DNA of 64,000 bases from Chloroflexaceae bacterium (GTDB lineage: Bacteria; Chloroflexota; Chloroflexia; Chloroflexales; Chloroflexaceae), in assembly GCA_025057155.1 (NCBI GenBank), contig JANWYD010000005.1, positions 62,001-126,000 of the forward strand, given 5' to 3'. The notes beneath the pieces are model-generated. The model saw nothing but the letters and a program-made list of their open reading frames with translations. It was not told the origin of the DNA and did no database searches. A program made the translations under genes and the position numbers. Positions 1 through 64,000 of this stretch are shown piece after piece (the first letter of the stretch is position 1; every line of letters starts with the position of its first letter).

Positions 1-531
1 CAGGGTAGAGTCCACCCGGCGCACCAGGGGAGTGTGGGTATGACCGGCGCAGAACACCGCTGCCGCGGGATCGATCTGCGCGCGCACCTCATTGAGGGGC
101 GCGCCGCGGTAGATGCCGTCGCGGTCGTGGCGCACCGAGGCGTGATAGATCGCCAGGCGTTCACCGTCGAGGTCGAAGGTCAGGTGTTCGGGCAAAGCGG
201 TGATCTGGGGGATCATATCGGCAACCTGGGCGTGGGTCCAGGCTGCCACGCGGCTCACTTCAAACTGGGGGCCGCTGGTGGGGAAGTCGGGGCGCTGGCG
301 TTCCTGTTCATACTGGAGCACGTAGCGCTCGTGGTTGCCGCGGATCACGCGCCAGCCGCGCTCGTCGCGCATACGCAGCACCAGTTCAAGGCAGACACGC
401 GACTGGGGGCCGCGCCCGACCATGTCGCCAGCGACGATGACCAGATCGGGCGACCAGGATTCAACATCTTCGATGACGGCGTGCAGCGCTGCGGAATTGG
501 CATGAATATCGGCGAGGACCGCGATGTTCAT
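1..531 (-). CDS. Metallophosphoesterase, C-terminus cut by window edge
   Basis: Predicted calcineurin-like metallophosphoesterase of the small YfcE/MJ0936 type, hydrolysing phosphoester bonds with a two-metal centre in the cytoplasm. The reading frame starts at ATG 531-529 and stays open to position 1, giving at least 177 residues. Family motifs seen in order are DIHAN near residue 8 (first metal ligands), GDMVGRGP near 35-42, GNHE near 67-70 and GHTHTP near 160-165. The start lies 2 bases after the stop of def, so the two are probably co-transcribed as priA-independent neighbours from the promoter upstream of def. The natural substrate cannot be told from sequence. The family call is secure; the missing C-terminus is caused only by the window end. 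Confidence 0.85.
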   Translation of the reverse strand, partial: MNIAVLADIHANSAALHAVIEDVESWSPDLVIVAGDMVGRGPQSRVCLELVLRMRDERGWRVIRGNHERYVLQYEQERQRPDFPTSGPQFEVSRVAAWTHAQVADMIPQITALPEHLTFDLDGERLAIYHASVRHDRDGIYRGAPLNEVRAQIDPAAAVFCAGHTHTPLVRRVDSTL

Positions 532-533
532 CG

Positions 534-1094
534 TTATGCAGCTACTTCGTTGCTTTCGGGAGTGCGGTTCACCTCACGCAGGGTGGAGAGATCGCGAATG
601 CGTTCGGTGAACAGGATGCCATTCAGGTGGTCAACTTCGTGCTGGATGGCCCAGCCGAGCAGGCCGTCGGCGCGCCGCAGCCGCAGCCATTTCCCGTTGA
701 GGTCCTGAAACTCCACCGTCACCCAGGTCTGCCGGGGCACCTGGCCATACCAGCCGGGCAGGCTCAGGCAGCCCTCCTCGCGCAACACCTCTTCGCCGCT
801 GCTCTTCACGATCTTTGGATTGATCAGCACGAACTGCTCTGCCGGTGCGACGACCGCAGTGGTCCCGTCCTCGCGCTCCTCGATCTCCGGCGGCAGTTCG
901 ATGACGCACAGGCGGATGGGCAGACCGATCTGCGGCGCCGCCAGCCCCACGCCGTTGTTAGCGTGCATGGTCTCGAACATATCCGCCACCAGACGCTTCA
1001 GGCTCGCGTCGGGCAGTTTCACCGGGCGGCAGTGTGTTTTGAGGATCTTTTTATCCTCTTCGTTATCAATACGGAGAATGCGCCGGATAGCCAT
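534..1094 (-). CDS. def: Peptide deformylase
   Basis: Removes the N-formyl group from nascent proteins as they leave the ribosome. The 186-residue protein shows all three deformylase motifs: GVGLAAPQIG (motif 1, about residues 44-53), EEGCLSLPG (motif 2, with the metal-binding Cys) and QHEVDHLNG (motif 3, the HExxH metal and catalytic site). The start at ATG 1094 is chosen because the preceding in-frame stretch up to 1202 has no homology and would run through the promoter. An AGAAAG-type purine stretch precedes the ATG. Length and motif spacing are normal for a type 1/3 bacterial deformylase. The gene lies between priA and a metallophosphoesterase on the same strand. Confidence 0.95.
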   Translation of the reverse strand: MAIRRILRIDNEEDKKILKTHCRPVKLPDASLKRLVADMFETMHANNGVGLAAPQIGLPIRLCVIELPPEIEEREDGTTAVVAPAEQFVLINPKIVKSSGEEVLREEGCLSLPGWYGQVPRQTWVTVEFQDLNGKWLRLRRADGLLGWAIQHEVDHLNGILFTERIRDLSTLREVNRTPESNEVAA

Positions 1095-1143
1095 ACTTTT
1101 ATTCTTTCTTCTGGTGGAGGATGAAGACCGCTCCACATTAAGG

Positions 1144-1149
1144 ATTATA
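1144..1149 (-). promoter_or_regulatory. Likely -10 box for def
   Basis: Reading the minus strand, a perfect TATAAT lies about 50 bases upstream of the def start codon, in the short gap between priA and def. The -35 region (about 1167-1172) is poor, so the call rests on the -10 hexamer and its position. Confidence 0.45.
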
Positions 1150-1202
1150 ACATAGGCTTGATACGAACATCGGTAAGACGGAGTTTCCCCGCGCCCCTCC
1201 AA

Positions 1203-3773
1203 TCACAGCACGTGCACCGGGTCAACATCCACGCTCCAGCCATAGAGCGGTTCCAGGGCGTCAAGGGCGGCGTTGATGGCGCGCTCGTCGGCGGGGGGCG
1301 CGGCGCGGAGGATGAGGTGCCAGCGCCAGCGCCCGCGGGCGCGCTGAATGAAGGCGGGCGCCGGTCCAATCAGGCTCCAGCCTGCCAGTTCGCGCCGCCC
1401 AAGCAGGGCGCGGGCGCGTTCGGCCAGGCGTTCGGCTTCGCGCTGCGCGGCGCGGGGACTCTCGGCGGCATGGACCAGGCGCACCAGCCGGCTGAAGGGC
1501 GGGTAGCCCGTTGCGCGGCGAAAGGCGATCTCCTGGGAAAAAAAGCGTTGGTAGTCGTGCTCCTGAGCGGCGAGCAGGGCGTAATGCTCGGGGTTGTAGG
1601 TCTGAATGAGCACCTGGGCGCCTTCAAAGCGCCGGCCGGCGCGCCCGGCCACCTGGGTGAGCAGTTGAAAGGCCCGTTCGCCGCTGCGAAAATCGGGCAG
1701 GTGCAGCCCGGTGTCGGCGGCCACGACGCCGACCAGGGTGACCAGGGGCAAATCCAGGCCCTTGGCGATCATCTGCGTGCCGACAACCACGTCGGCCTCG
1801 TGGCGCAGCAGCGCGTCGAGCAGGCGCTCATGGGCGCCCTTGCCGCTGGCGCTGTCGCGATCCCAGCGCAGCACCCGCGCCGAGGGAAAGAGCGCCCGCA
1901 CCTCCTCGGCCACACGCTGGGTGCCGATGCCGAAGCCGCGAATGCGCGCGCTCAGGCAATGGGGGCAGATCACCGGCGGCGCAGCGCGCGCGCCGCAGGC
2001 ATGGCAGACCAGCACGGTGGCCTGCCCGGCGCCGGTTTCGCTGGCGTCGTAATGCACTGTCAGCGGGTTGGAGCAGGCGTTGCAGGTTGCCACGTAGCCG
2101 CAATCTCGGCACATGACGAAGGAAGCCGCGCCGCGCCGGTTGAGGAAGAGCATGGCCTGCTCGCCCCGCGTCAGGGTGGCGGCAAGCGCCTGTTGGAGCG
2201 CCTGGCTGAAGATCGAGGCGTTGCCCTGCTGGAGTTCGTCGCGCATATCCACGATGCGCACCGGCGGCAGGGGCAGGGCGCGGGAGCGGGGCAGGCCGTC
2301 GGCGCCGACGGCCCTGCCGACGCGCTCAGGGAGTTCCAGCAGGCGGTAGCGGCCTTCGCGTGCGGCCTGGTAACTCTCCACCGCCGGGGTGGCGCTGCCC
2401 AGCAGGGCGACCGCGCCGCTGAGGGCGGCGAGCCGCAGCGCCGTGTCGCGGGCGTGGTAGCGGGGGCTGGCCTCATGCTTGTAGCTCAGTTCGTGCTCCT
2501 CGTCAACAATGACCAGCCCCACCCGCTCCAGCGGCGCGAATACCGCCGAGCGGGAGCCGATCACCACCGCCGCCTCACCCCGGCGCAGGCGGCGCCAGGC
2601 GTCATAGCGCTCGCCCAGGCTCAGCCCGCTGTGCAGCACCGCCAGTTGGCCCGGAAAGCGCGCGGCGAAGCGGCGCACCAGTTGCGCCGTCAGGGCAATC
2701 TCAGGCGCCAGCACCAGAGCCTGGCGACCAAGCCGCAGGGTGCGGGCGATCGCCCGCAGGTAGATCTCGGTCTTGCCGCTGCCGGTGATGCCGTGGAGGA
2801 GGAAGACCGGCGGGTCGGCGCTTCCCTCGCCGGGCGCTTGTTCCTGGCGCGCGGCTGCATCGAGGGCCTGGACGATGGCCTCATAGGCCGCGCCTTGCGC
2901 CGCAGTCAGCGGTGGAGGCTGGTCGGGCGGCACGGCGGCGCTTAGCGGATCGCGCCGCACCTCGCGGGTTTCGAGGGTCACCAGGCCCCGCCGCTCCAGG
3001 GCGCGCAGCAGGGCGGCGTTCGCCCCGGTCGCGGCGTAGACTTCCGCCAGGGAGTGGGCGGAGGGAGGAACTTCGGGTGCATCGCTGTGGCGCGCGGCCA
3101 GCCACTCCAGCACGGCGCGCTGGCGCGGGGCGCGTTGCAACGCCTCCAGGGCCCGGGGCAGCGTCGCCGGAGGCGCTGCCAGCCGCACCAGCCGTTCAAG
3201 ACGCGGGCGCACCCTGGGGGGCGTCGTGGCGGCGCCGGCGACGATCAGGCCCCGCTCGGCCAGAGCGGCGTAGGCGGCGCGCAACTCGGCGTCGCTGCCG
3301 CGCAGCGCCCGGCGCAGCGCCGCTTCGTCCAGTTCGCCGCGGGCGCGCAGGTAGTAGAGGATCGCCCGCTCGCGTTCGGGCAGCGCGCCCAGGTCGGCGC
3401 TCAGCCCGGCAGGGGTGGCGCGCCAGGTGACGGCGCTCTTCTGGCCCGTGCCGGGAGGCAACAGCAGGCTCAACACAGCGTAGAGCGGCGCGCGGTAGGT
3501 CGCGGCGACCCATGCTGCCAGCCGCAGGCCGGTTTCGGGGATCACCGCCTCGGGGTCGGCCAGGCCGATCAGATCGCGCAGGCGCTCCGCTGGCGCGGCG
3601 GGCGCAGCGAGGCGCAGCACCACCCCCTGCACCTGGCTGGTGCGCAGCGGCGCCCAGACCAGTTGCCCGGGACGCACCAGGCCCTGAAGGTGCGGCGGGA
3701 CGCGGTAGGAGAGCACCGGCGGCGCTCCTCCGCTGGCGTTCAGGGCGACTTCGGCGATAACTGCGGTTGCCAT
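1203..3773 (-). CDS. priA: Primosomal protein N' (replication restart helicase PriA)
   Basis: Superfamily 2 DNA helicase that reloads the replisome at stalled forks. The protein has 856 residues from ATG 3773; the upstream in-frame extension to 3947 is unlike PriA. It contains the N-terminal 3'-DNA-binding domain (YRVPPHLQGLVRPGQLVWAPL), Walker A GITGSGKTEIY, a DEEH motif II, and the zinc-binding insertion with paired CxxC motifs (CRDCGY, CNAC, CHACG, CPHC), followed by helicase motifs including GTQMIAKG and VAGRAGR. The length is slightly above the usual 730-820 because of an enlarged linker (about residues 170-350) rich in Ala and Arg. A TATACT at 3884-3879 on the minus strand may be its -10 box. 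Confidence 0.95.
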   Translation of the reverse strand: MATAVIAEVALNASGGAPPVLSYRVPPHLQGLVRPGQLVWAPLRTSQVQGVVLRLAAPAAPAERLRDLIGLADPEAVIPETGLRLAAWVAATYRAPLYAVLSLLLPPGTGQKSAVTWRATPAGLSADLGALPERERAILYYLRARGELDEAALRRALRGSDAELRAAYAALAERGLIVAGAATTPPRVRPRLERLVRLAAPPATLPRALEALQRAPRQRAVLEWLAARHSDAPEVPPSAHSLAEVYAATGANAALLRALERRGLVTLETREVRRDPLSAAVPPDQPPPLTAAQGAAYEAIVQALDAAARQEQAPGEGSADPPVFLLHGITGSGKTEIYLRAIARTLRLGRQALVLAPEIALTAQLVRRFAARFPGQLAVLHSGLSLGERYDAWRRLRRGEAAVVIGSRSAVFAPLERVGLVIVDEEHELSYKHEASPRYHARDTALRLAALSGAVALLGSATPAVESYQAAREGRYRLLELPERVGRAVGADGLPRSRALPLPPVRIVDMRDELQQGNASIFSQALQQALAATLTRGEQAMLFLNRRGAASFVMCRDCGYVATCNACSNPLTVHYDASETGAGQATVLVCHACGARAAPPVICPHCLSARIRGFGIGTQRVAEEVRALFPSARVLRWDRDSASGKGAHERLLDALLRHEADVVVGTQMIAKGLDLPLVTLVGVVAADTGLHLPDFRSGERAFQLLTQVAGRAGRRFEGAQVLIQTYNPEHYALLAAQEHDYQRFFSQEIAFRRATGYPPFSRLVRLVHAAESPRAAQREAERLAERARALLGRRELAGWSLIGPAPAFIQRARGRWRWHLILRAAPPADERAINAALDALEPLYGWSVDVDPVHVL

Positions 3774-4030
3774 AGGCGAATTGCGGCTTGTGGATTGCAG
3801 ACGATCCCCGACGCATCCAGACGCCCCGGACGCGTCGGCGAGCGCCAGAACGGCTGCGCGTGTTGGCGACAGGCAGAGAGTATACCACCTTCGGGCCGCG
3901 CCAGGGTGCGCGAGGGGGTGATCAACATCGGTTCGATGGCGGCCCATCCGCGCGCCGGCATGTTACAATCCGTATGCCCCGGCCGCGTTTTGCCGGCAAC
4001 GGTGCACCTTGTACAGCCCGGCGCACGTCT

Positions 4031-4828
4031 ATGCCATACCACGAACCCGTCGTCCTGGAGCGCCGCGACCTCGGCGCCCTGACCCTGACGCGCTGGCATG
4101 CCCCGGAACTGGCGCGCGCCGCGCGCCCCGGGCAGGCGCTGCTCGCCCGCTGCGCGCCCCCCGATAGCGATGATCCGCTCCTGCGACGGACGCTCTTTCC
4201 CGCCGGCGCTGACCCGCACTCCGGCGTGGTCGAGGTGCTGCTGGCGCACGATGAGCGCGGCCTGGCCTGGCTTGCCGCGCAGCCCCCGGGGGCGCGGCTC
4301 GATGTCTATGGTCCGGTGGGGAACGGGTTTACTCTTGCCGAGCCAACGCGCAACCTGTTGCTGGCCGGGGCCGGTTCCGCCATGCCGGCGCTATTGTGCC
4401 TGGCGCGTACCGCCGTTGCGCGGGGCATTGCCGTGGTGCTGCTGGCATCCGCCGCTGACGCCAACCTGTTGCCGCCGCCTTTCTTGTTGCCCTCCGATGT
4501 CGAGTATCTCACGAGCGCGACCGGCGAGACCGATCTGCCGGCGCTGCTCGCCGGGCGCCACCCGGACGGCCCTGTGCTGAGCGGGGGGCCGCTTGGATGG
4601 GCCGATCAGCTCTGCCTGGGGCTGGCGGCGCCCCTGTTGCCGCCGGTGATCGAGACGGTGCGCGCGGGCAAGGTGCGCTGGGAACGGGGCTTCGCGCAGG
4701 TCGTCCTGCCAGGCGCCTTGCCCTGTGGTGTAGGCACGTGCCAGGCTTGCCTGGTGGAGACCCGCGATGGCGCCCGTCTCGGATGCAAGGATGGGCCGGT
4801 CTTCGATCTACGCGATCTGCGCCTTTGA
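4031..4828 (+). CDS. pyrK: Dihydroorotate dehydrogenase electron-transfer subunit-like flavoprotein (PyrK type)
   Basis: Ferredoxin-NADP reductase-like protein of 265 residues. Expected layout: N-terminal FAD barrel, NAD-binding Rossmann part (LLLAGAGSAMPALLCLA, near residue 110) and a C-terminal [2Fe-2S] site, CGVGTCQACLVETRDGARLGC, with four Cys in the PyrK spacing followed by KDGPVFD. In PyrDB-PyrK enzymes this subunit passes dihydroorotate electrons to NAD. No pyrD lies nearby in this window, so the partner is elsewhere or the protein serves another dehydrogenase. Start ATG 4031 gives a normal family length; a longer frame from 3788 has no support. The FAD-binding RxYS-type motif is weak, so the precise pathway is less sure than the fold. 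Confidence 0.75.
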   Translation: MPYHEPVVLERRDLGALTLTRWHAPELARAARPGQALLARCAPPDSDDPLLRRTLFPAGADPHSGVVEVLLAHDERGLAWLAAQPPGARLDVYGPVGNGFTLAEPTRNLLLAGAGSAMPALLCLARTAVARGIAVVLLASAADANLLPPPFLLPSDVEYLTSATGETDLPALLAGRHPDGPVLSGGPLGWADQLCLGLAAPLLPPVIETVRAGKVRWERGFAQVVLPGALPCGVGTCQACLVETRDGARLGCKDGPVFDLRDLRL

Positions 4829-4964
4829 AATGAAAATGGGAAAACCCCGTTCCCCCACGCCCCTGCCGGATGGGCGGGCAGGGCGGCCCCACGGCAGTTG
4901 AAGGAGCAGGGGGAAACTCGGTTTCCCCATACTATTGCCTGAAAGGCGGTCGCTCCCCTCTCGG
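4829..4964. repeat. Intergenic GGGAAAC/GTTTCCCC repeat cluster
   Basis: The gap between two convergent genes holds two copies of a recurrent palindrome-like motif, GGGAAAACCCCGTTCCCCC (from about 4839) and GGGGAAACTCGGTTTCCCC (about 4911-4928), each near a CCCCTGCC tail. The same motif recurs in many gaps of this window (about 11345, 13465, 15418, 19312, 20570, 40200 and 50795). It may act as a bidirectional transcription stop, but no T-tract follows. Confidence 0.6.
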
Positions 4965-6632
4965 TCAACGAACCTCGCCCTGGATTTCGCGATAGCTCTT
5001 GAGGAACCAGCGGGTCACGTCGCGGTAGCGATCCTCGCGCCCGATGAGCAAGTGGTGCAGGCTGCTCTCAGGGTCCTCGAGACCGGCGCCGTCGAGGGTT
5101 GTGGCGGCGGCGAAGCGGTAGAGAGGCTGGTAGAGCGTGATACTCGGCGCCAGGCTGATCCAGCGCTGCTGAAAGGCGGCGTAGTCGGCGCTGCGGGCGG
5201 CGAGTTCGCTCTCGACGCGGGCGCTGGCGAGGAGATCGTCAATCTCTTTATCGTCCAGACCGGCGTAGTTCAGGCCCGTGTCGGCGCGGCTGGAGTGCCA
5301 GAGGGCAAAGGGGTCGGGGTCGGGGCCAAGGCGCGTCCAGGTGTGCAGGGCCATGTCGAACTCGTGGGCGCGCAGCCGGGCCTGTAATGCCGGCCCGTCG
5401 AGTTCAACCACGCTGATACGCACCCCGAGATCGCCCCACTGGCGGGCGATCTCGTCGGCGACGGCGCGACGCTTCGGTTCATTGTCCACCAGCAACTCCA
5501 GAGCCAGGGGGCGGCCGTCACGCTCCAGGATGCCATCGGCGCCGCGGTCGAAGCCCGACTCGCTGAGGATGCGCCCGGCGGCAGCGGGGTCGGGGGCGTA
5601 CCAGCGCGCTTCGGGGTTGTAGGCCCACCAGCCGGGGAGAATAGGGGTGTCGAGGGGCATTGCCGTGCCATTCAGGGCGCGCTCGATCAACGCGTCTTTG
5701 TTCAGGCCGTGGGCCAGGGCGCGGCGCAGGTTGAGATTGTTGAGGGGCGGGCGTCGCAAATTGAAACTCAGCGTGGTGTACTCATCGAGGGGCACAACCG
5801 CGCCGCGAATGCCTGCGGGTAGATCTTCAAGCGCAGCAGCGCCGGTAATCCGCGCACCGAAGGCCGTCACGTCGCCGCGGGCGAGGGCGGCGAAGGCGGC
5901 TTCGGGCGAGGCGATGAAGCGCAACTCCAGACGCTCGATGTAAGGGCGCCCGCCGAAGTAGCCTGCATTGGCAACGAGCACGGCGCGGTCCTCGCGCAGT
6001 TCGAGCAGGCGGTAGGGGCCGGTGCCCACCAGACGCTCGGCGATGGATCCGCTGGTCCAGGCTTCAGGCGGCTTGCCGGCGAACACATGGGCGGGCAGAA
6101 TGGGCAGGCGGGCCATGCTGAGGAACGGCGCAAATGGCGCGGTCAGGGTCGCGCGAATGGTATAGGCATCCAGCCGGTCCACCAGCACATCCTGCCACAC
6201 GGCGGCGAGGGCCGGTTCGGCGGGCTGATCGGCCACCTGGAGCGTCCGCAGCGTAAAGACCACATCGTCGGCAGTGAAGGGCCGGCCATCGTGCCACGTA
6301 ACGTTGCGTCGCAGGTTGAAGTGGTACACCGTGCCGCTGGCGTCAACCTCGTAGGACTGCGCCAGGGCCGGTTCGATCAACCCGTCGGCGCCAATACGCA
6401 CCAGACCATCGAAGATCAACGCGATCAGGTCGCGGCCCACGGGGTCGGCGAGCGGATCGTTAAGCAGGGGGATAGGGCGTTCCGGCGCGCCAACCACGGC
6501 TTCGACGTAGGAGCCGCCTACGAGAGGCGTCGCGACCGAGGCATTGCGCAGGGCAACCGCGCCAAGCAAGCCGGCGATCAGCATGATGCTCAGGGTAGCG
6601 ATGACGATTTGCCAGCGAATACGACGGGCCAT
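4965..6632 (-). CDS. ABC transporter substrate-binding protein, family 5 (peptide/nickel/oligopeptide type)
   Basis: Extracytoplasmic solute receptor of the SBP_bac_5 (DppA/OppA/NikA) family, 555 residues from ATG 6632. Residues 1-30 begin with basic residues (MARRIRW) and then a single hydrophobic segment, a signal peptide or membrane anchor. Family landmarks follow: LIFDGLVRIGADGLIEPALAQSY, then the YHFNLRRNVTWHDGRPFTADDV signature and a C-terminal half with LNLRRALAHGLNKDALI. No lipobox Cys was found at the end of the hydrophobic segment. No permease or ATPase genes lie beside it, so it is an orphan receptor whose ligand cannot be named. An upstream in-frame stretch to 6785 consists of repeat sequence and is not taken as coding. 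Confidence 0.9.
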   Translation of the reverse strand: MARRIRWQIVIATLSIMLIAGLLGAVALRNASVATPLVGGSYVEAVVGAPERPIPLLNDPLADPVGRDLIALIFDGLVRIGADGLIEPALAQSYEVDASGTVYHFNLRRNVTWHDGRPFTADDVVFTLRTLQVADQPAEPALAAVWQDVLVDRLDAYTIRATLTAPFAPFLSMARLPILPAHVFAGKPPEAWTSGSIAERLVGTGPYRLLELREDRAVLVANAGYFGGRPYIERLELRFIASPEAAFAALARGDVTAFGARITGAAALEDLPAGIRGAVVPLDEYTTLSFNLRRPPLNNLNLRRALAHGLNKDALIERALNGTAMPLDTPILPGWWAYNPEARWYAPDPAAAGRILSESGFDRGADGILERDGRPLALELLVDNEPKRRAVADEIARQWGDLGVRISVVELDGPALQARLRAHEFDMALHTWTRLGPDPDPFALWHSSRADTGLNYAGLDDKEIDDLLASARVESELAARSADYAAFQQRWISLAPSITLYQPLYRFAAATTLDGAGLEDPESSLHHLLIGREDRYRDVTRWFLKSYREIQGEVR

Positions 6633-6916
6633 GGGCTTGAATATTCCTGCCAGAGAGGAGGTTCTGGGAGGGCGAAGCCCCGCCAGGAACCCGCTTTCCT
6701 TGCCTGGTTGGAGGAGGCTCAGGAACCCGGGGATGCTTACGCCCCTGCTCTGGAGATGGGTCAGGGAAGTCGCAGCCTTCCCCAAAAGCCTCCTTCCTCG
6801 TATGCCTGAAGGAGGGTGAGGAACCCGGAGTTCCCGGACCTCTGCCGGAGGGAAGGGCCGGGAGGGCGAAGCCCTCCTGGAACGTCATCGGCTGCCCCGG
6901 CTATCTGGACGGGCGC
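6633..6916. repeat. Intergenic repeat region between secG and binding-protein gene
   Basis: This 284-base gap has no credible gene. It is built of short repeats: GGGAGGGC-type hairpins with GCCCTCC arms (about 6665-6685 and 6858-6878) and several copies of a GAACCCGG(A/G) string. The GGGAGGGC hairpin family recurs near 20519, 22848, 47131 and 50725. Confidence 0.5.
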
Positions 6917-7135
6917 TTAACCAAAGATCGGCAGACTGGCGATCAGCGAGAGCAGCAAAAACGCCACGCTCAGGACCAGGGTCGCCTGGTAGAGGGTCTT
7001 CTCCAGACCGCGGCGGGTGCGGTAGATCGAACTGGTGTCGCGGTTGGCCATCCCGGGGCTGCGGGCCTGCAACACGACCAGGGCAATCAGCACCACGCTG
7101 ATAACGATTATGGCAATGTACAGCGCGATTTCCAC
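6917..7135 (-). CDS. secG: Preprotein translocase subunit SecG
   Basis: Small membrane subunit of the SecYEG export channel. The 72-residue protein has the expected form: a first transmembrane helix (residues 3-23, ALYIAIIVISVVLIALVVLQ), the conserved polar loop with LQARSPGM and the short region RRGLEKTLYQAT, then a second helix (residues 50-69). The LQ..G and GxE/GLE positions match SecG. It stands alone, with a 570-base gap upstream. Confidence 0.9.
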   Translation of the reverse strand: MEIALYIAIIVISVVLIALVVLQARSPGMANRDTSSIYRTRRGLEKTLYQATLVLSVAFLLLSLIASLPIFG

Positions 7136-7466
7136 GAGATCATTCCTCTCTGAGATGCAGAAGACCTGTGTGCAGGAAGGTGCAAGAAGGCAAGCCCTCC
7201 AGGGAACGCTTCTCTGTAGTCTGGCAATTGTGCGGCATAGCCGCAGAACGCTATTGTACCATACCCCGTCCTATCGGCTGCTTCAGCAGGTGCGCCCTGA
7301 GCCTTGCGCATCATCCGGCCAAAAGATCGGTGCAGCGCAGGCTTCGGCCTTGCAGGGCTTGTTCCAAGGATGCCGCACGGGCGCCGAGATAAGCCAGGGC
7401 CGATGCACAGTCCGCCTCCAGCGTGAGGATCGGGGCTGATACGCCGCCCGATACGGTCATGTTTCA

Positions 7467-7497
7467 CTAGTTTTGGCGGCGTAGCCGCCAAAACTAG
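7467..7497. repeat. Perfect 14-bp REP-like hairpin (GGCGGC/GCCGCC family)
   Basis: Stem CTAGTTTTGGCGGC, loop GTA, stem GCCGCCAAAACTAG. After a short AT-rich tail comes CCGGGGCTTGCCCC. The same core and tail recur at 45485-45525, and a degenerate copy (GCGGCTTCAGCCGC) lies near 11440. This is a dispersed REP-like element rather than a plain terminator. Confidence 0.75.
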
Positions 7498-7578
7498 CGA
7501 AAAACCCGGGGCTTGCCCCAAACATTTGCATAGTCCTGTTTCCACCCCCCGCCTTTTTTCCTCGCCTTCGGCCTGTGT

Positions 7579-7584
7579 TATACT
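7579..7584 (+). promoter_or_regulatory. Likely purF -10 box
   Basis: TATACT preceded by a TGTGT extension (an extended -10 type), 125 bases upstream of the purF start. The -35 region is a T-tract with no clear hexamer. It implies a leader of about 118 bases. Confidence 0.4.
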
Positions 7585-7708
7585 TTATTTAGATCATCGA
7601 AGCAATGTTGCTTGCCAATGCCAGGAACGCGCCGCATGCCATCGCTGTGAGCGTCCTGCAACGTACCGGCGCCAACGGGCCCGTTCGCCCGTGGAGGAAC
7701 TTGGAGCC

Positions 7709-9154
7709 ATGACCGTTGCTGCCCGCATGGGTTCTCAACTGTCTGAGAGTGGTCCGTCTGATGATAAACCCGGTCACGAGTGCGGCATCTTTGGCATCGT
7801 GCATCGCGATGCCGATGTCGCGCGGCTGACCTTTTTCGGCCTCTATGCCTTGCAGCATCGCGGGCAGGAGAGCGCGGGGATCGCTGTATCCAACGGACGC
7901 GCCATCCGCTACCATAAGGAGATGGGCCTGGTGGCCCAGGTCTTTAACGAAGAGAAACTGCGCCCACTCACCGGCTTTATGGCCATCGGCCACACCCGCT
8001 ATTCGACTACCGGCTCCTCGCGCATCGAGAACGCGCAACCCTTCGTGGTTGAGAGCGCCCTCGGCCCGCTGGCCGTGGGCCACAACGGCAATCTGACCAA
8101 CGCTGCCGCTCTGCGCCGCGAGTTGCTTAATCGCGGCGTCGGCCTCACCAGCAGCAGCGACTCCGAGGTGATTACGCAGATGCTGGCCGGGGGCGAAGGC
8201 CGAACCTGGGAGGAAAAACTGCGCGTCTTTATGGTCCGCGCGCAGGGCGCCTACTGTCTGACCGTGCTTACCCGCGAGACGCTCTACGCCGTGCGTGACC
8301 CGCTGGGGTTGCACCCTCTCTGCCTGGGGCGCCTTGGCGAGCGGGGGTGGGTGGTGGCCTCGGAGAGTTGCGCCTTTGGTCCCATCGGCGCCGAGTTTGT
8401 ACGCGATGTCGAACCCGGCGAGATCGTGGCAGTCACCGAGGACGGCCCCCGCACGGTGGCGTCGATGCCCGCCCCTCATCGGGCGGAGTGTCTCTTTGAG
8501 TACATCTACTTCGCCCGCCCGGACAGCGTGCTCCACGGCGCGGCGCTGCACGCCGTGCGCGTCGCCCAGGGCCGCGAGCTGGCCCGCGAAGCGCCTGCCG
8601 ATGCTGATGTGGTCATCGCCGTGCCCGATAGCGCCACCCCCGCCGCCATTGGTTACGCCCAGGAGTCGGGCATTCCGTATACCGAGGGGTTGATCAAAAA
8701 TCGCTATATCGGGCGCACCTTTATCCAGCCTGATGATCACGTGCGAAAAGTGGGCATTAACCTGAAGTTCAACGCCCTGCCCGACAATCTGGCCGGCAAG
8801 CGGGTGGTGCTGGTTGACGACAGTATCGTGCGCGGCAACACCAGCGGCCCGATTGTGCGCCTGATCCGCGAAGCCGGCGCCCGCGAGGTGCATGTCCGCG
8901 TCTCCTCCCCGCCCATCCGCCACCCCTGCTTCCTCGGCGTAGATATGGCCACCTACCCCGAACTGATCGCCCACCGCATGAGCATCCCCGAAATCTGCGC
9001 CCACCTGGGGGCCGACAGTCTGGCCTACCTCAGCCTGGAGGGCCTGATCCGCTCCACCCGCCAGGCTCCCAGCGAGTTCTGCAAGGGCTGTTTTACCGGC
9101 AAGTACCCGGTGCAGATCGAACTGGTCGAGAAGGAAGTCTTCGAGCTGCGCTAA
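7709..9154 (+). CDS. purF: Amidophosphoribosyltransferase
   Basis: Commits PRPP to purine synthesis by glutamine-dependent amination. From ATG 7709 the protein has 481 residues: a roughly 24-residue propeptide ending GHE, then the catalytic Cys of CGIFGIV; the Ntn glutaminase domain with GHTRYSTTG and GHNGNLTN; and the phosphoribosyltransferase domain with the PRPP loop VVLVDDSIVRGNTS. The cysteines in RAECLFEY, HPCFLGVD and FCKGCFTGKYP match the four [4Fe-4S] ligands of the Bacillus-type enzyme, so the Fe-S, propeptide-processed form is expected. The upstream GTGGAGGAAC can serve as ribosome-binding site. No other purine gene is adjacent. Confidence 0.96.
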   Translation: MTVAARMGSQLSESGPSDDKPGHECGIFGIVHRDADVARLTFFGLYALQHRGQESAGIAVSNGRAIRYHKEMGLVAQVFNEEKLRPLTGFMAIGHTRYSTTGSSRIENAQPFVVESALGPLAVGHNGNLTNAAALRRELLNRGVGLTSSSDSEVITQMLAGGEGRTWEEKLRVFMVRAQGAYCLTVLTRETLYAVRDPLGLHPLCLGRLGERGWVVASESCAFGPIGAEFVRDVEPGEIVAVTEDGPRTVASMPAPHRAECLFEYIYFARPDSVLHGAALHAVRVAQGRELAREAPADADVVIAVPDSATPAAIGYAQESGIPYTEGLIKNRYIGRTFIQPDDHVRKVGINLKFNALPDNLAGKRVVLVDDSIVRGNTSGPIVRLIREAGAREVHVRVSSPPIRHPCFLGVDMATYPELIAHRMSIPEICAHLGADSLAYLSLEGLIRSTRQAPSEFCKGCFTGKYPVQIELVEKEVFELR

Positions 9155-9157
9155 GCA

Positions 9158-9204
9158 GGGCGACCTTCCAGGTTGCCTGCCAGAGGGCGACCTTCCAGGT
9201 TGCC
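9158..9204. repeat. Tandem pair of GGCGACCTTCCAGGTTGCC palindromes
   Basis: Two direct copies of a 19-20 base near-palindrome (about 9158-9177 and 9185-9204) start just after the purF stop codon. The family (GCAACC, spacer, GGTTGC) recurs near 10554, 13427, 24077, 24149, 25331, 34537, 34566 and 50431. Confidence 0.7.
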
Positions 9205-9259
9205 CTGGTGGGCCCGGCTTTCTTCTTCCGGGGATACCGGTATCATAGACAGGAGAGTC

Positions 9260-10534
9260 ATGACGCCGATGGCCGGTCATGAGACCCTGGAACTGGTGGT
9301 CGATTCGGTGGCCCAGGGCGGTGACGGGGTGGGCCGCCATGAGGGTCTGGTGGTCTTCGCCCGCGGAGGGTTGCCGGGCGAACGGGTGCGGGTGCGACTC
9401 TACGAGCGCCGTCCAGGCTATGCCCGCGGTCAGGTGGACGCGGTGCTTGAGCCCTCGCCCGAACGGGTCGCTCCGCGCCTGGCCTATGGCGACCATGCGC
9501 CGTGGCAGCATATCGCCTACTCGGCGCAACTGCGGCTGAAGACGACGATCGTGCGCGAGCAGTTGATCAAGCTCGCCGGGGTTCCCGATCCGCCCGTGGC
9601 TCCGACGCTTGCCGCACCGCGACCCTGGGGCTACCGCAACACCGCCCACCTGCACGTGGAGGATCGCCGGGTCGGCTACCATCTCGCTGGCACACGCACG
9701 GTGGCCGATCTGCCGGAGGATCCGCTGCTGTTGCCGGCGCTCAACGAGGCTCTGGCGGGCCTGCGCGCCATTCTGCCCTCCGGGGTCCTTGCCGGCGTGA
9801 CGCTGCGGGCCAGCGCAGCCTTCGGCTATGCCCTGGCGGTGTTGCGCCCCACCCGCGAGGTTCCCGCCCTGGATCTGCTGCTGCTCGCCGAGGCATGGCG
9901 CGCCCACGTACCTGCGCTGGCCGGGGTGGCGGTCGAGGGCCGCGACTGGCGCAGCGCGATTTCCGGGGTGGCCAGCCTTCTGGAAGAGCTGGCGGGCATT
10001 CTGTTCGAGTTAGCGCCAACGACCTTCTTTCAGGTCAACCTGCCGCAGGCCGAGCGCATGCTTGACCTGGCCCGCGCGGCCCTTCGCCCGGCGCCTGGTA
10101 TGCGCCTGCTCGACCTCTATGCCGGCGCCGGGGCCTTTGCTTTGCCTCTGGCCGCCGCGGGCGCCGAGGTGATCGCGGTGGAGGAGCACGCGGCCGCCGT
10201 GGCCGACGGCGAGCGCAGCGCCGCCCTCAACGGCATCGAAGGCGTGCGGTTCGTTCAGGGCGCGGTGGAGCGCGTCCTGCCCGGCCTGGCCGGTCCCTTC
10301 GATGGCGCGCTGCTCGACCCGCCCCGCCGGGGTTGCCATCCGGCCGCGCTGGAAGCCCTGACGCGCCTGGCGCCGCCGCGTCTGGTCTACGTCTCCTGCC
10401 ATCCCGGCATCCTCGGACGGGACCTGGCGCCCCTCCTGGCCGCAGGCTACCGGCTTGAGCAGGTGCAGCCGGTGGACCTCTTTCCGCAGACGCCTCACAT
10501 TGAGACAGTAGTGACGCTTATCCATACGCGATAG
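9260..10534 (+). CDS. RNA (uracil-5-)-methyltransferase, RumA/TrmA family
   Basis: SAM-dependent methyltransferase that probably makes 5-methyluridine in rRNA or tRNA. 424 residues from ATG 9260, with a good AGGAG at 9251-9255. It has an N-terminal TRAM domain (LELVVDSVAQGGDGVGRHEGLVVFARGGLPGERV), a Rossmann SAM fold (LLDLYAGAGAFALPLA) and motif LLDPPRRGCHPAAL. The catalytic Cys lies in VYVSCHPGILGRDL, equivalent to SCNPxTLARD. Odd: where RumA-type enzymes carry the [4Fe-4S] motif C-x5-CGGCxxQH, this protein reads LAYGDHAPWQH with no cysteines, so it is probably an Fe-S-free variant. Which uridine it modifies cannot be told. Confidence 0.88.
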   Translation: MTPMAGHETLELVVDSVAQGGDGVGRHEGLVVFARGGLPGERVRVRLYERRPGYARGQVDAVLEPSPERVAPRLAYGDHAPWQHIAYSAQLRLKTTIVREQLIKLAGVPDPPVAPTLAAPRPWGYRNTAHLHVEDRRVGYHLAGTRTVADLPEDPLLLPALNEALAGLRAILPSGVLAGVTLRASAAFGYALAVLRPTREVPALDLLLLAEAWRAHVPALAGVAVEGRDWRSAISGVASLLEELAGILFELAPTTFFQVNLPQAERMLDLARAALRPAPGMRLLDLYAGAGAFALPLAAAGAEVIAVEEHAAAVADGERSAALNGIEGVRFVQGAVERVLPGLAGPFDGALLDPPRRGCHPAALEALTRLAPPRLVYVSCHPGILGRDLAPLLAAGYRLEQVQPVDLFPQTPHIETVVTLIHTR

Positions 10535-10572
10535 AGTTTTCCTGGGAGGCCGCCGCAACGCGGAGGGTTGCG

Positions 10573-11325
10573 CTACCGCGCGTCACGGGTTGCCGCCATC
10601 AAGGATGGCAACAACGGCAGCAGGCCGCTAACCCGCTCGCGCACCTCGTCGCGGACGGCGCGAAAGGCCCGCAGACGCTCCGCTTCATCTTCAACGGCCA
10701 CCGGGTCGGCGATGCTCCAGTGGAGCTGGATCGCGGCCCGCAGCCACACCGCGCACTCCTCGCGGGCGATGTCGCATACCGTTACCACCACCGCCGAGGC
10801 CAGGTCGGCCAGCGTATCTACGTGCTTGGTCTGCTGGTAGCCGATATCAATGCCTGCCTCGGCCATGACCTGCACGGCGAGGGGGTGCAGCGGGGCCGGA
10901 TGGGTGCCGGCGCTACGCACCGTGATGCGCGCGCCGCTGAGGGCGCGCAGCCAGCCCTCGGCCATCTGCGAGCGGGCGCTGTTGGCCCGGCAGAGAAACA
11001 CGACCGGCGGCATACGCTCCGGAATGGGCGCGGCAGTGGGCAGGGCCAGGCCGGCGGCGAGGCCATGGTGCAGGGCGATCAGGCCCGGCAGGTGTGCGCT
11101 GTAGTAATTTGCCCGCGCGTCGGCATCGCTGCGGTGCACGCGCACCAGACCGGCCTGGCGCAGCACGTTGAGATGGTAGGAGATCAGGTTCTGAGCCAGG
11201 CCGGTTCGCTCCACCAGTTCGCCCACCTGGTAGTCGCTGCACCGCAGCAGCAGCAACAGGCGCCAGCGCGTCTCGTCGGCCAGGAGCTTCAGTTGTTCGA
11301 GCGTTGCCTGTCCTCTCTCGTCCAT
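10573..11325 (-). CDS. ArsR-family regulator fused to low-molecular-weight phosphatase/arsenate reductase domain
   Basis: Two-domain protein of 250 residues. Residues 5-95 form an ArsR-type winged helix (LLADETRWRLLLLL, VGELVERTGLAQNLISYHLNVLRQAGLV). Residues 108-245 form an LMW tyrosine phosphatase/ArsC domain with the P-loop FLCRANSARSQMAEG (Cys-x5-Arg) and the general-acid motif SIADPV. The family suggests an As(III)-sensing repressor joined to a thioredoxin-type arsenate reductase. No typical CxC or CVC metal site was seen in the helix region, so arsenic sensing is unproven. No arsenite pump gene is adjacent. The CGCAAC/GTTGCG repeat at 10554-10572 abuts its stop codon exactly. Confidence 0.85.
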   Translation of the reverse strand: MDERGQATLEQLKLLADETRWRLLLLLRCSDYQVGELVERTGLAQNLISYHLNVLRQAGLVRVHRSDADARANYYSAHLPGLIALHHGLAAGLALPTAAPIPERMPPVVFLCRANSARSQMAEGWLRALSGARITVRSAGTHPAPLHPLAVQVMAEAGIDIGYQQTKHVDTLADLASAVVVTVCDIAREECAVWLRAAIQLHWSIADPVAVEDEAERLRAFRAVRDEVRERVSGLLPLLPSLMAATRDAR

Positions 11326-11725
11326 GGCACTCCCTGTGTGAACAGCGGGGAAACCTGGTTTTCGCCCCCCTGCCCGTCAGGAAAACCCGGTGTGGGCAAC
11401 CCTGATGATCGTTGAGAAATAAATCCGGTATAGCCCGCGGCTTCAGCCGCCGGGCCACAGGGCGAATACGTTTATAGTTACATGAAGGTTGCCCACACCA
11501 TGGAAACCAGATTTCCCTGTGCCCCTGCCCGTGGAAGGGTGTCGAGCGTCTTTGTGCCGGCTATCGTACCAGATCCGCTGCCGCCGCTCAAGGCGTGCTG
11601 CCAGGGCTGAGGCGGCGCCTTCAGGGCAAGCTCCGGAGGTGTTGCCTCAGCTCAGGGCATGCTCGTGGCAGATGGAGTACAATACCCTGCCGGATAAGTA
11701 ACGGACCCGATGCTCTTGATTGTCA
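11326..11725. repeat. 400-base divergent intergenic region with repeats
   Basis: Contains GGGGAAACCTGGTTTTCG (about 11347) and GGAAACCAGATTTCCC (about 11501) members of the dispersed family, a GCGGCTTCAGCCGC hairpin (about 11440) and AT-rich segments (11410-11420 and 11468-11482). A TACAAT near 11679 may be the -10 box of the downstream acyl-CoA dehydrogenase gene. No gene was recognised. Confidence 0.5.
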
Positions 11726-13456
11726 ATGGTGACGCCGATGATGCCAGACCTCTTTCAGCAGCCGGCTCCCGCGCTGGGCAACCAGTATGCCGATGACCGC
11801 GTGTTGCGCTCATTCTTGCAGCGCGCGCTGCCGCCAGACGCGCTCGCTGAGGCGACACCGGCCCTGGAGCGGATGGGCGAACTGGCCGGCGGCGAGTTGT
11901 ACCGTCTCCAGCTCGCCGACCGGCGCAACGAGCCGCTGCTCACCCAGTGGGACGCATGGGGCGAACGGATTGACCAGATCACGCTTTCGCCGCTCTGGCA
12001 GCGCGCCGCCCGCCTCGCCGCCGAGTACGGTCTGGTGGCCCTGCCCTACGAGCAGCCCTACGGGGCCGCCTCGCGCCTGGTGCAGTTCGCCCTGGCGTAC
12101 CTCTTCCACCCCTCCACTGATGTGTACACCTGTCCCCTGGCAATGAGCGACGGAGCCGCGCGCACCCTGCTCCGCGCCGGCGACCAGGCTCTCATCGAAC
12201 GGGCGCTGCCCCGTCTCACCAGCCGCGACCCCGACCGCTGCTGGACCAGCGGCCAGTGGATGACCGAGCTTCCCGGCGGCTCCGACGTGAGCCGCACCGA
12301 GACCGTCGCCCGGCCCGATTCCGATGGTCTCTGGCGGCTGTATGGACGCAAGTGGTTCACCTCGGCCACAACCGGCCAGATGACGCTGGCGCTGGCCCGG
12401 CCCGAGGGCGCCCCGGCGGGCAGTCGGGGCCTGGCCCTGTTCTACCTAGAACTGCGCGACGCCGACGGGCGATTGCAGGGCATCCGGGTGAACCGGCTTA
12501 AGGACAAGCTGGGCACGCGCAAGGTTCCCACCGCGGAACTAAGCCTGGAAGGGGCGCCAGCGCGGATGGTCGGCGCGCCCGGGGAGGGAGTGCGCGCGAT
12601 TGTGCCGATGTTGCAAGTGACTCGCACCTGGAACAGTGTGATGGCCGCCGCCTTCATGCGCCGGGGTTTGGCCCTGGCGCGCGACTACGCCCGTCGCCGG
12701 GTGGCCTTCGACGCGCCGTTGAACCGGCAGCCGCTCCATGTCGAGACTCTGGCCGGGCTACAGGCCGAGTTTGAGGGCGCCTTCCACCTGAGCTTTCTGG
12801 TGGCGGCGCTCCTCGGGTCCGAGGAGGCCGGTCAGGTTGACGCCACGCAGGCCCACCTGCTGCGCGCGCTCACCTCGGTGGCCAAGCTGACGACGGGGCG
12901 CCAGGCGGTGGAGGTGCTCAGCGAGGTCATTGAAGCCTTCGGCGGCGCGGGTTACGTTGAGGACACCGGGTTGCCCATCCTCTTGCGCGATGCCCACGTG
13001 CTGCCGATCTGGGAGGGCACCACTAACGTGCTGGCGCTGGATACGCTCCGCGCCCTGGCCCAGCCGGGGGCCTGGGAGGCCCTGTGCGGGCTGGTCGAAC
13101 GGCTCACTGCAGGCGCCGCCGACGAGGAGTTGCGTCTGGCCGGTCGCCAGGCGCGGGCGGCGCTCGACCATGCCCGGCGCTGGCACGCCGGTGCGGTAGG
13201 CGAGCGCCCGCGGCTGGAGCGAGGCGCCCGGCGCCTGGGGCTGACCCTCGGGCGCAGCCTGGAACTGGCGTTGCTGATTGACCACGCGAACTGGTCGCTG
13301 ACCGTGGAGGGCGACGGGCGCGCCCGCGCTGCCGCCCTGCGCTTCGCCAGGACGCCGGTTGACCTGATCAGCGACACTGATCGGGACGACCAGGCCCTGG
13401 CCGATGATACGCCGCTGCCTCGCAGTGCAACCTTCCGGGTTGCGCCCCTGGAATGA
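11726..13456 (+). CDS. Acyl-CoA dehydrogenase, AidB-like
   Basis: Flavoprotein of the acyl-CoA dehydrogenase superfamily, closest in layout to AidB/ACAD11-type proteins because of the long N-terminal region (QPAPALGNQYADDRVLRSFL) before the catalytic core. Core motifs include WTSGQWMTELPGGSDVSRTE (FAD/substrate region), KWFTSATT, RLKDKLGTRKVPTAEL and the C-terminal EVIEAFGGAGYVEDTGLPILLRDAHVLPIWEGTTNV. E. coli AidB belongs to the alkylation response, but the reaction here is unknown. The start is uncertain: TTG 11720, ATG 11726 and ATG 11738/11741 are all in frame with no clear ribosome-binding site. The last codons (SATFRVAPLE) are read from a GCAACC/GGTTGC repeat at 13427-13443. Confidence 0.88.
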   Translation: MVTPMMPDLFQQPAPALGNQYADDRVLRSFLQRALPPDALAEATPALERMGELAGGELYRLQLADRRNEPLLTQWDAWGERIDQITLSPLWQRAARLAAEYGLVALPYEQPYGAASRLVQFALAYLFHPSTDVYTCPLAMSDGAARTLLRAGDQALIERALPRLTSRDPDRCWTSGQWMTELPGGSDVSRTETVARPDSDGLWRLYGRKWFTSATTGQMTLALARPEGAPAGSRGLALFYLELRDADGRLQGIRVNRLKDKLGTRKVPTAELSLEGAPARMVGAPGEGVRAIVPMLQVTRTWNSVMAAAFMRRGLALARDYARRRVAFDAPLNRQPLHVETLAGLQAEFEGAFHLSFLVAALLGSEEAGQVDATQAHLLRALTSVAKLTTGRQAVEVLSEVIEAFGGAGYVEDTGLPILLRDAHVLPIWEGTTNVLALDTLRALAQPGAWEALCGLVERLTAGAADEELRLAGRQARAALDHARRWHAGAVGERPRLERGARRLGLTLGRSLELALLIDHANWSLTVEGDGRARAAALRFARTPVDLISDTDRDDQALADDTPLPRSATFRVAPLE

Positions 13457-13568
13457 GCAACATCGGGCAACCGGGTTTCCCCGCGCCCCTGCCGCCGGAT
13501 GGGGCCGGCGGCCCTGGCCTCGGCTGGGGAAGATACGAAACCGACGTTCCCCAGGACTCCGCACGTGC
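13457..13568. repeat. Convergent-gene spacer with GGGTTTCCCC repeat
   Basis: Holds CAACCGGGTTTCCCCGCGCCCC followed by a loosely inverted copy ending GACGTTCCCC near 13550. It separates two convergent genes and has no coding content. Confidence 0.5.
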
Positions 13569-14840
13569 TCACCGGTCCATCTTACGGGCGGCCAGGGCGG
13601 CCAGTTCGCTGAGGGAGGGGTGCGGGCCGTAGCTGGAGGCCAGGTCCTCCAGACGCATACCCATGCGCATGGCCAGGGCGACCGGAGCAAGCATATCTGC
13701 CGCGGTCGGGGCGACGGCGAGCGCGCCGGCGATCCGCCCGGCCTGGTCCCAGGCCAGGGTGAGGAAGCCTTCGGGCGTTTCGTGGATATGGGCGGCCAGA
13801 CCTTCGGTGAGCGCCGCAGTCACACTGCCGTGAGCGCCTTCGGTGGTGAGGCGACCGAGTTTCGCCACCTGGGGCCGTTCCATGAATGTCAACACAATAT
13901 GGCGCGTATCCGCCGGGCCAGAAGAGCGGCGCACCGCGTGCTGGGCCGCCGCCCGGCCCTGGGCCATGGCCACGCTTGCCGCGCATGGCTCTAACGCATC
14001 GCCAACCAGGTAGACCCCGCGCCATTTTGTCTGTCCATACACATCCACGGTCGCCTGGTCCGCGGGCAGCCCTGCCGACTCAGGATTGCTGCGGTAGCGG
14101 CTCACCACCATGGCGACGTCGGCCAGGTGACGTTCACCGTCCCCGGTAATGGCCATCACCTCACGCTCACCGGCGACGAGTTGTTGCACACCAGCCTCGG
14201 GCGCCACCACCACCCCCCGGCGCTCCAGCAGGCGCGTGAGGTAGCCGTCCACTTCGGGGGCCAGGCGGGTGCGGGGCGTTTCCTCGGGCACGAGCCAGGT
14301 CACCTCCGTGCCGAGCAAGTTCAGGATGTGGCACAGTTCGAAGCCGCTGGTTCCATCGCCGATCACCAGCGCCCGGCGGGGCGTCTCCTCCAGCACGTCC
14401 AGTTCAGTATCAGCCAGGATGCGCACATGGTTTGGTTCGAGGCCGGGAGGGAAAACCGTCTGGGCGCCGGTGGCGATGATCACTGCATCGGCCTCCAGGC
14501 GCTGTTCGGGCGCGCCATCGGGCGGTTCGACCACTACCTGTCCCGGACCAACGAGGCGGGCGCGCCCGGCGAGCATCTGCACCTCCAATCCCGTGAGCAG
14601 GTTGGTGCAGTGTTCCTGCCAGGCGGCAACCGTGCGCGCAACGCGCTCCTTGATGGCGCTGATGGCCCGTTCGCCTGCCGCCGCGGCGGCCAGCCAGACC
14701 CGGCCCGCCAGCGGTCGCCACAGCCCCGGGGCCTCGGTGCTCACCAGAGTGACCGAAGCATGGGGCGCCGCCGTGCGCGCGGCTTCCACCCCGGCCGGAC
14801 CGCCGCCGATGATGACCAGTCGTAGCGTTGGAGTTTTCAC
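13569..14840 (-). CDS. Lipoamide-dehydrogenase-like FAD/NAD(P) oxidoreductase lacking the redox disulfide
   Basis: 423-residue two-dinucleotide-binding flavoprotein. The FAD site is LVIIGGGPAGVEAA (residues 8-21). The NAD site is RALVIGDGTSGFELCHILNLLG (about 155-176), and the second FAD motif is VYLVGDALEP. A C-terminal dimerisation domain ends PHPSLSELAAL, matching the HPTxSE signature of lipoamide dehydrogenases and related enzymes. Odd: the usual GGTCLNxGCIPSK active site is replaced by a Cys-free stretch (LAGRVWLAAAAAGERA). The catalytic His two residues before HPS is Gly. It therefore cannot act as a classical disulfide reductase; a quinone, dye or transhydrogenase-type role is possible but not shown. 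Confidence 0.8.
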   Translation of the reverse strand: MKTPTLRLVIIGGGPAGVEAARTAAPHASVTLVSTEAPGLWRPLAGRVWLAAAAAGERAISAIKERVARTVAAWQEHCTNLLTGLEVQMLAGRARLVGPGQVVVEPPDGAPEQRLEADAVIIATGAQTVFPPGLEPNHVRILADTELDVLEETPRRALVIGDGTSGFELCHILNLLGTEVTWLVPEETPRTRLAPEVDGYLTRLLERRGVVVAPEAGVQQLVAGEREVMAITGDGERHLADVAMVVSRYRSNPESAGLPADQATVDVYGQTKWRGVYLVGDALEPCAASVAMAQGRAAAQHAVRRSSGPADTRHIVLTFMERPQVAKLGRLTTEGAHGSVTAALTEGLAAHIHETPEGFLTLAWDQAGRIAGALAVAPTAADMLAPVALAMRMGMRLEDLASSYGPHPSLSELAALAARKMDR

Positions 14841-14922
14841 GGCGTGTCAAAAAGGTATATACCTGGAAAACGCCTGCCTTCCAGACTCTCCTTCGGGCAG
14901 GGACGTAGGGAACCGCAGTGGC

Positions 14923-15264
14923 TTAGTTCAGCCAGAGGGCGACGGCAACCCCCAGGGATGCTGCGACGACGAGCGCGGCTGCCAGCAGGAGCCACACCTG
15001 GATTGGGAGCTCGGATGAACCGGCGGTTGTCCGGAGCGCCCGGACGCTCGTCACCACCACGCCGACCAGCAGCGCCGCCAGTACGACTACGACGGCGATC
15101 TGCAGGACAGGATTGGGCGCGAACCAGGCGACAACGGTCAGCACGATGCCGATTAGCATGGCCAGGTAGCCGATCCACTTTCCCGCGGCCCCCGTACCGG
15201 GCGGGGTGAGGGGCACTGAGCGGGTCGGGATGGTCTGACCGGGTTTGCGATATTTGAGCGCCAT
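14923..15264 (-). CDS. Small membrane protein of unknown function
   Basis: 113 residues. A polar N-terminus with LKYRKPGQTIPTRSVPLTPPGTG precedes three predicted membrane helices (about 30-48, 52-72 and 90-112), separated by a short basic loop (VRALRTT). No family was recognised. The start ATG 15264 is preceded on the minus strand by an AAGGAAC purine stretch. It lies 82 bases from the disulfide-less oxidoreductase on the same strand and could be its upstream operon partner, though the gap holds a repeat fragment. Confidence 0.55.
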   Translation of the reverse strand: MALKYRKPGQTIPTRSVPLTPPGTGAAGKWIGYLAMLIGIVLTVVAWFAPNPVLQIAVVVVLAALLVGVVVTSVRALRTTAGSSELPIQVWLLLAAALVVAASLGVAVALWLN

Positions 15265-15593
15265 AGTGAAGTTCCTTTACTTCGGAACGTCGTGCACTGT
15301 TCTGGATTATACATCCTGCAACGACGATTGGGCAGGGGGTAGGGATTGAAGTCTCGTTACGCAGCGTTCTAATCTCGTATCTCTTCAACCGGCGTCAAAT
15401 CGGACCGAGAATGAACGTGGAGAAACCTGGTTTCTCCATACCCCTGCCAGGATCTGGGGCGATCAGGTTGCCCTGCGCCTCTGTCCACCGGAGAGTCCGG
15501 GACAGCGCAGCCGCGTAGCGCCAGGCATGCCGGCCTGTGATACTATTACGGCTATGCCTCCACCCGCGAGTAGAAGCACAAAGAGAGGAGACC
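15265..15593. other. Divergent intergenic region
   Basis: 329 bases between divergent genes. It contains a GAGAAACCTGGTTTCTCC palindrome (about 15418-15436) of the dispersed family. A candidate -10 for the rightward gene (GATACTATTAC near 15538) and AT-rich sequence upstream of the leftward gene (15300-15315) are visible. No gene was seen. Confidence 0.45.
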
Positions 15594-16013
15594 ATGAGCA
15601 TCAACGGAAATGTTAGCACGAATGGCCGCTCTCCCGCGCCGGTGGCCCGCAATGTCCTCGGCGGACCGCTGGCCGTCTGCAGTACCGATCCGCTGACCGG
15701 CTTCTACCGTACCGGCTGCTGCGACACCGGTCCCGACGATGCGGGCGTCCACGTGGTCTGCGCCCAGGTTACGGCGGAGTTTCTGGCCTTCAGCCGTTCA
15801 CGGGGCAATGATCTGATCACCCCGCGGCCCGAGTACGGGTTTCCCGGCCTGCGCCCGGGCGACCGCTGGTGTCTCTGTGCGAGCCGCTGGCGAGAAGCTC
15901 TGGAGGCCGGCGTCGCGCCGCCCGTGGTGCTCGCGGCGACACACGAGGCGGCCCTCAACATCGTGCGGCGCGAGGATCTGCTGCGCCACGCCCTTGATGT
16001 GGCGGGAATGTAG
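15594..16013 (+). CDS. DUF2237 family protein
   Basis: 139-residue protein of the DUF2237 (COG3651) family, function unknown. The family hallmarks are present: NVLGGPLAVCSTDPLTGFYRTGCCDTGPDDAGVHVVCAQVTAEFLAFSRSRGNDL, then PEYGFPGLRPGDRWCLCASRWREAL and PVVLAATHEAALNIV. Seven cysteines are present, several at family-conserved positions, hinting at a metal or redox site (inference). ATG 15594 is preceded by AGAGAGGAG, a strong ribosome-binding site, so this internal start is chosen over an upstream one. The glycosyltransferase gene follows after 27 bases and is probably co-transcribed. Confidence 0.85.
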   Translation: MSINGNVSTNGRSPAPVARNVLGGPLAVCSTDPLTGFYRTGCCDTGPDDAGVHVVCAQVTAEFLAFSRSRGNDLITPRPEYGFPGLRPGDRWCLCASRWREALEAGVAPPVVLAATHEAALNIVRREDLLRHALDVAGM

Positions 16014-16040
16014 TTGTGCGGGGCGCCGACAGGAATGGAT

Positions 16041-18203
16041 ATGAGCCGTGCCCTGGTTGTCGCCCTGTGCCTCTGGATGGCCACCGCTGCCTGGCTGCTC
16101 ACCCGTCCGGCGGCCAGCCTGGAAACAACCAGCGGCCTCTATGCGCCGGAGCAGTCCGGCGGTCTTGTCTATCGGTGGAGCGGTGACCGCGTGGTCATCC
16201 CCATCACCCGGCACAGCGGGCCGACGGCGGTGCGCCTGCGGCTCGCCGCCACGCGCTGGGAGGGCCGTTCCACACCGTATCTCTCGTTGCACGATGACCG
16301 GGGCGTGCTGACGCGTTTCGCTGCGCCAGAGGGCCCCCGCAACTATTATCTCCGCCTGCCGCCAGGGGTTGCCAGCCTGACCATCACCTCTACCGTTGAT
16401 CGTCCACCGGCCAGGGATCCCCGCTGGGTGGGCTTCACGCTCTTCAGTCTGAGCGTGAGGCCTGGCGGCTGGCCCGTGGACGCGCTTGCCCGCAGCCTTG
16501 CACTCCTGCCAGTCTACCTGGCTGTCGCGGCGGCCTTTGCCTGGAGCGTCCGGCGCGGATTGGCGGCGCCGTTGGCGCTCTTTGGTCTGGCGTTAGGGTT
16601 GCGCGTCTTCCAGCTCCAGAGCACGCCGCCGGGCTGGCGGGTTGACGAGGTGATCAGCCTGGTGGACGCCTGGCACCTTTCACGCACCGGGCGCGACCAT
16701 CTGGGCCACCTGCTGCCTCTGGGAGCCTTCGAGGCCCTGGGCGACTGGATCTCGCCGCTGCTGACCTACCTGGAGTTGCCCTTCGTGGCCCTCTTCGGAC
16801 CTGAACGCATGGTGGGCCGCATGGTTACGGCAGTGGCGGGCGCACTGGCCGCGCCCCTCGGCTACGCCCTGGCTCGCGCGCTGGGCCTGGGGCCGCTCGG
16901 AGCGTTCGCAACGGGATTGATGATGGCTCTCTCGCCCTGGCAGGTCTTCATCAGCCGGGTGGCTATGCCGCCGTCCCTCGTGCCGACCGTCTGGACCCTC
17001 TGCCTGCTGGCCGGGGTGCGCTTCATCGAACGCGGCGACCGGCGCGCGGCCCTGGGCCTGGCCCTGGCGGCCGGAGTGGCGCTGTACGCCTATCCCACGC
17101 TCAAGCTCGCTGTGCCCCTGCTGACGGCGCTGGCAGTGGCGCTGGCTCTGCTGAAGGGCCGCCTGGAGGCAGCCGGCAGCCACGCTCCAGCTCAAACGTT
17201 TCCTGAAGGCAAGGCATGGCCCGGCGCCGTGGTTCACCATCCCCTGGTCCTGGCCGGGTTGCTGCTGGCGCTCCTGTGGGCGCCCTTCGTCTACGTGACG
17301 TTGTTCGTCCCTGCCAGTTCCACGCGCCTGAACCAGGCGGCCCTGCGGGCCGACTCATGGGAGGCCTGGTTCCGCGCCTGGTGGGCGGGCTACGCGGTCT
17401 ACTTTCAACCTGACTTCTACTACCGGCGCGGCGATGGCAGTTCAACATCGAGTTTGCCAGGCTTCGGAGTGGAGTTCTGGGCCAGCCTGCCACTGCTGTT
17501 GCTGGGCCTGGCGGGAGCGATCAGCAGCCTGGTTCGCCCCCGGTGGAAGTATGCTCTGACCGGGCGGTTCCGGGCGTTGTTCATCCTCGGAGCGGTGCTG
17601 ATCGCGGCGCTGCCGGCGAGCCTGACCACACCCAGCCCCCATGCTTTCCGCGCCGCGCCGCTGGCGCCACTCTACGCCCTGCTGGTGGGATGGGGCGCGG
17701 CCCTGCTCCTGCCGCGGGGCCGTCCGCGGCCGGGAGCGGCCGGATGGTGGTGGGCGCGCTGGCTGAGCGCGCTGGCGCTGGCGATGGCGCTCCTATGGCA
17801 GGGCGCTGGATGGTGGCGCTTCTACACCCAGACGTATCCGCCGCTCCAGGCCGGCCTGAACCACGACGGCCTCGCCGAGGCGGTGCGCCGCACGGTGGAA
17901 CTGGCCCCCGGCTACGCCGAAGTCTGGGTCAGCGCCGACAGCATCGCCGAGCCGTATGTCTACATTCTGGCCGCCCGGCCCTTCCCTCCCGACGAGGCCC
18001 GGCGGCTGCTGGTGGTCAAACGGCAACCTGGACGCTTCAACCACGTCATCAGTCTTGGTCCCTATCGCTTCGTGGAAACCAATCACCTCCCGGCAATTCT
18101 CCCGACCCTGGCGGCCGTGCCGGGAGCGGCGGGCGGCAAGGGCTACGTGGTGCAGGAGTGGAACGATGGGACCAGGCGCGTGCTGGTGCTGCGGCAGATG
18201 TGA
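16041..18203 (+). CDS. Membrane glycosyltransferase, GT-C fold (PMT/ArnT-like)
   Basis: About 720 residues with a first membrane segment at the N-terminus, an extracytoplasmic beta-rich insert (residues 25-150), then at least ten further hydrophobic segments. The loop motif GWRVDEVISLVDAW contains the DE pair typical of GT-C enzymes such as ArnT and PMT, which use lipid-linked sugar donors outside the membrane. A second extracytoplasmic domain (YTQTYPP..., about residue 600 on) closes the protein. Start ATG 16041 is preferred because AGGA at 16031-16034 is correctly spaced; ATG 16035 is also possible. Donor and acceptor are unknown; cell-surface or protein glycosylation is the likely role. 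A TGATGCGATTTTGG repeat begins at its stop codon. Confidence 0.8.
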   Translation: MSRALVVALCLWMATAAWLLTRPAASLETTSGLYAPEQSGGLVYRWSGDRVVIPITRHSGPTAVRLRLAATRWEGRSTPYLSLHDDRGVLTRFAAPEGPRNYYLRLPPGVASLTITSTVDRPPARDPRWVGFTLFSLSVRPGGWPVDALARSLALLPVYLAVAAAFAWSVRRGLAAPLALFGLALGLRVFQLQSTPPGWRVDEVISLVDAWHLSRTGRDHLGHLLPLGAFEALGDWISPLLTYLELPFVALFGPERMVGRMVTAVAGALAAPLGYALARALGLGPLGAFATGLMMALSPWQVFISRVAMPPSLVPTVWTLCLLAGVRFIERGDRRAALGLALAAGVALYAYPTLKLAVPLLTALAVALALLKGRLEAAGSHAPAQTFPEGKAWPGAVVHHPLVLAGLLLALLWAPFVYVTLFVPASSTRLNQAALRADSWEAWFRAWWAGYAVYFQPDFYYRRGDGSSTSSLPGFGVEFWASLPLLLLGLAGAISSLVRPRWKYALTGRFRALFILGAVLIAALPASLTTPSPHAFRAAPLAPLYALLVGWGAALLLPRGRPRPGAAGWWWARWLSALALAMALLWQGAGWWRFYTQTYPPLQAGLNHDGLAEAVRRTVELAPGYAEVWVSADSIAEPYVYILAARPFPPDEARRLLVVKRQPGRFNHVISLGPYRFVETNHLPAILPTLAAVPGAAGGKGYVVQEWNDGTRRVLVLRQM

Positions 18204-18246
18204 TGCGATTTTGGATTTTGGATTTTGGATTTGGGATTTTGGATTG
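18201..18246 (+). repeat. Tandem GGATTTT heptamer repeat
   Basis: TGATGCGATTTTGGATTTTGG-type sequence with about five heptamer copies, starting with the TGA stop of the glycosyltransferase gene. The same opening TGATGCGATTT occurs at 38297 (again at a stop codon) and inverted at 30934-30971. Confidence 0.75.
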
Positions 18247-18264
18247 CTGTACATAGCGTGCCGA

Positions 18265-19272
18265 TCAACCCGGGTCGAACCACGGACCGATGAGGCGCGC
18301 CGTCAGCAACTCGCTGGGAACCAGAGGATCATCGGCGTCGGCGACCAGGAAGACCAGGGCGGGGTCGCGCTGGTCGAGCAGCAGGCCCTCGATCTTGAGG
18401 GGCAGCAGCTCGCCGTCGAGGTCAACGATGGGCGCATAGCGTGGCGCGCCCGCGGGCGGCAGCAGGCCGAGGGCCGAGCCGACGACCTCGCCGTCGTCCA
18501 CGGCGTTGGGCGAGCGTTCGGCGGCGGCGCAGTAGAGGATGCCGGCAGGGCAGAGGGTGGCGTCGGTAAAGGTCAGGCGCGCGCCGTCGAGCAGGCCGAG
18601 GTGGTAGCGGGTGATGGCCTGGAGGGGGGGAGGCGGGGCGGTTGCGGGATCGGTCAGGTAGGCGGCCAGGGCCGGCCAGGCGATGTCGCAGGTGGCGTCA
18701 ACCGGTTGCAACGCTCCGCGGGGCGCGCCGTTGCCGCGCTGGAAAAGCCGCAGCGTCTCGCCCGCGGGCAGCAGCACTGCGCCTTCCAGGTTCAATTCGC
18801 TGCCGGCAAAGGCTGGCGTGCGGAGCGCCGCATACAGGGCCGTGGCTTCCACCAGGCGAATGTCCGGCGCCGGCGCCGTGATGTTGCGCATCACCAGGAC
18901 GCGCTCGCGCTGCGGCGTTGAGCCGGAGCCGAAGGCGATCAGCGTCGGGCCGGCGGCCTCCGGCACCACCACGCAGGCCTCCAGATCCAGCTTCATGGCC
19001 TTGGCGCCGCGCAGGTCGTCGAACTGCCGCTTCCCGTCGGGGCCCGGCGGCAGAGTTATCGCGCGCACCTCCCAGGAATCGAGGTCAATCAGGGCCACAA
19101 AATGCGCGTCGTCCTGAATGGCCAGCATATAATCCCCGACGCGGACCAGGCTCGACGCCGCGCGCACGTGGGCCGGGCGGTCGAGGGATGGATCGGCGCC
19201 GGCGGTGTAACGCAACGGGCGCCGGTGCAGCACCTGGACCAGCAGCCGCGGGTCGTGATGGGCTTCAATCAT
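18265..19272 (-). CDS. Beta-rich protein of DUF6929 type, function unknown
   Basis: 335 residues with no signal peptide or membrane segment. The pattern of repeated short beta strands (SSLVRVGDYMLAIQDDAHFVALIDLDSW, LEACVVVPEAAGPTLIAFGSGST, ILYCAAAERSPNAVDDGEVVGSALGLL, ALVFLVADADDP) suggests a beta-propeller. I assign it tentatively to the DUF6929 proteins. Start ATG 19272 follows a GGAAAGG purine run. It is transcribed convergently with the glycosyltransferase gene, separated by the heptamer repeat. No functional inference is offered beyond the fold. Confidence 0.6.
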   Translation of the reverse strand: MIEAHHDPRLLVQVLHRRPLRYTAGADPSLDRPAHVRAASSLVRVGDYMLAIQDDAHFVALIDLDSWEVRAITLPPGPDGKRQFDDLRGAKAMKLDLEACVVVPEAAGPTLIAFGSGSTPQRERVLVMRNITAPAPDIRLVEATALYAALRTPAFAGSELNLEGAVLLPAGETLRLFQRGNGAPRGALQPVDATCDIAWPALAAYLTDPATAPPPPLQAITRYHLGLLDGARLTFTDATLCPAGILYCAAAERSPNAVDDGEVVGSALGLLPPAGAPRYAPIVDLDGELLPLKIEGLLLDQRDPALVFLVADADDPLVPSELLTARLIGPWFDPG

Positions 19273-19441
19273 AGGGGCGCCTTTCCACGTGATTATCATT
19301 GAAGGGGTGTGAGGAAACCGGGTTTCCCCAGGCTTCCGCCTTCAGGAGCAAGCCGGCAGGGGCAACCTTCGCAAGCTGGTGGGAACAACCTTGAAGGTGT
19401 CCCTGTTGGAGAAACCAGGTTGCCCCGACGCCCGTCTCACC
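19273..19441. repeat. Repeat-filled spacer
   Basis: Contains GAAACCGGGTTTCCCC (about 19314), GGCAACCTT/AAGGTG segments and GAGAAACCAGGTTGCCCC (about 19408). All are members or hybrids of the dispersed palindrome families. No gene. Confidence 0.5.
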
Positions 19442-20455
19442 TCAGGAGTCCGGAGATGATCCCTCAGCCGGAATGTTCACCGGGCGCAACTCACGAATAA
19501 GAATGGTGATAATTGTTACCACCGGAACCGTGAGCAGCGCGGCGAAGAAGCCGCCGATCAGCCCGCCAACATAGAGCCCGAACAGCACCGCGCCCGGCGG
19601 CACCTTGATCGCCCGGGCGAAAAAAAAGGGCACCACCACATACACCGCGATCATCCCGATTATGGCCTCGGCGATGACGATCCAGACAACCGCCGACTGG
19701 CTCACCGTCGAGGCGGCCAGCACGGCCAGTCCCAGGCCCACCAGTCCTCCCAGGTAGGGGATGAACTCCAGCAGGCCGGAAATGACGGCAATCGGGATGG
19801 CGAAGGGGATGCCTACCACCAGGCCGGCAATGCCGTACCCGATGATGTAGTAGCCGGAAATCGCCAGTTGGGCCATGAACCAGCGCGACAGCCCTTCGCT
19901 TACTGCGCCGAGCAGGCTGACCACTCGGGGCCGGTAGGCCGCCGGCACGAAGAAGTGCAGCAACCAGAGGCGCGTCCCGCTGCTGGTGACGAGGGTGAAC
20001 ACCAGCACCACAAGCACGAACAGGGTCCAGAACAGCGCCCCCACCTGGGCCGCGGCGCCGATCAGGGCGCTGGACACGCCCCCCATAAGCCCGCTCACGG
20101 TGTTGAGGATGGTCGTCAGGGGCAGTTGCACCACGCCGGCTTCGAGCCGCAGCGCGATCGCCACCAGGAGCCGCGAGAGCCCATCGAGCGCCGTGGCAAA
20201 GAGCGGCATCATTTGCAACCCCAGATACAGAAAGAGTACTACAATCAGGGTCAGCGCCCCGGCGACGGTGAGGCCGCCGGGCACGCCCCGTCGCCCCAGG
20301 CGCGTCACCAGCGGGTAGAGGAGCATGCTCAACAGGGCCGCCAGGAATAGCAGCAGGGCCACCGAACGGATCAGCGGCAGCAACGGTCCCACCAGAATGA
20401 GCGCCACCCCGAGACCAAACAACGCGAACCATGTCCGGGCGGTAATCTGCAGCAT
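19442..20455 (-). CDS. AI-2E family transporter (PerM/TqsA-type permease)
   Basis: Polytopic membrane protein of 337 residues with about eight hydrophobic segments: a helical pair near residues 10-50, a long central region, and a C-terminal block. The family-typical region is PFAIPIAVISGLLEFIPYLGGLVGLGLAVLAA, and the C-terminal part is VVPFFFARAIKVPPGAVLFGLYVGGLIGGFFAALLTVPV. The family includes TqsA and Na+/H+ antiporters, so the substrate is open. ATG 20455 is chosen because GAGG lies six bases upstream; ATG 20470 is also in frame. It stands alone, with a 500-base repeat-rich region upstream. Confidence 0.88.
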   Translation of the reverse strand: MLQITARTWFALFGLGVALILVGPLLPLIRSVALLLFLAALLSMLLYPLVTRLGRRGVPGGLTVAGALTLIVVLFLYLGLQMMPLFATALDGLSRLLVAIALRLEAGVVQLPLTTILNTVSGLMGGVSSALIGAAAQVGALFWTLFVLVVLVFTLVTSSGTRLWLLHFFVPAAYRPRVVSLLGAVSEGLSRWFMAQLAISGYYIIGYGIAGLVVGIPFAIPIAVISGLLEFIPYLGGLVGLGLAVLAASTVSQSAVVWIVIAEAIIGMIAVYVVVPFFFARAIKVPPGAVLFGLYVGGLIGGFFAALLTVPVVTIITILIRELRPVNIPAEGSSPDS

Positions 20456-20625
20456 CGAGACCTCGCACATCCTCCCACCGGGCAGGGGGACCCTCCAGGG
20501 GTTCTTCGAGGGGTGTCCTGGGAGGGCTTTGCCCTCCCGGCCCCTCCCACGAGCACAGGCGCGGGGAAACCGGGTGTCCCCATGCCCCTCTCTCCAGGCA
20601 GGGATGTGGGGGAAAGCCCGTTTCC

Positions 20626-20750
20626 CTATACCCTTCCAATCGGACGGTTACCCGACCCCCGCGCGTGGCGCTCACGGGCCTCGGCCTTCGAAAGGCCGCG
20701 AAGTTCAGCTACCGGCTCAACCGCCGCCGGCCGGGCAGTGTTTGTTGCCA
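20626..20750 (-). pseudogene. Possible 5' remnant of a P-type cation ATPase
   Basis: The minus-strand translation contains AVEPVAELRGLSKAEARERHARGSGNRP and then stops. The segment GLSxAEARERxARGxGN matches the N-terminal cytoplasmic motif of CtpE-like/HAD-IC P-type ATPases. No further ATPase sequence (DKTGT, TGES) exists nearby; the frame ends in a GTTTCCC-type repeat. It is read as a decayed fragment. Chance similarity of about 25 residues cannot be excluded. Confidence 0.35.
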
Positions 20751-20860
20751 CGAGGATCCTCTGAGCTAAGCCGGTTACGGCGGCTGCCGCTGCTGCGTGA
20801 ACCCGGTCTATAGTACCATGACGCGCGGATCCGAAGATAGCGTCACAGCCGCATCGCGCC

Positions 20861-20954
20861 AGTCTGTGGAGATGTGGAGGTGTGGAGGTGTGGGGCCGGT
20901 TCAACCATCTGGCATTCACCTCCACATCTCTACACCTCTAAACCTCCACAGACT
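20861..20954. repeat. Long imperfect hairpin of GTGTGGAG octamers
   Basis: The left arm begins AGTCTGTGGAG and continues with GATGTGGAGGTGTGGAGGTG. The right arm ends CTCCACAGACT after CACCTCCACATCTC. The arms pair over about 30 bases around a 28-base loop. It lies two bases after the stop of the MoxR-VWA gene. Related copies lie at 37109, 37655, 54455 and 60703. Confidence 0.8.
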
Positions 20955-20956
20955 GG

Positions 20957-22831
20957 TTAGGCAAAAAAGAGGGTGGCAAGGGCGCGGGGGATCACCGCGG
21001 CGGTGTGCACCTGCACGTAATGTCCCTGCCGCGTCGCGGCCAGACGGCGGCCAGCGGCGATCGCTTCGGGATCGGCGCTGGGGCCAAGCACGTGCAGGCG
21101 CTCAATGCCGGTGAGGGCCGTGAGGGGATCATCGCCAGCGGTAGCCAGACAATCGCTGAGCAACACCGCGACCTTTTCGGCCCGGGGCGCGCGAGCCAGT
21201 TGCGCTGCGGCGGCGCGCAGCACCGCGGCCAGATTGGTGACGCCTTTGCCGCGCAGGGACAGCAGATCGTCAATCACCGCCTCGGGCGAGCGGTAGCGGC
21301 CCTGTTCTCGCAGCACCAGCGCGTCACGGGCAAAGGCGATAATGCTGCAATCCGTCTGGGCATCAATCGCCAGGAGCGTGGCTGCCGCGGCCATCGCCGC
21401 GGTTGCCAGAGCTTGCCCGCGCATCGAGCCGCTGTAGTCAACCAGCAGGGCGATTGCTCGCGCCCCGGCGCGCCAGCGGCGAGTAACCACCTCGTCGCGC
21501 GTGACCGTTCGCCCCGGCGCGCGCTCGAGGGTGCGCTCCAGATCAAGCTCACCCTCGGCGCGACCGGTTTCCACGACCAGACGCCGGTAGCCCTGCCGCC
21601 AGCGCCACCCGGCTTTCCCCAGGCGCAGGAAGATCCGCGCGGCCAGGCGGCGCGCCCTGGTGCGCAGCGCCGGGTCGGTGGCGGCGGCCAGGTCACAGAG
21701 CAGGCTGAGGGCCGCGTCGGGATCGGTCTGACATAAACCGACAAGATGCCGTTCGTCCAGCTCACCCACCGCGGGCGAAACCATGTGAAAGTGCGGGTGC
21801 GTCGTGGACAGGTCGTAGCGGCTCAAGGTGCGGCGCGCGGCGGCTCGCACCGCGGCGCGCGTCTCGGCGCCGGTTAACATTCGGCCCCGGTCGCCAGCCG
21901 CTGGCGGCGCCGGCCCGTGGCCGGTTCCGTGCTGCGCGGATGGCGGAGCCTGAGGTGTGGGTTCGCCCTGTTGGGCGGCCAGAAGCCGGTCGAGCATGTC
22001 GGCCAGGATGGCCTCGGGCGTGCGTTCGCAGCCTTCGTCGAGCTTGATGCGACCAGAGAGGGCTGCCAGGGCGGCGTCGAGCAGCGTGGCGCGCCCCGGC
22101 GCCGGCTCGCCGCGCAGACGGCTCAATCCCTGCGCCACCAGCACCAGATCAATGGCCCCGCGCACCGAGGAACCGAGGCGAATGTCGGGGTGCGCGCGAG
22201 TCATACGGGTGAGCGCGACCGCCATTGCCACCAGCGCCTCGTCGCCGCCGGTGGCCCGGCGTACAATCTGGCGCTCGGCTGCGTCATCCTGATACCCGAT
22301 GGCCACCCGGCACATCCGGTCGGCGATGGCCTGGCTCACGCGAGCCGTACCTACCGCGTCGAAGGGGTTCATGGCGGCAATCAGCCGGAAGCCCGCCCCG
22401 GCGCGGATCTGCCCGAGACGAGGCACGTGGATCTCGCCCTCGGCCAGCACCGTGATCAGGACGTTGAGGGTCTCTTCGGGGACGCGATTAAACTCCTCGA
22501 TGTAGAGCAGCGCCCCTTCCCGCAGCGCCGCCATGAGCGGTCCCGGCGTGAAGCACTCCGGCTGGTAGCCCTGCTGCAGGACCATGGCGGGATCAAATGA
22601 CCCCAGCAGGCGGGCGGGGGTCAGTTCGGCGTTGCCCTCGACAAAGACCACCTGCAACCCTGCTGCGGCGGCCAATGTTCGCAGCAGGGACGATTTGCCC
22701 GTACCCGGCGGCCCTTCAAGGACGATGTGGCGCCCGGTGGCGAGGGCCACGGCCAGTATTTCGGCCTCACGGCGCAGCCCGACGATGTTCTGTTCAAGGC
22801 GTTCAAAGAGATGTTCGGTAGGGAACTGCAT
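20957..22831 (-). CDS. MoxR-type AAA+ ATPase fused to a VWA (MIDAS) domain
   Basis: 624-residue single polypeptide that joins two proteins usually encoded separately. Residues 1-280 are a MoxR/ChlI-like AAA+ ATPase: Walker A GPPGTGKSS, Walker B LLYIEEFNRVPEE, sensor AAMNPFDAVGTARVS. A variable, Pro/Ala-rich linker follows (about 290-330). Residues 440-620 form a von Willebrand A domain with the MIDAS motif LLVDYSGSMRG and a later LLSDCLATAGDDP. By analogy with MoxR-CoxE, BchI-BchD and NorQ-NorD pairs it should remodel or metallate a client enzyme. The adjacent alcohol dehydrogenase gene, 47 bases upstream on the same strand, is a possible client (inference only). Confidence 0.85.
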   Translation of the reverse strand: MQFPTEHLFERLEQNIVGLRREAEILAVALATGRHIVLEGPPGTGKSSLLRTLAAAAGLQVVFVEGNAELTPARLLGSFDPAMVLQQGYQPECFTPGPLMAALREGALLYIEEFNRVPEETLNVLITVLAEGEIHVPRLGQIRAGAGFRLIAAMNPFDAVGTARVSQAIADRMCRVAIGYQDDAAERQIVRRATGGDEALVAMAVALTRMTRAHPDIRLGSSVRGAIDLVLVAQGLSRLRGEPAPGRATLLDAALAALSGRIKLDEGCERTPEAILADMLDRLLAAQQGEPTPQAPPSAQHGTGHGPAPPAAGDRGRMLTGAETRAAVRAAARRTLSRYDLSTTHPHFHMVSPAVGELDERHLVGLCQTDPDAALSLLCDLAAATDPALRTRARRLAARIFLRLGKAGWRWRQGYRRLVVETGRAEGELDLERTLERAPGRTVTRDEVVTRRWRAGARAIALLVDYSGSMRGQALATAAMAAAATLLAIDAQTDCSIIAFARDALVLREQGRYRSPEAVIDDLLSLRGKGVTNLAAVLRAAAAQLARAPRAEKVAVLLSDCLATAGDDPLTALTGIERLHVLGPSADPEAIAAGRRLAATRQGHYVQVHTAAVIPRALATLFFA

Positions 22832-22847
22832 CAGGCGGCCCTTGGGC

Positions 22848-22870
22848 GTGGGAGGGCCTCGCCCTCCCAC
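22848..22870. repeat. Perfect 10-bp GC hairpin
   Basis: GTGGGAGGGC, loop CTC, GCCCTCCCAC, in the 47-base gap between the alcohol dehydrogenase and the MoxR-VWA genes. No T-run follows on either strand. It belongs to the GGGAGGGC hairpin family and may attenuate read-through or protect mRNA. Confidence 0.7.
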
Positions 22871-22878
22871 GGACGGTG

Positions 22879-23991
22879 TCAGTGCTCGTGGATAATCACG
22901 CCACGCACATTCTTGCCGGCGAGCAGGTCCTCGTAGCCCTGATTGATCTCCTCCAGGCGATAGCGCCGTGTCACCAGTTCATCGAGCTTGAGCTGGCCAT
23001 CGCGATAGAGATCGAGCAGCTTGCGGATATCGTACATCGGATTGGAATGGCCGAAGAGCGTGCCCCTGACTTCTTTCTGATAGAGGGTCATCACCGCGCC
23101 GGAGAGGTGCACAGTCTTCTTCGCCGGATCGGCCAGACCGGTGAGCACCATCGTGCCGCCCTTGCGGATGACATCAAACGCGGCCTGCACCACCTCTTCA
23201 TTGACGATGTCTACCGTAACAATTGCCTTGTCGGCCCCGACGCCGCGGGTAAGCCGCATGGCGATCTCGCGCGCCTCTTCCGCCGTGGCGACGCTGTGGG
23301 TGGCGCCCAGTTCCTCGGCTTTCTCGCGCTTATTGGCCAGCGGGTCCACCGCGATGACGTGCCGGGCGCCGGCGTGAGCGGCTCCCTGCACCGCATTGAT
23401 GCCAATACCGCCGATGCCGTAGATCACCACTGTATCGCCAGGAGCGACCCGCGCGGCGTACACTGCCGAACCCCAGCCGGTGGGCACGCCGCAGCCGACC
23501 AGGACGGCGACTTCGAGAGGAATATCCGGGTCAATGACCACGCACGAGTTTTGTGGAATGACCGAGTAGCGCGCGAAGGTGCCGAGCATACACATCGCTC
23601 CGAGGTCCTGGCCCCTGGCGTGAAAGCGGAACGTGCCATCGGGCATCGAGCCTTCGAGGATGGTAGCGCCCATGTCACAGAGGTTCTGCTGGCCGGTCGA
23701 GCACCAGCGGCAGTGACCGCAGGAGGGAATGAATGAGCAGACCACGTGGTCGCCCGGCTTGACGCGGGTGACGCCGGGACCGACGGCTTCGATGATCCCT
23801 GCGCCTTCGTGACCGCCAACGATTGGAAAGCGCGGCACCAGGTCGCCGTGCCGCAAATGCTCGTCGGAATGGCACAATCCCGCCGCGACGAAGCGGATCA
23901 ACACCTCGCCGTCCCGTGGTTCGTCGAGTTCAACCTCTTCGATGGCCCACGGCTTGCCGACATCCCAGAGCACTGCTGCTGTCGTCTTCAT
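22879..23991 (-). CDS. Zinc alcohol dehydrogenase, NDMA-dependent type
   Basis: Medium-chain dehydrogenase of 370 residues. The catalytic zinc ligands lie in GLCHSDEH and GHEGAG, the structural zinc cluster is CGHCRWCSTGQQNLC, and the Rossmann motif is VIYGIGGIGINAVQGAAHAG with IAVDPLANKRE. The layout, including MGATILEGSMPDGTFRFHARGQDLGAMCMLGTFARYSV, matches the NDMA-dependent alcohol dehydrogenase family, whose members hold tightly bound NAD and pass electrons to an unknown acceptor such as mycofactocin. No mycofactocin genes are in the window. AAGGAAG precedes ATG 23991. The alcohol substrate is unknown. Confidence 0.9.
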   Translation of the reverse strand: MKTTAAVLWDVGKPWAIEEVELDEPRDGEVLIRFVAAGLCHSDEHLRHGDLVPRFPIVGGHEGAGIIEAVGPGVTRVKPGDHVVCSFIPSCGHCRWCSTGQQNLCDMGATILEGSMPDGTFRFHARGQDLGAMCMLGTFARYSVIPQNSCVVIDPDIPLEVAVLVGCGVPTGWGSAVYAARVAPGDTVVIYGIGGIGINAVQGAAHAGARHVIAVDPLANKREKAEELGATHSVATAEEAREIAMRLTRGVGADKAIVTVDIVNEEVVQAAFDVIRKGGTMVLTGLADPAKKTVHLSGAVMTLYQKEVRGTLFGHSNPMYDIRKLLDLYRDGQLKLDELVTRRYRLEEINQGYEDLLAGKNVRGVIIHEH

Positions 23992-24306
23992 TGACTGCTT
24001 CCTTTCTGTTGACGGTCACGAGGTCACAAAAGGGCTAATTCCACTTGCTCCAAGCCTCTGCCAGGGCGGCGCGTGGGCGCAACCCTATGGGTTGCTCCCG
24101 CAGGGTTCTCCTCCCAGGCGTCCACCTGGTCGGGGTCAACCTCCACCGGCGCAACCCTATGGGTTGCGCCCACAGGGTTCTCCTGGCAACCGTTCTTGTG
24201 GAAACCGTTCCTGTGGGATATAAATATTATACCCAACTGTGTGAAAACCGACAAGGAACCGCTACCGGCCTGCCCGGGTCAGGCTGGTTCCCCGCGCTCC
24301 AGGCTG
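23992..24306. repeat. Spacer with duplicated GCAACCCTATGGGTTGC unit
   Basis: Two direct copies of a roughly 40-base unit (about 24076-24117 and 24148-24183), each with the palindrome GCAACCCTATGGGTTGC followed by CAGGGTTCTCCT. A further small direct repeat, GGAAACCGTTC-like (24186-24215), follows. AT-rich sequence at 24218-24240. No gene. Confidence 0.65.
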
Positions 24307-25197
24307 TCAGGAGGGAGGCAACCCCTTTCCCTCCCAGGGGCCCTGTTCATCCCGTGCTTCTCCCGGCGCCGCGGCCACTCGCCGGTAGGGGCGATACACC
24401 GGTTGCCACATGGCTGATTCAATCCGCCGCGTCAGTTCATCATCGGCAATAACGGGCGCCTTGCCCTCGGCCATGGCTGCCCGGGCGACGGCGTGGGCCA
24501 CGTTGCGGGATGCCTTGCGCACGTCCTCCAGCACGGGGTAGAGCGCCAGACCTGGATCGCGGCGGATGGGCGCGCCCTCGCTGAGAACCCGCGCCGCGGC
24601 GATGAACATGCCATCGGTCACGCGACGCGCCTCGCTGGCCGGCATCCCCTGTCCCACGCCGGGAAAGGCGTTGGTGCACTGCCCGACCGGTACGCTCCGC
24701 CCATTGATGGTGACCGGCGCGAACGGGCTGCCCGTGGCCGCCAGCGCGCGCCCGTCGGTCCAGGCCAGCAGATCGGCGGGGCGGGCCTCGCTTTTGCTGG
24801 TAGGGTTCGAGAGGGGAAAGATCACCGGTCGCGGGGGATGGGCGGCCATGGCCCGCACGACGGCCTCATTGAACGCTCCGGGTTGCGCCGCCGTGCCCAG
24901 CAGCGCCGTCGGACGCACCTGCTGCACTACTTCGAGCAAGGGGATGCGCGCCAGGTCGGCGTGGCCCCAGGCGCCCACCTGCTCCACGGGGTGGGTGTAG
25001 ACCTGCTTGGCGTTCCAGATCGGTTCGCCCGCTATGCACCAGGCCGCGGCTGTCAACCGGCCAGATCGCCGCCCGCGCCTCGGCCAGGCTGCGGCCCGCG
25101 TGGACCATGGCCGCCACGATCTGGTCGGCGATGCCGATAGCCGCTGATCCAGCCCCCAGAATGACCACGCGCTGCTCGCCGAGGGGGATGGCATCAC
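24307..25197 (-). pseudogene. Decayed NAD-dependent malic enzyme (C-terminal half, frameshifted)
   Basis: The C-terminal NAD-binding half of a malic enzyme is readable but broken. One frame (about 25197-25020) gives GEQRVVILGAGSAAIGIADQIV and IWPVDSRGLVHSGRTDLE. The frame then shifts by one base near 25010-25022 and continues as KQVYTHP, PTALLGTAAQPGAFNEAVVRAM, FPLSNPTSKSEARPADLL, FAPVTINGRSVPVGQCTNAFPGVGQG and a normal C-terminus. Everything upstream of GEQRV is missing, including the catalytic Tyr/Lys region and DDIQGT-type substrate loop; the preceding sequence is unrelated. It is therefore 5'-truncated and frameshifted. A sequencing error could explain the frameshift but not the missing half. 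Confidence 0.85.
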
Positions 25198-25433
25198 GAT
25201 TGTCCCTCCTTCCTCTGAGGTTCGCGCTTCTCAATTCTGCGCCGGTTGTTCATTTACTGAAATTGACTTATATGAACAGTTGCTGAGGAAAGTTTCGCGG
25301 CGGTGTTGCCATTCGGAGGATTCGGTCCTGGTAGAGCAACCCGGAGGGTTGCTCTACTACATCACGCCTGCCAGGGCCGCGTCTGCAAATGACCGGTAAC
25401 CCCGTTGGTGTTCCAGTCATCAAAGGACCGTCT
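25198..25433 (+). promoter_or_regulatory. Upstream region of the activase gene, with palindrome
   Basis: AT-richer stretch (25225-25290) with a possible promoter TTGTTC (25246-25251), 17-base spacer and TATATG (25269-25274) on the plus strand. Downstream is a perfect 12-bp hairpin, GTAGAGCAACCC-GGA-GGGTTGCTCTAC (25331-25357), a member of the GCAACC/GGTTGC family within the predicted leader. The promoter match is modest. Confidence 0.35.
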
Positions 25434-28406
25434 ATGGCTGAACGTTTCATCGGGATCGATGTCGGCTCAACGACGGTCAAGGTCGTGTTGCTCGACGAGA
25501 CCGGCGCGTTCCTCACCCACCGCTATCGGCGCTCGAATGGACAGCCTCGCGCCACGTTGATCGCCTGCCTGAACGATCTGGCCGCCGTGCACAACCTGGC
25601 GGCCGTCGCCGGGGTGTGCCTGACCGGTTCGGGTGGCGAGGCCATTGCCCGGCTGATCGGCTGCCGCCACGTCAACGAGTTGATCACTCAGACCCGCGCG
25701 GTGGGCGCGCTGTACCCCGCGGCGCGCTCGGTAATTGAGATCGGCGGGCAGGACAGCAAGTTCCTCGTGCTCGAGTGGGACGCAACGACCGGCCAGATGC
25801 GCCTGGTTGATTTCGCTATGAACTCGCTCTGCGCCGCCGGAACCGGCTCGTTCCTCGACCAGCAGGCCGAGCGTCTGGGCATCGCCATCGAGGGCGAGTT
25901 TGCGCGGCTGGCCCTGCAGTCGCGCAATCCGGCCCGCATCGCCGGGCGCTGCACGGTCTTCGCCAAGTCCGATATGATCCACCTGCAACAGCAGGGCCGT
26001 CCCTTGCCCGACATCCTGGCCGGTCTCTGTCTGGCCCTGGCGCGCAATTTCAAGAGCGTGGTGGCGCGGGGCAAGCCCTTTACGCCGCCCATTCTCTTCC
26101 AGGGCGGAGTGGCCTACAACCAGGCCGTGGTGCGGGCCTTCGAGACGGTGCTGGAGCTGGCCCCCGGCGAGCTGATCGTTCCCGAACGCCACGAGGTGAT
26201 GGCGGCCCTGGGCGCGGCGCTGATCGCCCGCGATGACGCCGAACGCGGCTCGACGGCGCGCCTGCCCGAGCTTGAACGTCTCGAAGCAGTGTTGCAGGCC
26301 CCGGCGCCGCGACGCAGCATGCCACCCCTGCGCCGGATCATCGCTGCGCCCGCGACAGTGCCCATGGGTTGCGCCGCGCCTGACGCTCGCCTGCCGGCGT
26401 ACCTGGGGATTGACGTTGGTTCGATCAGCACCAAGCTGGCGCTGGTTGAGGCCGGCGGCCGGGTGATTGCCCGGCGCTACCTGCTCACCGCCGGGCGGCC
26501 GCTGGAAGCGGTGCAGCGTGGGTTGCGCGAGTTATGGGCCGAGGTGGGCGACCGGGTCGAGGTGTGCGGCGTGGGAACGACCGGTTCAGGGCGCTACCTG
26601 ACCGCCGATTTCGTCGGCGCCGATGTGGTGCGCAACGAGATCGCCGCCCAGGCCCGCGCCGCCATGGCCCTCGACCCCACGGTGGATACGATCTTTGAAA
26701 TTGGCGGGCAGGACAGCAAGTACATCCGTCTGGCCCACGGGGCGGTGGTGGACTTCGCCATGAATAGCGCCTGCGCTGCCGGCACCGGCTCGTTCCTCGA
26801 GGAGCAGGCCGACCGGTTGCGTATCAGTGTGCGCCGCGAGTTCAGCGAGCTGGCCTTCGCCGCCGGGCATCCCGCCGCCCTGGGGGAGCGTTGCACCGTG
26901 TTCATGGAGTCCGACCTGGTGCACCATCAGCAACAGGGGGCGGGACAGGCTGACCTGGTGGGCGGGCTGGCCTACGCCGTGGCGCAGAACTATCTCAACC
27001 GTGTGGTGGCCGGGCGGCCCCTGGGCACGCGGATCTTCTTCCAGGGGGGAGTGGCCGCCAATCAGGCGGTAGTGGCGGCCTTCGAGGCCCTCACCGGGCG
27101 GACCATCACCGTGCCGCCGCACCACGATGTCACCGGAGCGATCGGGGCGGCCCTGCTGGCGCGGGAGGAACTCGCCCGCCACGGGAACGGCGCCGGCCCG
27201 CCGACGCGCTTTCGGGGCTTCGACCTCTCCGACCGACACTACGCGACCAGCACTTTCGTCTGCCAGGCCTGCCCCAACCTCTGCGAGGTCAACCGGGTGA
27301 CCATCGCCAGCGAGCCGCCGATCTTCTACGGCGCGCTCTGCGATCGCTTCGAAGAGGCCGGGCGCGCCCGCTCCCGTGCGGCGGATCTGCCCGATCACTT
27401 CGCCGAGCGGCAGCGTCTGTGGCTGGGCGACTACCGCGAGCCCGAACGCCGGCCCGGGCGGCTGCGCATCGGCTTGCCCCGCAGCCTGATCGTCTACGAT
27501 ATGTTCCCCTACTGGCGGGCCTTCTTCGCCCTTCTGGGCATGGACGTGGTGCTCTCCGCGCCGACCAGCCCGGCCCTCGTGCGCCGCGCCCTGGAGCACG
27601 CGGCCGCCGAGACCTGCTTCCCTGTCAAGCTGGCCTTCGGCCATGCGCTCGATCTGCTCGACAAAGATGTGGATCGCCTCTTCGTGCCGGTGGTCGTCAG
27701 TCGCGAAGACCCCCAGCCGGGCCAGGAGGAGAGCAACTACTGCCCCTTCATCCCCGCCACGGCCTACATGGTCGCCGCGCATCTGTCGCTGCATGGCCGG
27801 GAGGCCCGGCCCATCCTCGGCGCCATACGCTTCCACGATCCGGCCTTCAAGCGCCACGACCTGCGGCGCCTGGCCCGGCAGCTCGGCGTTTCGCTGGCGG
27901 CGATTGAGGCGGCGGACGCGGCGGGCAACGCGGCGCAGCAGGCGTTCTATGCCGCGCTGGAGGAGCGGGGCCGGGCCGCCCTGGCCGCCCTGCCGCCCGG
28001 CCGCCCGGCGGCGGTGCTGGTCGGGCATCCTTACAATACCAATGACCCGCGCCTGTGCCTCGACCTGCCCTACAAGCTCCGCAAGCTCGGCGTCGTGCCT
28101 ATCCCCCTCGATTACCTGCCGGTGCGCGGAGCAGATCTGTCCGATGAGTTTCCCCGCATGTACTGGCGCGGCGGGCAGGAGATCCTCGCCGCCGGACGCA
28201 TCATTCGCGACGATCCGCGCCTCCAGGCGATTGTGATTACCAATTTCGGCTGCGGCCCCGACTCCTTCCTCCTCGGCTACTTCAAGCGCATCATGGGCGA
28301 CAAGCCCTTTCTGGAGCTAGAAATTGATGAGCACACTGCCGACGCCGGCATTATCACCCGCTGCGAGGCCTTTTTTGACAGTCTGCGCATGAGGCAGGGC
28401 CTATGA
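25434..28406 (+). CDS. Double ASKHA-domain activase with DUF2229 (2-hydroxyacyl-CoA dehydratase activator type)
   Basis: 990-residue protein with two BadF/BcrA-type ATPase domains in tandem plus a C-terminal DUF2229 (COG3580) region. Domain 1 starts FIGIDVGSTTVKVVL (residue 4). Domain 2 starts YLGIDVGSISTKLAL (about residue 323). Each carries the Cys pair that bridges a [4Fe-4S] cluster in dimeric activators: CAAGTGSFL (about 133 and 445) and RCTVF (about 171 and 485). One chain may therefore mimic the usual homodimer. The C-terminal part has FVCQACPNLCEVN (about 609) and further cysteines. In known relatives ATP hydrolysis drives electrons onto a low-potential Fe-S partner. Start ATG 25434 directly precedes the first ATPase motif. 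The next gene encodes the COG3581 partner. The final substrate is unknown. Confidence 0.88.
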   Translation: MAERFIGIDVGSTTVKVVLLDETGAFLTHRYRRSNGQPRATLIACLNDLAAVHNLAAVAGVCLTGSGGEAIARLIGCRHVNELITQTRAVGALYPAARSVIEIGGQDSKFLVLEWDATTGQMRLVDFAMNSLCAAGTGSFLDQQAERLGIAIEGEFARLALQSRNPARIAGRCTVFAKSDMIHLQQQGRPLPDILAGLCLALARNFKSVVARGKPFTPPILFQGGVAYNQAVVRAFETVLELAPGELIVPERHEVMAALGAALIARDDAERGSTARLPELERLEAVLQAPAPRRSMPPLRRIIAAPATVPMGCAAPDARLPAYLGIDVGSISTKLALVEAGGRVIARRYLLTAGRPLEAVQRGLRELWAEVGDRVEVCGVGTTGSGRYLTADFVGADVVRNEIAAQARAAMALDPTVDTIFEIGGQDSKYIRLAHGAVVDFAMNSACAAGTGSFLEEQADRLRISVRREFSELAFAAGHPAALGERCTVFMESDLVHHQQQGAGQADLVGGLAYAVAQNYLNRVVAGRPLGTRIFFQGGVAANQAVVAAFEALTGRTITVPPHHDVTGAIGAALLAREELARHGNGAGPPTRFRGFDLSDRHYATSTFVCQACPNLCEVNRVTIASEPPIFYGALCDRFEEAGRARSRAADLPDHFAERQRLWLGDYREPERRPGRLRIGLPRSLIVYDMFPYWRAFFALLGMDVVLSAPTSPALVRRALEHAAAETCFPVKLAFGHALDLLDKDVDRLFVPVVVSREDPQPGQEESNYCPFIPATAYMVAAHLSLHGREARPILGAIRFHDPAFKRHDLRRLARQLGVSLAAIEAADAAGNAAQQAFYAALEERGRAALAALPPGRPAAVLVGHPYNTNDPRLCLDLPYKLRKLGVVPIPLDYLPVRGADLSDEFPRMYWRGGQEILAAGRIIRDDPRLQAIVITNFGCGPDSFLLGYFKRIMGDKPFLELEIDEHTADAGIITRCEAFFDSLRMRQGL

Positions 28407-28658
28407 GCAAAACCTTTCCAGCAAGTACTTCCCCGCTCGGGCCTTGCCTCGTGGAGGGAGGGCGTCCGGCTCCTCCCCCGTGGGGGAAGGCTGGGAGGGG
28501 TGCCACACCTGCTGTCGGGGCATGCGGGGAGGCTGCGCTTCCCCGCATGCCCCTGGTCTCCGCCCGCGGCGGTGGCGATGGCGGCGTTTTGCCAGGCTTC
28601 CTGGCCGCTGGCGGGGAGGTGACCGTGTAGCTCCCATTATATGAAAGGCATCGGGCCT
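28407..28658. repeat. Spacer with GC hairpins
   Basis: No gene. Contains inverted GC-rich segments such as GGCATGCGGGGAGGC near 28518 against GCTTCCCCGCATGCC near 28537, forming a strong stem of about 15 bp with a short loop. This could slow or stop transcription between the two activase-system genes. Confidence 0.5.
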
Positions 28659-29903
28659 ATGAGCGTATCCGCGCCGCAGAAGACCTACTACCTCCCATTC
28701 ATGTGCGACCATGCCCTCATCCTGGCCGCGGCCTTCCGCGCCGAAGGGCAGCCGGCGGTGGTGATGCCGCCGTCCACCGATGAAACGCTGGCGCTCGGGC
28801 TGGCCCAGTGCGGCGGGCGCGAGTGCGCCCCCTGCGTGTTGATCAGCGGCGACCTGGTGCGCCTGACCCGCCAGCCCGATTTCGACCCGAAGCGGGCGGT
28901 GCTGTTTATGGTCACCAGCAGCGGCTCCTGCCGCTTCGGGCAGTACGTCACCCTGCTACGGCACATCCTCGACCGCCTGGGCCTGCACGAAGTGGAGATC
29001 ACCGGCCCGACGGTCAACGACGCCTACCAGGGCCTGGGCAAGAACCCGTTGCGGCTGCGGCGCCTGATCTGGGAGGGAGCGGTGGCGGTGGATCTGTTGC
29101 AGAAGTTGCTGCACCGCTACCGGCCCTACGAACGCGAGCCGGGCGTCGCTGACGCGATCTACCAGCGTTGCCTGCAGGAGGTGGTGGCCGCTACCGAGGC
29201 CGGCGGCGGGCGGGCGCTATTGGCAGTGATGGAACGGGCCGCGCGCGCCTTCGAGGAACTGCCGGTGGAGACCTGCCAGCGCCGCCCGCTGATTGGCATC
29301 GTCGGCGAAATCTACCTGCGCCACAACCGCTACGGCAACCTCGACCTGGTGCGCCGGGTCGAGGCCCTGGGAGGCGAGGTTGACCTGGCGCCGATCATCG
29401 AGTGGCTCTACTACGCCAACTGGCGCTACGATGACACCTGCCGGGTGCGCGGGCAACCCCTGGCCCGCGCCCGTATGGCCCTGGTTGACCGCTACCAGCG
29501 CATGCTTGAACGCCGCCTGGCGCGCCCCGTGGCCCATCTCCTCGACCATCCCTACGAGACCCCCGTCGCCCGGCTGATGCGCTACGTCGAGCCATACTAC
29601 TCAACCGACCTGGGCAACGAGTGCCTGCTGTCCATCGGCAAGACGGTGGAACTGGCCCGGCACGGCGTGTGCGGAGTGATCAACGTCATGCCCTTCTCGT
29701 GCATGCCGGGGATCATCACTGCGGCCATCGCCCCACGGCTCCGTCTCGACCTCGATCAGCTCCCCTGGCTCGACATCGCCTTCGACGCCCAGGGCGGCAC
29801 CAACCTCACCACGCGCCTCGAAGCCTTCATGTACCAGGCGGCCGAGTTCCGGGCGCGGCAGGCAGGGCAACCCTCAAGATTGCCCCACGCCCCCAATGGT
29901 TAA
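28659..29903 (+). CDS. COG3581-type Fe-S protein, partner of the activase (2-hydroxyacyl-CoA dehydratase-like)
   Basis: 414-residue protein related to the D-component fold of 2-hydroxyglutaryl-CoA dehydratase. Conserved cysteine motifs are FMCDHA, GGRECAPC, SGSCRFGQY and the C-terminal GVINVMPFSCMPG, plus LIGIVGEIYLRHNRYGNLDLV, which begins the second Rossmann-like domain. In many bacteria this segment is fused behind the ASKHA-ASKHA-DUF2229 protein to give a chain of about 1400 residues; here it is separate (990 plus 414). It probably holds the Fe-S cluster that receives ATP-driven electrons. No CoA-substrate signature can be read. Starts at ATG 28641 and 28659 are both possible. The last codons overlap a GGGCAACCCTCAAGATTGCCCC repeat at about 29864-29885. 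Confidence 0.82.
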   Translation: MSVSAPQKTYYLPFMCDHALILAAAFRAEGQPAVVMPPSTDETLALGLAQCGGRECAPCVLISGDLVRLTRQPDFDPKRAVLFMVTSSGSCRFGQYVTLLRHILDRLGLHEVEITGPTVNDAYQGLGKNPLRLRRLIWEGAVAVDLLQKLLHRYRPYEREPGVADAIYQRCLQEVVAATEAGGGRALLAVMERAARAFEELPVETCQRRPLIGIVGEIYLRHNRYGNLDLVRRVEALGGEVDLAPIIEWLYYANWRYDDTCRVRGQPLARARMALVDRYQRMLERRLARPVAHLLDHPYETPVARLMRYVEPYYSTDLGNECLLSIGKTVELARHGVCGVINVMPFSCMPGIITAAIAPRLRLDLDQLPWLDIAFDAQGGTNLTTRLEAFMYQAAEFRARQAGQPSRLPHAPNG

Positions 29904-30200
29904 TAGAACGTCGCGTTAAGTTATCAAGCCATCCCTGGTTCCCATAACGGAACGTGCTATATTCCTTGCAACCCATATCCATTCTTGCCATATAGTCATT
30001 TTTCGGCGCTACATCCGCTGAATCGTTGCGATTAGCTCATCGTCGCGCTGCGTTGTGCAGCTAGCCTCTCAAAGCCTGTCCAGATGCCGGTTACGCCCTG
30101 ATTGTGGGCCGGCATCCGTCGAGGTGGACAGGCGCAGGGCCTCGTTTGCCTTGAACGCCGTTTCGAAGGCGAATGGGCAATACTCAACGAGGAGGCATTC
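29904..30200 (+). promoter_or_regulatory. Probable promoter region of the hdr-mvh operon
   Basis: 297 bases without a gene. The part 29930-30060 is clearly more AT-rich than its surroundings. It contains TTGCAA (29966-29971), a 19-base spacer and TATAGT (29991-29996), plus an alternative GTGCTATATTCC at 29954. A transcription start near 30003 would give a leader of about 200 bases before hdrC. The gap and AT content suggest a transcription unit separate from the activase genes. Confidence 0.4.
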
Positions 30201-30788
30201 ATGGCGACATCCACATCCACGTCGCGCACCTCTGACTTTTTCCGCGAAGTCGTTGCCGAGTGTCCGGTTGATCCCCGTCTTGAGGCATGTCTGCAATGCG
30301 GCACGTGTGGCGGGTCCTGTCCCTCCGGTCCGGATATGGACCACACCCCGCGGACGCTCTTCGCCATGATCGCCGCCGGGATGCGTGATGCTGTGCTCCG
30401 CAGCAATACGCCCTGGTACTGCGTGTCGTGCTACTACTGCATGGAACGCTGTCCCCAGGAGATCCGCATCACCGATGTAATGTACACCCTGAAACGCATG
30501 GCCATCAAGGCCGGCTACAGCGCGCAGACCACCGCGCCTAAAGGGCCAGGGTTCGCCCAGACCTTCGTGGATCATGTGGAGAACTACGGGCGCAGCTTCG
30601 AGCTGGGGCTGATCACGCGCTACTATCTCAACCACCGCCCCCTCGACGCGCTGAAAATGGCGCCCCTCGGCATGGGGTTGCTCAAGCGCAGGCGCCTCGA
30701 TCTCAGCCCCCGGCCCATCCGGCAGATCGAGCAGTTGAAGGCTATTCTCGACAAGGCCCGCGAGATTGACGCCGCCCATGCAGTGTGA
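30201..30788 (+). CDS. hdrC: Heterodisulfide reductase subunit C-like protein
   Basis: 195-residue soluble protein with two [4Fe-4S] motifs: CLQCGTCGGSCP (about residues 30-41) and CVSCYYCMERCP (about 74-85). It ends in a basic helical tail with LSPRPIRQIEQLKAILDKA. In methanogen HdrABC this subunit wires HdrA to HdrB. ATG 30201 follows GAGGAGG with good spacing. hdrB follows after 192 bases and hdrA, mvhD, mvhG and mvhA continue on the same strand, which supports the Hdr assignment over glpC-like or succinate-dehydrogenase-like alternatives. Confidence 0.9.
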   Translation: MATSTSTSRTSDFFREVVAECPVDPRLEACLQCGTCGGSCPSGPDMDHTPRTLFAMIAAGMRDAVLRSNTPWYCVSCYYCMERCPQEIRITDVMYTLKRMAIKAGYSAQTTAPKGPGFAQTFVDHVENYGRSFELGLITRYYLNHRPLDALKMAPLGMGLLKRRRLDLSPRPIRQIEQLKAILDKAREIDAAHAV

Positions 30789-30980
30789 GCAAGAGGCGCG
30801 CCGGGCGTACCGCCTGGAGAGACGCGGCGAGGCGCGGCCTCTCTCCCATCCCCTGTCCCACACCTGTCTGGAGGAGCGTGGGCAAACCCGTTGTCTCCAC
30901 ACCCCCGCCCATCTGGGAGAGGTCCTACGCCTGGTCCGCAATCCAAAATCGCAAATCCAAAATCGCATCAGGGGGGTCCT
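30789..30980. repeat. Spacer with inverted GGATTTT heptamer repeat
   Basis: Between hdrC and hdrB. The segment 30934-30971 reads CAATCCAAAATCGCAAATCC and continues AAAATCGCATCA, the reverse complement of the TGATGCGATTTTGGATTTG element found at 18201 and 38297. The 30790-30930 part holds short GC-rich inverted segments. No gene. hdrB's ribosome-binding region (GGGGGG) directly follows the repeat. Confidence 0.65.
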
Positions 30981-31973
30981 ATGCGCTACAGCTACTATCC
31001 AGGCTGCTCGTTGGAGCGCAATGCTGGCGCGTACCATACATCGCTGATGGCGGTGGCCGCGCAGTTGGGGGTTGAGTTTGCCGAAGTTGATGATTGGAAC
31101 TGCTGCGGGGCCACCGAGTTCATCGCTGTCAACCGGCTACGGGCCTATGCTCTCGTCAGCCGCAATCTGGCCCTGGCCGCCCGCCAGACCGGAGGTTCCA
31201 ACGGCGCCGCGAAGGGCCAGCTGGTGGCCCCCTGCAGCGCCTGCTATCTGAATCTGAGCAAGGTAGACCACTACCTCAGCGAGTCGCCGGCCCTGGCCAG
31301 CGATGTCAACCAGGCCCTGGCCGCTGGCGGGTTGAGCTACGCGCCTGGCAGTCTGCGGGTGCGCCACCTGCTCGATGTCCTGGTCAACGACGTGGGCTAC
31401 GAGAAGGTGGCCGCCAGGGTGTGCCGGCCCCTGCACGGGCTGCGCGTAGCGCCCTACTACGGCTGTCTGGTGGTGCGCCCCGGCTTCCGGGAGCGTTTCG
31501 ATGACCCCGAGTATCCCACCTCCCTTGACCGGCTTATGCGCGCCCTCGGGGCCACGGTGGTGGATTTTCCGCTCAAGGCCCACTGCTGCGGCGGGCACAT
31601 GACCCAGATCAGCCGCGACGTGGCCCTGGAGTTGATCCGCCGCCTGCTCAAGAATGCTGCCGACTACCAGGCCGACTTGATCGTCACTCTCTGCCCGATG
31701 TGCCAGTTGAACCTCGATGCCTTCCAGGAGAGCGTGAACGGCCTGTTCGGCACGGAGTACCGCATCCCCATTCTCTTCTTCACCCAGTTGATGGGGCTGG
31801 CCTTCGGCCTGTCGCCCGCCGCGGTGGGGATCGGCAAGGAGTTTATTGACGCCCGCCCGGCCCTGGCGAAGATCGGCGCCGCCGCGCCCGCCGCAGCCGA
31901 GGCTGCCCCTAAACGGAAGCCGCGCCGCGGCGACCAGAGCCTGCCGCTTCCGCAGATGTCGGAGGAGGAATAG
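30981..31973 (+). CDS. hdrB: Heterodisulfide reductase subunit B-like protein
   Basis: 330 residues with two CCG domains, which in HdrB bind two noncubane [4Fe-4S] clusters at the disulfide-reducing site. The first has YYPGCSLERN, WNCCGATEF and CSACYLNLSK; the second has APYYGCLVVRPG, HCCGGHMTQ and LCPMCQLNLD. All expected cysteines are present. Natural substrate: in methanogens CoM-S-S-CoB; in bacteria the acceptor is usually unknown. A C-terminal extension of about 40 residues is Ala/Pro/Lys-rich (AAPAAAEAAPKRKPRRG) and probably disordered. It is spaced only 3 bases from hdrA. Confidence 0.92.
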   Translation: MRYSYYPGCSLERNAGAYHTSLMAVAAQLGVEFAEVDDWNCCGATEFIAVNRLRAYALVSRNLALAARQTGGSNGAAKGQLVAPCSACYLNLSKVDHYLSESPALASDVNQALAAGGLSYAPGSLRVRHLLDVLVNDVGYEKVAARVCRPLHGLRVAPYYGCLVVRPGFRERFDDPEYPTSLDRLMRALGATVVDFPLKAHCCGGHMTQISRDVALELIRRLLKNAADYQADLIVTLCPMCQLNLDAFQESVNGLFGTEYRIPILFFTQLMGLAFGLSPAAVGIGKEFIDARPALAKIGAAAPAAAEAAPKRKPRRGDQSLPLPQMSEEE

Positions 31974-31976
31974 TCC

Positions 31977-34043
31977 ATGAGCGCCGAGACTCCTGATCGC
32001 GCCCGGCGCGATCACCACGCGACGCCGGATGCCGGGCACGGCGAGCGCGTTGGCGTGTACGTCTGCCACTGCGGCCATAACATCGCCAATACCGTGGCGG
32101 TCGAAGAGGTCGCCGAGTGGGCTGGCCAGCAGCCCGGCGTTGTCGTCGCCCGCGACTATAAGTTCATGTGTTCCAGCCTGGGGCAGGAGTTGATCGAGCA
32201 AGATATTCAGCAACTCGGCCTCAACCGCGTCGTGGTGGCCGCCTGCTCGCCCCATATGCACGAGAAGACCTTCCGCAGCGCATGCCAGCGCGCCGGCCTG
32301 AACCCCTATCTCTTCGAGATGGCCAACATCCGCGAGATGGGCTCCTGGGCCACCAATGACCGCGAGGCGGCCACGCAGAAGGCCAAGGCCCAGGTCAAGG
32401 GCGCCGTTGAACGGGTGGTTCGCCAGCAACCGCTGGAACCGCTCTACGTGGACATCAATCCCAACACCCTGGTCGTCGGCGGCGGCGTCGCCGGCCTCAC
32501 CGCGGCCCTTGAACTGGCCAACGCCGGCTACCACGTCTACCTGGTCGAACGCGATTCGTCCATCGGCGGCCACATGGCCAAGCTCGACAAGACCTTCCCT
32601 ACCCTCGACTGCGCCGCCTGCATCCTCACGCCCAAGATGGTTGATGTGGCCAACCATCCCAACATTACCTTAATGACCTGGAGCGAGGTTGTCGCCGTCC
32701 ACGGCTACGTGGGCAACTTCACGGTGCGTGTACGGAAAAAGGCGCGCTACATCAAGGAGGATCTATGCACCGGTTGCGGCACCTGCGTCGAGAAGTGTCC
32801 GGTGCGGATCATTGACCAGAACTTCGAGGTGGGCCTGGGCTACCGCAAGGCGATCTACCGCAACTTCCCCCAGGCTGTGCCCAAATACCCGGTGATTGAC
32901 ACCGCCAACTGCACGTTCTTCCAGCGCGGCAAGTGCCGGGCCTGCGAGATCGTCTGCCCGACCGATGCGATTGACTTTAATCAAAAGGATACGATCGTTG
33001 ACCTGGAGGTCGGCAACATCATCCTGGCCACTGGCTACGAGCAGTTCGATGCCCGCCGCGTGCCCCAGTACGGCTATGGGCGCCTGGCCAATGTCTTCAC
33101 CAGCATGGAGTTCGAGCGCATGGTCAACGCCGCCGGGCCGACCGCGGGCCGCGTGGTGCTGCGCGATGGGGTGACCGTGCCGAAGCGTGTCGGCATCATT
33201 CACTGCGTCGGCTCGCGCGACAAGAACTACCACGAGTACTGCTCGCGGGCCTGCTGCATGGCCGCCCTCAAGTTCGCCCACCTGGTCCACGAGCGGGTGC
33301 CCGAAGCCGAGGTGTTCAACTTCTACATTGACATTCGCGCCTCCGGCAAGCACTACGAGGAGTTTTACCACCGCGTGCTCTCCGAGGGCGCGCACTTCAT
33401 TCGCGGGCGGGTGGCCGAGGTCACCGATGCCGCCCGCGGCCCCGGCGAAGAGGGCCAGTTGATCATCCAGGTCGAGGATACGCTGATCGGCAAGCAGCGG
33501 CGCATCCCCGTGGATATGGTCATTCTGATGGCCGGCATGGAGGCGCGCAAGGATGCCCGCCAGGTCGCCGCCCTCTTCGGGTTAGGGTGCGACTACGATG
33601 GTTGGTTCACCGAGCGCCACGCCAAACTCGACCCGGTGGTGACGATGACCGAGGGCATCCTGGTGGCCGGCGCCTGCCAGGGACCCAAGGCCATTCCCGA
33701 GTCGGTGGCCCAGGGGTCGGCGGCGGCGGCGCGGGTGGCCGGTATGATCGGCCAGCGCGTGATGAAGATGGAGCCGGTGCGTGCCAGTATTGACGCCGCG
33801 AGTTGCTCGGGTTGCCGCATCTGCAACAACCTCTGCCCCTACCACGCGATTACCTTCCATGAGGATCGCAAGGTCTCCGAGGTGATCACTGCCCTCTGCC
33901 AGGGATGCGGCGCCTGCGTGGCCGCCTGTCCCAGCGCGGCGATCAGCGGGGCGCACTTCACCCGTGACCAGGTGCTCGCGCAGATCGAGGGCATTCTGTG
34001 GGACGCGCGCCAGCCCGAGGTGCTCTGGCTGGAGCCTCAGTAG
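31977..34043 (+). CDS. hdrA: Heterodisulfide reductase subunit A-like flavoprotein (bifurcating subunit)
   Basis: 688 residues, normal size for HdrA. The N-terminal domain has cysteine segments VYVCHCGHN, KFMCSSLGQ and VAACSPHMHEKTF. A thioredoxin-reductase-like FAD domain starts at TLVVGGGVAGLTAALELA (about residue 162). Inserted ferredoxin motifs are CTGCGTCVEKCP (about 263) and CRACEIVCP, then HCVGSRDKNYHEYCSRACCM. A C-terminal 2x[4Fe-4S] ferredoxin has CSGCRICNNLCP (about 609) and CQGCGACVAACP (about 640). In methanogens HdrA's FAD bifurcates electrons between ferredoxin and the heterodisulfide. No selenocysteine codon is needed. GGAGGAGG lies just upstream, overlapping the end of hdrB. 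Confidence 0.94.
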   Translation: MSAETPDRARRDHHATPDAGHGERVGVYVCHCGHNIANTVAVEEVAEWAGQQPGVVVARDYKFMCSSLGQELIEQDIQQLGLNRVVVAACSPHMHEKTFRSACQRAGLNPYLFEMANIREMGSWATNDREAATQKAKAQVKGAVERVVRQQPLEPLYVDINPNTLVVGGGVAGLTAALELANAGYHVYLVERDSSIGGHMAKLDKTFPTLDCAACILTPKMVDVANHPNITLMTWSEVVAVHGYVGNFTVRVRKKARYIKEDLCTGCGTCVEKCPVRIIDQNFEVGLGYRKAIYRNFPQAVPKYPVIDTANCTFFQRGKCRACEIVCPTDAIDFNQKDTIVDLEVGNIILATGYEQFDARRVPQYGYGRLANVFTSMEFERMVNAAGPTAGRVVLRDGVTVPKRVGIIHCVGSRDKNYHEYCSRACCMAALKFAHLVHERVPEAEVFNFYIDIRASGKHYEEFYHRVLSEGAHFIRGRVAEVTDAARGPGEEGQLIIQVEDTLIGKQRRIPVDMVILMAGMEARKDARQVAALFGLGCDYDGWFTERHAKLDPVVTMTEGILVAGACQGPKAIPESVAQGSAAAARVAGMIGQRVMKMEPVRASIDAASCSGCRICNNLCPYHAITFHEDRKVSEVITALCQGCGACVAACPSAAISGAHFTRDQVLAQIEGILWDARQPEVLWLEPQ

Positions 34044-34055
34044 AGGAGGGTTGCC

Positions 34056-34529
34056 GTGGAGAACGAGTTTCAGCCCATCATCGTCGGCTTTCTCTGCAAC
34101 TGGTGCTCCTACCGGGCCGCCGATCTTGCCGGCACGGCGCGCATTCGCTACGCGCCGACGATGCGCCCCATCCGCGTGATGTGCACCGCCCGCGTTGAGC
34201 CGGAGTTCGTGCTCAAGGCCCTCCGCGAGGGCGCCGATGGCGTGCTGATCGCCGGCTGCCACCCCGGCGAGTGCCACTACGTGGAAGGCAATATCAAGGC
34301 CCTGCGGCGCTTCATCCTGCTCAAGGCCATGCTGCGCCAGTTCGGCGTGGAGGACGAGCGCGTGCAACTGGTCTGGGCCGCCGCCTCCGAGGGCAAGCAA
34401 CTCGCCGAGGCCGTGGACCGTATGACCGAACAACTGCGCGCCCTGGGCCCCCTCCGCTGGCGCCAGCGCGTGCTCGGCGAGCAGCCCGTCGCCCGCCACG
34501 CCCGTGAGGTGGAGGTCGGCGGGGATTGA
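34056..34529 (+). CDS. mvhD: F420-non-reducing hydrogenase iron-sulfur subunit D (MvhD)
   Basis: 157-residue [2Fe-2S] protein that links the hydrogenase to HdrA. Conserved cysteines: FLCNWCSYRAAD, IRVMCTARV and GCHPGECHYVEGN. GTG start at 34056 with AGGAGGG upstream; the gap to hdrA is 12 bases. In some bacteria MvhD is fused to HdrA; here it is separate. The C-terminus carries an extension with LGEQPVARHAREVEVGGD beyond the conserved domain. Confidence 0.92.
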   Translation: MENEFQPIIVGFLCNWCSYRAADLAGTARIRYAPTMRPIRVMCTARVEPEFVLKALREGADGVLIAGCHPGECHYVEGNIKALRRFILLKAMLRQFGVEDERVQLVWAAASEGKQLAEAVDRMTEQLRALGPLRWRQRVLGEQPVARHAREVEVGGD

Positions 34530-34536
34530 CAATGTA

Positions 34537-34586
34537 GCGCAACCTGGAAGGTTGCGCGCCGTAACGCGACCTTCCGGGTTGCGCGC
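34537..34586. repeat. Pair of GCGCAACC/GGTTGCGC palindromes inside the operon
   Basis: GCGCAACCTGGAAGGTTGCGC at 34537-34557 and GCGACCTTCCGGGTTGCGC at 34566-34584, in the gap between mvhD and mvhG. The two units are also inverted relative to each other and could form one long stem. The position inside an operon suggests an effect on mRNA stability or subunit stoichiometry. Confidence 0.75.
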
Positions 34587-34603
34587 ACGACAGGAGATTA
34601 TCC

Positions 34604-35602
34604 ATGCCCAGGCCTACCTTCGCAATGTACTGGGCCGCCTCGTGCGGCGGCTGCGAGATCTCGCTGCTCAACGTCGGCGAGTTGATCCTCGACGTGGATG
34701 CCGCCTTCGACGTGGTCTTCTGGCCCTGCGTGGCCGACTTCAAGTACCAGGATGTCGAAGGCTATCCTGATGGCTATATTGACCTGTGCCTGTTCAACGG
34801 AGCCATTCGCAACTCAGAGAACGAGGAACTGGCCCACCTGCTGCGCCGCAAGTCGAAGACCCTGGTGGCCTTCGGCTCTTGCGCCTGCGAGGGCTGCGCC
34901 CCCGGCCTGGCCAACCTGACCACCAATGCCGCCACCATACGCACGGTCTATACCGACAGCCTGACCACGGACGAAAGCCGTACCCAGGCGCCCCGGCCGG
35001 TCACGCAGGTGCCCGAAGGCGAGATCCGCATCCCCGTGCTCTACGAGACGGTGCGCACGCTCGACCAGGTGGTGCCGGTGGATTACATCATTCCCGGCTG
35101 CCCCCCCGAGGCGCGGCAGATCGCCGCGGTGCTGCGCGCGGTGCTCACCGGTATGCCCCTCCCGCCCCCCGGCGGAACAATCATCGGCGCCGGGAACGTG
35201 GCCCTCTGCGAGGAGTGCCCCCTGGCGAAGAACGTCAAGCAGATCACGCGCTTCTACCGCCCCTACGAGATCGTTCCTGAGCCGGGGATTTGCCTGCTCG
35301 AACAGGGCCTGGTGTGCATGGGGCCGGCCACCCGCAGCGGCTGCGGCGCCCTCTGCCCCCAGGTCGGCATGCGCTGCGAGGGCTGCTATGGCCCCCTCGA
35401 CGGCCAGGATCAGGGCGCGCGCATGCTCGCCGCGGTCGCCTCGGTGGTGGCCGCGGGCGGCGCGCACCTCGATGAGCATGCACAGGCTGAAGAGATCGCT
35501 GCGGTCATGGACACCCTGGTGGACCCGGCCGGCACCTTCTACCGCTTCAGTCTGGCCCACTCGTTGCTGCGGCGCGCCCGCGTCGCCGATAACTCCGCTT
35601 GA
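34604..35602 (+). CDS. mvhG: F420-non-reducing hydrogenase small subunit (MvhG)
   Basis: 332-residue Fe-S subunit of a group 3c-type NiFe hydrogenase. It lacks a Tat signal and has the proximal-cluster motif SCGGCEIS at the N-terminus, GSCACEGCAPGLAN, IPGCPP, and medial/distal ligands in ECPLAKN, CLLEQGLVCMGPATRSGCGALCP and MRCEGCYGP. It transfers electrons from the NiFe site of MvhA to MvhD. The gene lies between mvhD and mvhA, with mvhA starting 11 bases downstream. Confidence 0.92.
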   Translation: MPRPTFAMYWAASCGGCEISLLNVGELILDVDAAFDVVFWPCVADFKYQDVEGYPDGYIDLCLFNGAIRNSENEELAHLLRRKSKTLVAFGSCACEGCAPGLANLTTNAATIRTVYTDSLTTDESRTQAPRPVTQVPEGEIRIPVLYETVRTLDQVVPVDYIIPGCPPEARQIAAVLRAVLTGMPLPPPGGTIIGAGNVALCEECPLAKNVKQITRFYRPYEIVPEPGICLLEQGLVCMGPATRSGCGALCPQVGMRCEGCYGPLDGQDQGARMLAAVASVVAAGGAHLDEHAQAEEIAAVMDTLVDPAGTFYRFSLAHSLLRRARVADNSA

Positions 35603-35613
35603 AGGAGGCGCCC

Positions 35614-37107
35614 ATGAAACGGATCGCGATCGACCCCGTCACCCGCCTGGAGGGCCACGGCCGGATCGAGATCTTCCTCAACGATGAGGGCGATGTGGCC
35701 AACGCCTACTTCATCGTTCCCGAGTTGCGCGGGTTCGAGCAGTTCTGCGTGGGCCGCCCCGCCGAGGAGATGCCCCGCATCACCGACCGCATCTGCGGCG
35801 TGTGCCCCGAGGCCCACCACATGGCCTCCGCCAAGGCCCTCGACGACCTGTTCAAGGTGGACCCGCCCCCGGCGGCGAAGAAGCTCCGCGAACTGCTCTA
35901 CTCGGCCTTCTACGTGGCCGACCACACCACCCACTTCTACGCCCTGGCCGGCCCCGACTTCGTGATGGGCCCCGATGCGCCCCCCGCCGAGCGCAACATC
36001 CTCGGCGTGGTGCGCAAGGTGGGCCTTGAAATCGGCAAGCAGGTGATTGACGCCCGCATTCGCAACCACCAGGTCATTAAACTGCTCGGCGGTCGTGGCG
36101 TGCACCCCGTCGCCGCCCTCCCCGGCGGTTGGAGCCGGCCCCTCGCGCCCGCCGATCGCGAGGGCATCGAAGAGGCTGCACGCCAGAACGTGGACTTCGC
36201 CCTCTTCAGCCTCAAGCTGTTCGAGGACCTGGTGCTCGGCAATCCTCAGTATGTCGAACTGATCCTCTCCGACACCTTCACCCACCGCACCTACTCGATG
36301 GGCACAGTGGACGCCAACAACCGCGTCAATTTCTACGACGGCATGATCCGCGTGGTCGATCCCGAAGGAGTCGAGTTTGTCAAGTACCACCCCCGCGAGT
36401 ACGCCAGCCACATCGCCGAGCACTGCGAGAGCTGGACCTACCTGAAGTTCCCCTACCTCAAGGCCATCGGCTGGAAGGGGCTGGTGGACGGCAAGGACAG
36501 TGGCGTCTACTGCGCCACGCCCCTCTCGCGGCTCAACGCTGCCGATGGCATGGCCACGCCCCTGGCCCAGGAAGCCTACGAGAAGTTCTACGAAACCCTG
36601 GGCAGCAAGCGCGGACCCAACGGGCGCTACCAGCCCGTCCACTACCGCCTGGCGACCCACTGGGCGCGTCTGGTGGAGTTGCTCTACGCCGCCGAGCGCA
36701 TGCTCGAACTGGCCACTGACCCCCAGATCACCGATCCCCAGGTGCGCGCGCCCGTCACCGCCACCCCCACCGAGGGCGTCGGCTCAGTCGAGGCCCCCCG
36801 CGGCACCCTGACCCATCACTACTGGACCGATGAGCGCGGCATTCTCACCCGGGTCAACCTGATCGTTGGCACTACCAACAACTATGCCCCTATTGCTATG
36901 TCGGTGAAGAAGGCCGCCCAGGGACTGATCCAGAAAGGCACGGTGATCACCGAGGGGCTGCTCAACCGCATCGAGATGGGCTTCCGCGCCTACGACCCCT
37001 GCTTCGGCTGCGCGACCCACGCTCTGCCCGGTCAGATGCCCCTCGAAGTGGTTATCCGCGACGCCCGGGGCGCCGAGGTACAGCGTCTCAGCCAGGGCGT
37101 CGGGTGA
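35614..37107 (+). CDS. mvhA: F420-non-reducing NiFe hydrogenase large subunit (MvhA)
   Basis: Catalytic NiFe subunit, 497 residues as translated. The four NiFe-binding cysteines are in RICGVCPEAHH (L1) and DPCFGCATH (L2). A 28-residue tail (ALPGQMPLEVV and on) follows the final His and should be removed by a dedicated protease, which is encoded next. Start ATG 35614 after GAAGGAGG gives the standard MKRIAIDPVTRLEGHGRIE opening. Neighbours mvhD and hdrABC place it in group 3c. No selenocysteine. It oxidises H2 in the cytoplasm; the reverse reaction is also possible. Confidence 0.94.
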   Translation: MKRIAIDPVTRLEGHGRIEIFLNDEGDVANAYFIVPELRGFEQFCVGRPAEEMPRITDRICGVCPEAHHMASAKALDDLFKVDPPPAAKKLRELLYSAFYVADHTTHFYALAGPDFVMGPDAPPAERNILGVVRKVGLEIGKQVIDARIRNHQVIKLLGGRGVHPVAALPGGWSRPLAPADREGIEEAARQNVDFALFSLKLFEDLVLGNPQYVELILSDTFTHRTYSMGTVDANNRVNFYDGMIRVVDPEGVEFVKYHPREYASHIAEHCESWTYLKFPYLKAIGWKGLVDGKDSGVYCATPLSRLNAADGMATPLAQEAYEKFYETLGSKRGPNGRYQPVHYRLATHWARLVELLYAAERMLELATDPQITDPQVRAPVTATPTEGVGSVEAPRGTLTHHYWTDERGILTRVNLIVGTTNNYAPIAMSVKKAAQGLIQKGTVITEGLLNRIEMGFRAYDPCFGCATHALPGQMPLEVVIRDARGAEVQRLSQGVG

Positions 37108-37108
37108 G

Positions 37109-37163
37109 GTATGGAGGTTAGGGAGAAAAACAGCTCTACAGCTTTTCACCTCCACATCTCCAC
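37109..37163. repeat. Short member of the GTGTGGAG hairpin family
   Basis: Between mvhA and its protease gene: TATGGAGGTTAGGGAGAAAA pairs loosely with TTTTCACCTCCACATCTCC. A weaker copy of the long hairpins at 20861 and 37655. Confidence 0.55.
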
Positions 37164-37181
37164 AGAGGAAAGAGATCCGTC

Positions 37182-37673
37182 ATGCGAACCCTGGTCCTTG
37201 GTCTTGGCAACCCCATCCTGACCGATGACAGCGTGGGCGTGCGCGTGGCCGAAGAGGTGCGCGCTGCCCTCGCTCCGCGCCCCGAGGACCTGGTCGTGGT
37301 CGAAACCGCCTCCCTGGGCGGCCTCGCGCTGATGGAAATGCTGATCGGCTACGACCGCGCCATTCTGATCGACGCCCTCTGCCGCAGCGACCAGGCCCCC
37401 GGCAGCCTCCTCCGGCTGAGCCTGCGCGACGTGCAGGCCCTCAATCCCACCGAGCGCAGCGTCTCACCCCACGACACCAGCCTGGGAGTGGCCCTGGACC
37501 TGGGCCGGCAGATGGGGCTGCCGTTGCCGGAAGAGATCGTTATCTACGCCATCACCGTCACCGACGTCCTCGACTTCGGCGAGCAACCGACTCCGCCGGT
37601 CGCCGCCGCCATCCCCGCCGCGGTGAACGCGGTGCTGGCCGAGGTGCTGGCGCGTGGAGGTGGAGAGGTGTAG
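37182..37673 (+). CDS. Hydrogenase maturation protease (HyaD/HycI family) for MvhA
   Basis: Nickel-dependent endopeptidase of 163 residues that trims the C-terminus of a hydrogenase large subunit. The N-terminal LVLGLGNPILTDDSVGVRVAEEV carries the metal-binding Asp, with further conserved DALCRSDQAPGSLLRL and SPHDTSLGVAL (His ligand). Position immediately after mvhA indicates MvhA as its client; a second protease gene (57553-58038) sits beside hupL. GAGGAAAGAG precedes ATG 37182. The last codons (GGGEV and stop) are read from the octamer repeat that fills the next gap. Confidence 0.9.
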   Translation: MRTLVLGLGNPILTDDSVGVRVAEEVRAALAPRPEDLVVVETASLGGLALMEMLIGYDRAILIDALCRSDQAPGSLLRLSLRDVQALNPTERSVSPHDTSLGVALDLGRQMGLPLPEEIVIYAITVTDVLDFGEQPTPPVAAAIPAAVNAVLAEVLARGGGEV

Positions 37674-37775
37674 CAGTGTAGAGGTGTGGAGGTGTAGAGG
37701 TGTGGAGGTGTAAAGCTTAAAGTTTCCAAGACTCTACATCTCCACATCTCCACACCTCCACACCTCCACACTCCC
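37655..37775. repeat. Long GTGTGGAG/GTGTAGAG octamer hairpin
   Basis: The left arm (37655-37712) is a run of GGTGTGGA and GGTGTAGA octamers. The right arm (37731-37775) is the complementary run of CTCCACAC and CTCCACAT units. The loop is AT-rich (TAAAGCTTAAAGTTTCC). The arms could pair over about 45 bases. The repeat starts inside the upstream protease gene. Confidence 0.85.
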
Positions 37776-37807
37776 CAGGGGGTAGACAACAACCACAGGA
37801 GGATCGT

Positions 37808-38299
37808 ATGGTATCCCCGGAGCTGCTGCGTCGTTATCCGTTTTTCGCCGGGTTCACTCCCGACCAGTTGACGGCCCTCGCTATGGCCGCCGAGGAGATG
37901 GAGGTCCCCGGTGGTCATCGCTTCTGCAACGAGGGCGACGAGTTGCGCCATCTCTACCTGGTGCTGGAAGGCAGCGTGGAGGTCACCCTGACCCTGCCCG
38001 AGAAGGGCAGCCGTTCGGTGCTGCCCCCACCCGCGGGTCAGGCCCGCGAGATCACCCTCAGCGTAGTGCGCCCCAGCGAGGTCTTCGCCTGGTCGGCCCT
38101 GGTGCCGCCTTACCAGGCCACCTCGAACGTGGTGGCCGCCGAAGATAGCCGGGTGGTGGCGCTTGACGCCGCCGCGCTGCGCCAGCGTATGGAGAGCGAC
38201 CCGGCCTTTGGCTGCCAGTTGCTCCTGCGCGTGGCCCAGATCGCCCGCGACCGCATCCAGGACCTGCACCTGGAGGCTCTGGCAAGCGCCGCCCGATGA
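37808..38299 (+). CDS. Cyclic-nucleotide-binding-domain protein without DNA-binding domain
   Basis: 163 residues forming a single CRP-like sensor barrel: LLRRYPFFAGFTPDQLTALAMAAEEMEVPGG at the start, HLYLVLEGSVEVTL, VVRPSEVFAWSALVPP (the phosphate-binding-cassette region) and a C-terminal helix RVAQIARDRIQDLHLEAL. The HTH domain of CRP/FNR regulators is absent, so it is not a transcription factor by itself. Similar stand-alone sensors occur beside hydrogenase and Hdr genes in other bacteria (from memory). It may regulate the complex allosterically (inference). AGGAGG lies upstream of ATG 37808. Its TGA is the first base triplet of a TGATGCGATTT repeat. Confidence 0.8.
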   Translation: MVSPELLRRYPFFAGFTPDQLTALAMAAEEMEVPGGHRFCNEGDELRHLYLVLEGSVEVTLTLPEKGSRSVLPPPAGQAREITLSVVRPSEVFAWSALVPPYQATSNVVAAEDSRVVALDAAALRQRMESDPAFGCQLLLRVAQIARDRIQDLHLEALASAAR

Positions 38300-38419
38300 T
38301 GCGATTTGAGATTTTGGATTTTGGATTACCGTAATGGCTTCCCGGTTAGGTTTGGCGATCATCCTCTTCCCTATCACCTGATCCAAAATCCAGAATCCAA
38401 AATCCAAAATCCAAAATCC
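38297..38419. repeat. GGATTTT heptamer hairpin
   Basis: Left arm TGATGCGATTTGAGATTTTGG (38297-38317) and a further heptamer to 38327; right arm of inverted ATCCAAA heptamers (38380-38419). Together they can fold into an AT-rich stem of about 30 bp with a 50-base loop. Confidence 0.8.
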
Positions 38420-38718
38420 CCGATCGGTTGCCATACTCTAAGCTCCGGTTGCGACCCTCATACCCCAGATAATCCCCAGAAAGCGTAGATTCTTCCCATC
38501 CCGGCACAACCACCGCTATCGGGGCGCAACGCCGCGCCCCCGCCGGGTCAACCCCCCACGGACAGCAACGCCGCGCCCCGTCCGCACGCAAACCCGGTAG
38601 CGCAGCACCCTGGATTGCGCGCCAGGGGGAGTTGGGGTTCCCCGGACTTCGCGCTTGAGAAGGCATAGCCCTCCCAGACATATCTGTACGCATTTCGGGA
38701 ACGAGAGGCAGGTCTCCG
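38420..38718. other. 299-base gap before gltD
   Basis: No gene recognised. Holds short GC-rich repeated segments (CGCAACGCCGCGCCCC around 38527 and a partial copy around 38570). No clear promoter hexamers were found, although gltD should have its own promoter here. Confidence 0.4.
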
Positions 38719-40140
38719 ATGGGTGAAATTGAAGGGTTCTTAAAGTACGGGCGCCAGGAATGGCGCGCGCGACCAGTTGCTGAGCGGCTGCGGGATTACC
38801 GTGATGTCTACGAGCCTCTGACCGACGCTGAGGTGCGCGTTCAGGCCGCCCGCTGTATGGACTGCGGCATCCCCTACTGTCATATTGCCTGTCCCGTGGG
38901 CAATTTTATTCCCTGGTGGAACGACCGGGTAACCGAGGGCAACTGGGAAGAGGCCCTGGCCCAGCTTCACCGCGACAACAACTTTCCCGAGTTTACCGGC
39001 CACCTCTGCCCGGCCCTCTGCGAAGGCTCCTGTTCCCTGGCGCTCTACTTCGAGCCGGTGTCGATCCGCATGGTCGAGTTGCGGATCATCGAGTGGGGGT
39101 TCGAGCACGGGTTGGTGCGGCCCCAACCCCCCCGTCGCCTGACCGGCAAGCGCGTGGCGATCGTCGGCTCGGGGCCGGCTGGCCTGGCTGCGGCGCAGCA
39201 ACTGCGCCGCAAGGGTCACGACGTGACGGTGTTTGAGCGCGATGATCGCATCGGCGGGTTGCTACGCTACGGCATCCCCGATTTCAAACTGGAGAAGTGG
39301 ATCCTCGACCGGCGTCTGGCGCAGTTGGAGGCCGAAGGGGTGGTCTTCCAGCCGGGCGTCAACATCGGGGTGGATGTGCCCGCCGATCAGCTGCGCCGCG
39401 AATTCGACGCCGTCCTGCTGGCCGGCGGCGCGCAGCAGCCCCGCGACCTGGCGGTCGAGGGTCGCGAGCTGCGCGGCGTCCATTTCGCGATGGAGTTCCT
39501 CACCCAGCAGAACCGCCGCTGCGCTGGCCTGCCGCTCACGACGGCGCCAATTGACGCCCGCGGCAAGCGTGTGCTGGTGATTGGCGGCGGCGATACCGGC
39601 GCAGACTGTGTTGGCACCGCTCTGCGCCAGGGCGCAGTGTCGGTGACCTCGTTTGAACTGCTGCCCCGGCCGCCGCTGCAGCGCGCCCCCGATAATCCCT
39701 GGCCCGAATGGCCGCGCATCCTACGTACATCCTCCTCGCACGAAGAAGGCGGCGAGCGCCGTTACAGCATTCGCACCCGTCGCCTGATCGGCGATGCGAC
39801 CGGCCAGGTCACGGCCGTCGAGGCTGTTGAGGTGCGCTGGCGACCCGATGCCAGCGGGCAGCCGCGCATGGAAGACGTTCCTGGCAGCGAGTTTACCTTG
39901 CCCTGCGACCTGGTGCTGCTGGCCATGGGCTTCGTCGGGCCGCGAGCCGATGGCCCGATTGCTCAGCTCGGCCTTGAGTTGACCCCCCGCGGTGGCGTGG
40001 CCACCGACGAACACAAAATGACCGCGACGCCCGGCGTCTTCGTCGCCGGTGATATGCGCCGCGGCCAGTCACTGGTGGTCTGGGCGATTGCCGAGGGCCG
40101 CGCCGTTGCTGAGAGCATCCACTGGTACCTGATGGGATAA
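38719..40140 (+). CDS. gltD: Glutamate synthase small subunit-like NAD(P)H oxidoreductase
   Basis: 473 residues, the length of GltD. The N-terminal [4Fe-4S]-binding region has ARCMDCGIPYCHIACPVGNFIPWWNDRV and HLCPALCEGSC. The FAD site is VAIVGSGPAGLAAAQQLRRKGHDVTVFE, the NADPH site VLVIGGGDTGADCVGTALRQGA, and the C-terminus GVFVAGDMRRGQSLVVWAIAEGR. Together with GltB it makes glutamate from glutamine and 2-oxoglutarate. No gltB is in the window. GltD-like subunits also serve as NAD(P)H modules for other enzymes (NfnB, for example), so a link to the upstream Hdr-Mvh complex is possible but unproven. Confidence 0.9.
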   Translation: MGEIEGFLKYGRQEWRARPVAERLRDYRDVYEPLTDAEVRVQAARCMDCGIPYCHIACPVGNFIPWWNDRVTEGNWEEALAQLHRDNNFPEFTGHLCPALCEGSCSLALYFEPVSIRMVELRIIEWGFEHGLVRPQPPRRLTGKRVAIVGSGPAGLAAAQQLRRKGHDVTVFERDDRIGGLLRYGIPDFKLEKWILDRRLAQLEAEGVVFQPGVNIGVDVPADQLRREFDAVLLAGGAQQPRDLAVEGRELRGVHFAMEFLTQQNRRCAGLPLTTAPIDARGKRVLVIGGGDTGADCVGTALRQGAVSVTSFELLPRPPLQRAPDNPWPEWPRILRTSSSHEEGGERRYSIRTRRLIGDATGQVTAVEAVEVRWRPDASGQPRMEDVPGSEFTLPCDLVLLAMGFVGPRADGPIAQLGLELTPRGGVATDEHKMTATPGVFVAGDMRRGQSLVVWAIAEGRAVAESIHWYLMG

Positions 40141-40301
40141 TACGCGCCAGAGGGCTGGGAAGAGCACAGCCTTTCCCAAACCTCGCTCCTGGCAGGAGGG
40201 TGGGGAAACCAGGTTTCCCCATGCCCTCTCGCCTACCATCAGGAGCGTGGGGAACCCCGGCTGCTCCGTGCTCCTGTCCTTCTGGAAAGAAGATCGAACC
40301 T
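40141..40301. repeat. Spacer with GGTTTCCCC repeats
   Basis: Contains GGGGAAACCAGGTTTCCCC (about 40201-40219) and a loosely paired GGGCTGGGAAGAG/CTTTCCCAAACCTC unit. Follows gltD; likely transcription-end region. No gene. Confidence 0.55.
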
Positions 40302-40490
40302 TAGTAGTTTGTAAACGAAGGTTCCTTGCATTTCTGCCTCCCTCCCAACCCTCCCCCAGCGGGAGAGGGTCGGGGAGGTGCAGTGGCTCGCCATCGCCGA
40401 GGCAGTGGCCTGAGCCGGAAGCCCTCCCCCGGCGGGGGAGGGTTGGGGAGAGGGTGGGGGTTTAGCGAAAGACTTTGTTTACAGAGTAGT
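40302..40490. mobile_element. MITE-like element with about 55-bp imperfect terminal inverted repeats
   Basis: The left end (TAGTAGTTTGTAAACGAAGG onwards, through CCTCCCAACCCTCCCCC) matches the reverse complement of the right end (ACTACTCTGTAAACAAAGTC onwards, through CTCCCCAACCCTCCCCC). The centre is about 70 bases of GC-rich sequence with its own CCCTCCCCCGGCGGGGGAGGG hairpin. No transposase gene is inside. Its right end overlaps the first base of the stop codon of the zinc-ribbon gene. No target-site duplication could be defined with confidence. Confidence 0.6.
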
Positions 40491-40723
40491 CAGCCCTGGT
40501 GGCGCTGCAATTCGCCCTGCTTGCAGCGCGGGCAGCAGGTGGGTTTGCCCGAGAAGCGCCGACGCGGGGCGTTCATCTCAATCAGACAGCGCCCGCAGTA
40601 AAAGAATCCGTGGGAACGGCAGCGGGGATTTCTACAGGAGTAAAACTCGCGCCGATCAAAAAGCGACTCGTTCGAGTGGCCGCAGCGCACACACTGCAAC
40701 CTGGTTTTGACAAGGGCCGCCAT
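40490..40723 (-). CDS. Small zinc-ribbon protein of unknown function
   Basis: 77 residues with five cysteine clusters: CVRCGH (residues 11-16), CRNPRC (30-35), CGRC (43-46) and CCPRC near the C-terminus, enough to bind two zinc ions. Basic overall. No family recognised; proteins of this shape often bind nucleic acid or act as rubredoxin-like modules. GGAG is suitably placed before ATG 40723. Its 3' end abuts the MITE-like element, so the original C-terminus may have been altered. Confidence 0.55.
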   Translation of the reverse strand: MAALVKTRLQCVRCGHSNESLFDRREFYSCRNPRCRSHGFFYCGRCLIEMNAPRRRFSGKPTCCPRCKQGELQRHQG

Positions 40724-41103
40724 AGGGTTATCTCCGCCCGCATGAAGAACCGTGTGCGGATAGATAGTAATACGGCGACAGAAATTCTGGATGAATAGTC
40801 GCCAGGTACAATAATGAGAAACTGTTTATCTATAGGTTCCGTGCGGGCGTATGGGAGGCGAAACCAGCCCCTCCCGTCTCCGGAGGCGGGTTCATCGCAA
40901 CCTGTACGCGGGCAGAGGCCTGTAAGGACTCCTGGTTTCCCCGGCTTGCTCTGACTTGGTACGTGTTTAGAATTGGGGTAACCCCGCAGACCCGGGAGCG
41001 AGGGCGTCCCGCCCTCGTCGGGATGCGAGGGCAAGATGCCCTCGCTCCCAGGAGAAGTGTGAACACGTGCCTGACTTGTTGTTCATCGTTTTGAAATCGT
41101 TTC
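40724..41103. other. 380-base gap with a 12-bp inverted repeat
   Basis: No gene. GGGAGCGAGGGC (40994-41005) and GCCCTCGCTCCC (41038-41049) form perfect arms around a loop that itself contains GCCCTCG/CGAGGGC, so a compact multi-stem structure is possible. AT-rich upstream sequence for the zinc-ribbon gene lies at 40765-40840. Confidence 0.5.
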
Positions 41104-42522
41104 TTAATCTCTCCAGTAGCTTATCAGACGCCCCTGGGCATCGTAGAGCGCCCCCGGGTCGCGTTCGTTGTTGTTCCAGATGTTCTCTGCCGGCCCCGGA
41201 AAGACGCGCGTCTCGCCGGGGGCGAGCACGCCGCCGATGGGGTGCTCCTGGCCGCCCCTGATGCTGCACATGCGCCAGCCAGTCAGATCCACTGCGGCGT
41301 TGCTGACGTTGCGCAGCGTGACCGTTTCGGCGCGCTTGTCAATGGCGATGATCCGCACCGGAGTTTCGGGGGCCACGCCTGGCCCGGGGTCATCGGCGCA
41401 ACTGCGGAAGCTCGGCCCGCCTCCTATGGGCGGACTGGTGGGCGCGGGAGTCGCTTCCGGGCTGCGCTGGCCGTTGCACGTGGCCGGCGACCATAGCCCG
41501 CGGCCCTCGGCGCGGGCGCGGGCCTCGGCGGCCTTGAACTGGGCCTGGTAGCGGTAGGGCACGGCGAAGGTGTACTCGAAGGCGTAGCCCTGGTCAATCA
41601 GTTCGTAGTTGGCCATACGCCCATCGGGCAACCACAGGTAGCGCAGCAACCGCCCGAATTGATCGCGGTCGGCCTGGGTGGCGTCGGCTTCCAGAAACAC
41701 CGTCTGGCCAGCGAGGAGTTCGGCAGCCCTGGCCGATGCCTCGCGCCCAAAGCATTCCACCGGCTGGCGCGGGTCCACGCTCTCCGGAGTATCAATGCCG
41801 ATCAGCCGCACCCGTTCGACCTGTCCGTTGATCCGCACGTCCACCGTGTCGCCGTCCACTACGTTGACCACCTGGCCGGCCGGCAGCCCCTCCGGGCGGG
41901 TCAGGCCGGAGGCCGCGCCGCGCGTCTGCAAGACTTCACGGCCCAGCAGGCCCAGCAGCACGGCGTCGGGGCCAATCTCCGGGTGCAGTTCAAAGCGCCG
42001 GCGCTCGAAGTACTGCACGGTGAAGGGCCGGCCCTCAAGCTCGGCGGTGAACTCGCCGGTCAGGGGCAACCCGAAGCGCTCCAGGCCGCCGTTGGCGCGC
42101 CAGTAGCGCAGGAAGGCCCCGCAGACCTGATGCCCGGTTTCGGGGAAGACGGCGCAGCCCGGCCCGGCCGCGCTGCCGGGGCCTGGCTGCCAGGGTGTGC
42201 CAAGTTGCTCCAGACGCTCAGCACCCAGGCGCCCGGCGGTCACCCGCCCGTCGGGCTGGATCTCCAGCCGGTCGCGCTCGAACCACTGTACTTGCAGTGC
42301 GCGTCCCTCAACACTCTCCTGCGACTGGGCGGTGATGGGAAAACCAAAGACGGCCAATCCGCCGTTGCGTTCCCAGTAGACGCGAATCGGCCCGCTGATG
42401 CAGAAGCCGGTCTCGGCGAAGCAGCGTTCCCCGCGCTGCGCCGAGTGGGCCACCGCGCAACTGGCCGCGCCGAGAAGCGTCAACGCGACGATAAGGAGTA
42501 GCGGAGCGAGGCGGCGGTGCAT
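41104..42522 (-). CDS. Exported thermonuclease-like protein with lamin-tail-like C-terminus
   Basis: 472 residues. An N-terminal signal sequence (LAPLLLIVALTLLGAASC) ends in a possible lipobox Cys. Two related repeats follow (residues about 35-115 and 125-205), each with CFAETGF/VFPETGH, a YW motif and a (W/Y)FERxRxE(I/L)xP end. The SNase domain (about 215-345) has VVDGDTVDVRI, RLIGIDTPES, YLWLPDGRMANYELI and AEARARAEGRGLW, with the catalytic Arg/Glu region. The C-terminal part (ITLRNVSNAAVDLTGW-like, GETRVFPGP) resembles a lamin-tail domain. Likely degrades extracellular nucleic acid. The paired N-terminal repeats occur in other Chloroflexota surface proteins (from memory). Confidence 0.88.
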   Translation of the reverse strand: MHRRLAPLLLIVALTLLGAASCAVAHSAQRGERCFAETGFCISGPIRVYWERNGGLAVFGFPITAQSQESVEGRALQVQWFERDRLEIQPDGRVTAGRLGAERLEQLGTPWQPGPGSAAGPGCAVFPETGHQVCGAFLRYWRANGGLERFGLPLTGEFTAELEGRPFTVQYFERRRFELHPEIGPDAVLLGLLGREVLQTRGAASGLTRPEGLPAGQVVNVVDGDTVDVRINGQVERVRLIGIDTPESVDPRQPVECFGREASARAAELLAGQTVFLEADATQADRDQFGRLLRYLWLPDGRMANYELIDQGYAFEYTFAVPYRYQAQFKAAEARARAEGRGLWSPATCNGQRSPEATPAPTSPPIGGGPSFRSCADDPGPGVAPETPVRIIAIDKRAETVTLRNVSNAAVDLTGWRMCSIRGGQEHPIGGVLAPGETRVFPGPAENIWNNNERDPGALYDAQGRLISYWRD

Positions 42523-42851
42523 ACGTTCCTCCTTTCGTTCATCGGCGGCTGCGCTGCATACGTTTGGGCTACAATGAAGAGAGGGCTTACGCGCTGTCTC
42601 AACCTCTCCTGGACAGAAGCATCGGGAACCTGATTCGTCCCCACCCTCTAATTGGTTTTGTTATTTCTTGTACAATAAATCAGCTTAAAACGGATGCATA
42701 AACCGGTGCTCTCGGGAGCGCTGTATACTCCTAGACCTTTCTGTTCGAGATCCATTTTTCCCCCGGTAGTTCGCTGCACGTCCGGACAGGATGAAAAAAT
42801 TATACATTCCTCAATAAACCCGGATTGTACCATTCAGGAAGGGGTCCGCCC
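42523..42851. other. Divergent promoter region, AT-rich
   Basis: 329 bases between divergent genes, with the AT-richest DNA of the window at 42650-42690 and 42790-42830. Several -10-like strings exist (TACAAT at 42571, GTATACT near 42721, TTATACAT near 42809), but none has a clear -35 partner. A short minus-strand open frame here (42648-42833) has no support. Confidence 0.45.
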
Positions 42852-43946
42852 GTGCTGAATCCCTGGCTCGCCCGGCGTTCGGCTGCGCGCATCGGAGCGC
42901 TCGCGCCTCCTGATGGGGATGCGCAAGAACGCGAGCTGGCGCGCGCACTGGTGATGCGTTACGGCTGGAACACGGTAGCCTGTCAGATTGTTAACCCTGG
43001 CCTGCACTACTGGTTCACTTCCGATCAGACGGCGGTGGTAGGCTTTGTCGAGGTCGGGCGGGCCTGGGTGGCAGCCGGGGCTCCAGTGGGGCCGCCCGAC
43101 CAGGTCGTGGCGGCGGCGAAAGCCTTCGCGGCGGCGGCGGCGCGCCGTGGTCGCCGGGTGATCTACTTCGGCGCGCAGGCCCCTCTGGCCGAATGTCTGG
43201 CGGCGCGTCTCCCGCTGGCGCGCCTGGCGATTGGCGCCCAGCCCGTCTGGAACCCGGAGGACTGGCCGGACCTCGTGGCCCGCGCCGCCTCGCTGCGCGC
43301 CCAGATCGCGCGGGCGCGCAACAAAGGGGTAAGGGTCGCCCCGCTGCCTGCCGAGGCCGCCGCCCGGCGCCCGGAGATGCGTCGTTGCCTCGCGGAGTGG
43401 CTGGCCACTCGCGGCCTGCCCCCGCTGCGCTTCCTGGTCACCCCCGATGTGCTGGCGGCGCCCGCCGGCCGGCGCGTCTTCGTTGCGCGGCGCGATGGCG
43501 CGATTGTAGCCTACCTGGTGGCGACCCCCGTTCCGGCGCGGCAAGGCTGGCTGGTTGAGCAGATCGTGCGCGGGCGCGGCGCTCCCAATGGTGCGAGCGA
43601 ACTGCTCATTGATACGGCCATGCGCGCCCTGGCCGCCGAGGGCGCCCGCTGGCTGACGATGGGCCTGGCGCCCCTGGCGCGGGTGACCGGCGCGCACGCG
43701 CCCGAACCTTCCGCGGCGGTGCGCCTGCTGCTGGAGGCCCTGCGCGCCTGGGGCGGGCGCTTCTACAACTTTGCCGGACTGGAGGCCTTTCGCGCCCGCC
43801 TGCACCCTCAAGACTGGGAGCCGGTGTACCTGCTGAGCCACGAGCGGCGCACTTCGCTGGCGACCCTTTACGCCGTAGCAGGAGCGTTCGGCGGCGCTCC
43901 GCCCCCGCTGTTCGTGGGGCGTGCCCTGTTGCGGGCCTTGCGGTAA
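42852..43946 (+). CDS. DUF2156 / phosphatidylglycerol lysyltransferase C-terminal-like protein
   Basis: 364-residue soluble protein with the double-GNAT arrangement of the MprF C-terminal (LPG synthase, DUF2156) domain: YGWNTVACQIVNPGLHYWFTSDQTAVVGFVEVGRAWVAAGAPV at the start, VRVAPLP and FVARRDGAIVAYLVATPV in the second half, and FYNFAGLEAFRARLHPQDWEPVYL near the end, a family-typical stretch. MprF-type enzymes transfer amino acids from tRNA to lipids; the membrane flippase half is absent here, so the acceptor is uncertain. GTG 42852 is chosen because CAGGAAGG lies upstream and no ATG is available. Confidence 0.8.
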   Translation: MLNPWLARRSAARIGALAPPDGDAQERELARALVMRYGWNTVACQIVNPGLHYWFTSDQTAVVGFVEVGRAWVAAGAPVGPPDQVVAAAKAFAAAAARRGRRVIYFGAQAPLAECLAARLPLARLAIGAQPVWNPEDWPDLVARAASLRAQIARARNKGVRVAPLPAEAAARRPEMRRCLAEWLATRGLPPLRFLVTPDVLAAPAGRRVFVARRDGAIVAYLVATPVPARQGWLVEQIVRGRGAPNGASELLIDTAMRALAAEGARWLTMGLAPLARVTGAHAPEPSAAVRLLLEALRAWGGRFYNFAGLEAFRARLHPQDWEPVYLLSHERRTSLATLYAVAGAFGGAPPPLFVGRALLRALR

Positions 43947-43955
43947 ACAACGCAG

Positions 43956-44111
43956 ATGATGCAACAGACCGACATCAGTCTAAAAAACCTGCAATGGTCG
44001 GCCCATCCGATCCGAAGTCACTGGATTGCCGCAGCTTTCTGCACGCTTTTCGTTGCGGTGCTGCTCTACCGCCAGTCCATAAGCCCTGCTGCGTCTCAGA
44101 TCTGCGCCTGA
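43956..44111 (+). CDS. Possible 51-residue single-pass membrane peptide
   Basis: An ATG frame directly after the lysyltransferase-like gene encodes a polar N-terminus (MMQQTDISLKNLQW) and one hydrophobic segment (WIAAAFCTLFVAVLLY), then a short tail with a Cys. No ribosome-binding site is obvious and no family is known. Base composition is less GC-rich than in neighbouring genes. It may be non-coding. Confidence 0.25.
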   Translation: MMQQTDISLKNLQWSAHPIRSHWIAAAFCTLFVAVLLYRQSISPAASQICA

Positions 44112-44247
44112 TCCGGCCGTAGCCCTTACAGATTCACAGAGATCTCCTCGTTTTATCCCCTGGATACAGCGCCGTGCTACACTCGAACGGCGCGTGTAGC
44201 CAGATTGCGCCTGTCGCCCTCAGCAAGCAACGTGAAGGAGGATCGCC

Positions 44248-45474
44248 TTGCATCGTTTCGCTCACCGTCTTCCCATCTGGCTGGTGCTGGTCGCGCTGTT
44301 GACCGCCTGTGGCGGCGGCGCCGGCCAGGCGCCCATCCCGACCGCCACGCCCGCCGCCGAGGCGCCAACCAGCGCGCCCGCAGCTACCGCGGCCCCGCCC
44401 ACCGCGGCGCCGGTTGACCAGCCCACGCCCACGTCCATCGTGCTTAAGCCTACCTCTGAGCCGGCTGCCGGCGGCGACCTTGCCAGCGTCTTTGGCTCAA
44501 TGCAGACCTTCCGCCATCCCTCGGGCCTCTTCTCGATAGATGTTCCCGGAAGTTGGAAATTCACCGATATCCCGTTCTCCGACCGCGTGCAGAACGTCTG
44601 GGACTCGCCCGACGGCAACTTCAGCGTCGTCGTCACTATCGCCGAAGTCGGCCAGGCCCTGAGCAATGAACGGCTCGTTGAACTGGGGCAGGAATATGTG
44701 CGGAGCACCAGCACCTTCGAGAATAACCCCACTCTCGTTTTCGAGGATCCTCAGACCATGTCCGACGGCAGCATCCGGCTGGTCTGGGCGGTCACACCCC
44801 AGGGATCTACCGTCGAACTGCTTGGCAACACCTTTGTCGAGCAGCGGGGCGATAAGCTGTCATTTCTAACGACCCTGCGGCCCATGGCGCTGTTCGAGGC
44901 GTCGAACCCGTACACCAACCCGATTATCAACAGCTACCGCATTGATCCGAGCGTGGCGCTGGACAGTGCAATTGCCGGCGGAAGCGCCGCTCCCGCGCCG
45001 CCGGCTGGCGGAGGGAGCAGCAGTGGCGGCGTACCCGCGCCGCCGGCCGGCGGGAGCAGCGGCGGGACCACGGGCGGCGGCGGCGCGACCACGCCAATCG
45101 GCCAGGCGGTCGAAGTGGCTCCTGACCTGGTGATGTCCGTCATCGCGGTGGAACGCTCGGCTGGCAACGAGTTCTTCAAGCCCAATGCGGGCAACATCTT
45201 CCTGCTGGTGCGGGTGAGCTTCACCAACCGCGGCGCCTCGCCGCAGGTCGTCTCTAGCCTGCTCAGCATGTCGGTGCGCGACGCAGCAGGGACGAAGTAC
45301 GAAATGAGCACGATTGCCACGGCTCTGGCCAATGAAGTGATAGATGGCGAAGTGCCCGCCGGCGCCACAAAAACGGGCGTTGTCGGCTTCGAGGCGCCTG
45401 CTAATGCCACCGGGCTGGCACTGGTCTATGAGCCATTTGGCGGAGGCCGGGCGGTCAGCGTGCCGCTGAATTAG
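44248..45474 (+). CDS. Lipoprotein with PsbP-like and DUF4352-like domains
   Basis: 408 residues starting at TTG 44248 after GAAGGAGG. A signal peptide ends in the lipobox LLTAC (Cys about residue 21), so the protein should be lipid-anchored outside the membrane. A Pro/Thr/Ala-rich linker (25-75) precedes a PsbP/MOG1-like domain (about 85-225: FRHPSGLFSIDVPGSWKF). A second Gly/Ser/Pro linker (240-290) leads to a DUF4352-like immunoglobulin-fold domain (ILxVRVSFTNRGASPQVV...). Chloroflexota encode many lipoproteins of this layout. Ligand unknown. Followed by a perfect 19-bp hairpin. Confidence 0.75.
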   Translation: MHRFAHRLPIWLVLVALLTACGGGAGQAPIPTATPAAEAPTSAPAATAAPPTAAPVDQPTPTSIVLKPTSEPAAGGDLASVFGSMQTFRHPSGLFSIDVPGSWKFTDIPFSDRVQNVWDSPDGNFSVVVTIAEVGQALSNERLVELGQEYVRSTSTFENNPTLVFEDPQTMSDGSIRLVWAVTPQGSTVELLGNTFVEQRGDKLSFLTTLRPMALFEASNPYTNPIINSYRIDPSVALDSAIAGGSAAPAPPAGGGSSSGGVPAPPAGGSSGGTTGGGGATTPIGQAVEVAPDLVMSVIAVERSAGNEFFKPNAGNIFLLVRVSFTNRGASPQVVSSLLSMSVRDAAGTKYEMSTIATALANEVIDGEVPAGATKTGVVGFEAPANATGLALVYEPFGGGRAVSVPLN

Positions 45475-45484
45475 CATGGTCGCT

Positions 45485-45525
45485 GTTCGTTGGTTCTGGC
45501 GGCTACGCCGCCAGAACCAACGAAC
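45485..45525. repeat. Perfect 19-bp REP-like hairpin (GGCGGC/GCCGCC family)
   Basis: Stem GTTCGTTGGTTCTGGCGGC, loop TAC, exact complement to 45525, followed by CCGGGATTTGCCCC. Ten bases after a stop codon. The core and tail match the hairpin at 7467-7497. It probably also ends transcription of the lipoprotein gene, though no T-run follows. Confidence 0.8.
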
Positions 45526-45593
45526 AACGTGAAATCCGGGATTTGCCCCGCATCAGCCCTCATTATTCCTCACGCCTCCGGCGCCTGTGTGGT

Positions 45594-45599
45594 TATAAT
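45594..45599 (+). promoter_or_regulatory. -10 box placing the radical SAM gene on a leaderless transcript
   Basis: Perfect TATAAT seven bases before ATG 45607. With the usual -10 to start distance, transcription would begin at or next to the A of the start codon. No ribosome-binding site is present, in keeping with a leaderless mRNA. The same layout precedes hypF. Confidence 0.6.
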
Positions 45600-45606
45600 A
45601 AAAGCC

Positions 45607-46524
45607 ATGAGCGATCCGGCGTATCTCAATCTCTACGCGCGGGGCCTGCTGCACGAACGGGCCGCGGCGGCGCGCGAACGCCTGGCGGCCTGCGTGCTCT
45701 GCCCGCAGGTCTGCCGCGCCGACCGGCTTGATGACGAGGCGGGAATCTGCCGAGTGGGGCGGGAGGCGCTGGTTGCCTCATACGGGCCGCACATGGGTGA
45801 AGAGAACGTGCTGCGCGGCTGGCGCGGCTCAGGCACGGTCTTCTTCAGCGGCTGCAACATGCGCTGCGTCTACTGCCAGAACTACGACATCAGCCAGATC
45901 GCCCGCGGGCGCGCCGTCAGCGCCGAGGAACTGGCGGAGATTTTTCTCGAGGTGCAGCGCAGAGGCTGCCACAACCTCAACCTGGTCACCCCCTCTCACG
46001 TCATCGCCCAGATCCTGGAGGCGCTGGCGCTGGCCGTGCCCCGTGGTCTGCGCCTGCCAATCGTCTACAACACCTCCGGCTACGACTCGGTCGCGGCGCT
46101 GCGACTCCTCGACGGCGTGGTGGATATCTACATGCCCGACCTCAAGTACAGCGACTCGGCGCTGGCCCAGCGCTACTCCGGCATTCCGCATTACTGGGAC
46201 GTGGCGCGGGCGGCCCTGCGCGAGATGCAGCGCCAGGTCGGCGACCTGCGCATTGAGGGCGGGTTGGCCACGCGCGGCTTGCTCATTCGCCACCTGGTGC
46301 TTCCGGGAGATCTGGCCGGCTCACGGGAGGTGCTGCGCTTCGTAGCGGAGGAGTTGTCCCGTGATGCCTGGATCAACATAATGGACCAGTACTACCCGGC
46401 CTATCGCGCCTTCGACTACCCCGAACTGCGCCGGGGCGTCACGGCGCAGGAATACGCCACTGTGGTCGCCTGGGCGCGCGAGCTAGGGCTGCATCGGGGC
46501 ATTCCCCTGGATAGCATGGCCTAG
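45607..46524 (+). CDS. Radical SAM protein, PFL-activating-enzyme-like (COG1313 type)
   Basis: 305 residues. After an N-terminal cysteine pair (LAACVLCPQVCRADR...GICRVG) comes the radical SAM cluster motif CNMRCVYCQNYD (C-x3-C-x2-C, about residue 88-94), and VVDIYMPDLKYSD and HLVLPGDLAGS typical of this uncharacterised group. Such proteins resemble pyruvate-formate-lyase activases and AmmeMemoRadiSam-like proteins; the target protein or molecule is unknown. It is a single-gene unit. Start ATG 45607 fits the upstream TATAAT; longer frames from 45490 would read through the promoter and hairpin. Confidence 0.85.
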   Translation: MSDPAYLNLYARGLLHERAAAARERLAACVLCPQVCRADRLDDEAGICRVGREALVASYGPHMGEENVLRGWRGSGTVFFSGCNMRCVYCQNYDISQIARGRAVSAEELAEIFLEVQRRGCHNLNLVTPSHVIAQILEALALAVPRGLRLPIVYNTSGYDSVAALRLLDGVVDIYMPDLKYSDSALAQRYSGIPHYWDVARAALREMQRQVGDLRIEGGLATRGLLIRHLVLPGDLAGSREVLRFVAEELSRDAWINIMDQYYPAYRAFDYPELRRGVTAQEYATVVAWARELGLHRGIPLDSMA

Positions 46525-46566
46525 GGCACAGACGTTGCTCAAGTCCTGCCGTGCTCGAATCTGCCA

Positions 46567-46595
46567 TTGACAGTTCAGACGAACAGTGGTAGAAT
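46567..46595 (+). promoter_or_regulatory. Consensus sigma-70-type promoter for the RRM gene
   Basis: TTGACA (46567-46572), exactly 17 bases, TAGAAT (46590-46595). These hexamers and spacing are identical to those of the hydrogenase operon promoter at 63004-63032. It predicts a leader of about 210 bases before the RRM start codon, long enough for post-transcriptional control. Confidence 0.75.
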
Positions 46596-46813
46596 AAAAA
46601 AGTTGACCAACATCATCCCCTGTGAGACCGGCATCCTCCCCGCTATCCCCTGGTTCCACAGAAGCCTTCGTCGCTCGAAGCATTATGTTGTTGGGGTCGC
46701 CGGAGCGAGTGTGGCAGGCAGACGCCTGGCCACCGGCAGTTCGAGATGTCGACGCGGTTTTTGTGGAAATAGCCATGCTGTCTTTGCCAGCAATGCGCGG
46801 AGGAGAGAGTTCG

Positions 46814-47116
46814 ATGCAAGTCAAACTGTTTGTTGGGAATCTGCCCTGGAGTGTGGGCGACGCCGAGTTGACCCGGATCTTCACCGGTCACGGCGCGGTT
46901 TACAGCGCGCGGGTTATCAGCGATCGCGACACTGGTCGCTCGCGGGGCTTTGGGTTCGTTGAGATGGAAACCGACGATGTCGGCGCGCTGATCCGGGCGA
47001 CCGACGGCTGCGCGGTTGAGGGCCGCAATCTGCGGGTCAACCTGGCCGAAGACAAACCCGCGCCCCGGCGCGGCGGCGACCGCGGCGGTTTCGGGGGGCG
47101 GCGCGAGCGCTACTGA
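46814..47116 (+). CDS. RRM-domain RNA-binding protein
   Basis: 100-residue single-RRM protein of the cyanobacterial Rbp/glycine-rich type. RNP2 is LFVGNL (residues 5-10) and RNP1 is RGFGFVEM (about 43-50). The short tail is Gly/Arg-rich (RRGGDRGGFGGRRERY). These proteins bind single-stranded RNA, often as cold-shock chaperones. AGGAGAGAG precedes ATG 46814. The gene is monocistronic, with a consensus promoter, a 210-base leader and an intrinsic terminator. Confidence 0.93.
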   Translation: MQVKLFVGNLPWSVGDAELTRIFTGHGAVYSARVISDRDTGRSRGFGFVEMETDDVGALIRATDGCAVEGRNLRVNLAEDKPAPRRGGDRGGFGGRRERY

Positions 47117-47130
47117 TCCAGCGTATGAAA

Positions 47131-47170
47131 AGGGGGTGGGAGGGCGAAGCCCTCCCGCCCCCTCTTTTTC
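47131..47170 (+). terminator. Rho-independent terminator of the RRM gene
   Basis: Stem AGGGGGTGGGAGGGC, loop GAA, complementary stem ending CCCCCT at 47163 (one G-U pair), then CTTTTTC. This is the clearest intrinsic terminator in the window. It begins 15 bases after the stop codon. Confidence 0.85.
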
Positions 47171-47204
47171 TGCCTTCATACCCGCCGCAAGACTATGGGG
47201 CCGA

Positions 47205-47483
47205 TCAATCTCCCTTTGTCTGGCATTCCAACAGCGTTACGGCGCCACGGGCCACGAGGCGGCTGGTTAGCTGGATCGAGCGGTAGACCTGGATGGTGAT
47301 AGTCATCTGGATCTGCTCGACGATGCGAGCCGGCGCGCCCAGCGGGCCGAGGTAGCCAAAGGGAGCGTACACCTGGCGCGCGATCGCCTTGTGCGCCTCG
47401 GCGATTGCGCCCGTCGCGGCGTCCACTGCGTCGGCGGCAAGCTCGACCCCGCCACGCAGTTGCCGCAGCGTTTCCGCCTCCAT
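47205..47483 (-). CDS. Small protein translationally coupled to the hydrolase gene
   Basis: 92 residues, mostly predicted alpha-helical: LRQLRGGVELAADAVDAATGAIAEAHKAIA, then a Pro/Gly-rich middle (APFGYLGPLGAPARIVEQIQ) and a second helix. Its start codon overlaps the stop of the upstream hydrolase gene (ATGA arrangement), which suggests coupled translation and joint function. No family or signal peptide was recognised. It could be a lipase partner protein; that is speculation. Confidence 0.65.
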   Translation of the reverse strand: MEAETLRQLRGGVELAADAVDAATGAIAEAHKAIARQVYAPFGYLGPLGAPARIVEQIQMTITIQVYRSIQLTSRLVARGAVTLLECQTKGD

Positions 47484-48517
47484 CAGACGCTCCTTTCATA
47501 TTCCTCGCACCAGGCGCGGATTCGCGCGTACACCGCCGGATCGCGGGTCAGTTGCAAGTGGTCCATCGGCGAAAAACAGGCCACATGGTCGCGGGGCATC
47601 GGATACGGCGCTGTGCCGTCGGGGGGCGTCTCGCGAATGGACGGCACGAGGACCAGCCCGTCGCCGAGCAGAATGGCGACGAGGTGCTTCGGGTCCTCGG
47701 TCAGGGTGGCGACGACCAGATAGTGTTGCGCGCTGGTCAGCCACGGCACGGTCTGGCGCGGGGCGGCGCGCTGGCCGGCCTCTTCGATAAATGGCGGCGA
47801 GCGCAGATCCTTGATCCCCTGACTGCGCAGGTCGAAGATGTCACCGATGAGTCTGGTAATTGGGTTGGGCACGCTATGAAGCACGCGGGCGGCGATGTCG
47901 CTTAGCAGCGCCAGAGGCGCGCCATCGTGAGGGCTGCCCAGGTAAAATGCCTGCCGCACTAATGGAACCCACGGGTCGTGGCGCTGGGCGCCAATGTGGC
48001 AGGCATGCCTGATGACCAGCCCGCCCATGCTGTGGCCGATGAGGACCAGATCCCTTACCGGGAGGGGGTAGGCCGCCAGCAGGGCGTTCAGCAAATCGGC
48101 CAGGCTCTGCCCATTGCGGGCGAGCGCTAGCCCCGTATTGTAGCGCGCAAACAGCGGGGTAAACCCCAGATCCGCCGCCAGTTCCGCGCCGTAGGAGGTC
48201 CAGCGTCCGGAGTTAGACAGGTCGCGGTAGGCCCAGCTGCCCTCGTTGCAGCCCAGGCCGTGGAGGAACACGCACAGCCTCGGGGTAGGACGGGGATGCG
48301 CCTCGAGGAGCGCCGCGCGGGTCAGGGGGAGGGGCCGGTTCCTGACGTACAGCGCCATCTCAATCTCGAGGCCATTTTGCCGGGCCTGGAGATAATCGCC
48401 CACGGCGCCATTGATGATGCTACGCGCCCACGTCGTCCACGGTGTGGCGCAATCCGACGCCGCTGGCTTATCTTGCAACAGGGGCCTCCTTGTGACGAGG
48501 GGGGCAAACGCGACCAT
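47483..48517 (-). CDS. Alpha/beta hydrolase, lipase/PGAP1-like
   Basis: 344 residues from ATG 48517. The oxyanion region is LCVFLHGLGCNEGSW, the nucleophile elbow is VLIGHSMGGLVIRHACH (Ser), with GSPHDGAPLA downstream as in PGAP1-like esterases, an Asp in the LGDGLVLVPS segment and a His in PRDHVACFSPMDHLQL near the C-terminus. No signal peptide, so it acts in the cytoplasm or on the inner membrane face. Substrate is unknown; esters or lipids are likely. It forms a two-gene unit with the 92-residue protein. Confidence 0.82.
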   Translation of the reverse strand: MVAFAPLVTRRPLLQDKPAASDCATPWTTWARSIINGAVGDYLQARQNGLEIEMALYVRNRPLPLTRAALLEAHPRPTPRLCVFLHGLGCNEGSWAYRDLSNSGRWTSYGAELAADLGFTPLFARYNTGLALARNGQSLADLLNALLAAYPLPVRDLVLIGHSMGGLVIRHACHIGAQRHDPWVPLVRQAFYLGSPHDGAPLALLSDIAARVLHSVPNPITRLIGDIFDLRSQGIKDLRSPPFIEEAGQRAAPRQTVPWLTSAQHYLVVATLTEDPKHLVAILLGDGLVLVPSIRETPPDGTAPYPMPRDHVACFSPMDHLQLTRDPAVYARIRAWCEEYERSV

Positions 48518-48856
48518 TCTACCATGCGTGCCGGCGCAGCACAATGGGAGGGATAGCGTTCACGTGTGCTGAACACGTGTTCACTGCAGAGGGCGCGGAG
48601 ATTGGGCCTGGTCCAATCCTCTGCCCTCCTCGGCGTGCTGCGCGGTAAAGCTGAATGAGAACGAATGGGCGCTGCCCGTCTCGCCCGGCTCCTGTCAGGG
48701 TATAATGAAGATCTGCGGCGTGCCGGTTGCAATCACCTATGGGCCTGGGAGAGCGGCAACCTGGCTGCCCCCAACCGGTAGGCGGGCGCATGCCAGCCTG
48801 GCCGGCAGGAGCGAGGGGCAACCCGTTTTTCCCACGTTCACAGTCAAAGGATTGCC
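48518..48856. other. Divergent intergenic region with a TATAAT
   Basis: 339 bases. TATAAT at 48701-48706 on the plus strand probably serves the gene at 48857; its -35 is weak. The stretch 48540-48590 contains ACGTGT/ACACGT inverted elements (AACACGTGTTC near 48570), a possible regulator site. No gene. Confidence 0.45.
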
Positions 48857-49363
48857 ATGAACAACGATAGCTACGACATCCTGCGCCGGGCGGTGATCGA
48901 GGCCCTGGGGCCGCGCCCCACCCCGGAGCGGCGCCGCCAGATCGCCGCCGACCTGCGCGCCCTGGCCGAGCAGCAGACGCGCATGGCCGAGCGGGTAGAG
49001 GCGCGCGGCCCTGAGGGCCAGCCGGCGCCGCAGTGCCGGCGCCCCGCCGGGATGTACGTGCGCGTCCGCCACGAACCCGATCCGCTGACCGGAGCGCGGC
49101 GCATCCGCCTGTTGCTTGGCAAGCAGGCCTGGTTCGATCTGGGCAGCCCGGAGCGCGTCATGGTGCAGCCTGCGGGGGCAGAGATCTGGATCGTGCCGAC
49201 GCAGGCCGCCAGCGGTCTGCGCGTCGAGGCCAGGGTCGGGTTGCCGGGCTGTCTGACGCTTCCCGGCACGCCCCTCGACGGGCTGGCGCCGGGGCGCTAC
49301 GCCGTCACGCTGCGCGCCGGGGCACTGGTGATCGGCGCGCGCGACGAGGAGGCGAGACGATGA
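48857..49363 (+). CDS. Uncharacterised protein with C-terminal small beta domain
   Basis: 168 residues. The N-terminal 60 are helical and charged (ILRRAVIEALGPRPTPERRRQIAADLRALAEQQTRMAERVE). The C-terminal 100 are beta-rich (MYVRVRHEPDPLTGARRIRLLLG, AEIWIVPTQAASGLRVEARVG, GRYAVTLRAGALVIGARDEE). The stretch with EIWIVPT resembles ELWLLPT in the 95-residue protein at 57243-57530 of the hydrogenase operon. AAAGGA precedes ATG 48857. A downstream frame overlaps its stop by ATGA. No function assigned. Confidence 0.6.
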   Translation: MNNDSYDILRRAVIEALGPRPTPERRRQIAADLRALAEQQTRMAERVEARGPEGQPAPQCRRPAGMYVRVRHEPDPLTGARRIRLLLGKQAWFDLGSPERVMVQPAGAEIWIVPTQAASGLRVEARVGLPGCLTLPGTPLDGLAPGRYAVTLRAGALVIGARDEEARR

Positions 49364-49533
49364 ACGCCACTCCTGATCCCGCCGGAGTGGCAGGGCAGGC
49401 CAGCCACGTTCCCGGCCCGTCCCAGGGTCAGTGGATGGGCATTCCGGAGTACCGGATCATTGACCCGCCTGGCCGCAGCATCACGATGTTGCGCCTGGTC
49501 TGTCCGCCATTCAAGAGGTCATCCTCGATCTGA
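49360..49533 (+). pseudogene. Short frame with Uma2-nuclease-like segment, probably a remnant
   Basis: 57 residues overlapping the previous gene by ATGA. Its middle, WMGIPEYRIIDPPGRSITMLRL, resembles the C-terminal core of Uma2 (DUF820) family nucleases, where EYWIVDP is conserved. The rest of that family is missing. A shifted frame continues with SAIQEVILDLTQRMPAFSGG up to about 49590, so a broken longer gene is possible. Confidence 0.35.
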
Positions 49534-49625
49534 CACAGCGCATGCCCGCTTTCAGCGGGGGCAAGCGCGAGAAGAATAAGACGTGCTGGTGATCGCCAGC
49601 CTGAAACACGCCAGGGAACATCCCT

Positions 49626-50459
49626 ATGCTCCCCATCGGCATCTGCCTGCCCGCCTTCGGCACGACCTACGCCGAGGTGCGGCGCGCCGCGCTGGCTATT
49701 GAAGACCACGGCTATGATTCGCTCTGGCTGTGGGATCACTACGTCTCGTGGAACGATCCCCGCGAGCCGGTGCTGGAGTGCTGGACGACCCTTGCCGCCC
49801 TGGCCGAGGCTACCTCGCGCATCCGCCTGGGGCCGCTGGTGGCGAATGTCGCCAATCGCCACCCCGGGCGGCTGGCGAAGGTGGCGGCCACGCTCTACGA
49901 GATTGCCAGCGGGCGCCTGGAGGTGGGCCTCGGCGCCGGGGGCTATGCCGCCGAGCAGGAAGCCTTCGGCATCGACCAGGGCGACCGCGCCACACGCACC
50001 CGGCGATTGGAGGAGACCTTGCAGGTGCTGCCGCTGCTGTGGAGCGGCGAGCCGGTTACGTTTGAGGGGGAACTTGTACGCCTGCGGGAGGCGATCGTAT
50101 CGCCGGGGTTGCATCCCCCGCCCCGCCTCATCGTGGGCGGGCGCGGCGAGGCCCTGGCGCGTCTTGCCGGGCGCTACGCCGACGGGTTGAACCTCCAGTG
50201 GCGCTTCCGCGAGAGCTTCCCGGCGGTGCTGGCCGCCCTCGACGCCGCCCTGGCCGAGCGGGGCCGCGACCGCGCCGACTTCGACCTCTCGCTGCACGTT
50301 GATTGGGCCGTTCTGGCCGCCGACCCCGAGGGCGCCTGCGCTGCCTGGGCCGCCCTCGGCTTCACCCGCGTGATCGCCCTGGCCCCCGTGCCCATCCCCC
50401 TTGATGATCTGGCCCGTCTCGCTCCGGCAGGGCGCAACCCTCCCGGAAGTCCCGCATAA
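49626..50459 (+). CDS. Luciferase-like (LLM class) flavin/F420-dependent oxidoreductase
   Basis: 277-residue TIM-barrel protein of the bacterial luciferase-like family. Family landmarks: IEDHGYDSLWLWDHYV, TSRIRLGPLVANVANRHPGRLAKVAATLYEIASGRLEVGLGAG and PPPRLIVGGRGEALARLAGRYADGLNL. The sequence resembles F420-dependent members more than FMN monooxygenases, but cofactor choice cannot be proven here. Substrate unknown. The C-terminal residues (RNPPGSPA) are encoded by a GGCGCAACCCTCCCGG repeat that begins at 50431, so the natural C-terminus may have been replaced. Confidence 0.82.
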   Translation: MLPIGICLPAFGTTYAEVRRAALAIEDHGYDSLWLWDHYVSWNDPREPVLECWTTLAALAEATSRIRLGPLVANVANRHPGRLAKVAATLYEIASGRLEVGLGAGGYAAEQEAFGIDQGDRATRTRRLEETLQVLPLLWSGEPVTFEGELVRLREAIVSPGLHPPPRLIVGGRGEALARLAGRYADGLNLQWRFRESFPAVLAALDAALAERGRDRADFDLSLHVDWAVLAADPEGACAAWAALGFTRVIALAPVPIPLDDLARLAPAGRNPPGSPA

Positions 50460-50872
50460 GCCCTACCCGCGAGGGTTCGGGATCGTGATGACATCTTCGG
50501 GTTTTATAGCCCACGCATAAGCCCCACCCGCGAGGGTTCGGGAGTTCTCAGGTGTAGGGTTTTCCGGCGCATCCTCGCGTCGCATGCGCCATCCGGGGCA
50601 TTGGGACGCCCAGCTCCCCCCTCTCCCGCTCAGGGAGAGGGGGGCGGGGGGTGAGGATCGTAAGCGCATTGGAATGCCGAAAACCCCTTCTCGCTCGAAA
50701 AACCCTACACCTGAGGGGGTTCCGGGAGGGCGTAGCCCTTCCCGGAACCATCTCTTTCACCCCCCTGTTTGGCGGCGAAGCCCAGGGGCAGGGGCATGGA
50801 GAAACCAGATTTCCCTGTCTTCCCGCTGGCAAAGCGTCGTGGGGGAGGGGCTTGCCCTCGCACGCGACACTC
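50460..50872. repeat. 413-base repeat-filled spacer after hypE
   Basis: Two direct copies of a GCATAAGCCC(T/C)ACCCGCGAGGG element (ends near 50457 and 50515 onwards), ACCTGAGGGGGTTCCGGGAGGGC with an inverted partner (50697-50750), CTCTCCCGCTCAGGGAGAG (about 50622) and GGAGAAACCAGATTTCCC (about 50798). No gene. This is the end of the long hyp/hup operon on the minus strand and of the LLM gene on the plus strand. Confidence 0.55.
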
Positions 50873-51925
50873 TCAGCAGATGCGCGGCAACTGCTCGCCC
50901 ACCTGCATATCCACCACTCGCGTGCCGCCGATGCCCGTGCGCGCCACCACCACCCCCGGGTGCTCGGCGGTGACCTCGCCGATGATCGCCGCCCGCGCGC
51001 CGAGGGGATGCGCCCGCAGGATCGCCAGGGCGCGCTCGGCATCCTCGCGGGCCACCAGGGCCACCAGTTTGCCCTCGTTGGCGATGTAGAGCGGGTCCAT
51101 GCCCAGGATCTCGCAGGCGGCCCGCACCGGCCCCGGCACGGGCAGCGCCCGCTCGTCCAGGCGAATGCCCACCCCGGAGGCCGCGGCGATCTCGTTGAGG
51201 GTCGAGGCCACCCCGCCGCGGGTCGGGTCGCGCAGCGCGTGGACGGCGCAGCCCGCGTCCAGCAGGGCGGCGACCATGTCGTGGAGTGGCGCGGTGTCCG
51301 ACGCGATCGCCGCGCCGAACTCCAATCCCTCGCGCACGCTGAGGATGGCCACACCGTGGAGGCCAATCTCGCCGCTGATCAACACCATGTCGCCGGGTCG
51401 GGCCAGTTCCGGCCCGACCCGCACTCCGTCGGGGATTACCCCTAACCCGGTCGTGCTGACGAATACCCCATCGCCATGGCCGCGGTCTACCACTTTGGTG
51501 TCGCCGGTTACCAGGGTGACACCGGCCCGCCGCGCCGCCGCGCCCATGGTCTCGGCGATGATGCCGAGCTGGTCGAGGGGCATGCCCTCCTCGATGATGA
51601 AGCTGGCCGTCAGGTACAGGGGGCGCGCGCCGCACATGGCCAGGTCGTTGATCGTGCCGTTCACCGCCAGGTCGCCGATATTGCCGCCGGGAAAGAAGAG
51701 CGGGCGCACCACGAAGGCGTCGGTGGAGAGAGCCAGGCGCGCGCCGCCGACCTCAACTACCGCGCCGTCGCCGAGTTGTTCCAGGGCGGCGTTGCGGAAC
51801 GCCGGCAGAAACAGGTGGCGCACCAGGTCCGCCGAGAGCTTGCCGCCGCCGCCATGGCCCATCACGATGGCCGGGTAGTCCCGCAGGGGGAGGGGGCAGG
51901 TCCAGTCCTCGAACGAGAGGCTCAT
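50873..51925 (-). CDS. hypE: Hydrogenase maturation protein HypE
   Basis: Makes the cyanide ligands of the NiFe site by dehydrating the thiocarboxamide on its own C-terminal Cys. 350 residues, full length, ending in the required PRIC with Cys last. The N-terminal ATP-binding region has [34 protein letters not shown] and [15 protein letters not shown] follow. Its ATG overlaps the stop of hypD by four bases (ATGA). It is the last gene of the operon. Confidence 0.97.
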
Positions 51926-53037
51926 CGCGCGACCTCCACGTCCCCGGCGGGGATAAAGCGCCCGTACTGGTAGTAGGCTGCGCAGGCGCCCTCACTGGAG
52001 ACCATCGTGGCTCCCAGGGGGGTGCGAGGGGTGCACTGCTTGCCAAAGGCGGGGCACTGGTTGGGCTTGAGCAGCCCCTGGAGCACCTCGCCGCTGCGGC
52101 ACAGGGGCGACTCGGCGGTGTTGATGTGGCCCACCTCGAAGCGCGCCTCGGCGTCGAAGCGCCGGTAGCGCTCGCGCAGACGCCAGCCGCTCTGGGGAAT
52201 CATACCGATGCCCCGCCAGGTCCGGTCGGTGACCTCGAAGACCTGCTCGAGCACCGCCTGGGCGGGCTGGTTGCCCTCGGGCCGCACCGCCCGCGGATAG
52301 GCGTTCTCCAGCTCGGCGCGCCCGGCTTCGAGTTGCGTCACCGCCCGGCGAATGCCCTCCAGAATATCCAGCGGCTCGAAGCCCGTCACCACAATCGGCA
52401 CGCCGTAGCGTTCGACCAGCGGCCCGTACTGCCAGGTGCCCATGACGCTGCACACGTGACCGGCGGCCAGGAAGGCCTGCACGCGGTTCCTGGGCGACTC
52501 CATAATCGCGCTGATCGCCGGCGGCACCAGCACGTGCGAGACCAGCATCGAGAAGTTGGTCAGCCCCAGCCGTTCGGCCTGCACGACGGCCATGGCGTTG
52601 GCGGGCGCAGTGGTCTCGAAGCCGATGCCAAAGAACACCACCTCGCGGTCGGGGCGCTGCTGGGCCAGCCGCACCGCGTCGAGCGGCGAGTAGACGATCC
52701 GCACGTCACCGCCACTGCTCTTCACCTGAAACAGGTCGCTATTACTGCCGGGCACCCGCAGCATATCGCCAAAGGAGCAGAAGGTCACCTCGGGACGAGC
52801 GGCAATCGCCAGGGCTTTATCAATGATCTCCAGCGGCGTCACGCAGACCGGGCAGCCCGGGCCGTGGATCAGTTCGATCTCCGGCGGGAGCAACTGATCA
52901 ATGCCGTTGCGGATGATCGAGTGGGTCTGGCCGCCACAGACCTCCATAATCGCCCAGGGCCGGGTGATGACGCGCCGGATCTCCTCGAGTAGCCGGGCGG
53001 CCACCTCGGGATTGCGGAACTCATCGAGGTACTTCAC
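51922..53037 (-). CDS. hypD: Hydrogenase maturation protein HypD
   Basis: [4Fe-4S] scaffold on which, with HypC and HypE, the Fe(CN)2CO unit is assembled. 371 residues with the conserved motifs [21 protein letters not shown] (catalytic Cys pair), [11 protein letters not shown] and the C-terminal cluster cysteines in [38 protein letters not shown]. It overlaps hypC and hypE by short ATGA-type overlaps, so the three are translated in step. Confidence 0.97.
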
Positions 53038-53300
53038 GCCGTTGCCTCCTCATCGTCCTGGCGCAACTCCTCTTCGAGCATGCCCAGTTCATGAAACAGC
53101 GCCAGGGTCTCTTTCGCCGATTGCTCATCAAGTTGCGTAATCGCGAAGCCGACGTGGACGATGGTGTAATCGCCGACCTGGATGTCGGGCAGGTAGCTCA
53201 GGCAGACATCCTTGACAATGCCATCGAAGTCTACCTTGCCCATGCGCACGCCGTCAACGTCGCTAATGGCAATCACCCTGCCGGGGATGCCCAGGCACAT
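53034..53300 (-). CDS. hypC: Hydrogenase maturation chaperone HypC
   Basis: Carries the Fe(CN)2CO group with HypD and delivers it to the hydrogenase large subunit. 88 residues starting MCLGIPGRV. Function requires Cys as residue 2, which fixes the start at ATG 53300 rather than the GTG one codon upstream. It continues with [33 protein letters not shown], the usual HypC core. The start overlaps the stop of the NHL gene (TGATG). Confidence 0.96.
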
Positions 53301-54427
53301 CACCCACCTCCTTTCCCGGGGCCATCGAGTGTCCAGATCATAACACGATTATTGCCCGAATCGGCGATTGCCAGGCGCCGATGGTGCAACCAGAGACCGT
53401 AGGGCCAGCAGAGGGTATCGGAGGCGACGGCGCGCCAGCGGTTTTCTCCGTGGTCGTCGAAGTTGGCCTGGCCCAGCACCACATCGGCGGGCGCGAAGGC
53501 CCCCCTCCGCGGCGCGTGGTTCCAGAGCAGCACGCGGTTGTTGGCGGTATCGGCCACGGCCAGGCGCTGGCCTTCGAGGGCCAGGGCGTAGGGAAAGCGC
53601 AGGCGGCGGGGGCCCTGGGGCACGTGGGCCAGTTCGCTGCTGCTGGCAAAATCGGGCTGGCCGAGCACCAGATCGGCCGGGCGGTCGGCTTCAGGCGGGG
53701 GCGACCAGCCCAGCACGCGGTGGTTGCCCGCGTCGGCGACGTAGAGCGTAGTTGCGTCGCCAGCGATGGCGTGCGGCCAGCGGAAACTGGCCGGACCGGG
53801 GGGGCCGCCCCGGTTCTCGTCGTGGGCGGTGGGCATGGGCTGGCCCAGGATCAGATCGGGCGCGCGACCGGGTTCCGGCAGGCCGCGCCAGCCCAGCACG
53901 CGCCGGTTGCCGGTGTCGGCGACGTAGAACCACCCGGCGCTCCAGCCGAGGCCGTAGGGCCAGTAGAGGCTCAGTGCGTCGGGCGCGCCGCCGCGGTTTG
54001 GCTCAACTGCGTTGAGGCCGGTCTGGCCGAGGGCGTAGTCAGGTGGCTCGGCCAGGCGTTCCGGCACACGTTCCCACACCAGCACGCGGTGGTGCCAGGC
54101 ATCGGCGACATAGAGCCGCCCGGCGACCACCAGCACCCCGGTGGGCAGGTGCATGCCATTGGCCGGGCCGCGCCCGCCTGCGGCGGGCCCCTCGCTGGTA
54201 AAATCCGGCTGGCCCAGCACCACGTCGGCGGGCGCGCCGTTATGGTCGGGCAGCCCGCGCCAGATCAACACGCGATGGTTGCCCGTATCGGCCACTACCA
54301 GCCGCTCATCATCCAGGTAGACCCCGCGGGGCGCGTAGAGTTGCGCGGGGGTGGGCCGGGCCGCGGGCAGCGCCAGCCCCCCCGGTGATTCGGCCCCCAG
54401 GCGCAGAGAGGGTGTCCAGTTGGCCAT
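53300..54427 (-). CDS. NHL-repeat beta-propeller protein of the hydrogenase operon
   Basis: 375 residues forming six NHL repeats, each ending in a variant of VADTGNHRVLIW: VADTGNHRVLIW, VADAWHHRVLVW, VADTGNRRVLGW, VADAGNHRVLGW, VADTANNRVLLW and IADSGNNRVMIW. Between them a second motif recurs (ADVVLGQPDF, YALGQTGLN, LILGQPMP, LVLGQPDF, VVLGQANF). No signal peptide, so it is cytoplasmic. NHL proteins accompany group 2a hydrogenases in actinobacteria and other phyla (recalled); a role as scaffold in assembly or electron transfer is inferred. Confidence 0.88.
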   Translation of the reverse strand: MANWTPSLRLGAESPGGLALPAARPTPAQLYAPRGVYLDDERLVVADTGNHRVLIWRGLPDHNGAPADVVLGQPDFTSEGPAAGGRGPANGMHLPTGVLVVAGRLYVADAWHHRVLVWERVPERLAEPPDYALGQTGLNAVEPNRGGAPDALSLYWPYGLGWSAGWFYVADTGNRRVLGWRGLPEPGRAPDLILGQPMPTAHDENRGGPPGPASFRWPHAIAGDATTLYVADAGNHRVLGWSPPPEADRPADLVLGQPDFASSSELAHVPQGPRRLRFPYALALEGQRLAVADTANNRVLLWNHAPRRGAFAPADVVLGQANFDDHGENRWRAVASDTLCWPYGLWLHHRRLAIADSGNNRVMIWTLDGPGKGGG

Positions 54428-54454
54428 TTCTTTACCTTCGCGAGCGCTGCGGAG

Positions 54455-54556
54455 GCGGGGAGGCGGGGAGGTGTGGAATAATCACCTCTACATCTCCACA
54501 CCTCCACACCTCCACACCTCCACACCTCCACACCTCCACACCTCCACACCTCCCTG
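54455..54556. repeat. Octamer tandem repeat CTCCACAC between NHL and NifU-Rieske genes
   Basis: About seven to eight head-to-tail CTCCACAC units (54495-54553), preceded by a short opposed GGGGAGGTGTGGAATAAT arm. Same family as the hairpins at 20861, 37655 and 60703 but dominated by one arm, so it looks expanded by slippage. Confidence 0.85.
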
Positions 54557-54560
54557 CCCT

Positions 54561-55415
54561 TCACTCCGCCAGCCGTACCCAGATCACGCCCTCCTCAACA
54601 CGCAGCGGAAAAGGTTCGAGTTGGGCCTGGGGCGCGGTGAGGCATTCGCCGCTGCCAGCGTCGAAGCAAAACCCGTGCCAGGGGCAGGTGAGCGTGCCCG
54701 CGGCAGGATCGAGCAGCCCGCCATCGAGGGGCAGGCCCTGGTGGGCGCAGGCATTGCGGAAGGCGCTGAGGCGGTGATCGAGGTTGATAATCAGCGCCTC
54801 AACCGGTCCAGCGCGCAGGGCGACCATCGTGCCGGGAGGCACGTCCTCCACACGGGGGCCGCGGGTCCAGCCGGTCTCGGCCCTGACGCTGATCGCCTCA
54901 GGGCGGATCAGCGCCGGGCCTGGTTCGTTCGGTAGCACCTCGACCTCGCGGATCTCGGGGATCTGGCTGAGAATCGCCTCCTCGACCCCCTCGCGCAGCG
55001 TCACCGCCGACATCGAGCAGCCGTTGCAGGCTCCGTGGAGGTGCACGAAGACCGTCGCCTCGCGCACCTCGACCAGTTCCACGTCGCCGCCGTGGGATTG
55101 CATAAAGGGCCGGACCTGTTCCAGCACCCGGGCGACGCGGGTCGCCAGGTCGAGCCGCACCAGCCCGTGCATAGCGAAGAGGGCGTAGACCAGGGGATCG
55201 TCAACCAGTTCAAAGAGCAGTTCTTTGCCGCGCGGGTCAGCCTTGAGCCGCTGGATGATCGTTGTCAGGCCAGCCTTGTGGAAGGCTTCAATGGCCTGTT
55301 TGAGGGCAATGGCTCGGTCGCGGGCGCCAGCATCGAGCGCGCGCACCTCGGCCATTGCCCGGTCTACCCGTTCGGCAAGGGTTTCAAGCGTTTCAGGCTG
55401 CCGGGTGACCGTCAC
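54561..55415 (-). CDS. NifU-like Fe-S domain fused to a Rieske domain
   Basis: 284 residues. The N-terminal 90 are helical. Residues about 95-175 are a NifU C-terminal-type scaffold with GACNGCSMSAVTLREGVEEAI (CxxC). Residues about 185-282 are a Rieske ferredoxin with CAHQGLPLDGG (C-x-H) and CPWHGFCFD (C-x2-H). The combination suggests a dedicated electron carrier or cluster donor of the hydrogenase. The same fusion occurs in huc/hup-type operons of actinobacteria (from memory). It lies between orf115 and the NHL gene. Direct partner is not shown. Confidence 0.9.
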   Translation of the reverse strand: MTVTRQPETLETLAERVDRAMAEVRALDAGARDRAIALKQAIEAFHKAGLTTIIQRLKADPRGKELLFELVDDPLVYALFAMHGLVRLDLATRVARVLEQVRPFMQSHGGDVELVEVREATVFVHLHGACNGCSMSAVTLREGVEEAILSQIPEIREVEVLPNEPGPALIRPEAISVRAETGWTRGPRVEDVPPGTMVALRAGPVEALIINLDHRLSAFRNACAHQGLPLDGGLLDPAAGTLTCPWHGFCFDAGSGECLTAPQAQLEPFPLRVEEGVIWVRLAE

Positions 55416-55487
55416 GGAATCTCCCTTCTAGCAGGAGGTGTAGGGCAATCAGATTCCCTGCTCGCCAACCGCGCCCGCAACAACCTC

Positions 55488-55835
55488 TCAGGGTCGCTCC
55501 AGCGTCTCGATGGTCTTCGTAGCGAGAAGGTCGGCGAAAGCGCGGCGAGCCATCTGTTGCAGCATCGTTTCAACGGCGCCGGCCTCAGGCGGAGCGACGT
55601 GGCGGCGCGCGAGGGCCTGGAGGACAAAACACGCTCCCCCCGGTGTGTCGAGCAGAAAATCGCGAAAGATCGCCTCCACGAACTGGTCAAGCCAGACGCC
55701 TTCGCCCTGCGGATTGGCGCGCAGGCGCGCAAGGGCGGTTGCCGCGCCCTGGTTGCGTTGCACCAGACGCTCGGCGAAGCGCTCGACCGCGAGGGTGAGC
55801 AACAGGTCAAACTGCTGGCGCTGATACGCCTCCAT
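55488..55835 (-). CDS. Uncharacterised 115-residue protein of the hydrogenase operon
   Basis: All-helical prediction, no cysteines except one in the middle (GGACFVLQALA), no membrane segment. Starts MEAYQRQQFDLLLTLAVERFAERLVQRNQG. Its start lies inside the end of the TPR gene (29-base overlap), so translation is probably coupled. No family recognised; possibly a structural or assembly factor of the group 2a enzyme. Confidence 0.65.
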   Translation of the reverse strand: MEAYQRQQFDLLLTLAVERFAERLVQRNQGAATALARLRANPQGEGVWLDQFVEAIFRDFLLDTPGGACFVLQALARRHVAPPEAGAVETMLQQMARRAFADLLATKTIETLERP

Positions 55836-57063
55836 CGCGGTGCGCCTCCTGCTGCGCCGCTATACGGCGTTCGATTTCTCCGAGTGTCTCGCGAACAGTC
55901 GCGGCGGCCTCGTGGTCGCCGCCAGTGGCGAAGAGCCTGGCCGCCTCTTGCAGTTTTGGCTGTGCGTGGGTAAAGATGCCCAGATGGGCCAGGGCGTTGC
56001 CCTGGTTGGCCAGCACGCGCCCGTATCCGAGGGGATCAGCATCGGGGTCGCGGGTGGCCAGCACCTCCTCGTACAACGCAATCGCCTCGGCCAGATGTTC
56101 CTCGGGCCGGGCGGAGGGCAGGTATTGCAGCGCATTGGCCAGGTTCAGGCGGACGCTGCTCCACAACCACGGATGGCCCTCGGGCGTAACCGTGTTGAGG
56201 GCCTCGCGCAGGGCCTGCACGGCGATAGCCATGCGCAACTGATCGCTGGCCTCCGTGAGGGGCATAGCCAGGTAAGCCAGGGCCAGGTTATTCTGCGCCA
56301 GGGCGTACATGTCGGGATGGGTCGCCCGCTTGAAGAACCGCAGAGCCTCCTGGTAGCATTTGACTGCTTCGAGGAGCGGGGCGCGCTGGTCACCGGCGCG
56401 CTCCTGGTAGAGCATTCCCAGATTGAGCCAGGCGTGGGCGCGCGCATCCTCCAGACCGCTGCCGGCCAGCAGGGCCAGCCCCTGGCGGTAGTGCTGGATC
56501 GCCAGCGCCTCGGCCCCGGGGCGCCTGAGCTGCGTCTCGGCGAGGGTGAGGTGCGACTGCGCTGCCAGCAGGGGCGAAACAGGGGTGGCGCAGGCGATAG
56601 CGGCCTCGAGATCGACCTCAGCTGCGGCGGGCGCGTCCCGCTCCAGGGCTGCGGCAGCGCGGGCCATCAGCACGAAGGCGCGCACCTCGCCGGTGGCCTC
56701 GGCGGGGTCGGGTGGCTGACCGGCCAGACCGAGGGTGTAAGCCGCCACCTCAACGAGCAGCCTCAGTTCACCCTGCGCCTCGGCGCGGAGCGCGGCGTAC
56801 AGCGCCGGGTCGCCGCTGAGCACGAAGCGGTTGTAGCGCGCTTCAGGCAAGGGATCGCCCTCCAGGGCGGCCAGGGCGTCGGGCGTGTCGCCAGCGCAGG
56901 CGCAGGCAAAGAAACGCCAGGCATCCGGCAGCGTGTCGGGAACGCGGCCACACAGCAGTTCGGCAAGCGCCGCTTCCCCTCCGGCGATGGGCGGCAACAC
57001 CAGATGGCCCGCTGGCAGCGGAAAAATGCCCAGAGGTTGGGGGCGAACAGTAAGATCATTCAT
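55807..57063 (-). CDS. TPR-repeat protein of the hydrogenase operon
   Basis: 418 residues of tandem helical repeats. Recognisable TPR units include AIQHYRQGLALLAGSGLEDARAHAWLNLGMLYQE, AVKCYQEALRFFKRATHPDMYALAQNNLALAYL and AIALYEEVLATRDPDADPLGYGRVLANQGNALAHLG. The N-terminal 130 residues are divergent (PLPAGHLVLPPIAGGEAALAELLCGRVPD). TPR proteins mediate protein contacts, so a chaperone or scaffold role in hydrogenase assembly is likely (inference). ATG 57063 and 57069 are both possible. It sits between orf95 and orf115. Confidence 0.85.
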   Translation of the reverse strand: MNDLTVRPQPLGIFPLPAGHLVLPPIAGGEAALAELLCGRVPDTLPDAWRFFACACAGDTPDALAALEGDPLPEARYNRFVLSGDPALYAALRAEAQGELRLLVEVAAYTLGLAGQPPDPAEATGEVRAFVLMARAAAALERDAPAAAEVDLEAAIACATPVSPLLAAQSHLTLAETQLRRPGAEALAIQHYRQGLALLAGSGLEDARAHAWLNLGMLYQERAGDQRAPLLEAVKCYQEALRFFKRATHPDMYALAQNNLALAYLAMPLTEASDQLRMAIAVQALREALNTVTPEGHPWLWSSVRLNLANALQYLPSARPEEHLAEAIALYEEVLATRDPDADPLGYGRVLANQGNALAHLGIFTHAQPKLQEAARLFATGGDHEAAATVRETLGEIERRIAAQQEAHRDGGVSAPAV

Positions 57064-57242
57064 ATGCATTGCAAATCATGCCAATGCGAATGTAGATTTT
57101 GAGTTGCGACCCGCATCGTTCAGCCCTCTCCCCAACCTATTTCCGCCGGAAGAGAGCCGCCACCCTCCCCGCCCTCGAAGGAGGTGGGGAGGGTGTGTTG
57201 CAGATTCCTTCGGTAACAGGCCGCCCAGGCCCGAGGCCCATC

Positions 57243-57530
57243 TCACAGCGTGACACGCAGCGCGCCGCCGCCCTCGTCCCAGAAGGCCGGTCGCGGTCCC
57301 GGCGGCGTGCCCGAAGGCAGCAGATCCCAGATCAGCACGCTGCGGTCGCCGCGAGCGTTGCGCTGTTTGAGCAGCAACCCGCCCGCGCCCGGCCCGCGCG
57401 TGGGCAACAGCCAGAGTTCACGGCCCTTCGGCAGGGCCACCATCGTGTTGTGCGGAAAATATCGTTCCGCCACATCCGCGGGCAAATGCAGGTACCCCAG
57501 GGAGGTCAATTCGATGTGAGTGGTTGACAT
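57243..57530 (-). CDS. Uncharacterised 95-residue beta-rich protein of the hydrogenase operon
   Basis: Follows the HupL protease gene by 22 bases. Strand-rich: HIELTSLGYLHLPADVAERYFPHNTMVALPKGRELWLLPTRGPG, then LLLKQRNARGDRSVLIWDLLP and GGGALRVTL. No cysteines. It may be the small third protein that occurs near group 2a hydrogenases, but I cannot confirm homology to HucM. It shares an E(L/I)W(L/I)(L/V)PT segment with the protein at 48857. A 180-base spacer separates it from the TPR gene. Confidence 0.65.
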   Translation of the reverse strand: MSTTHIELTSLGYLHLPADVAERYFPHNTMVALPKGRELWLLPTRGPGAGGLLLKQRNARGDRSVLIWDLLPSGTPPGPRPAFWDEGGGALRVTL

Positions 57531-57552
57531 ACATGTTGCCCCTTGGTGCTAC

Positions 57553-58038
57553 TCAGCGAACCTCCGATGTCCAGCGTAGCGGCGCGCTCCATTCGGCCAG
57601 GAGACGCTGCGCCAGGCCCTCCATGCTCTCGGCGACGGCCGGGCTGAGCGGCGCCCCCGGGTCGAAGCTGGCGCCCTCAATCAGGTAGACCGTCACGTCG
57701 CGCGGGTATTCCTCCTTGAGCAGCCAGCGGGCGAAGGCCAGGGCATGATCCCAGCGAAAGGCGTGCAGGTTCATGCCCCGGAGCGGAGGGATCTGTTCCA
57801 GGGCAGCGCCGGGCACCCGGTAGAGACTGCCCGGCACCGCGCCGGTGCGCGAGGCGTCTACGATGATCACCCGCGCGGCCCCGCGCATCTGAAAGGCCAC
57901 GTCCATTCCCGCCGTGCCGCCGTCCACCAGCCGCGCGCCCGGCGGCGGGCCAAGCTCCCAGAGCCGGCGAATGAGGATCGGGCCGACTCCATCGTCGCCC
58001 CGCAACAGGTTGCCGCACCCGATAATGACCGTTTCCAT
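57553..58038 (-). CDS. Hydrogenase maturation protease for HupL
   Basis: 161 residues, HyaD/HupD/HoxW-type nickel-dependent endopeptidase. VIIGCGNLLRGDDGVGPILIRRL holds the metal-binding Asp at the N-terminus; VIIVDASRTGAVPGSLYRV and FRWDHALAFARWL (His) complete the site. It is encoded 8 bases after hupL, which identifies its client. It differs from the protease at 37182 in the HDTSLG versus RWDHALA region, in line with distinct client recognition. Confidence 0.92.
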   Translation of the reverse strand: METVIIGCGNLLRGDDGVGPILIRRLWELGPPPGARLVDGGTAGMDVAFQMRGAARVIIVDASRTGAVPGSLYRVPGAALEQIPPLRGMNLHAFRWDHALAFARWLLKEEYPRDVTVYLIEGASFDPGAPLSPAVAESMEGLAQRLLAEWSAPLRWTSEVR

Positions 58039-58046
58039 ACTGCCGC

Positions 58047-59687
58047 CTACGCCCCCTCGCCGATGCGGAAGCGCGCCAGTTCCTTGCCGCTCTTCTCGTC
58101 GTAGGCGTGGACGGTGCAGACCAGGCAGGAGTCGAAGCTGCGGGCCACGTGCCCCAGTTCGACCGGATCCTTCGGGTCGGCGATGGGCGTGCCGACGAAG
58201 GCCTGCTCCATCGGCCCGTTGACCTCTTTGCGATCGCGGGGGCCAATGTTCCAGGCCGTGGGCGTGACCACCTGGTAGTTCTCGATCTTCCCATCCTTGA
58301 GCACGATCCAGTCGGAGAGACTGCCCCGCGCCGCTTCCGTCGAGCCGAAGCCGCGCCCATCGGGGAGTTCCTGAGGCTTGATGTAGAACTTCTCGTGCAG
58401 GTCGAGTTCATCGAGCCATTTACGGGCCAGTTTATAATACTTGGGAGCCTCGTGCATGCGCGCCAGCACCCGCACCAGCACACTGGGGCCAACGGTCGTA
58501 ACCGCGTCGTAGAAGAGCGGATCGTAGTCCTGCCACGGCTCAGCGCCGGGCTTGCCGGCGATCACCTGCCGCGCCAGCGGGCCGGCCTCCAGGGGCTTCG
58601 CGCCAACGCCGGGGATCTCGTAGCGCGGGGCCTTGGCCCAGGTGTACTTGCCCTGCTTGCGCCCGATCGCCGGGTCCAGCGGCTCGGTGCGGCCCTCAAA
58701 GGGGTGCAGGGCGTGGTTGCCCTCGAAGAAGGCGTGGGTCACATCCTCGCGCACATTGGCCTGGTCGAAGTCGTAGTACACGCCGTCGGCAAAGACCCCC
58801 GAGCGGTTGATCAGCGCGGCATTACGGCCCTCGATGGTCGGGCGCGCGTACTTCTCGGGGTTGAAGTAGGTGCCGGTCGCCAGGTAGTTGCCAAAGCCCG
58901 CGCCAAACGTATCCAGGCCAATCCGCTGGGCGAAGCGAATGAAGAAGCCGCAGTCGGAGTTGTAATGGCTCTCCTTCTCGTCCACCCAGGCCAGCACATC
59001 GGCCCAGGAGCGGTTCTCGAGCCAGCGGTCCACCGAACAGCCCAGCCAGCGTTTCTCCAGCCACTCGTCCTTCCAGTACTCCAGGATGGCGATCGAGCGC
59101 GTCACATCGGCGAGGGTAGGGCCGCACATGACCCCGCCGGGGATCATGAAGCTGGAGTGCGGCCACTGGCCGCCGTAGATCGCGTAGACCTCCACTGGCT
59201 TGCCCGAGAGAGTCACTCCGACCTCGTAGCTTGTACCGACGAAGGGCGCGAAACGGCGTACTGCCTCTTCATAGCCCTCGGCCCGGGCGTAGTTTTTGTT
59301 CACCAGGTCAATGGCGAAAAGGGCGTAGAACCAGCGCGGGATGCTTTGCAGCGTCTCGCACGCCTGGGCGATATTGCGCACCAGGGTGGCATTGGGAGGC
59401 AGTTCGGTTTTCCAGGCGGTATCGAGAGCGTAGGCCGCCTTGTAGAGGTGGCTGCCGCCGCAGATGCCGCAGATGCGCGGGGTCACGATCAGGCCAGCCT
59501 GGGGGTCCTTGCCTCTAAGGATGATCTCAAAGCCCCGGAACATCGCCGCCTCGGTCCACGCCCCGGTCACCACTCCGTCACGGACGGACACGCGCACATC
59601 GAGGTCGCCCTCTACCCGACCGAGGGGGCTGACGTGCAGATCGAGGGCCGTAGCGCCCGCGGGGGAAAGATCGGTCACGGTAGCCAT
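58047..59687 (-). CDS. hupL: NiFe uptake hydrogenase large subunit, group 2a
   Basis: 546 residues from ATG 59687. NiFe ligands: RICGICGGSH (L1) and DSCLVCTVH at the C-terminus (L2). A 19-residue tail, AYDEKSGKELARFRIGEGA, follows the final His and should be cleaved by the neighbouring protease. No selenocysteine. The protein matches cyanobacterial/actinobacterial HupL-HucL in motifs such as WPHSSFMIPGGVMCGPT and the C-terminal spacing. It oxidises H2, often at low concentration in this group, feeding electrons to the respiratory or photosynthetic chain. Confidence 0.95.
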   Translation of the reverse strand: MATVTDLSPAGATALDLHVSPLGRVEGDLDVRVSVRDGVVTGAWTEAAMFRGFEIILRGKDPQAGLIVTPRICGICGGSHLYKAAYALDTAWKTELPPNATLVRNIAQACETLQSIPRWFYALFAIDLVNKNYARAEGYEEAVRRFAPFVGTSYEVGVTLSGKPVEVYAIYGGQWPHSSFMIPGGVMCGPTLADVTRSIAILEYWKDEWLEKRWLGCSVDRWLENRSWADVLAWVDEKESHYNSDCGFFIRFAQRIGLDTFGAGFGNYLATGTYFNPEKYARPTIEGRNAALINRSGVFADGVYYDFDQANVREDVTHAFFEGNHALHPFEGRTEPLDPAIGRKQGKYTWAKAPRYEIPGVGAKPLEAGPLARQVIAGKPGAEPWQDYDPLFYDAVTTVGPSVLVRVLARMHEAPKYYKLARKWLDELDLHEKFYIKPQELPDGRGFGSTEAARGSLSDWIVLKDGKIENYQVVTPTAWNIGPRDRKEVNGPMEQAFVGTPIADPKDPVELGHVARSFDSCLVCTVHAYDEKSGKELARFRIGEGA

Positions 59688-59719
59688 AACGCATCGCTCC
59701 TCTGGTCCCGCGTCGCGGG

Positions 59720-60691
59720 CTACACCACAAACATATCTTCTTTCGACCACCTGGGCGCCGCCACGCGAGCCGCTGCTGCCAGGGCCATGTAGCTGATCGG
59801 ATCGGTGCCGGTGGGTACGTCGCGAGGAATAGTGCCGCTGACCTTCTGGGTTTTAAACACTGTGCCGGGCGCCAGGTCGAAGAAGGGAAACTCCGGTTCG
59901 GTGCAGCCGGTGCAGGGCATGCCGGCGCGGGTCTTGGAGGACTGGCGGTTCCAGAGGATGCGATTGCAGGGCGAGCGGGTCATCGGGCCGCGGCAGCCAA
60001 ACTCGTAGAACAGACAGCCGGTGCGGGTGCCCTGTCCGAACTCCATAGTGGACTGCTTGTACTCGAAGAATTGCACGCGGGTGCAGCCGGTCTGGGTAAA
60101 GCTCTTAAAGAAGGTCTGCGGGCGCTGCAACTCGTCGAGGGCCACGTCGCCGGCGCGCCCGCTGGCCACAGCTACCAGGATCTGGGTGACCCAGTCAGGG
60201 TGGGCGGGGCAACCCGGGATGTTGATCACCGGAAGGCCAGCTTTGGAGCGCCAGTCGCCGCCGAGGAACCCGCCTTTCGCCTTGCGGAGGTACTGCAGGC
60301 CGACCGACTCGCTGGGATTGGGGGCCACGGCGGGGATGCCGCCCCAGCAGGCGCAATCGCCGATCGCCACCACGATGCTGGCCTGGTTGGCCAGTTCATA
60401 CACCCAGTCCTTCATCGGCCGATCGGCGAACATATCGTAGCGGCCCGAGCCGTTCGGCCCCAGGATCACCGTCCCCTCGAACACGAAGATATCGAGCGGA
60501 CGTTCGCCACGGGCGCAGGCGTAGAAGAGTTGCTGCGCGGCCTCGCCCAGCTCCATCCCCAGCGAGGGATGCCAGAGAATCTCGATCCCGAAGTCCGTCA
60601 CCAGATCACAGGCGCTCGGTTCCTCAGCGTTGAGGAAGGACATGGTGTTGCCGCTACATGCCCCTCCCTGGAGCCATAACAGGGTTGCCAT
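59720..60691 (-). CDS. hupS: NiFe uptake hydrogenase small subunit, group 2a
   Basis: 323 residues, opening LLWLQGGACSGNTMSFLNAEEPSACDL with no Tat signal peptide, as in group 2 enzymes. Fe-S ligands are visible in the N-terminal C-x-G segment, GDCACWGGIPA, NIPGCPAHPDW, and the C-terminal GCRGPMTRSPCNRILWN and MPCTGCTEPEFPF. The sequence is strikingly like cyanobacterial HupS. With hupL, separated by 32 bases, it forms the enzyme core. Electron acceptor is not encoded nearby except for the NifU-Rieske protein as a candidate. Confidence 0.95.
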   Translation of the reverse strand: MATLLWLQGGACSGNTMSFLNAEEPSACDLVTDFGIEILWHPSLGMELGEAAQQLFYACARGERPLDIFVFEGTVILGPNGSGRYDMFADRPMKDWVYELANQASIVVAIGDCACWGGIPAVAPNPSESVGLQYLRKAKGGFLGGDWRSKAGLPVINIPGCPAHPDWVTQILVAVASGRAGDVALDELQRPQTFFKSFTQTGCTRVQFFEYKQSTMEFGQGTRTGCLFYEFGCRGPMTRSPCNRILWNRQSSKTRAGMPCTGCTEPEFPFFDLAPGTVFKTQKVSGTIPRDVPTGTDPISYMALAAAARVAAPRWSKEDMFVV

Positions 60692-60702
60692 ACCGGTCTC
60701 CT

Positions 60703-60797
60703 CTGGAGGTACGCGGAGGTGTGGAGGTGTGGAGGTGTTGTGGAGCTATGAACCTGTGTAAAAATCACCTCTACACCTCTACCCCTCCACACACCTC
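60703..60797. repeat. GTGTGGAG hairpin between hypB and hupS
   Basis: Left arm CTGGAGGTACGCGGAGGTG and further octamers to 60745; right arm CACCTCTACACCTCT through ACACACCTC (60766-60797). It overlaps the end of hypB: the last codons (CVEG and stop) come from the right arm. Loop contains AACCTGTGTAAAAAT. Confidence 0.85.
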
Positions 60798-61456
60798 GCC
60801 ATCAACCACGCCATCCAGACGTCCATACCCGCCCCGGTGCGAGCGGAGGTTTCAAAGATGGTAATTCCGGGCCGTACCTCCTTGATATTGCGGCGCATCA
60901 GAGCCAGATCGATCCCGCATGCCTCGGCCAGGTCGAGCTTGGTGATGATAGCGACATCGGCGGAGTTGAACAGCACCGGGTACTTCACCGGCTTATCCTC
61001 GCCCTCGGTGACCGACAGCAGCACCACGCGCACCTGCTCGCCCAGGTCGTAGCCAGAGGGGCACACCAGGTTGCCGACGTTCTCGATGAAGAGATAATCC
61101 AGTTCCGCCAGGTTCCAGCCCGCCGCCTCCAGGTGCGCGCTGATCATCTCGGCTTCCAGGTGGCACATATCGCGGGTTTGTATCTGGCGGACGAGGGCGC
61201 CGCTGCGTTCCAGGCGCCGGGCGTCGTTATCGGTCGCCAGGTCGCCCACCAGGGCCGCCGGGCGCCGCCCGGCCCGCACCAGTTCGGTGAGGGTGCGTTC
61301 CAGAAGGGCCGTCTTGCCGCTGCCGGGACTGGAGACGAAGTTGAGCGCCAGCACCCCGGCCTCCTGAAAACGCTCGCGCAGGCGCGCTGCCAGTTGATCG
61401 TTCTTGCTGAGGACACCGGTGCGGATCTCCAGCAAACGCGTAGATACGGTTGACAT
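60779..61456 (-). CDS. hypB: Hydrogenase nickel incorporation GTPase HypB
   Basis: SIMIBI GTPase that inserts nickel with HypA. 225 residues; P-loop SSPGSGKTALLE (about 42-53), then LVGDLATDNDARRL, FIENVGNLVCPSGYDLGE with the metal-site Cys, and ITKLDLAEACG (NKxD equivalent TKLD). The N-terminal His-rich stretch and CxxCGC motif of some HypB proteins are absent. Its start overlaps the stop of hypA by one base (TGATG). The last residues are encoded by the octamer repeat. Confidence 0.95.
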   Translation of the reverse strand: MSTVSTRLLEIRTGVLSKNDQLAARLRERFQEAGVLALNFVSSPGSGKTALLERTLTELVRAGRRPAALVGDLATDNDARRLERSGALVRQIQTRDMCHLEAEMISAHLEAAGWNLAELDYLFIENVGNLVCPSGYDLGEQVRVVLLSVTEGEDKPVKYPVLFNSADVAIITKLDLAEACGIDLALMRRNIKEVRPGITIFETSARTGAGMDVWMAWLMARCVEG

Positions 61457-61824
61457 CAGCGTTCCTCCATCGCCGGTTCAGGGTCGGGAACCTCGATCCC
61501 GGTCACCTCAAGCTCGCGCCCCTGGCGGATGTGCATACTCGGAGCGCCGCAGAACGGGCAGCGAAAACTGCCTTCCTCCGGCTGCACGTCGCGACCGCAG
61601 GGGTCGCATGCCAGCACCAGCGGAACCGTCTCGATCTCCAGCCGCGCCCCTTCGACCAGCGTATGCTGAGCCGCGAGCGGGAAGCAGAACTCCAGAGCCT
61701 CCCGCACCACGCCGGACATGGCCCCCAGGCGCAGGTGCACCGCGACCACGCGCTCGGCCCCGGCCCGGCGGGCCGCCTCCTCGACGATTTCCACGAGACT
61801 CAGAGCAATGGATAGTTCGTGCAT
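61456..61824 (-). CDS. hypA: Hydrogenase nickel chaperone HypA
   Basis: 122 residues. The start is fixed at ATG 61824 because HypA needs MHE at the N-terminus for nickel binding; an in-frame ATG at 61839 would add five residues. It continues LSIALSLVEIVEEAARRAGAERVVAVHLRLGAMSGV. The zinc site has CDPCGRDVQPEEGSFRCPFCGA (two CxxC pairs). It acts with HypB in nickel delivery. Follows the DUF1641 gene by 11 bases. Confidence 0.95.
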   Translation of the reverse strand: MHELSIALSLVEIVEEAARRAGAERVVAVHLRLGAMSGVVREALEFCFPLAAQHTLVEGARLEIETVPLVLACDPCGRDVQPEEGSFRCPFCGAPSMHIRQGRELEVTGIEVPDPEPAMEER

Positions 61825-61835
61825 GTGGCGTCTCT

Positions 61836-62699
61836 TCACCGCTCCAGCGAATGCCCGAAACGCCTCCCGAAGGCCAGGATGAGCGCCGCGGCCCGCTGCA
61901 CATCGGGGTCGCGCAGCGCGCCCAGCAGGCTCAGCAGGCCCCGCTTCGGCGGGTGGCGGCGCTGTTCTTCGTAGCTGGCCACAAAGGCGTCGCCGGCCTG
62001 CCCGACCAGCTTCACCGTCGCCGGCTGGAACACGCCGGAGCTGAGCAAGGCGTCAAACTCTTGTGAGGCAACAAAGGGCGCCAGCCGCTCGATAATCTCG
62101 ATGAACTTCGGCGCCACGGCGACAAGCCGGGGGAGGTAGGGCAGCAGCACGGCCAGCGAGAGGATCTGGGCGATCACCTCGTTGCTTTCGCTGGGAATCG
62201 CGCCGCGCACATCGTCGAGGCTGGAGCGGATATTGTCTGTCAATTCCTCGCCGCGCTGCAACAGGCTGTTCGCCGCCGTAAGCGCGAAGGCGACCAGTTC
62301 GAGCTGGCCCAGGAGCTGGTTGATGGCCTGGAGCGTTGCCGGGTTGCGCAGGGCGGCAAGGGTGGCCTGAAACTCCGGTTGGGCCGACAGTTGCGCCAGT
62401 TGGGTTGCCGTAGCCGTAATGGCGGGCAGTTCCTTGCCCAGGACCGCCAGTTCGCGCAGGTAGATCCCGCCGTCTGCTGGCAGGGCCTGCCGCACCTCAT
62501 CGAGACTGGCGGCGACATTGTCGGTGATTGTCTCACCCCGGCGGATCAGCCCGTCCAGCGCACTGGCCGAATAGGCCAGCAGTTCGGCGTGGTCGAGCAA
62601 CTGGTGCAGCGCCTCAACCGTGCGCGGCTCGTTCAGACGATCAAGCAGCGCCTCCAGCGAGGCGCTGCGGGAAGAAGTGGCGCCGTTGCTGCTCATCAT
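61836..62699 (-). CDS. DUF1641 protein with internal duplication, first gene of the hydrogenase operon
   Basis: 287 residues, all helical, no cysteines or membrane segments. Two internal copies of about 85 residues are visible: ELLAYSASALDGLIRRGETITDNVAASLDEVRQALPAD (about 37-74) and ELVAFALTAANSLLQRGEELTDNIRSSLDDVRGAIPSE (about 122-159). The second is followed by the conserved DUF1641 C-terminal part. Family members occur beside hydrogenase, Hdr and formate dehydrogenase genes (recalled), function unknown. Start ATG 62699 or 62696; the upstream in-frame extension to 62759 lacks conservation. Confidence 0.8.
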   Translation of the reverse strand: MMSSNGATSSRSASLEALLDRLNEPRTVEALHQLLDHAELLAYSASALDGLIRRGETITDNVAASLDEVRQALPADGGIYLRELAVLGKELPAITATATQLAQLSAQPEFQATLAALRNPATLQAINQLLGQLELVAFALTAANSLLQRGEELTDNIRSSLDDVRGAIPSESNEVIAQILSLAVLLPYLPRLVAVAPKFIEIIERLAPFVASQEFDALLSSGVFQPATVKLVGQAGDAFVASYEEQRRHPPKRGLLSLLGALRDPDVQRAAALILAFGRRFGHSLER

Positions 62700-63003
62700 G
62701 GGAACACTCTTCACCGGTCTCGAATGGGGAAACCGTTGCGCTTCCAGGAGCCTGTTCAAGAATAGCCAGAAGCCGACCGCGTCGAGATGCGCCGCACCCG
62801 ATCAGCAATCGAAAATCTACTATCGCGCCGGGCTTTCTCGCTTCTCTATCCGCCGAAGGGAGCCTGTTACAAGAGCGCGGCTTGCCAGTGCCGCGCCTTT
62901 AGAGCGCAAGATACTTTGTCCCAACCGGCGCGGTCAGGGAAAGCCTTCGCCGTGCACGCCCGCAACCAGGGGGAAGTATTTATTACTCTTGGTGATTGAC
63001 CTT

Positions 63004-63032
63004 ATTCTACCTGAGACAGATGACCCTGTCAA
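63004..63032 (-). promoter_or_regulatory. Consensus sigma-70-type promoter of the hup/hyp operon
   Basis: On the minus strand: TTGACA (63032-63027), exactly 17 bases, TAGAAT (63009-63004). Transcription should start near 62997, about 300 bases before the DUF1641 start codon. The hexamers are the same as those of the RRM promoter at 46567-46595. Confidence 0.75.
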
Positions 63033-63044
63033 CTGCTTTGACAG
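63026..63044. promoter_or_regulatory. Candidate operator: palindrome over the -35 box
   Basis: CTGTCAA-CTGCT-TTGACAG, a perfect 7-5-7 inverted repeat. It contains the -35 hexamer of the hup/hyp promoter, so a bound dimeric regulator would block or reshape RNA polymerase access. The half-site TGTCA is of the CRP/FNR-superfamily kind, but the spacing (N7 between TGTCA and TGACA) does not match a family I can name. Confidence 0.55.
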
Positions 63045-63393
63045 TGAAAATAATTTTTCATTTGCTTTGCACGAGGCGAACGAGAGCTTGACGGCTCGCG
63101 CCGGCGGGGCCTTCTGTAAACGACTGGAGAATCTGGGAGGGCGATGCCCTGTCCCTGTCCATCCGGGAATGGACGGTAGCCGATGCCGAGGGTTGCAGGC
63201 GGGAGAGGGAAAGCTGGCTTTTCTCCGCAACTGTCTGCAAGGTGCAGCCTTCTCAGCAACTATCTTCCCTGACTTCTATAACCGAACGTGCCGGAGGCGC
63301 CGGTAAGGAAGGAGCAATCCGCGCCTATCGGCGCCCTGAGCTTGTCGAAGGATGCTCGCTGCTCGTATACCTGGCTAACTCCTTAAACTGCAT

Positions 63394-63399
63394 TATAAT
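63394..63399 (+). promoter_or_regulatory. -10 box giving a leaderless hypF transcript
   Basis: Perfect TATAAT six bases before ATG 63406. Transcription would start at the start codon. No Shine-Dalgarno sequence is present. -35 region weak (near 63371-63376). Confidence 0.6.
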
Positions 63400-63405
63400 C
63401 AAACC

Positions 63406-64000
63406 ATGCAGACGGAAGAACGCGAGGGCGTGGCGCGCTGGCGAGTGCTGGCGCGGGGGATCGTGCAGGGGGTCGGCTTTCGCCCCTTTGTCTTCGGGCT
63501 CGCCCATCGGCTGGGGCTGGCGGGCTTCGTGCGCAACGACAGCACCGGGGTCACGATCGAGATCGAAGGGCCGCCCGGCAGCCTGGAGCAGTTCGTGGCG
63601 GCGCTGCGCTCTGAGGCGCCGCCACTGGCGCGGATAGAGACCCTGGAGCGCGCGCCAATGCCACCCCGGGGTGACAACGGCTTCACCATCGTCGCCAGCG
63701 CCGCCACGGCCACCCGGCGCACCCTGATCGCTCCCGATAGCGCCACCTGCGCCGATTGTCTGCGCGAACTGCGCGATCCCGCCGACCGGCGCTACGGTTA
63801 TCCCTTCATCAACTGCACCAACTGCGGCCCGCGCTTCACTATCGTGCTCGACATCCCCTACGACCGCGACCGCACGACCATGCGCCAGTTCACCCTCTGC
63901 CCCGCCTGCCGCGCTGAGTACGAGAATCCCCTCGACCGGCGCTTCCACGCCCAGCCCAACGCCTGCCCCGTTTGCGGGCCGCAGTTGCAGTGGGAGGCGC
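63406..64000 (+). CDS. hypF: Carbamoyltransferase HypF, N-terminal part (cut by window edge)
   Basis: Supplies the carbamoyl group that becomes the cyanide ligands, passing it to HypE. The first 198 residues are present. They include the acylphosphatase-like domain (RGIVQGVGFRPFVFGLAHRLGLAGFVRND, with the catalytic Arg region) and the start of the zinc-finger-like region (CADCLREL, NCTNCGPRFTI, CPACRAEYENPLDRRFHAQPNACPVCGP). The YrdC and carbamoyltransferase domains would lie beyond the window. Divergent from the rest of the hyp genes, with its own -10 box. Confidence 0.95.
   Translation, partial: MQTEEREGVARWRVLARGIVQGVGFRPFVFGLAHRLGLAGFVRNDSTGVTIEIEGPPGSLEQFVAALRSEAPPLARIETLERAPMPPRGDNGFTIVASAATATRRTLIAPDSATCADCLRELRDPADRRYGYPFINCTNCGPRFTIVLDIPYDRDRTTMRQFTLCPACRAEYENPLDRRFHAQPNACPVCGPQLQWEA

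Follow-up and report, generated by a model that had tools for sequence, protein, structure and literature searches.

A palindrome over the −35 hexamer of a predicted Huc-type hydrogenase operon in a Chloroflexaceae bacterium: candidate operator or promoter part

Introduction

In a genome of the family Chloroflexaceae, a perfect palindrome covers the −35 hexamer of the promoter in front of a predicted hydrogenase operon, which raises the question of whether it serves a dimeric regulator as an operator or arises from the parts of a general promoter. Group 2a hydrogenases allow growing bacteria to oxidise H2 at atmospheric levels, and the HupR site of purple bacteria, with the form TTG-N5-CAA, is also a palindrome at a hydrogenase promoter; the order at the present locus differs from that of the HupR site, being CAA-N5-TTG and overlapping the −35 of a sigma-70-type promoter. 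Within the same family, the huc operon of C. aggregans (CAGG_0470-0471) resembles the present one in holding large- and small-subunit, Rieske, NHL, and maturation genes, and its hucL transcript is reported to be 15,000-fold lower in stationary than in exponential phase, with no significant difference between ambient and 10% H2 (PMC7784904). In hot-spring mats, transcription of C. aggregans hucL is reported to rise at 15:00 and 05:00 (PMC8004040). Such strong growth-phase dependence makes it unlikely that constitutive expression alone describes the case, and some form of control exists in the family, although the passages of PMC7784904 on hucL name no regulator. The promoter of the DUF1641-hyp-hup operon was not the subject of any title that we found, which is no proof of its absence in print. 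If the palindrome were an operator, it would give a handle on growth-phase control of a group 2a hydrogenase. In any case, the elements of this promoter lend themselves to separate testing.

Methods

The analysis covered a window of 64,000 nucleotides, and coordinates without a genome or locus label refer to it. The promoter was compared across 18 orthologous loci upstream of DUF1641 genes, 17 of which came from 41 genomes of the family. Matches were present in 18 of the 41 genomes; G023, with one weak C-terminal match, was dropped, and weak second matches within other genomes were left out. Among 14 further loci, 11 belonged to genomes already in the set, two Gemmata loci were not counted, and one, L071, was added as the eighteenth locus. 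The four loci of the genus (the source genome, G000, and G025, G026, and G027) together with L071 are referred to as the near loci. The ATG at 62699 is common to the orthologs and was used as the start of the first gene, and near-copies of the palindrome were placed inside or outside genes by open reading frames (ORFs).

Results and discussion

The operon downstream of the promoter

The 14 genes over about 12 kb that an initial annotation had placed behind the promoter were found as 14 same-strand ORFs running from 62699 to 50873 (11.8 kb) on the minus strand. Family matches identified a DUF1641 gene, first in the operon (61836-62699), hypA (61456-61839), hypB of the CobW/HypB/UreG family (60779-61456), the hydrogenase small-subunit gene hupS/hucS (59720-60691), the large-subunit gene hupL/hucL (58047-59690, with the start at 59690 chosen in an ORF that opens at 59750), a maturation protease gene of the HycI family (hupD; 57553-58038), a NifU-Rieske fusion (54561-55415), an NHL-repeat protein (53300-54427), hypC (53034-53303), hypD (51922-53037), and hypE (50873-51925). 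No family above the cut-off was found for the remaining three of the 14 proteins, namely a 95-aa protein (57243-57530), a TPR-like protein that stayed below the Pfam cut-off (55807-57069), and a 115-aa protein (55488-55835). The predicted large subunit aligned over residues 14-528 with the Huc large subunit of Mycobacterium smegmatis (PDB 7uus) at an E-value of 4e-284, the next match of another kind standing at 1e-63; this likeness concerns the enzyme only. With a large subunit closest to Huc and with Rieske and NHL neighbours, the predicted products are a [NiFe]-hydrogenase of the Huc type (group 2a) and the proteins that mature it. A scan within the operon returned two weak minus-strand promoter sites, each scoring 9 of 12, at 57084 and 53257 (with both strands counted, three sites where 1.1 were expected), and a single transcript, with one promoter controlling all 14 genes, is plausible.

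The promoter and its A/T tract

On the minus strand, TTGACA (63032-63027) is followed after 17 nt by TAGAAT (63009-63004), which makes 11 of 12 consensus bases and places the promoter in the sigma-70/SigA class, whose hexamers resemble TTGACA and TATAAT and are separated by 16-18 nt. Both hexamers are invariant among the five near loci. The 64-kb window contains two copies of the pattern TTGACA-N17-TANAAT, compared with 0.01 in shuffles, and between 62500 and 63600 two promoter-like sites were found against 0.3 in shuffles. The second occurrence in the window, again TTGACA-N17-TAGAAT, lies on the plus strand at 46567-46595. Across the 18 orthologous loci, a sigma-70-type promoter scoring at least 10 of 12, with spacers of 16-18 nt, was present in 17, the exception being G007 with a score of 8; the operons of Chloroflexus share with the present one a sigma-70-type promoter before DUF1641.

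Upstream of the −35 by 14 nt lies the A/T tract AAAATTATTTT (63047-63057, minus strand), the sole exact match to AAAWWTWTTTT, the distal part of the UP-element consensus, in a window that is 67% GC; none appeared in 100 shuffles. The 17-bp consensus, given as AAAWWTWTTTT-NNN-AAA in PMC2412878, is matched exactly in its distal part, and a proximal AAA stands 4 nt before the consensus −35 (0-5 nt being the expected range), but 7 nt rather than 3 separate the two parts, and we therefore call the tract UP-like. The distal score was 11 of 11 in the source genome, G025, and G027, 10 in G026, 7 in L071, and 5-7 in the other 13 loci. We know of no test of UP elements in Chloroflexota. The initial annotation was right to the base about the two hexamers but did not mention the A/T tract upstream of the palindrome; its description of a strong hup/hyp promoter is supported by the conservation across orthologous loci and by this tract. 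A second inverted repeat, TGAAAA-N4-TTTTCA, surrounds the tract (63045-63060); it was rejected as an operator, being exact in three of the five near loci, with a joint count of both repeats that was reached by 48 of 500 shuffles.

Judged from the −10 hexamer, transcription would start some 7 nt past it, near 62997, and would leave about 298 nt of 5′ leader (62700-62997, minus strand) ahead of 62699, in keeping with the leader of some 300 bases that had been proposed. The first ~100 nt of this leader (62888-62990) are partly conserved across the five near loci, and about 90 of its bases (62737-62826) form part of a dispersed repeat with a copy at C11:74843-74929 in the source genome and many copies in G024. 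A structured leader or riboswitch was considered and rejected: there was no Rfam match at gathering score across 50000-64000 and none up to E = 1 across 62650-63450, none of five leader segments had a clear folding advantage over shuffles (z of 0.44, 0.49, −0.77, −0.24, and 2.03), and although a consensus fold had two-sided change in six of its 29 pairs, the covariation term was only −0.28.

The palindrome and its conservation

The palindrome CTGTCAACTGCTTTGACAG (63026-63044) reads CTGTCAA-N5-TTGACAG with no mismatch, and, as had been described, it is a perfect 7-5-7 repeat that covers the −35 and lies partly upstream of it. The inner six bases of its right arm are the −35 hexamer itself; since that arm is a consensus −35, whatever is surprising about the palindrome is confined to the left arm. 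In a genome of 5.13 Mb, chance would produce the exact 14-base string 0.005-0.008 times; it was found once. With any sequence allowed, perfect 7-5-7 palindromes number 21 in the window, and the present one is therefore notable mainly for its position on the −35; palindromes with loops of 3-8 number 101 in the window against 51-66 in five simulations.

The proposal that the palindrome is an operator, as first put forward, found no support in the orthologous promoters, from which its absence had been named beforehand as the refuting outcome. Outside the near group, all 13 loci pair 0-4 of the seven positions, and within it the absence is partial, with seven pairs in the source genome, which alone among the 18 loci has the full 7-bp palindrome, six in G025 and G027, and five in G026 and L071. 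Four of the seven pairs are invariant among the five near loci and the other three change only by breaking, with no compensated change. The shorter TCAA-N5-TTGA is retained in all five, and the minus-strand base directly after the −35 (63026), the last of the right arm, is G in the source genome alone and T, T, T, and C in the other four. Six of seven positions of the left arm are invariant across the four loci of the genus, as are 23 of 26 in the block with the A/T tract, so that conservation at this level is not specific to the palindrome.

Two relatives inform the reading of these bases. The locus of G027 keeps the promoter (11 of 12, spacer 18) in front of an operon (L183, G027:C14, 13955-18427) that consists of a shortened DUF1641 gene, hypA, hypB, the 95-aa gene, hypC, hypD, and hypE; the 20 kb read there contain no match to the hupS, hupL, hupD, TPR-like, 115-aa, NifU-Rieske, or NHL genes, and in the whole genome nothing closer to HupL than a relative at 38%, or to HupS than one at 33%, exists. 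Since the promoter of G027 serves maturation genes, a general promoter fits better than a hydrogenase-specific switch, which does not disprove a regulator. L071 has lost the A/T block (5 of 23 bases identical), yet in the 15 bases that adjoin the −35 on its upstream side it agrees with the source genome at 12, in a segment picked after the alignment had been seen; something besides the tract thus appears to be constrained.

Near-copies of the palindrome

The search for the motif elsewhere in the genome, which the initial annotation had suggested, produced an excess of near-copies but no clear regulon. At two or fewer mismatches, the palindrome had 11 sites in the source genome against nine for a reversed control, and at one or fewer, TGTCAA-N5-TTGACA had 11 sites there against 1.7-3.0 expected, and 45 in five genomes of the genus against eight for the reversed pattern. 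Six of the 11 near-copies in the source genome are intragenic, one of them in an Uma2-family gene, and the five outside genes are those at hup, at an HU-protein gene, and at C8:73958, C9:156539, and C30:25265, of which the C30 site is the −35 of a different promoter. The element before the HU-protein gene, CGTCAAAGGTATTGACA (G000:C7:89566-89582; L003), is a similar half-palindrome of the form GTCAAAG-N3-TTGACA, identical in the source genome, G025, and G026. In these three genomes, the shorter TCAAAG-N3-TTGACA occurs at hup and at HU only, and matches to it were present in 26 of the 41 family genomes. At the HU-gene site of G027 and G024, the left arm alone is altered and TTGACA is unchanged, so that the copy is kept in three of five genomes.

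Weighing the explanations

We favour, at a probability of about 0.6, the reading that this is a strong vegetative promoter bearing an UP-like tract, and that the palindrome has not been retained as an operator for the sake of its symmetry. A housekeeping promoter of the sigma-70/SigA class would drive the DUF1641-hypAB-hupSL-...-hypCDE genes by means of its consensus −35, its near-consensus −10, and the A/T tract shared at genus level, which the alpha subunit of RNA polymerase would contact. The palindrome would then be a product of promoter parts, the −35 hexamer supplying the right arm and the upstream contact region, where TCAAAG adjoins the −35, the left. Counting against this reading are the bases that L071 keeps beside the −35, the 7-nt gap within the UP-like element, the excess of near-copies of the palindrome, and the growth-phase dependence of hucL in C. 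aggregans. A regulator specific to the genus is less likely, but the bases flanking the −35 are similar in the relative that lacks the tract.

Such a regulator might be a repressor of the genus whose operator is CTGTCAA-N5-TTGACAG, with GTCAA-N5-TTGAC as its core, and whose dimer would block the −35 and turn the operon off, for instance in stationary phase. The position of a perfect palindrome on the −35, the TCAA-N5-TTGA core common to the near loci, the excess of near-copies, and the sharing of TCAAAG-N3-TTGACA by hup and HU all speak for this repressor, which we nonetheless consider rather unlikely: symmetry decays with no compensation and is absent from every locus outside the near group, most near-copies in the source genome are intragenic and one of the others is a −35 in its own right, the HU left arm changed alone in two genomes, and no transcription-factor family was found in the subset of neighbouring proteins scanned. 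That one repressor acts on GTCAAAG-N3-TTGAC both over the −35 of the Huc operon and before the HU gene seems very improbable; if it did, hydrogen oxidation would be tied to growth phase and to the state of the chromosome. An activator or other regulator could also bind an asymmetric site, TCACTRTCAAAG, just upstream of the −35, with the palindrome unneeded. The bases that L071 keeps, both without the A/T tract and without the third palindrome pair, are consistent with such a site, and the inverted repeat that Chloroflexus carries at the same place suggests that regulator sites may occur there in the family. We regard this as unlikely too, given that the segment was chosen with the alignment in view, that the proximal AAA of an UP element could account for those bases, and that the genome-wide search covered one variant of the motif.

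The Chloroflexus repeat is distinct from the palindrome examined here, which Chloroflexus lacks in spite of the changing expression of hucL in C. aggregans. In the hup promoters of its eight genomes (L017-L024), CAYAACC-N3-GGTTRTG stands directly upstream of the −35 with at most one mismatch in each; the difference in sequence led us to reject it as the same operator. It is 92.9% paired in place against 25-39% when slid, its covariation comes to one pair with two-sided change in two genomes (a level reached by 150 of 500 shuffles), and genome-wide it had no enrichment in the eight genomes, with 29 sites against 28 control sites. Being the better kept of the two, it is a rival candidate for an operator in the family.

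Further observations at the locus

The retention of the 95-aa gene in G027, where the hydrogenase genes are gone, hints at a role of its protein in maturation. In L071, the gap between hypA and hupS is 150 bases (4738-4888), and the 7.9-kb locus has no hypB match. In L015 and L029, parts of the DUF1641 protein match one another's positions, so that the protein is apparently internally repeated; the G027 version lacks a middle part. On the plus strand, a divergent hypF, identified by family match, begins at 63406 and continues past the window end at 64000; a TATAAT in the 63394-63408 region ends 6 nt before its ATG, as also in G025 and G027, and the hypF mRNA may be almost leaderless.
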